Shown piece after piece: positions 1 through 8,677 of a stretch of DNA of 8,677 bases. Origin of the DNA: Candidatus Desantisbacteria bacterium CG1_02_38_46. GTDB lineage: Bacteria; Desantisbacteria; UBA1551; UBA1559. The stretch covers positions 1 through 8,677 of the forward strand of contig MNUO01000062.1 of the NCBI GenBank assembly GCA_001871015.1. The letters run 5' to 3'. The notes under the pieces were generated by a model. The model ran no database searches, was not told where the DNA came from, and was given only the letters and a program-made list of their open reading frames with translations. The translations under genes and the position numbers were made by a program. Within the stretch, counting starts at the first letter, position 1; each line of letters begins with the position of its first letter.

Positions 1-261
1 CCAGACCTCCATAATTAAAAACAGCCTACCTAATCTACCTTTTTAATTTTTTTCGATCTTCCCTGTATTAAAACCCAAGGGAATATTGTTGCATTTTTCT
101 AATTCTTACCCAGGGAGACGGTTTTGCCGTTGTCCAAATGATTTGATTCTGGGGATATAAAATGCCTTGGCTGAGATTTTAATTGAAAAATGACCCCTCT
201 AATCAATTTCTTCATTTTTAGGCCTTAGTGTCTGAATCACAGTAAATTTATTTTAATCCGC
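1..261. other. AT-rich region with no recognisable gene
   Basis: All frames are interrupted by stops at short intervals and no open frame here has a ribosome binding site or a recognisable protein. I see one short imperfect hairpin (GACGG-TTTTG-CCGTT, 118-132) but no clear terminator with a T-run. The region ends at the pyr operon promoter. Together with the leader it makes 427 bases without a gene. Whether the left edge touches a neighbouring gene cannot be decided. Confidence 0.6.
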
Positions 262-289
262 TTGACATTTAAGAGATTTATGATATAAT
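262..289 (+). promoter_or_regulatory. sigma70-type promoter of the pyr operon
   Basis: A perfect TTGACA (-35) lies at 262-267 and a perfect TATAAT (-10) at 284-289, separated by 16 bp. The -10 is preceded by TGA at 281-283, giving an extended -10 (TGnTATAAT). The predicted transcription start is near 296, leaving a leader of about 130 nt before pyrR at 428. No other equally good promoter was noticed upstream of the later genes, and tight gene packing suggests that most of the operon is read from here. The assignment rests on motif match only. Confidence 0.85.
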
Positions 290-304
290 ATTTATAATTT
301 AACT

Positions 305-410
305 TTTGCAAGGCTTCCTCCACTACTAATTGGCGGATTTGACGAAAAGCCTTGCCCTAGAGCAGAGTAAACTCTGCCACTACTTTGTGGGTGTCCGCTT
401 GCCCTACAGT
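305..410. repeat. repeat-derived leader of the pyr operon
   Basis: The leader is built from degenerate palindromic repeat pieces. GCAAGGCTT (308-316) can pair with AAGCCTTGC (347-355), a 9-bp stem around a 30-nt loop. CTTGCCCTA occurs twice (351-359 and 398-406). CCACTAC, the tail of the 23-bp repeat family of the pyrB/pyrC gap, occurs at 319-325 and 377-383. There is no GC-rich hairpin followed by a U-run, so a classic attenuator is not visible. Since 308-312 (GCAAG) could pair with CTTGC at 351-355 or 398-402, alternative folds are possible, but this is speculation. Confidence 0.55.
361..383. repeat. single 23-bp TAAA-loop palindromic repeat unit
   Basis: This unit contains GCAGAG-TAAA-CTCTGC (362-377), a 6-bp stem with a TAAA loop, followed by CACTAC. 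It has the same length, loop and tail as the units tandemly repeated at 1938-2052, but both arms of the stem differ in a compensating way (GTCGAG/CTCGAC there, GCAGAG/CTCTGC here). It lies within the transcribed leader of pyrR, about 45 nt before the start codon. Confidence 0.75.
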
Positions 411-427
411 AAAACAGGTTAAATTCG

Positions 428-967
428 ATGAAAGATAAATTGATTTTAGACAAAAAGAATGTGGGGAAGACTATCTCAGCGCTCTGCGATGAAATTATCA
501 AAAGAAACCAGGAGAGAGGAAGTCTTAATGACCTGGTTATAATTGGTATCAGAACGCGCGGAGCTCATTTAGCAGAAAGAATTGTCCAGTTTATAAATAG
601 AAGAGCAGAAGTAGAAATTCCCCTCGGCATTCTGGATATTACTCTCTACAGGGATGACCTCACCACTATTTCAGCACAGCCAATTGTCCGCAGCACTGAG
701 ATTTCATTTGACCTCACCGACAAAAAAGTTGTGCTTGTAGATGATGTCCTTTATACAGGCAGAACAATTCGTTCAGCAATGGACGAACTCATAGATTTTG
801 GACGTCCAAAGAATATCCAGTTAGCGGTTCTAATTGACCGGGGACACAGGGAGTTACCAATACAGGCAGATTATGTCGGGAAAATAGTACCGACAAAGAA
901 GAAAGAAATTATAGAAGTTCGACTTGCAGAAACTGATGGAAAAGATGAAGTGGTCTTAAAGCCATGA
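428..967 (+). CDS. pyrR: PyrR, bifunctional pyrimidine operon regulator / uracil phosphoribosyltransferase
   Basis: PyrR senses UMP/UTP and, in Gram-positive bacteria, binds pyr mRNA leaders to promote attenuation; many homologues also convert uracil and PRPP to UMP. The 179-residue length is normal for the family. The PRPP-binding motif [13 protein letters not shown] is at residues 101-113. Other family signatures are [12 protein letters not shown] near 41-52, [10 protein letters not shown] at 69-78 and [11 protein letters not shown] at 135-145. The ATG start has only a weak ribosome binding site (CAGG at 415-418). The stop overlaps the pyrB start by 4 nt (ATGA), implying translational coupling. 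It is the first gene after the promoter, as expected for an autoregulator. No canonical PyrR-binding loop (TCCNGNGAGG-like) was found in the leader, so its RNA target here is uncertain. Confidence 0.96.
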
Positions 968-1932
968 AAAAGATTACTGGTCTTAAGAGAAAAGATTTAC
1001 TTGGAATTGAGGAGTTGGGCAAAGAAGAAATTAGTCTTATTCTTGATACTGCGAAATCATTCAAAGAGGTTTCAGTTCGCCCGATTAAAAAAGTGCCGGC
1101 ATTGCGAGGCAAAACCGTCGTTAACCTATTCTATGAACCAAGCACTCGCACCCGTATTTCTTTTGAACTAGCGGCAAAACGGTTAAGCGCTGATGTTATT
1201 AATATTTCAACTTCCGCCAGCAGCGTAGTTAAAGGTGAGAGTCTTGTGGATACAGCAAAGAATATCCAGGCAATGGCAGTGGATGCAGTTGTAATAAGGC
1301 ATTCCGCTGAAGGTTCAGCACATCTTCTCTCTAAAGAATTGAAGGCTTCAGTTGTCAATGCTGGAGATGGTTCGCATGAACATCCCACCCAGGCACTCCT
1401 GGATATGTTTACAATTCGGGAACATAAGAAGAATATCGAAGGGCTCAATGTTGTAATCATCGGGGATATTTTGCACAGCAGGGTTGCCCGTTCAAACATC
1501 TGGGGATTGACGAAGATGGGTGCGAAAGTAAAACTTGTGGGTCCGCCCACACTTATTCCTCCATTTGTCAAAAGTTTAAAGGTGGAAGTTTTTTATCGTC
1601 CAGAAGATGCACTTTCAGATGCTGATGTGGCGATGTGTCTCAGGATTCAGAGGGAACGCCAGACAAGTAATTTCTTTCCAAGTATTCACGAATACGTGAA
1701 AGTGTTCAATCTAACCATGGAGAGATTAAAATTAGCCAGGAAAGATTGTCTGGTGATGCATCCAGGTCCAATCAACAGGGGGATCGAAATATCCAGTGAA
1801 GTAGCGGATGGTACGCAGTCAGTGATACTGGAGCAGGTTACAAATGGGATTGCAACAAGGATGGCGGTGCTATATTTGTTGCTGGCACAAAAATCTAAAG
1901 TCGAGTGGGGTACCCGCCGAAGGCGGGTCTGA
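964..1932 (+). CDS. pyrB: aspartate carbamoyltransferase catalytic subunit
   Basis: PyrB condenses carbamoyl phosphate with aspartate to carbamoyl-aspartate, the first committed step of UMP synthesis. The carbamoyl-phosphate site is seen as FYEPSTRTR (residues 57-64 region), the mobile-loop lysine as K90 in [12 protein letters not shown] at 140-143, and MHPGPINRG near 266-274, with RIQRERQ in the aspartate domain. The core matches the usual length of about 310. The last 11 residues (312-322, [11 protein letters not shown]) are encoded by the interrupted palindromic repeat starting at 1897, and the stop at 1930-1932 lies inside that repeat, so the basic tail is repeat-derived. The start overlaps the pyrR stop by 4 nt. 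No pyrI regulatory-subunit gene is adjacent, so the enzyme is probably a PyrB-only trimer or associates with PyrC; that part is inference. Confidence 0.97.
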
Positions 1933-1937
1933 CCACT
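1897..1937. repeat. interrupted 23-bp repeat carrying a second hairpin; encodes the PyrB tail
   Basis: The outer parts AAAGTCGAGT (1897-1906) and GACCACT (1931-1937) are identical to the two ends of the units that follow from 1938. The central AAACTC of a normal unit is replaced by 24 bp containing a different perfect hairpin, ACCCGCC-GAA-GGCGGGT (1912-1928). The pyrB reading frame runs through it and stops at TGA 1930-1932. A nested insertion or recombination between two repeat types would explain it. There is no T-run after the hairpin, so it does not look like an intrinsic terminator. Confidence 0.8.
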
Positions 1938-2052
1938 AAAGTCGAGTAAACTCGACCACTACAATCGAGTAAACTCGACCACTACAATCGAGTAAACTCG
2001 ACCACTAAAGTCGAGTAAACTCGACCACTACAATCGAGTAAACTCGACCACT
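1938..2052. repeat. five tandem 23-bp TAAA-loop palindromic units between pyrB and pyrC
   Basis: Five units of exactly 23 bp (1938, 1961, 1984, 2007, 2030) follow one another. Each contains TCGAG-TAAA-CTCGA and ends in CCACT. Two variants alternate as a-b-b-a-b: type a begins AAAGTCGAG (6-bp stem GTCGAG/CTCGAC) and type b begins ACAATCGAG (5-bp stem). A degenerate piece (CAGTAGTGACACGACC, about 2054-2069) follows. The array fills the only long gap in the operon and would be transcribed as a series of small stem-loops. It is not a CRISPR, because there are no unique spacers. Confidence 0.95.
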
Positions 2053-2092
2053 ACAGTAGTGACACGACCCCGGCTCTGCTTAAGAGGAAAAA

Positions 2093-3376
2093 ATGATATT
2101 GATAAAGAATGGCAAAGTCGTAAATCCTGGGGGAAAAGAGGGAAATCTCCATCTTCTCATCAAGGACAATAAAATAGTAAAAATGGAGAGGGATATCAGA
2201 GAGAAAGGTGCTCGGGTTATAGATGCAAATGGAAAGATTGTCGCGCCCGGACTTATTGATTTGCATGCCCATCTGCGCGAGCCCGGCAGAGAAGATGAAG
2301 AGACAATTTCACAAACCTGTATGGCTGCTGCACGCGGCGGTTTCACAAGTATCTGCTGTATGGCGAACACCAATCCTCCTATTGACAATCAGGGGACAGT
2401 GAAGTTTATTAAGGACAAGGCAATTCTATCTGGTTGTGCAATAAATATATTTCCTGTAGGAGCAATCAGCAAGGGTAGAAAAGGTGAAGAACTAGCTGAG
2501 ATTGCCGAATTAAAAGAAGCAGGAGTTGTTGGGTTATCTGATGACGGCAATTGTGTCCTGAATGCGCTCTTGATGAGAAGAGCATTTGAATATACTAAGA
2601 TGTTTGACCTGCCGCTCATCTCTCATTGTGAGGACAAAAATCTTTCTAAGAATGGCGTAATGAATGAGGGTTATTTTTCAACAGTACTGGGGTTGCCAGG
2701 AATTCCAGATGAGGCAGAGGAAGTTATGGTTTACCGGGACATATCTCTTGCGAGGATGACTGAAGGCAAACTTCATATAACTCATACAAGCACAAGGGGA
2801 AGTGTAGAGTTAATAAGACAGGCAAAGAGAAAGAAAGTGAAGATAAGTGCTGATGTCACACCCCATCACTTAATTCTTACAGATGAGGCGGTAAAGAGTT
2901 TTGATACAAATACCAAAATGAATCCGCCATTGCGAAGCCGGGAGGATATAAAAGCTTTAAAGGATGGATTGAGCGATGGAACTATTGATGTTATAGCAAC
3001 CGACCATGCTCCACACAGCAGGGAAGAGAAAGAAGATGATTTCAAATCCGCACCATTCGGAATAGTTGGACTTGAGACAGGGCTTGCTCTTATTCTCACA
3101 GAGATTGTCGATAAAGGCATAATTACACTTAAAAGTGCAATTTCAAAGTTGAGCACAAATCCAGCAAAAATTTTAGGATTGAATAAAGGAATTTTGAAAA
3201 AAGGGGGAGATGCTGACATAATTATTATTGACCCGGATATAAAGTGGACAATTACTACGGATGATTTTGCAGGACCCTGTAAAAACTCTCCATTTATAGG
3301 AAGAGAAGTAAAGGGACGCGCGATTATGACTATAGTTGCGGGCAAAATTGTTTTTTTGCATAACCCAGGATTTTAA
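2093..3376 (+). CDS. pyrC: dihydroorotase (class I, zinc-dependent)
   Basis: PyrC reversibly cyclises carbamoyl-aspartate to dihydroorotate in the cytoplasm. It is an amidohydrolase-fold metalloenzyme; the 427-residue length fits the long class I/allantoinase-like form. Metal and substrate residues seen in order are H58 and H60 with R62 in DLHAHLREPG, MANTNPPID at about 90-98, D151 in LSDDGN, H178 in SHCED, H231 in HITHTST, and catalytic D304 in ATDHAPHS. The ATG start is preceded by AGAGG (2083-2087) with 5-nt spacing. It is separated from pyrB by the repeat array rather than overlapping it, so it depends on its own ribosome binding site. Only 2 nt separate it from pyrK. No insertion is evident. 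Confidence 0.97.
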   Translation: MILIKNGKVVNPGGKEGNLHLLIKDNKIVKMERDIREKGARVIDANGKIVAPGLIDLHAHLREPGREDEETISQTCMAAARGGFTSICCMANTNPPIDNQGTVKFIKDKAILSGCAINIFPVGAISKGRKGEELAEIAELKEAGVVGLSDDGNCVLNALLMRRAFEYTKMFDLPLISHCEDKNLSKNGVMNEGYFSTVLGLPGIPDEAEEVMVYRDISLARMTEGKLHITHTSTRGSVELIRQAKRKKVKISADVTPHHLILTDEAVKSFDTNTKMNPPLRSREDIKALKDGLSDGTIDVIATDHAPHSREEKEDDFKSAPFGIVGLETGLALILTEIVDKGIITLKSAISKLSTNPAKILGLNKGILKKGGDADIIIIDPDIKWTITTDDFAGPCKNSPFIGREVKGRAIMTIVAGKIVFLHNPGF

Positions 3377-3378
3377 TA

Positions 3379-4287
3379 ATGGTTCAAATATTTAAATGCA
3401 GGATTTTAGAAAATAGTAGGGTTGGACAAAACTATTTCAGAATGATATTTGCTGCCCCGCAAATTGCTCGAGAATCGAGAGCGGGGCAGTTTGTTCATCT
3501 GAGGTGCACTACATCTATTGACCCTCTTTTGAGAAGACCTTTCAGCATACACAGAATGGACAGGGACAAGGTTGAGATTTTATACAGAGTGATTGGAAGG
3601 GGGACTGCAGAAATTGCTAAAAGAAAAGCCGGAGAAATTGTTGATGTTATGGGCCCACTCGGGCAGGGGTTTGAAATCCCGAAGGGTGGTGAGCATAGCC
3701 GAGCCATTCTTATTGCTGGTGGAATTGGGGTTGCGCCGATGGTAATGCTGGCAGAGGAAATAAAAAAAGTCAGAGAGTCTAAGTGTCTCCAATGCTCCGA
3801 TGTTACATCGGAGATAACGGAGTCCTTCGGACAAAGAGTCAGAGTGTTGATTGGCGCAAAGACAAAAAAAGAGTTATTGTGTGAAAAAGAATTCAAGAAA
3901 TCAGGATGTGAGGTGAAGGTTGCTACTCAAGATGGCTCAAAAGGATTCAAAGGTTTAGTTACCGAGTTATTAGAGCAATCACTCACAACGCACAACGCAC
4001 CCCCCGCAAGATTGGCAGATTGCCAATCATTAACGCGGGGGTCTACGAGACGCACAACGATTTACGCTTGCGGCCCAAAAGAAATGTTGATGAAAGTAGC
4101 AAAAATTACGCAGAAATATAATATACCAGCGCAGGTTTCGCTTGAGGAAAATATGGCTTGCGGGATTGGTGCGTGCTATGGCTGTTCGGTTAAAACAAAA
4201 AATGGATATAAATTGGTGTGTAAAGATGGGCCGGTATTTAATGCGGATGAGATAGTGTGGAAAGATGAATACCAACCTGGAAGTTAA
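3379..4287 (+). CDS. pyrK: dihydroorotate dehydrogenase electron-transfer subunit, with two in-frame palindromic insertions
   Basis: PyrK is the FAD and [2Fe-2S] subunit that passes electrons from PyrD's FMN to NAD+. The FAD site is RRPFSIH (52-58), the nucleotide-domain glycines are LIAGGIGVAP (111-120), CGPKEM is at 231-236, and the cluster ligands are C261, C266, C269 and C281. The protein has 302 residues; removing two 23-residue inserts leaves 256, the normal family size. Insert A is about residues 133-155 and insert B about 205-227. Both sit just before predicted beta strands (VLIGAKT and TIYACGP), in probable surface loops, and the conserved blocks on either side rejoin perfectly without them. 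The ATG has AGGA at 3367-3370. The gene overlaps pyrD by 23 nt, consistent with stoichiometric production of the complex. The cofactor residues are intact, so the gene is probably functional. Confidence 0.95.
   Translation: MVQIFKCRILENSRVGQNYFRMIFAAPQIARESRAGQFVHLRCTTSIDPLLRRPFSIHRMDRDKVEILYRVIGRGTAEIAKRKAGEIVDVMGPLGQGFEIPKGGEHSRAILIAGGIGVAPMVMLAEEIKKVRESKCLQCSDVTSEITESFGQRVRVLIGAKTKKELLCEKEFKKSGCEVKVATQDGSKGFKGLVTELLEQSLTTHNAPPARLADCQSLTRGSTRRTTIYACGPKEMLMKVAKITQKYNIPAQVSLEENMACGIGACYGCSVKTKNGYKLVCKDGPVFNADEIVWKDEYQPGS
3768..3844. repeat. palindromic element A inserted in pyrK, with 8-bp flanking direct repeats
   Basis: AGTCAGAG occurs at 3768-3775 and 3837-3844, 69 bp apart. Between them is a 61-bp element: outer stem CTCC/GGAG (3787-3790 with 3819-3822), an 8-bp inner stem CTCCGATG/CATCGGAG (3795-3802 with 3806-3813) with loop TTA, and a 3' mini-hairpin GTCC-TTC-GGAC (3822-3832). 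Deleting 69 bp joins the surrounding codons as KKVRVLIGAK, which reads as normal PyrK. The direct repeats look like a target-site duplication. Confidence 0.85.
3984..4059. repeat. palindromic element B inserted in pyrK, with 7-bp flanking direct repeats
   Basis: CACAACG occurs at 3984-3990 and 4053-4059, 69 bp apart, with a third copy abutting the first at 3991-3997. The element has an outer stem CCCCCGC/GCGGGGG (4001-4007 with 4035-4041), an 8-bp inner stem GATTGGCA/TGCCAATC (4010-4017 with 4021-4028) with loop GAT, and a 3' mini-hairpin GTCT-ACG-AGAC (4041-4051). Deleting 69 bp rejoins EQSLTTIYACGPKEM, matching the conserved PyrK block. The order of parts is the same as in element A, though the stem sequences differ. 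Confidence 0.85.
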
Positions 4288-5200
4288 TATTGCTGGGATA
4301 AAAATGAAGAATCCGGTTATGTGTGCTTCAGGCACCTTTAATTTCGGGGAGGAATATGGTAAATTTTTTGATTTGAAAAAACTTGGCGCTCTCGTTACAA
4401 AGACAATAACTTTGAAATCCAGAGAAGGTAATTTACCACCCAGGATATATGAGACTCCATCAGGAATGTTGAATTCTATAGGTCTGCAGAATCCCGGGGT
4501 TGAAATGTTTCTGAAGGAGAAAATGCCTTTCTTAAGGAAAATTGGAATTCCGGTCATAGTAAGTGTTGCAGGAGAAACTCTGGATGAATGGACAGCACTG
4601 GTGAGAGAATTAAAAGGGGTTAGAGGAATTTCCGCAATAGAATTGAATATTTCCTGCCCAAATATGAAGATGCGTAGTGGCCGAGCTCGCTCGACAATGT
4701 TTTCCCAGGATGCCGATGCCACTTTTGAAGTTGTTCGTAAAGTACGCAAGACTACAAACTTTCCTCTCATTGTGAAATTGTCTCCGAATGTCACAGATAT
4801 AACTGTCATAGCAAAAGCAGCGCAGAAGGGTGGAGCAGATGCGATTTCATTGATAAATACTGTGCTGGGAATGGCGGTTAATCTTGAAAAGAGGGCACCG
4901 GTTTTGGATGCGATTACAGGTGGTCTTTCAGGGCCTGCAATTAAACCAATTGCATTGCGGATGGTCTGGGAGGTGTCCAATGCCGTTAAAATTCCGCTCA
5001 TCGGTATGGGTGGCATAATGACAGCACGGGATGCACTTGAATTTATGCTCGCCGGAGCAAGTGCTGTAGCAGTTGGAACAGCAAACTTTATCAATCCACG
5101 GGTAATACCTCAGATAATTGAAGAAATTAAAAAATATTTGGTTAAAAATAAAATCAGCAATATAAATTCCTTAAAAATAGGGACAGCCCCTATTTTATAA
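4265..5200 (+). CDS. pyrD: dihydroorotate dehydrogenase catalytic subunit (type 1B)
   Basis: PyrD oxidises dihydroorotate to orotate with FMN and hands electrons to PyrK. Seen: ASGTFNFGEEY (21-31), TKTITL with K46, NSIGLQNPG (70-78), the catalytic cysteine C131 in LNISCPN typical of class 1 enzymes, VKLSPNVTD (170-178), LINTVLGM (196-203) and GMGGIMTA (247-254). The length, 311, is near normal for the family. The ATG at 4265 lies inside the pyrK end and fits the expected N-terminus; its ribosome binding site is weak (GGAAAG). Two oddities stand out. The loop after CPNMK (residues 137-144, RSGRARST) is encoded by a sequence like the 23-bp operon repeat and appears a few residues longer than usual. 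The C-terminal LKIGTAPIL (303-311) is encoded by another palindrome. Confidence 0.96.
   Translation: MNTNLEVNIAGIKMKNPVMCASGTFNFGEEYGKFFDLKKLGALVTKTITLKSREGNLPPRIYETPSGMLNSIGLQNPGVEMFLKEKMPFLRKIGIPVIVSVAGETLDEWTALVRELKGVRGISAIELNISCPNMKMRSGRARSTMFSQDADATFEVVRKVRKTTNFPLIVKLSPNVTDITVIAKAAQKGGADAISLINTVLGMAVNLEKRAPVLDAITGGLSGPAIKPIALRMVWEVSNAVKIPLIGMGGIMTARDALEFMLAGASAVAVGTANFINPRVIPQIIEEIKKYLVKNKISNINSLKIGTAPIL
4674..4696 (-). repeat. possible inverted copy of the 23-bp repeat within pyrD
   Basis: The + strand reads GTAGTGG-CCGAG-CTCG-CTCGACA. The reverse complement of the operon repeat reads GTAGTGG-TCGAG-TTTA-CTCGATT. Thus the GTAGTGG end and the CGAG/CTCG arms match, with the 4-nt loop and three other positions changed. 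It codes for RSGRARST in the loop after the catalytic-cysteine motif. I found no convincing flanking direct repeat, so insertion is inferred from similarity only. Confidence 0.5.
5174..5196. repeat. AGGGACAG-type palindrome across the pyrD 3' end
   Basis: AAAATAGGG (5174-5182) pairs perfectly with CCCTATTTT (5188-5196) around a 5-nt loop (ACAGC). It encodes the last residues of PyrD (KIGTAPIL) and the stop follows directly at 5198-5200. The weak AT-rich stem and trailing T-run resemble a terminator. Its place inside an operon, and its likeness to the AAAAAGGGGACGC motif (reverse strand) at 6476-6509, favour a dispersed repeat instead. Confidence 0.65.
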
Positions 5201-5214
5201 ATTCTGAGGAGTAT

Positions 5215-5904
5215 ATGAAAAACAATTCTTTAATATTGGCGCTGGATGTAGGAGATTTAAAAACCGCAAAAAAATTTGTTCAAAACCTCAAAGATTATAT
5301 TGATATTTTTAAAATCGGCAGTATTCTATTTACCCGTGAAGGTCCTGCAGTTATCAGGATGATAAAAAGACTCAGGAAAAAGGTATTCCTTGATCTTAAA
5401 TATCACGACATACCTAACACTGTAGGGATGGCAGTAAAATCTGCAAGAGAATTGGGCATTGATATGCTCACGATTCATACCAGCGGCGGATTTGAGATGA
5501 TGCAGGAGGCGGTGAGGAACAAAGGAAAAATGTTTTTATTCGGGGTGACGGTTCTAACAAGTATTGACAAGAAAATACTGAAGTTTCAATTGGGAGTAGA
5601 TAGAGATGTAAAAAAGCAGGTAGTAATGCTAGCAAAAATGGCAAAGATGGCAGGACTGGATGGAGTTGTTGCTTCTGGAAATGAAATTGAGCAAATACGC
5701 AGAGCCTGTGGCAGGAATTTCTTGATTCTTGTGCCTGGAGTAAGACCGTTATGTGAAGCGCATGGAGACCAGAAAAGGGTAGTAGCTCCTTCTGATGCAC
5801 TGAGAAGAGGAGCGAATTTTATAGTAGTTGGCCGTCCCATCCTGAAGGCATCTGACCCGGTTAAAATAACAGAGTCAATCATCAAAGAAATGAGGCAGAG
5901 ATGA
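5215..5904 (+). CDS. pyrF: orotidine 5'-phosphate decarboxylase
   Basis: PyrF decarboxylates OMP to UMP, the last step of the pathway, in the cytoplasm. It has the short bacterial TIM-barrel form (229 residues). The catalytic charged network is visible as D11 (LALDVGD), K33 (DIFKIGS) and D60/K62/D65 in DLKYHDIPNTV. The phosphate-binding end of the barrel is VPGVRP (173-178) and VVGRPI (204-209). The ATG is preceded by GAGGAG (5206-5211), close at 3 nt. The stop overlaps the pyrE start by 4 nt (ATGA), so both UMP-forming enzymes are probably coupled in translation. Nothing unusual is seen in the coding sequence. Confidence 0.97.
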   Translation: MKNNSLILALDVGDLKTAKKFVQNLKDYIDIFKIGSILFTREGPAVIRMIKRLRKKVFLDLKYHDIPNTVGMAVKSARELGIDMLTIHTSGGFEMMQEAVRNKGKMFLFGVTVLTSIDKKILKFQLGVDRDVKKQVVMLAKMAKMAGLDGVVASGNEIEQIRRACGRNFLILVPGVRPLCEAHGDQKRVVAPSDALRRGANFIVVGRPILKASDPVKITESIIKEMRQR

Positions 5905-6476
5905 GCAGCGTAGGTAAAAATGTAATGAGCCTTCTTAAAAAAAGCAAAGCACTGTTAGATGGTCATTTTCTTCTCAGTTCAGGGCTGCACAGCAATAGAT
6001 ATGTGCAATGCGCTATGGTACTGCAATATCCTAATTATGCTACATTTCTTGCAAGAAAGTTAGTAAAAAAATTCAGCAAAACAAAAATTGATGTTGTTGT
6101 GTCCCCGGCAATCGGAGGAATAATTTTTGGCCAGGAAGTTGCCAGGGCACTAAGGGCAAGAGCTGTATTTACTGAAAGGGAAGAAGGTAAGTTGGCACTG
6201 CGGCGTGGATTTGATATAAAGAAAGGCGAAAAAGTCCTTGTTGTAGAAGACGTGCTCACAACAGGCGGTTCTGTCAGGGAGATTCTGAAAATTGTCAGGG
6301 AAAAAAATGGAAAATTAATTGGCATCGGGTCTATAGTTAATAGAAGCACAAAGCGATTGAATTTTAAAGTCCCGCTCGAATCAATCCTCATGCTGCAAAT
6401 AAAAACCTACGATACACAACATTGTCCGTTTTGTAAGGAAGGATTACCTCTTGTGAAACCGGGGAGCAAAAAATAG
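5901..6476 (+). CDS. pyrE: orotate phosphoribosyltransferase
   Basis: PyrE transfers phosphoribose from PRPP to orotate, giving OMP for PyrF encoded just upstream. The PRPP motif VLVVEDVLTTGGS is at residues 112-124, SSGLHSNRY at 26-34, SPAIGGIIFG at 68-77, and the flexible catalytic loop around TEREEGK (91-97). The C-terminus has a CPFC pair (175-178) followed by EGLPLVKPGSK, typical of one PyrE subgroup; the cysteines may bind a metal or form a disulfide, but this is not shown. The length, 191, is normal. The TAG stop (6474-6476) runs directly into the first GAAGCGTCCCC repeat, whose first G is the last base of the stop codon. Confidence 0.96.
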   Translation: MSSVGKNVMSLLKKSKALLDGHFLLSSGLHSNRYVQCAMVLQYPNYATFLARKLVKKFSKTKIDVVVSPAIGGIIFGQEVARALRARAVFTEREEGKLALRRGFDIKKGEKVLVVEDVLTTGGSVREILKIVREKNGKLIGIGSIVNRSTKRLNFKVPLESILMLQIKTYDTQHCPFCKEGLPLVKPGSKK

Positions 6477-6509
6477 AAGCGTCCCCTTTTTTTGAAGCGT
6501 CCCCTTTTT
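6476..6509. repeat. two direct copies of a GAAGCGTCCCCTTTTT repeat between pyrE and alr
   Basis: GAAGCGTCCCC followed by seven T is at 6476-6493 and a second copy with five T is at 6494-6509, back to back. The reverse strand reads AAAAAGGGGACGCTTC. Motifs of this kind are, as I recall, dispersed in many bacterial genomes and often found with REP-associated Y1 transposases; no such transposase is in the window. The pair lies exactly where the ribosome binding site of alr would be expected. Confidence 0.85.
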
Positions 6510-6512
6510 ATT

Positions 6513-7700
6513 ATGTTGAAATGGGTAGAAGTGAATCTTGGGAATATTGCCTCAAATATGCGTTACATTCGCAAAACTGTGTCCAAAGAAGCAAAGGTTA
6601 TCGCTGTAGTAAAGGCAGACGCATATGGACATGGTGCAACAGAAGTCAGTAGAATCGTTCTGAAAAATGGCGCAGATATGCTTGGTGTTGCTAATATTGA
6701 TGAAGCAATGGAACTACGCCGAGCCGGAATAAAAGTTCCTATTTTACTTTTAAACTGGACAGAACCACCCCATCTTGAAGATGTTGTTAGAAATAGTTTG
6801 GCACAGACAATCTTTGATTTAGATTCTGCAAGGGTATTGTCCAGCGTAGCAAAGAAAATGAACAGGACTGTTTTAGTCCATATCAAGATTGATACCGGAA
6901 TGGGCAGGCTTGGATTATTGGCTGAGGATGCTCCGGGATTTGTGCAAAAGGTAGCAATTCTTCCCAATTTGAAAATTGAAGGTATTTTTTCACATCTGTC
7001 CGTTGCAGGAGATGAACGCACTTATAGCTTTAATCAGTTTCAAAAGTTTATGTCTGTTTTGAACGAATTGCAGAAAACCGGAATCAAAATTCCTGTTCAG
7101 CACATTGCAAATAGCGCTGCTACTCTTTTCTATCCACGCATGCACTTAACTGCGGTTCGCCCGGGGATTATCATATATGGGGTTTCTCCATGGGGTTTAC
7201 CAAAAGTAGTCCCCCCTTCTTGCTTTCGCAAGAAAGCAGGGGGGACAAAAGTAGGTACTTTGGAAGTGAAGAAGAAATGTAAGTTTCTGAAACCCGGGAT
7301 GTCTTTCAAGACAAAAATTGTATTTATTAAAGAGGTACCAAAAGGGACGAGCATAAGTTATGGCAGGACTTTCATAACAAAACGCAGGTCTTTAATTGCA
7401 GATATACCGATTGGATATTCGCACGGTTATAACAGGAAACTTTCAAATAAATCCTGGGTTCTTGTAAAGGGAAAAAGAGTACCGCTTGTAGGCAGGATTT
7501 GTATGGACCAGTGCCTGATTGATGTTAGCAGTGTGCATGGAATAAAAGTAGGAGACGAGGTGGTTTTATTCGGCAGACAGGGAAAAGAAGAAATTTCAGC
7601 AGAAGAACTGGCAAGTTGGTCGGGAACTATAGGTTATGAGGTTGTCACAACGATAGGCAGACTTGTAAAGAGGATTTATGTTTGGAAAAAAGATAAATAA
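6513..7700 (+). CDS. alr: alanine racemase, with a 15-codon palindromic insertion
   Basis: Alr is a PLP enzyme that interconverts L- and D-alanine for peptidoglycan. From ATG 6513 the protein has 395 residues. The PLP lysine is K34 in VVKADAYGHGA, GMGRLG marks the barrel, the second catalytic base is Y283 in ISYGRTF, and the substrate-site block VGRICMDQ is at about 326-333. A TTG at 6492 would add seven repeat-encoded residues, but MLKWVEVNL matches the usual N-terminus, so ATG is preferred. Neither start has a visible Shine-Dalgarno sequence: the repeats at 6476-6509 occupy that place. Residues 233-247 (VPPSCFRKKAGGTKV) are an insertion bounded by a 9-bp direct repeat, between the barrel and C-terminal beta domains; without it the length is 380 and normal. 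A role outside pyrimidine synthesis suggests read-through grouping rather than pathway linkage. Confidence 0.95.
   Translation: MLKWVEVNLGNIASNMRYIRKTVSKEAKVIAVVKADAYGHGATEVSRIVLKNGADMLGVANIDEAMELRRAGIKVPILLLNWTEPPHLEDVVRNSLAQTIFDLDSARVLSSVAKKMNRTVLVHIKIDTGMGRLGLLAEDAPGFVQKVAILPNLKIEGIFSHLSVAGDERTYSFNQFQKFMSVLNELQKTGIKIPVQHIANSAATLFYPRMHLTAVRPGIIIYGVSPWGLPKVVPPSCFRKKAGGTKVGTLEVKKKCKFLKPGMSFKTKIVFIKEVPKGTSISYGRTFITKRRSLIADIPIGYSHGYNRKLSNKSWVLVKGKRVPLVGRICMDQCLIDVSSVHGIKVGDEVVLFGRQGKEEISAEELASWSGTIGYEVVTTIGRLVKRIYVWKKDK
7201..7254. repeat. palindromic element C inserted in alr, with 9-bp flanking direct repeats
   Basis: CAAAAGTAG occurs at 7201-7209 and 7246-7254, 45 bp (15 codons) apart. The intervening hairpin has an outer 8-bp stem GTCCCCCC/GGGGGGAC (7209-7216 with 7239-7246) and an inner 7-bp stem TGCTTTC/GAAAGCA (7221-7227 with 7232-7238) with a GCAA loop and a 4-nt bulge on the left. 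An alternative inner stem is TTCTTGC/GCAAGAA. Deleting 45 bp gives GLPKVGTLEVKKK, an uninterrupted Alr linker. It lacks the 3' mini-hairpin of the pyrK elements, so it may be a different repeat type. Confidence 0.85.
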
Positions 7701-7803
7701 AAAAGATATTATCCAATTATTAAACGACCTCGTTTCTATTAGAAGCGATAATCCAGGCAGGGAAGAGGCGGAAAAAGGAGGAAAAAGTGAAGAAGTCAGT
7801 TAA
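7678..7803 (+). pseudogene. N-terminal remnant of an M20-family peptidase/deacylase gene
   Basis: An ATG (7678) overlaps the end of alr by 23 nt and has a good ribosome binding site (AAAGAGG, 7667-7673). It opens a 41-residue frame beginning MFGKKINKKDIIQLLNDL and continuing VSIRSDNPGREEAEKG. The pattern LLndLVSIrSdNPgrEEe is the conserved N-terminal start of M20 metallopeptidases and deacylases (ArgE/DapE/carboxypeptidase type, from memory). The frame then ends at 7801-7803, just inside the next gene, and the metal-binding domains are absent. The likely history is an intact gene after alr that lost nearly all its body by deletion, leaving its start and a purine-rich stretch now used as ribosome binding site for the isomerase. 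It may still be translated as a coupling peptide; a chance ORF is less likely given the motif. Confidence 0.6.
7775..7781 (+). promoter_or_regulatory. strong ribosome binding site deciding the GTG start of the isomerase
   Basis: AAGGAGG, a near-perfect anti-16S match, lies 5 nt before GTG at 7787. No ATG occupies this position, so the site fixes the non-ATG start. It lies within the coding part of the peptidase remnant. Confidence 0.88.
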
Positions 7804-8596
7804 CAAATGGGTATTGCCAGGTGGCATGGGACTGAAGGAAGGTTTTGCATTATTAAAAAAGACAGGGTTTGAAGGTATGGAGATTAATTTTGCTAAGGAG
7901 GGCGCAGATGTTAACCTGAAGACCACAAAGCCAGAAGCAGAACAGATAGTTTCTTTGGCAAACGAAGCAGGGATTAAGGTCTGCAGTGTTTGTGCGGGGT
8001 GGCCGCCTCTTACAAGTAATAGTGCAGAGGAAAGGAAAGAAGCGATTGAGTATGCCATGAAAGCAATTGAGGTAACTTCCTGGGTTGGAGCAGATACAGT
8101 ACTTATTGTGCCAGGAACTGTAAAAGAGGATGTTTCTTATGATGTAGTTTATGAAAGAGCAAAAAAAGCAATGCTTGAAATTGCTCCTGTGGCAGAAAAA
8201 TATAAAGTTTTTGTTGGTGTGGAAAATGTCTGGAACAAATTTTTGCTCAGTCCGCTTGAAATGAAGAATTTCATTGAGGAAATAAATCAACCATATGTCC
8301 AGGTATATTTTGATGTAGGAAATTTTGTTCCCTGGTCATATCCGGAACAATGGATAAGGATACTTGGTAAAAAAATAAAGAAAATTCATTTAAAGGATTT
8401 TCGTACAAGCGTAGGGAATGCTGGAGGTTTTGTAAATTTACTTGAAGGAGATGTGAACTGGCCTGAAGTGCTGAAGGCACTAAAAGAAATTGGTTATGAC
8501 GATTATCTTACCGCAGAGTTTGGTCCATACAAATACTATCCTGAGACTATGCTTATTCATCTTTCAGTTGCAATGGACAAGATACTTGGGAAATAA
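7787..8596 (+). CDS. sugar-phosphate isomerase/epimerase (xylose isomerase-like TIM barrel, UlaE-like)
   Basis: This is a 269-residue member of the AP-endonuclease-2/xylose-isomerase-like barrel family. The four expected metal ligands are E146 in GVENVWNKFLLSP, D176 in VYFDVGN, H201 in KIHLKDF and E244 in TAEFGPY. The ENVWNKFLLSPLEM block is characteristic of L-ribulose-5-phosphate 3-epimerase / hexulose-6-phosphate isomerase-like proteins, so a ketose-phosphate or ketose substrate epimerised at C3 is likely, but the substrate cannot be read from sequence. There is no signal peptide, so it is cytoplasmic. It starts with GTG after a strong ribosome binding site and may be co-transcribed with alr. 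It has no evident functional link to pyrimidine synthesis. No insertion is seen. Confidence 0.85.
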   Translation: MKKSVNKWVLPGGMGLKEGFALLKKTGFEGMEINFAKEGADVNLKTTKPEAEQIVSLANEAGIKVCSVCAGWPPLTSNSAEERKEAIEYAMKAIEVTSWVGADTVLIVPGTVKEDVSYDVVYERAKKAMLEIAPVAEKYKVFVGVENVWNKFLLSPLEMKNFIEEINQPYVQVYFDVGNFVPWSYPEQWIRILGKKIKKIHLKDFRTSVGNAGGFVNLLEGDVNWPEVLKALKEIGYDDYLTAEFGPYKYYPETMLIHLSVAMDKILGK

Positions 8597-8597
8597 A

Positions 8598-8677
8598 TCA
8601 GGACTAAAGTCCTGAGTTACGTTGGGCAGGTCAGGACTAAAGTCCTGAGTTACGTTGGGCAGGTCAGGACTAAAGTC
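8598..8677. repeat. 33-bp tandem palindromic repeat running off the right edge
   Basis: Two complete 33-bp units (8598-8630 and 8631-8663) and 14 bp of a third (8664-8677) are identical as far as seen. Each begins with TCAGGAC-TAAA-GTCCTGA, a 7-bp stem with TAAA loop, followed by GTTACGTTGGGCAGG. The stem-TAAA-stem design is the same as in the 23-bp repeats at 361-383 and 1938-2052, but with a different stem and a longer tail. It starts 2 bases after the isomerase stop codon; no T-run makes it a terminator. Confidence 0.95.

Follow-up and report, generated by a model that had tools for sequence, protein, structure and literature searches.

The window (the whole stretch of DNA that was analysed, 8,677 nucleotides) corresponds to contig C89 of a 1.73 Mb assembly with 133 contigs and 88% completeness. 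It carries pyrB (aspartate carbamoyltransferase) at 964-1932 (+), with 84% identity to the gene of Ca. Desantisbacteria CG1_02_49_89, followed by pyrC (dihydroorotase) at 2093-3376 (+), which has a matching ORF in that relative. REP sequence occupied most of the gap between the two genes, up to where the pyrC ribosome-binding region begins. The initial annotation had described an otherwise nearly gapless operon in which this gap was notable. Most junctions were indeed tight, with pyrR/pyrB, pyrC/pyrK, pyrK/pyrD and pyrF/pyrE overlapping or nearly so, but the nearest relative (CG1_02_49_89; PyrB identity 84-85%, same order, other family) also had a gap of 151 bp between pyrB and pyrC. That gap contained other repeat-like filler, and the GTAGTGG element described below was absent from it. 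The pyrB-pyrC gap appears to tolerate repeats.

Structure and boundaries of the repeat array

Five full units of 23 bp each were found at 1938-2052 in the top-strand order a-b-b-a-b, where unit a is AAAGTCGAGTAAACTCGACCACT and unit b begins ACAATCGAG. Tandem Repeats Finder reported the array at 1931-2055 with a period of 23, 5.4 copies, 94% matches and a score of 222, and a separate repeat search gave a matching register with five spacings of 23. Both searches confirmed the five hairpin units and the unit order first noted for this DNA. The units had also been called exact, but they are two variants that differ at two bases and not five identical copies. Self-comparison of the array showed 100% identity (56/56) at a shift of 69 bp and 94% at shifts of 23 bp and 46 bp. 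The a-b-b-a-b order is a period-3 pattern; given the perfect periodicity at 69 bp, duplication of a three-unit (69-bp) block is probable. Adjoining units had zero spacer between them, and a CRISPR array was ruled out since the 23-bp units abut without unique spacers.

On the bottom strand, each unit consisted of GTAGTGG, a 6-7 bp stem and a TTTA loop. Two stem types were distinguished, Q (GCAGAG/GCAGAC) and R (GTCGAG/GGCGAG). The short REP units, all on the minus strand, were located at 1941-1962 (tag GTAGTGG, R-type stem GTCGAG/CTCGAC, loop TTTA), 1964-1985 (tag GTAGTGG, stem GTCGAG/CTCGAT with 5/6 pairs), 1987-2008 (decayed tag TTAGTGG, stem GTCGAG/CTCGAT, assigned from its sequence and the 69-bp comparison), 2010-2031 (tag GTAGTGG, stem GTCGAG/CTCGAC) and 2033-2054 (tag GTAGTGG, stem GTCGAG/CTCGAT).

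The array is therefore present at 1938-2052 as originally delimited, but the element is larger because REP sequence is joined to it on both sides. A 40-nt R-type long-loop REP in array orientation (1900-1939, minus strand; TTAGTGGTCAGACCCGCCTTCGGCGGGTACCCCACTCGAC) joins the left end and has close genome copies at L016 7818 and L026 9620. To the right lies an inverted long-loop REP remnant (2056-2079, plus strand; GTAGTGACACGACCCCGGCTCTGC) with Q-type ends and the inner hairpin missing, whose tag faces that of the last short unit. Fuller copies of this remnant were found at L016 4090 and at L025 2358 and 4373, and a near-identical array/remnant junction was located 15 kb away on the window's own contig (L004). 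The pyrB ORF closes with 12 codons and a stop (1894-1932, plus strand) that were largely REP sequence, the stop codon being supplied by the long-loop REP at 1900-1939, while PyrB of the relative ends in LLLAQKQI-stop.

Two further units were found among the pyr genes of the window. A single REP unit of the GTAGTGG family with a Q-type stem (GCAGAG/CTCTGC) was located upstream of pyrR at 362-383 on the minus strand (L012 383), and a REP-like unit lay in frame inside pyrD at 4674-4695 on the plus strand (GTAGTGGCCGAGCTCGCTCGAC). Other palindromic repeats were in frame in pyrK (3780-3845 and 4000-4055) and alr (7198-7257), with another at the pyrD C-terminus (5176-5200). These in-frame repeats of pyrK, alr and pyrD resemble Rickettsia RPE-type insertions, and PyrK and PyrD of the relative also had unusual inserts at similar places.

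Genome-wide distribution and structure of the GTAGTGG element

A search with the strict pattern GTAGTGGYMGAGYTTRCTCKRC produced 145 copies in the 1.73-Mb genome (81 forward, 64 reverse) spread over many contigs, and its reversed control produced 0 matches. With free stem ends, 162 copies were found, and a looser pattern gave 196 against 2 control matches. These whole-genome counts are from pattern searches, while the arrangement and tag statistics were obtained from 278.6 kb around matches, on contigs chosen for their matches and thus biased to repeat-rich contigs, with genes called by ORF length alone. In this sample, GTAGTG was followed by a hairpin (at least 5/6 pairs) at 115/197 sites (58%). 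The rate was 0-2% for control tags without GTAG except for TTAGTG (4%), whose hairpin matches are decayed tags, and 0-6% for GTAG with other following bases. The element, as read on the bottom strand, is GTAGTG, a 6-7 bp stem and a loop of 2-4 nt (TTTA, CTTG or ATTG). It occurred as singles, inverted pairs of the two stem types and direct runs mostly of one type, with 2 to 8 units per locus elsewhere in the window's genome. Outside ORFs lay 82 of 114 units, even though ORFs made up 86.5% of the sampled DNA.

Among other loci, an eight-unit head-to-tail GTAGTGG array was located at L014 14384-14577 (C131). Its 2nd and 5th units are variants, which hints at a three-unit periodicity parallel to that of the window array. 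Five GTAGTGG elements in alternating orientation were found at L016 7647-7770 (C76) inside one 316-codon ORF (7310-8257); this ORF may encode a protein decorated with REPs or may be spurious. The strict pattern had no exact match in viral contigs, and a virus-borne origin was rejected.

The stem was analysed for covariation in 43 distinct elements from five genomes, with those of the window's genome gathered by tag and loop and pairing not required. Changes on both sides were present at 6/6 stem pairs, and 92.6% of cells were paired compared to 73% after shuffling. The covariation score was 0.585 against 0.222 for shuffled sets, none of which reached it (0/500), and structures slid along the alignment all scored ≤0.094. 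The tag is thus fixed and the stem is free to vary if pairing is kept, with the loop in few formats.

The initial annotation had suggested an expanding satellite. Its recent local duplication is upheld by the perfect 69-bp periodicity, but the unit is dispersed genome-wide in 145 strict copies. A plain minisatellite, made by on-the-spot slippage and unrelated to mobile elements, would likewise be in line with the 69-bp periodicity and the two unit variants, which point to local duplication. However, the identically tagged unit was found singly and in inverted pairs throughout the genome and in other phyla, and covariation from copy to copy was seen in the stem but not in the tag, a pattern that slippage alone cannot yield. 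The dispersed copies already contradict the plain minisatellite, which is retained for the expansion step only and is very improbable as the whole explanation. It is equally improbable that the units are sites for nucleoid or DNA-repair proteins (gyrase, IHF, DNA polymerase I) selected for chromosome structuring. Passages in PMC2817692 and PMC8266576 ascribe such roles to E. coli BIMEs, but here the stem sequence is variable if paired, unlike a sequence-specific duplex site, and it is the unpaired tag at the hairpin foot that stays constant.

The array region folded strongly compared to shuffled sequences both as RNA (z -7.5, 0/200) and as DNA (z -7.3, 0/200). This RNA fold, the position between co-directional genes and the frequent view of REPs downstream of genes as RNA elements (PMC3733652) would suit a regulatory RNA array, kept because its hairpins protect or process the pyr mRNA or lower pyrC expression. 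However, the units were dispersed to well over 100 sites, some inside ORFs, and the intergenic copies between co-directional genes were oriented with transcription in 37 cases and against it in 41. The pyrB-pyrC gap of the relative has a similar length without the element. On the coding strand, no intrinsic terminator (G+C-rich stem and T run) was found in 1850-2150 and this candidate was ruled out, and an Rfam family was rejected with no match at gathering score. A side effect on the mRNA is possible but nothing demands one; the array can be explained without a regulatory role, such as the tuning of mRNA stability or of the PyrB:PyrC ratio suggested in the initial annotation, and such a role is unlikely to be the reason for it.

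Pairing of stem types within and between genomes

Close neighbours in the 278.6 kb sample were in the same direction in 37 cases and inverted in 34. All inverted neighbours differed in stem type (34/34, at approximately 17 separate inverted-pair sites, with some pairs sharing one array), while 32/37 direct neighbours were of one stem type (permutation 0/20000). The window array conforms to this arrangement, with five R-type units and the R-type long element in one direction followed by the inverted Q-ended remnant. The element was also present in G073 and G083, and a loose pattern found 83 copies, many of them letter-identical, in G142, which has only the domain in common with the window's genome. 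Close inverted pairs read from the G142 match list were of mixed type in 24/24 cases. Contamination of metagenome-assembled genomes as the source of the common elements in the two phyla is unlikely because the 83 copies were over many contigs of G142.

In the survey of Di Nocera et al. (PMC3733652), heterodimers predominate in many REP families, with the reason left open, and head-to-tail dimers are rare in most genomes. Compared to those genomes, head-to-tail pairs were not rare here (37 direct against 34 inverted). It is conceivable, though we hold it only tentatively, that these arrangements amount to a two-type system with an exceptionless inverted Q-with-R rule, direct runs mostly of one type and elements letter-identical across phyla. 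If this is true, a 22-nt element has moved from phylum to phylum, or else a conserved enzyme needing both hairpin types has kept it unchanged.

Transposase genes and proposed origin of the array

The GTAG-tagged REP super-family comprises 24 families (Di Nocera et al. 2013, PMC3733652). Features common to those REPs and the present element are a palindrome of 20-40 bp with an unpaired GTAG at one end, a 6-7 bp stem with complementary changes, a 2-4 nt loop, a mostly intergenic location in more than 100 copies as singles, dimers or groups, and REP sequence at gene ends that gives stop codons. For assignment to GTAG REPs, a palindrome stem of 6-13 bp was used as the criterion; the element had the unpaired GTAG at the 5' foot, complementary stem variation, a high dispersed copy number and mostly extragenic positions. 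The string GTAGTGG was absent from the running text of PMC3733652, and a search of the text of non-subscription papers with the unit sequence returned no paper about bacterial repeats, so that no earlier description of the GTAGTGG sequence family was found. Overall, the element is of a known kind, and GTAGTGG represents a new family of GTAG REPs in an uncultivated lineage.

REPINs and BIMEs of P. fluorescens SBW25 and E. coli (PMC3116915, PMC8266576) also have inverted pairs with short conserved spacers, tandem clusters and clusters beside RAYT genes. In the window array, by contrast, single REPs follow one another head to tail and the only inverted element is the remnant at one end, and inverted pairs in this genome always combined the two stem types. 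Cleavage of single-stranded REPs by TnpA-REP enzymes depends on the GTAG tag and on the hairpin, to degrees that vary from group to group (PMC8266576). Both the window's genome and its relatives contained TnpA-REP/RAYT genes (PF01797, NF047646). Hairpins tagged GTAG or GTAAC flanked several of these genes, but none found in the window's genome was flanked by the GTAGTGG family. A cognate RAYT flanked by the matching REP is frequent but not universal, and REPtrons can be missing from genomes with REPs (PMC3733652).

A PF01797 search of 15 genomes found no clean REPtron of the GTAGTGG REP, with L261 and L257 coming close. The window's genome gave 3 Y1_Tnp matches, none of them bordered by this exact REP; its assembly is approximately 88% complete and in 133 contigs, so this absence weighs little. 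Such a gene was likewise not found in G001 or G109, and no Y1_Tnp genes at all were found in G073 and G083. Of the three matches in the window's genome, L009 had GAAACGTCCCC-type repeats around the gene, L010 (1462-2445) encodes 327 aa with a DnaA-like C-terminal DNA-binding domain (PF08299) and was flanked by inverted GGGTCAGACCTCAACAT repeats, and L011 is an IS200-like fragment at a contig end, approximately 300 bp from two GTAGTGG or GTAGCGG hairpins. Among relatives, RAYT genes were seen in association with REPs of sister families. In G001, the nearest relative, RAYTs L185 and L187 adjoined GTAACTC-tagged hairpins in head-to-tail runs, one of which alternated two types (a/b), and RAYT L189 lay beside other hairpin runs. 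GTAGTG-tagged hairpins with a different loop flanked RAYT L257 of G142, and GTAGGG-tagged hairpins with a TTTA loop flanked RAYT L263 of G171, a genome of another phylum. The RAYT-like Y1 gene L261 of G171 (1456-1983) contained an in-frame GTAGTGGCAGAGCTTGCTCTGC element, and a longer GTAGTGG hairpin lay at the 3' end of the gene; the 175-aa Y1_Tnp protein it encodes had its best NCBIfam match with the REP-associated tyrosine transposase (78 bits against a cut-off of 80). A CT cleavage dinucleotide at element edges was not clearly enriched.

Two other repeat families of the window touch on these genes. At 8598-8677, a second REP family was present as 2.4 tandem copies of TCAGGACTAAAGTCCTGAGTTACGTTGGGCAGG with the bottom-strand tag GTAACTC, which also flanks L185 and L187 of G001. 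At 6476-6509, GAAGCGTCCCCTTTTT occurred twice and near-identical repeats flank the L009 Y1_Tnp. As in TIRYT/TIRtrons with GGGGWSAS inverted repeats (PMC3733652), AAAAGGGGACG-type repeats flanked L009 and several Y1_Tnp genes of relatives, and were also found at 6476-6509; the AAAAGGGGACG-type repeats form a family of their own, with no relation to the GTAGTGG array.

Taken together, the array is most probably a cluster of GTAG-tagged REPs enlarged locally by tandem duplication (probability of about 0.85). Single elements and inverted pairs would have spread as single-stranded DNA hairpins by an HUH/Y1 transposase (RAYT/TnpA-REP) that would read the GTAG tag and the hairpin; spread by a RAYT-type enzyme is likely. 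Comparison with the relative of another family suggests that one REP copy landed at the pyrB end, where REP sequence now gives the stop codon. Slippage or unequal recombination between 23-bp copies may then have enlarged the array, with duplication of the 69-bp, three-unit block as the last event. Inverted pairs of the same type, which would form one long perfect palindrome, were presumably lost, and for that reason inverted pairs of different types and direct runs of the same type would remain. If the pyrB/pyrC mRNA is affected at all, this would be a secondary consequence.

For specialists, the points of interest are that the two-type rule holds strictly in two phyla and that head-to-tail runs are frequent. 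A heterodimer rule in two phyla sharpens the question left open by Di Nocera et al. and offers a clean test case of whether a same-type inverted pair is deleted or a mixed pair is required for transposition. For the lineage itself, the finding extends GTAG REPs to an uncultivated group (the order of Ca. Desantisbacteria CG1_02_49_89) and shows a route from dispersed REPs to tandem hairpin runs inside operons.

Follow-up and report, generated by a model that had tools for sequence, protein, structure and literature searches.

Two palindromic inserts in the pyrK gene, here called elements A and B, are members of two different dispersed REP-like families, F8 and F5b. On the best reading, B is a GTAG-tagged REP and A is a member of a modular family of double hairpins. 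I give a probability of about 0.7 to the view that both are in-frame copies that were spread by a RAYT-type Y1/HUH transposase and kept by selection. The window, i.e. the whole stretch of 8,677 nucleotides that was analysed, consists of a pyr cluster (pyrR-like, pyrB, pyrC, pyrK, pyrD, pyrF, and pyrE) with alr and a TIM-barrel gene after it. The genome (G000) is a MAG of 133 contigs and 1.73 Mb with 88% completeness, and the nearest named relatives of its PyrK are all Candidatus Omnitrophota MAGs. The sole genome of the same order that was compared (G001) belongs to a different taxonomic family. The features are listed in Table 1.

Table 1. Positions of pyrK, of elements A, B, and C, and of their parts in the window
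Feature	Position	Strand	Basis or remark
pyrK, dihydroorotate dehydrogenase B electron-transfer subunit, host of A and B	3379..4287	+	Pfam PF10418, PF00175; PDB 5ksw/1ep3 match
Element A, three-part family F8, encodes PyrK residues 137-151	3787..3832	+	Covariance model R1 match, 39.8 bits (A in training set)
A outer stem, 5′ arm CTCC	3787..3790	+	Sequence; F8 covariation, columns 1 with 41
A inner hairpin CTCCGATG-TTA-CATCGGAG, dispersed family F4 (CCRATGTNACATYGG)	3795..3813	+	F4 copies elsewhere
A spacer ATAAC	3814-3818	+	Sequence
A outer stem, 3′ arm GGAG	3819..3822	+	Sequence; alignment A8
A mini-hairpin GTCC-TTC-GGAC; base 3822 common to outer stem	3822..3832	+	CGGAGTCCTTCGGAC exact elsewhere
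A flanking repeat, left copy GTCAGAGAGT	3769..3778	+	Right copy GTCAGAGTGT at 3838-3847; imperfect pair
Element B, GTAG-tagged family F5b	3998..4050	-	Covariance model R3 match, 48.1 bits (B in training set)
B GTAG tag (plus strand CTAC)	4044..4047	-	GTAG here in 16/27 F5b copies
B outer stem arm CCCCCGC, partner 4001-4007	4035..4041	-	Sequence; outer-stem pairing in alignment A10
B asymmetric spacer, GTTAAT minus / ATTAAC plus	4029..4034	-	GCGTTWW conserved in alignment A10
B variable inner hairpin, GATTGGCA-GAT-TGCCAATC as read on plus	4010..4028	-	Compensatory changes, A10
B mini-hairpin GTCT-ACG-AGAC	4041..4051	+	4/4 pairs in 1/27 F5b copies only
CACAACG heptamer repeats left of B	3984..3997	+	Further copy at 4053-4059
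Element C, related family F5a, GTAG-T-CCCCCCTTCTTGCTTTCGCAAGAAAGCAGGGGGGA, in frame in alr	7207..7247	+	29 BLAST pieces in G000, some places split in two

Element A follows the plan of F8, in which an outer stem CTCCG/CGGAG encloses a swappable inner hairpin and a mini-hairpin starts from the last base of the outer stem. The F4 palindrome that forms its inner hairpin was found at 14 places in G000 and 22 places in G001, and at 0-3 places in each of the other 96 genomes; the reversed control gave 0 in both G000 and G001. Exact copies of CGGAGTCCTTCGGAC are also present in contig C88 of G000 and contig C57 of G001, and the string CTCCRATG..CGGAGTCC occurs at 5 places in G000 (control 0). The R1 model, built from seven F8 members including A, located F8 at about 6 places in G000 and 11 places in G001 at E values up to 0.03, and about 10 of the matched places are outside the training set. 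All three parts are readable in the R1 matches on contigs C81, C21, C111, and C6 of G001. The untrained matches on C81 and C21 have the parts in other letters, CTCCGATG[CCCCGAC-ATACC-GTCGGGG]ATACGGAG+TCCCTTTGGGAC, and that on C111 reads CTCCGATG[CCCCGAT-ATAAC-ATCGGGG]ATGCGGAG+TCCGA..TCGGAC. In alignment A8, the mini-hairpin pairs of F8 are kept in 94.9% of cells. The pair of columns 1 and 41 is CG in 11 copies and GC in 2, and the end of the mini-hairpin is also flipped in those 2. Thus, the shared base changes together with both of its partners, with the reservation that the counts are small and the controls only moderately strong. No unpaired GTAG lies beside the hairpin of A, and A itself is not classed as a GTAG REP. 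F8 may act like a REP dimer; some of its G001 copies (C6 and C111) have CTAC within a few nucleotides after the copy.

Element B, when read on the minus strand, is CTC-GTAG-A-CCCCCGC-GTTAAT-(hairpin)-TT-GCGGGGG. This is the plan of F5b: a GTAG tag, a C-rich outer stem, a conserved GCGTTWW bulge, and a variable inner stem. A BLAST search with element B alone as the query returned fragments only. The R3 model, which like R1 derives from few sequences picked by eye, found F5b at 9 places in G000 and about 20 places in G001 at E values up to 0.01. B is among the copies with an intact tag, while several others have a degenerate one (GAAG, GCAG, or GTAA). Pairing is kept in 94% of cells over 26 distinct rows of alignment A10, and in 93% for the outer-stem pairs, in an alignment that was fitted to the structure of the model and so favours it. 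All four modelled pairs of the inner stem have two-sided compensatory changes. The covariation score of F5b is 0.431, compared with at most 0.158 for slid versions, and 0 of 500 shuffles scored as high; 34 cells are changed on both sides. An earlier note, made from the letters of the window, had claimed that the paired arms change while staying complementary, and the compensatory changes in both F8 and F5b bear this out. It was also observed that three F5b copies (C77:16910, C77:48796, and C32:3611, i.e. L006, L005, and L106) end in CTACGAGGAGG with an ATG a few bases on, and that their GTAG end overlaps a likely ribosome-binding site.

What do these elements add to the protein? The PyrK linkers carrying A and B are 27 and 29 residues long, against about 6-14 and 10-16 residues in most relatives, and the gain over solved PyrK is about 19 and 20 residues. 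In an AlphaFold2 model (14 aligned sequences, mean pLDDT 78), the core is kept, and residues 137-151 and 206-222 have low confidence. The former segment coincides with A (3787-3831), and the latter with most of B. Both inserts lie between a helix and the next strand and are predicted to be disordered. Other Omnitrophota have inserts unrelated to these at the same PyrK loops, including a palindromic one (L079). Thus, these loops are permissive sites. The pyrK gene of G001 (L009) has non-palindromic inserts of short tandem repeats (e.g. CATCCAG and CGTACGT units) in the same two linkers.

In-frame copies of palindromes were found in about ten core genes: pyrK (two), alr, leuC, miaB, hisC, ispG, dapF, fmt, an M24 peptidase gene, and a trpE/pabB-like gene. 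Except for genes checked with Pfam or PDB, the names were given by eye from the translation (dapF, M24 peptidase, and trpE/pabB). Comparison with solved homologues supports an insertion in PyrK, Alr, LeuC, Fmt, and IspG; for the HisC copy, near the N-terminus, the solved homologues gave no clear insertion there. The Alr linker with element C has 27 residues, compared with 5 in 4y2w. In both G000 and G001, the copy in fmt occupies the same codons and has the same peptide frame (VRCPPM.IGGIRTPN.S.GEG). Thus, it most likely predates the split of the two taxonomic families, both of which have inherited this palindromic insert in a core gene. The earlier note had proposed a frame-neutral coding element. 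Copies do lie in protein genes, but the majority are outside genes, and the frame-neutrality is put down to selection against frameshifts.

The palindrome families of G000 often have GTAG (GTAGTGGTCGAGTTTACTCGAC, GTAGTGGCAGAGTTTACTCTGCC, and GTAGTCCCCCCTTCTTGCTTTCGCAAGAAAGCAGGGGGG), one without it being TCAGGACTAAAGTCCTGAGTTAC, and several families form tandem or mixed clusters. Element C in alr is followed by AAAGTAGGTAC, which resembles the start of another GTAG repeat. Some copies of its family F5a (L103 10948, L122, L126, L117, and L135) have other hairpins in the loop, and several of these inserts are flanked by CTTTCG direct repeats. The uninterrupted F5a copies represent the empty site for such loop inserts.

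The earlier note had also suggested a look for a Y1/HUH or other transposase gene flanked by similar hairpins. G000 does encode Y1/HUH proteins: there are three PF01797 matches, one of them, on contig C109, intact with an HTH, and the RAYT-type protein has a Y1_Tnp domain, a DnaA-type HTH, and an HYH motif. The flanks are another matter. The two RAYT genes with readable flanks (L001 and L002) carry other inverted repeats rather than F5b or F8. Thus, no RAYT is tied to either family. For the TnpA-REP enzymes of E. coli and Stenotrophomonas, binding and cleavage of single-stranded REPs have been shown in vitro; GTAG is required, and the feature that is read is a bulge in E. coli and an 8-bp/3-nt hairpin in S. 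maltophilia (PMC8266576). By analogy, a RAYT-type Y1/HUH transposase would cut and join the elements as folded single-stranded DNA, and the same kind of enzyme may have spread F5b and perhaps F8. The survivors of selection would be the insertions that kept the frame and fell in surface loops, and these would now be translated as disordered loops. The copy number speaks against this best reading: there are about 10-20 copies per family, while REPs usually have more than 100, though the MAG is incomplete.

The first alternative is replication slippage with template switching at palindromes, without any transposition, which I regard as rather unlikely. Short flanking repeats around A, B, and C, the heptamer tandems adjoining B, the hairpins nested in loops of other hairpins, and the non-palindromic tandem-repeat inserts of G001 in the same two PyrK loops are all consistent with it. 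However, whole units with tag and bulge are common to unrelated loci and to two taxonomic families. Since slippage does not copy units to distant sites, this sharing counts against it.

It is unlikely that the copies are RNA structures (leader or processing elements) that are under selection and overlap genes by chance. The compensatory changes in F8 and F5b fit such structures, as do the three F5b copies just upstream of start codons, where GAGGAGG overlaps the end of the tag; these copies could be kept for a role in RNA. On the other hand, the coding sequences that hold copies are unrelated to one another, and the two pyrK elements differ in orientation: the coding strand is the one on which A is read, but the tagged strand of B is the opposite one. 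A known structured RNA family was rejected, as Rfam gave no match for the family loci and none at A or B within the window. Similarly doubtful is the idea that F8 and F5b split from a single superfamily, so far undescribed, of modular nested-hairpin elements, in which the outer stem, the swappable inner hairpin, and a base-sharing side hairpin are recognised by shape, and which spread by putting hairpins into hairpin loops and are long-lived in essential genes.

Very unlikely is the proposal of the earlier note that a single new coding family, frame-neutral and structure-recognised, includes both A and B as variants. It was largely refuted by a cross-test of the models (R1 has no match to B, and R3 has no match to A) and rejected by a flank test as well. 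In the latter, the match between the 24-nucleotide flank of A and the F5b consensus was no better than that reached by the top 5% of random 24-mers and the top 9% of hairpin flanks. The description itself was accurate: every stem, loop, spacer, and mini-hairpin of A and B is present at its claimed position, as checked letter by letter, and both elements have an outer stem, an inner stem, a TAAC-like spacer, and a mini-hairpin that begins at the final base of the outer stem. MAFFT did not align the stems of A with those of B, and a descriptor scan was therefore used in place of a joint model. The descriptor with all parts matched A and B alone in the 525,554 bases of G000 that were scanned, and nothing in three Markov-shuffled copies. 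The minus strand of A has CTCC-GTTAT where F5b has CCCNGCGTTAT, so that F8 and F5b could conceivably go back to one distant ancestor.

The common parts, though present, do not amount to a common design. The inner stems of F8 and F5b differ widely in length and loop within each family, so the shared 8-bp stem with a 3-nucleotide loop is ascribed to chance. The ATAAC/ATTAAC spacer of the two elements is normally ATRC in F8 and WWAAC (plus strand) in F5b, the ATTAAC being the GCGTTWW bulge read on the other strand. The mini-hairpin of B is private to B; since it is intact in 1 of 27 F5b copies, its likeness to that of A is judged a coincidence too. F5b has the GTAG tag, and A has none. The equal net insertion length did not hold up, because 69 nucleotides is the spacing of the flanking repeats, whereas the elements are 46 (A) and about 49 (B) nucleotides long. 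Moreover, this spacing depends on imperfect repeats for A and, for B, on one choice among tandem CACAACG copies. The flanking repeats of A and B are short stretches, partly tandem. Flanking repeats of at least 7 bp are not a family feature, being found in 1 of 33 F4, 1 of 21 F5b, and 0 of 9 F8 copies. Thus, target-site duplications, a classical trait of MITEs and ISs, were rejected as a general feature.

Nor is the undescribed class of the earlier note needed. Intragenic GTAG/CGTC REPs that encode 20-30 residues, sometimes two per gene, have been published for Rickettsia and Opitutus, and the CGTC REPs include the Rickettsia elements RPE-4 and RPE-6 (PMC3733652). The elements described here resemble GTAG REPs and TnpA-REP REPtrons in being short, dispersed palindromes with an unpaired end that carries GTAG and in having several families per genome (PMC3733652; PMC8266576), as well as in their bulged or 8-bp/3-nt hairpins, in-frame copies in some genes, and a Y1/HUH transposase in the genome. 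They differ in the architecture of F5b (a variable inner stem nested within an outer stem, about the conserved GCGTTWW bulge), in the lower copy number, in the phylum (Omnitrophota), and in the RAYTs without flanking F5b or F8. Some, but not all, published RAYT genes are flanked by a cognate repeat as REPtrons, and others have long TIRs. Rickettsia palindromic elements also lie in frame in many genes, and uvrB of R. conorii contains two of them; compared by description rather than by sequence, A and B are distinguished by a length of about 46-49 nucleotides, by the F8 and GTAG families, and by two families in one gene. Like BIMEs, REP dimers, and REPINs, F8 resembles two abutting hairpins, and tandem or mixed clusters occur, but the two hairpins of F8 have one base in common, and nesting exchanges inner hairpins between families. 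REPs inserted within other palindromes have been reported for GTAG-15 of A. variabilis and GTAG-23 of T. roseum, where no target palindromes unlinked to REPs were found (PMC3733652). The hairpins within hairpins observed here (F8 with F4 inside, and the F5a loops) are similar, but the empty outer palindrome also occurs, as F5a without an insert.

A literature search for REPs in Omnitrophota found no paper. As far as the searched literature shows, the Omnitrophota host, the nested modular forms, the double hairpin with a shared base, and the inherited fmt copy are new. Tagged, gene-invading REPs are thus extended to Omnitrophota, in families that keep their structure while the stems change, including a two-hairpin shared base that changes with both partners. 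These families may be used to test how single-strand transposases read shape and how protein loops originate from mobile DNA.

Further palindromes were observed in the window. GTAG-tagged arrays (GTCGAGTTTACTCGAC and GCAGAGTTTACTCTGC, minus strand) occur between pyr genes or ahead of them, at 1900-2060 and 300-420. At 6477-6512, AAGCGTCCCCTTTTTT is present twice; on contig C60, this motif flanks the broken gene of a Y1 transposase (L001). Finally, 8597-8677 consists of TCAGGACTAAAGTCCTGAGTTACG units in tandem, which belong to the commonest palindrome family among the sampled contigs.
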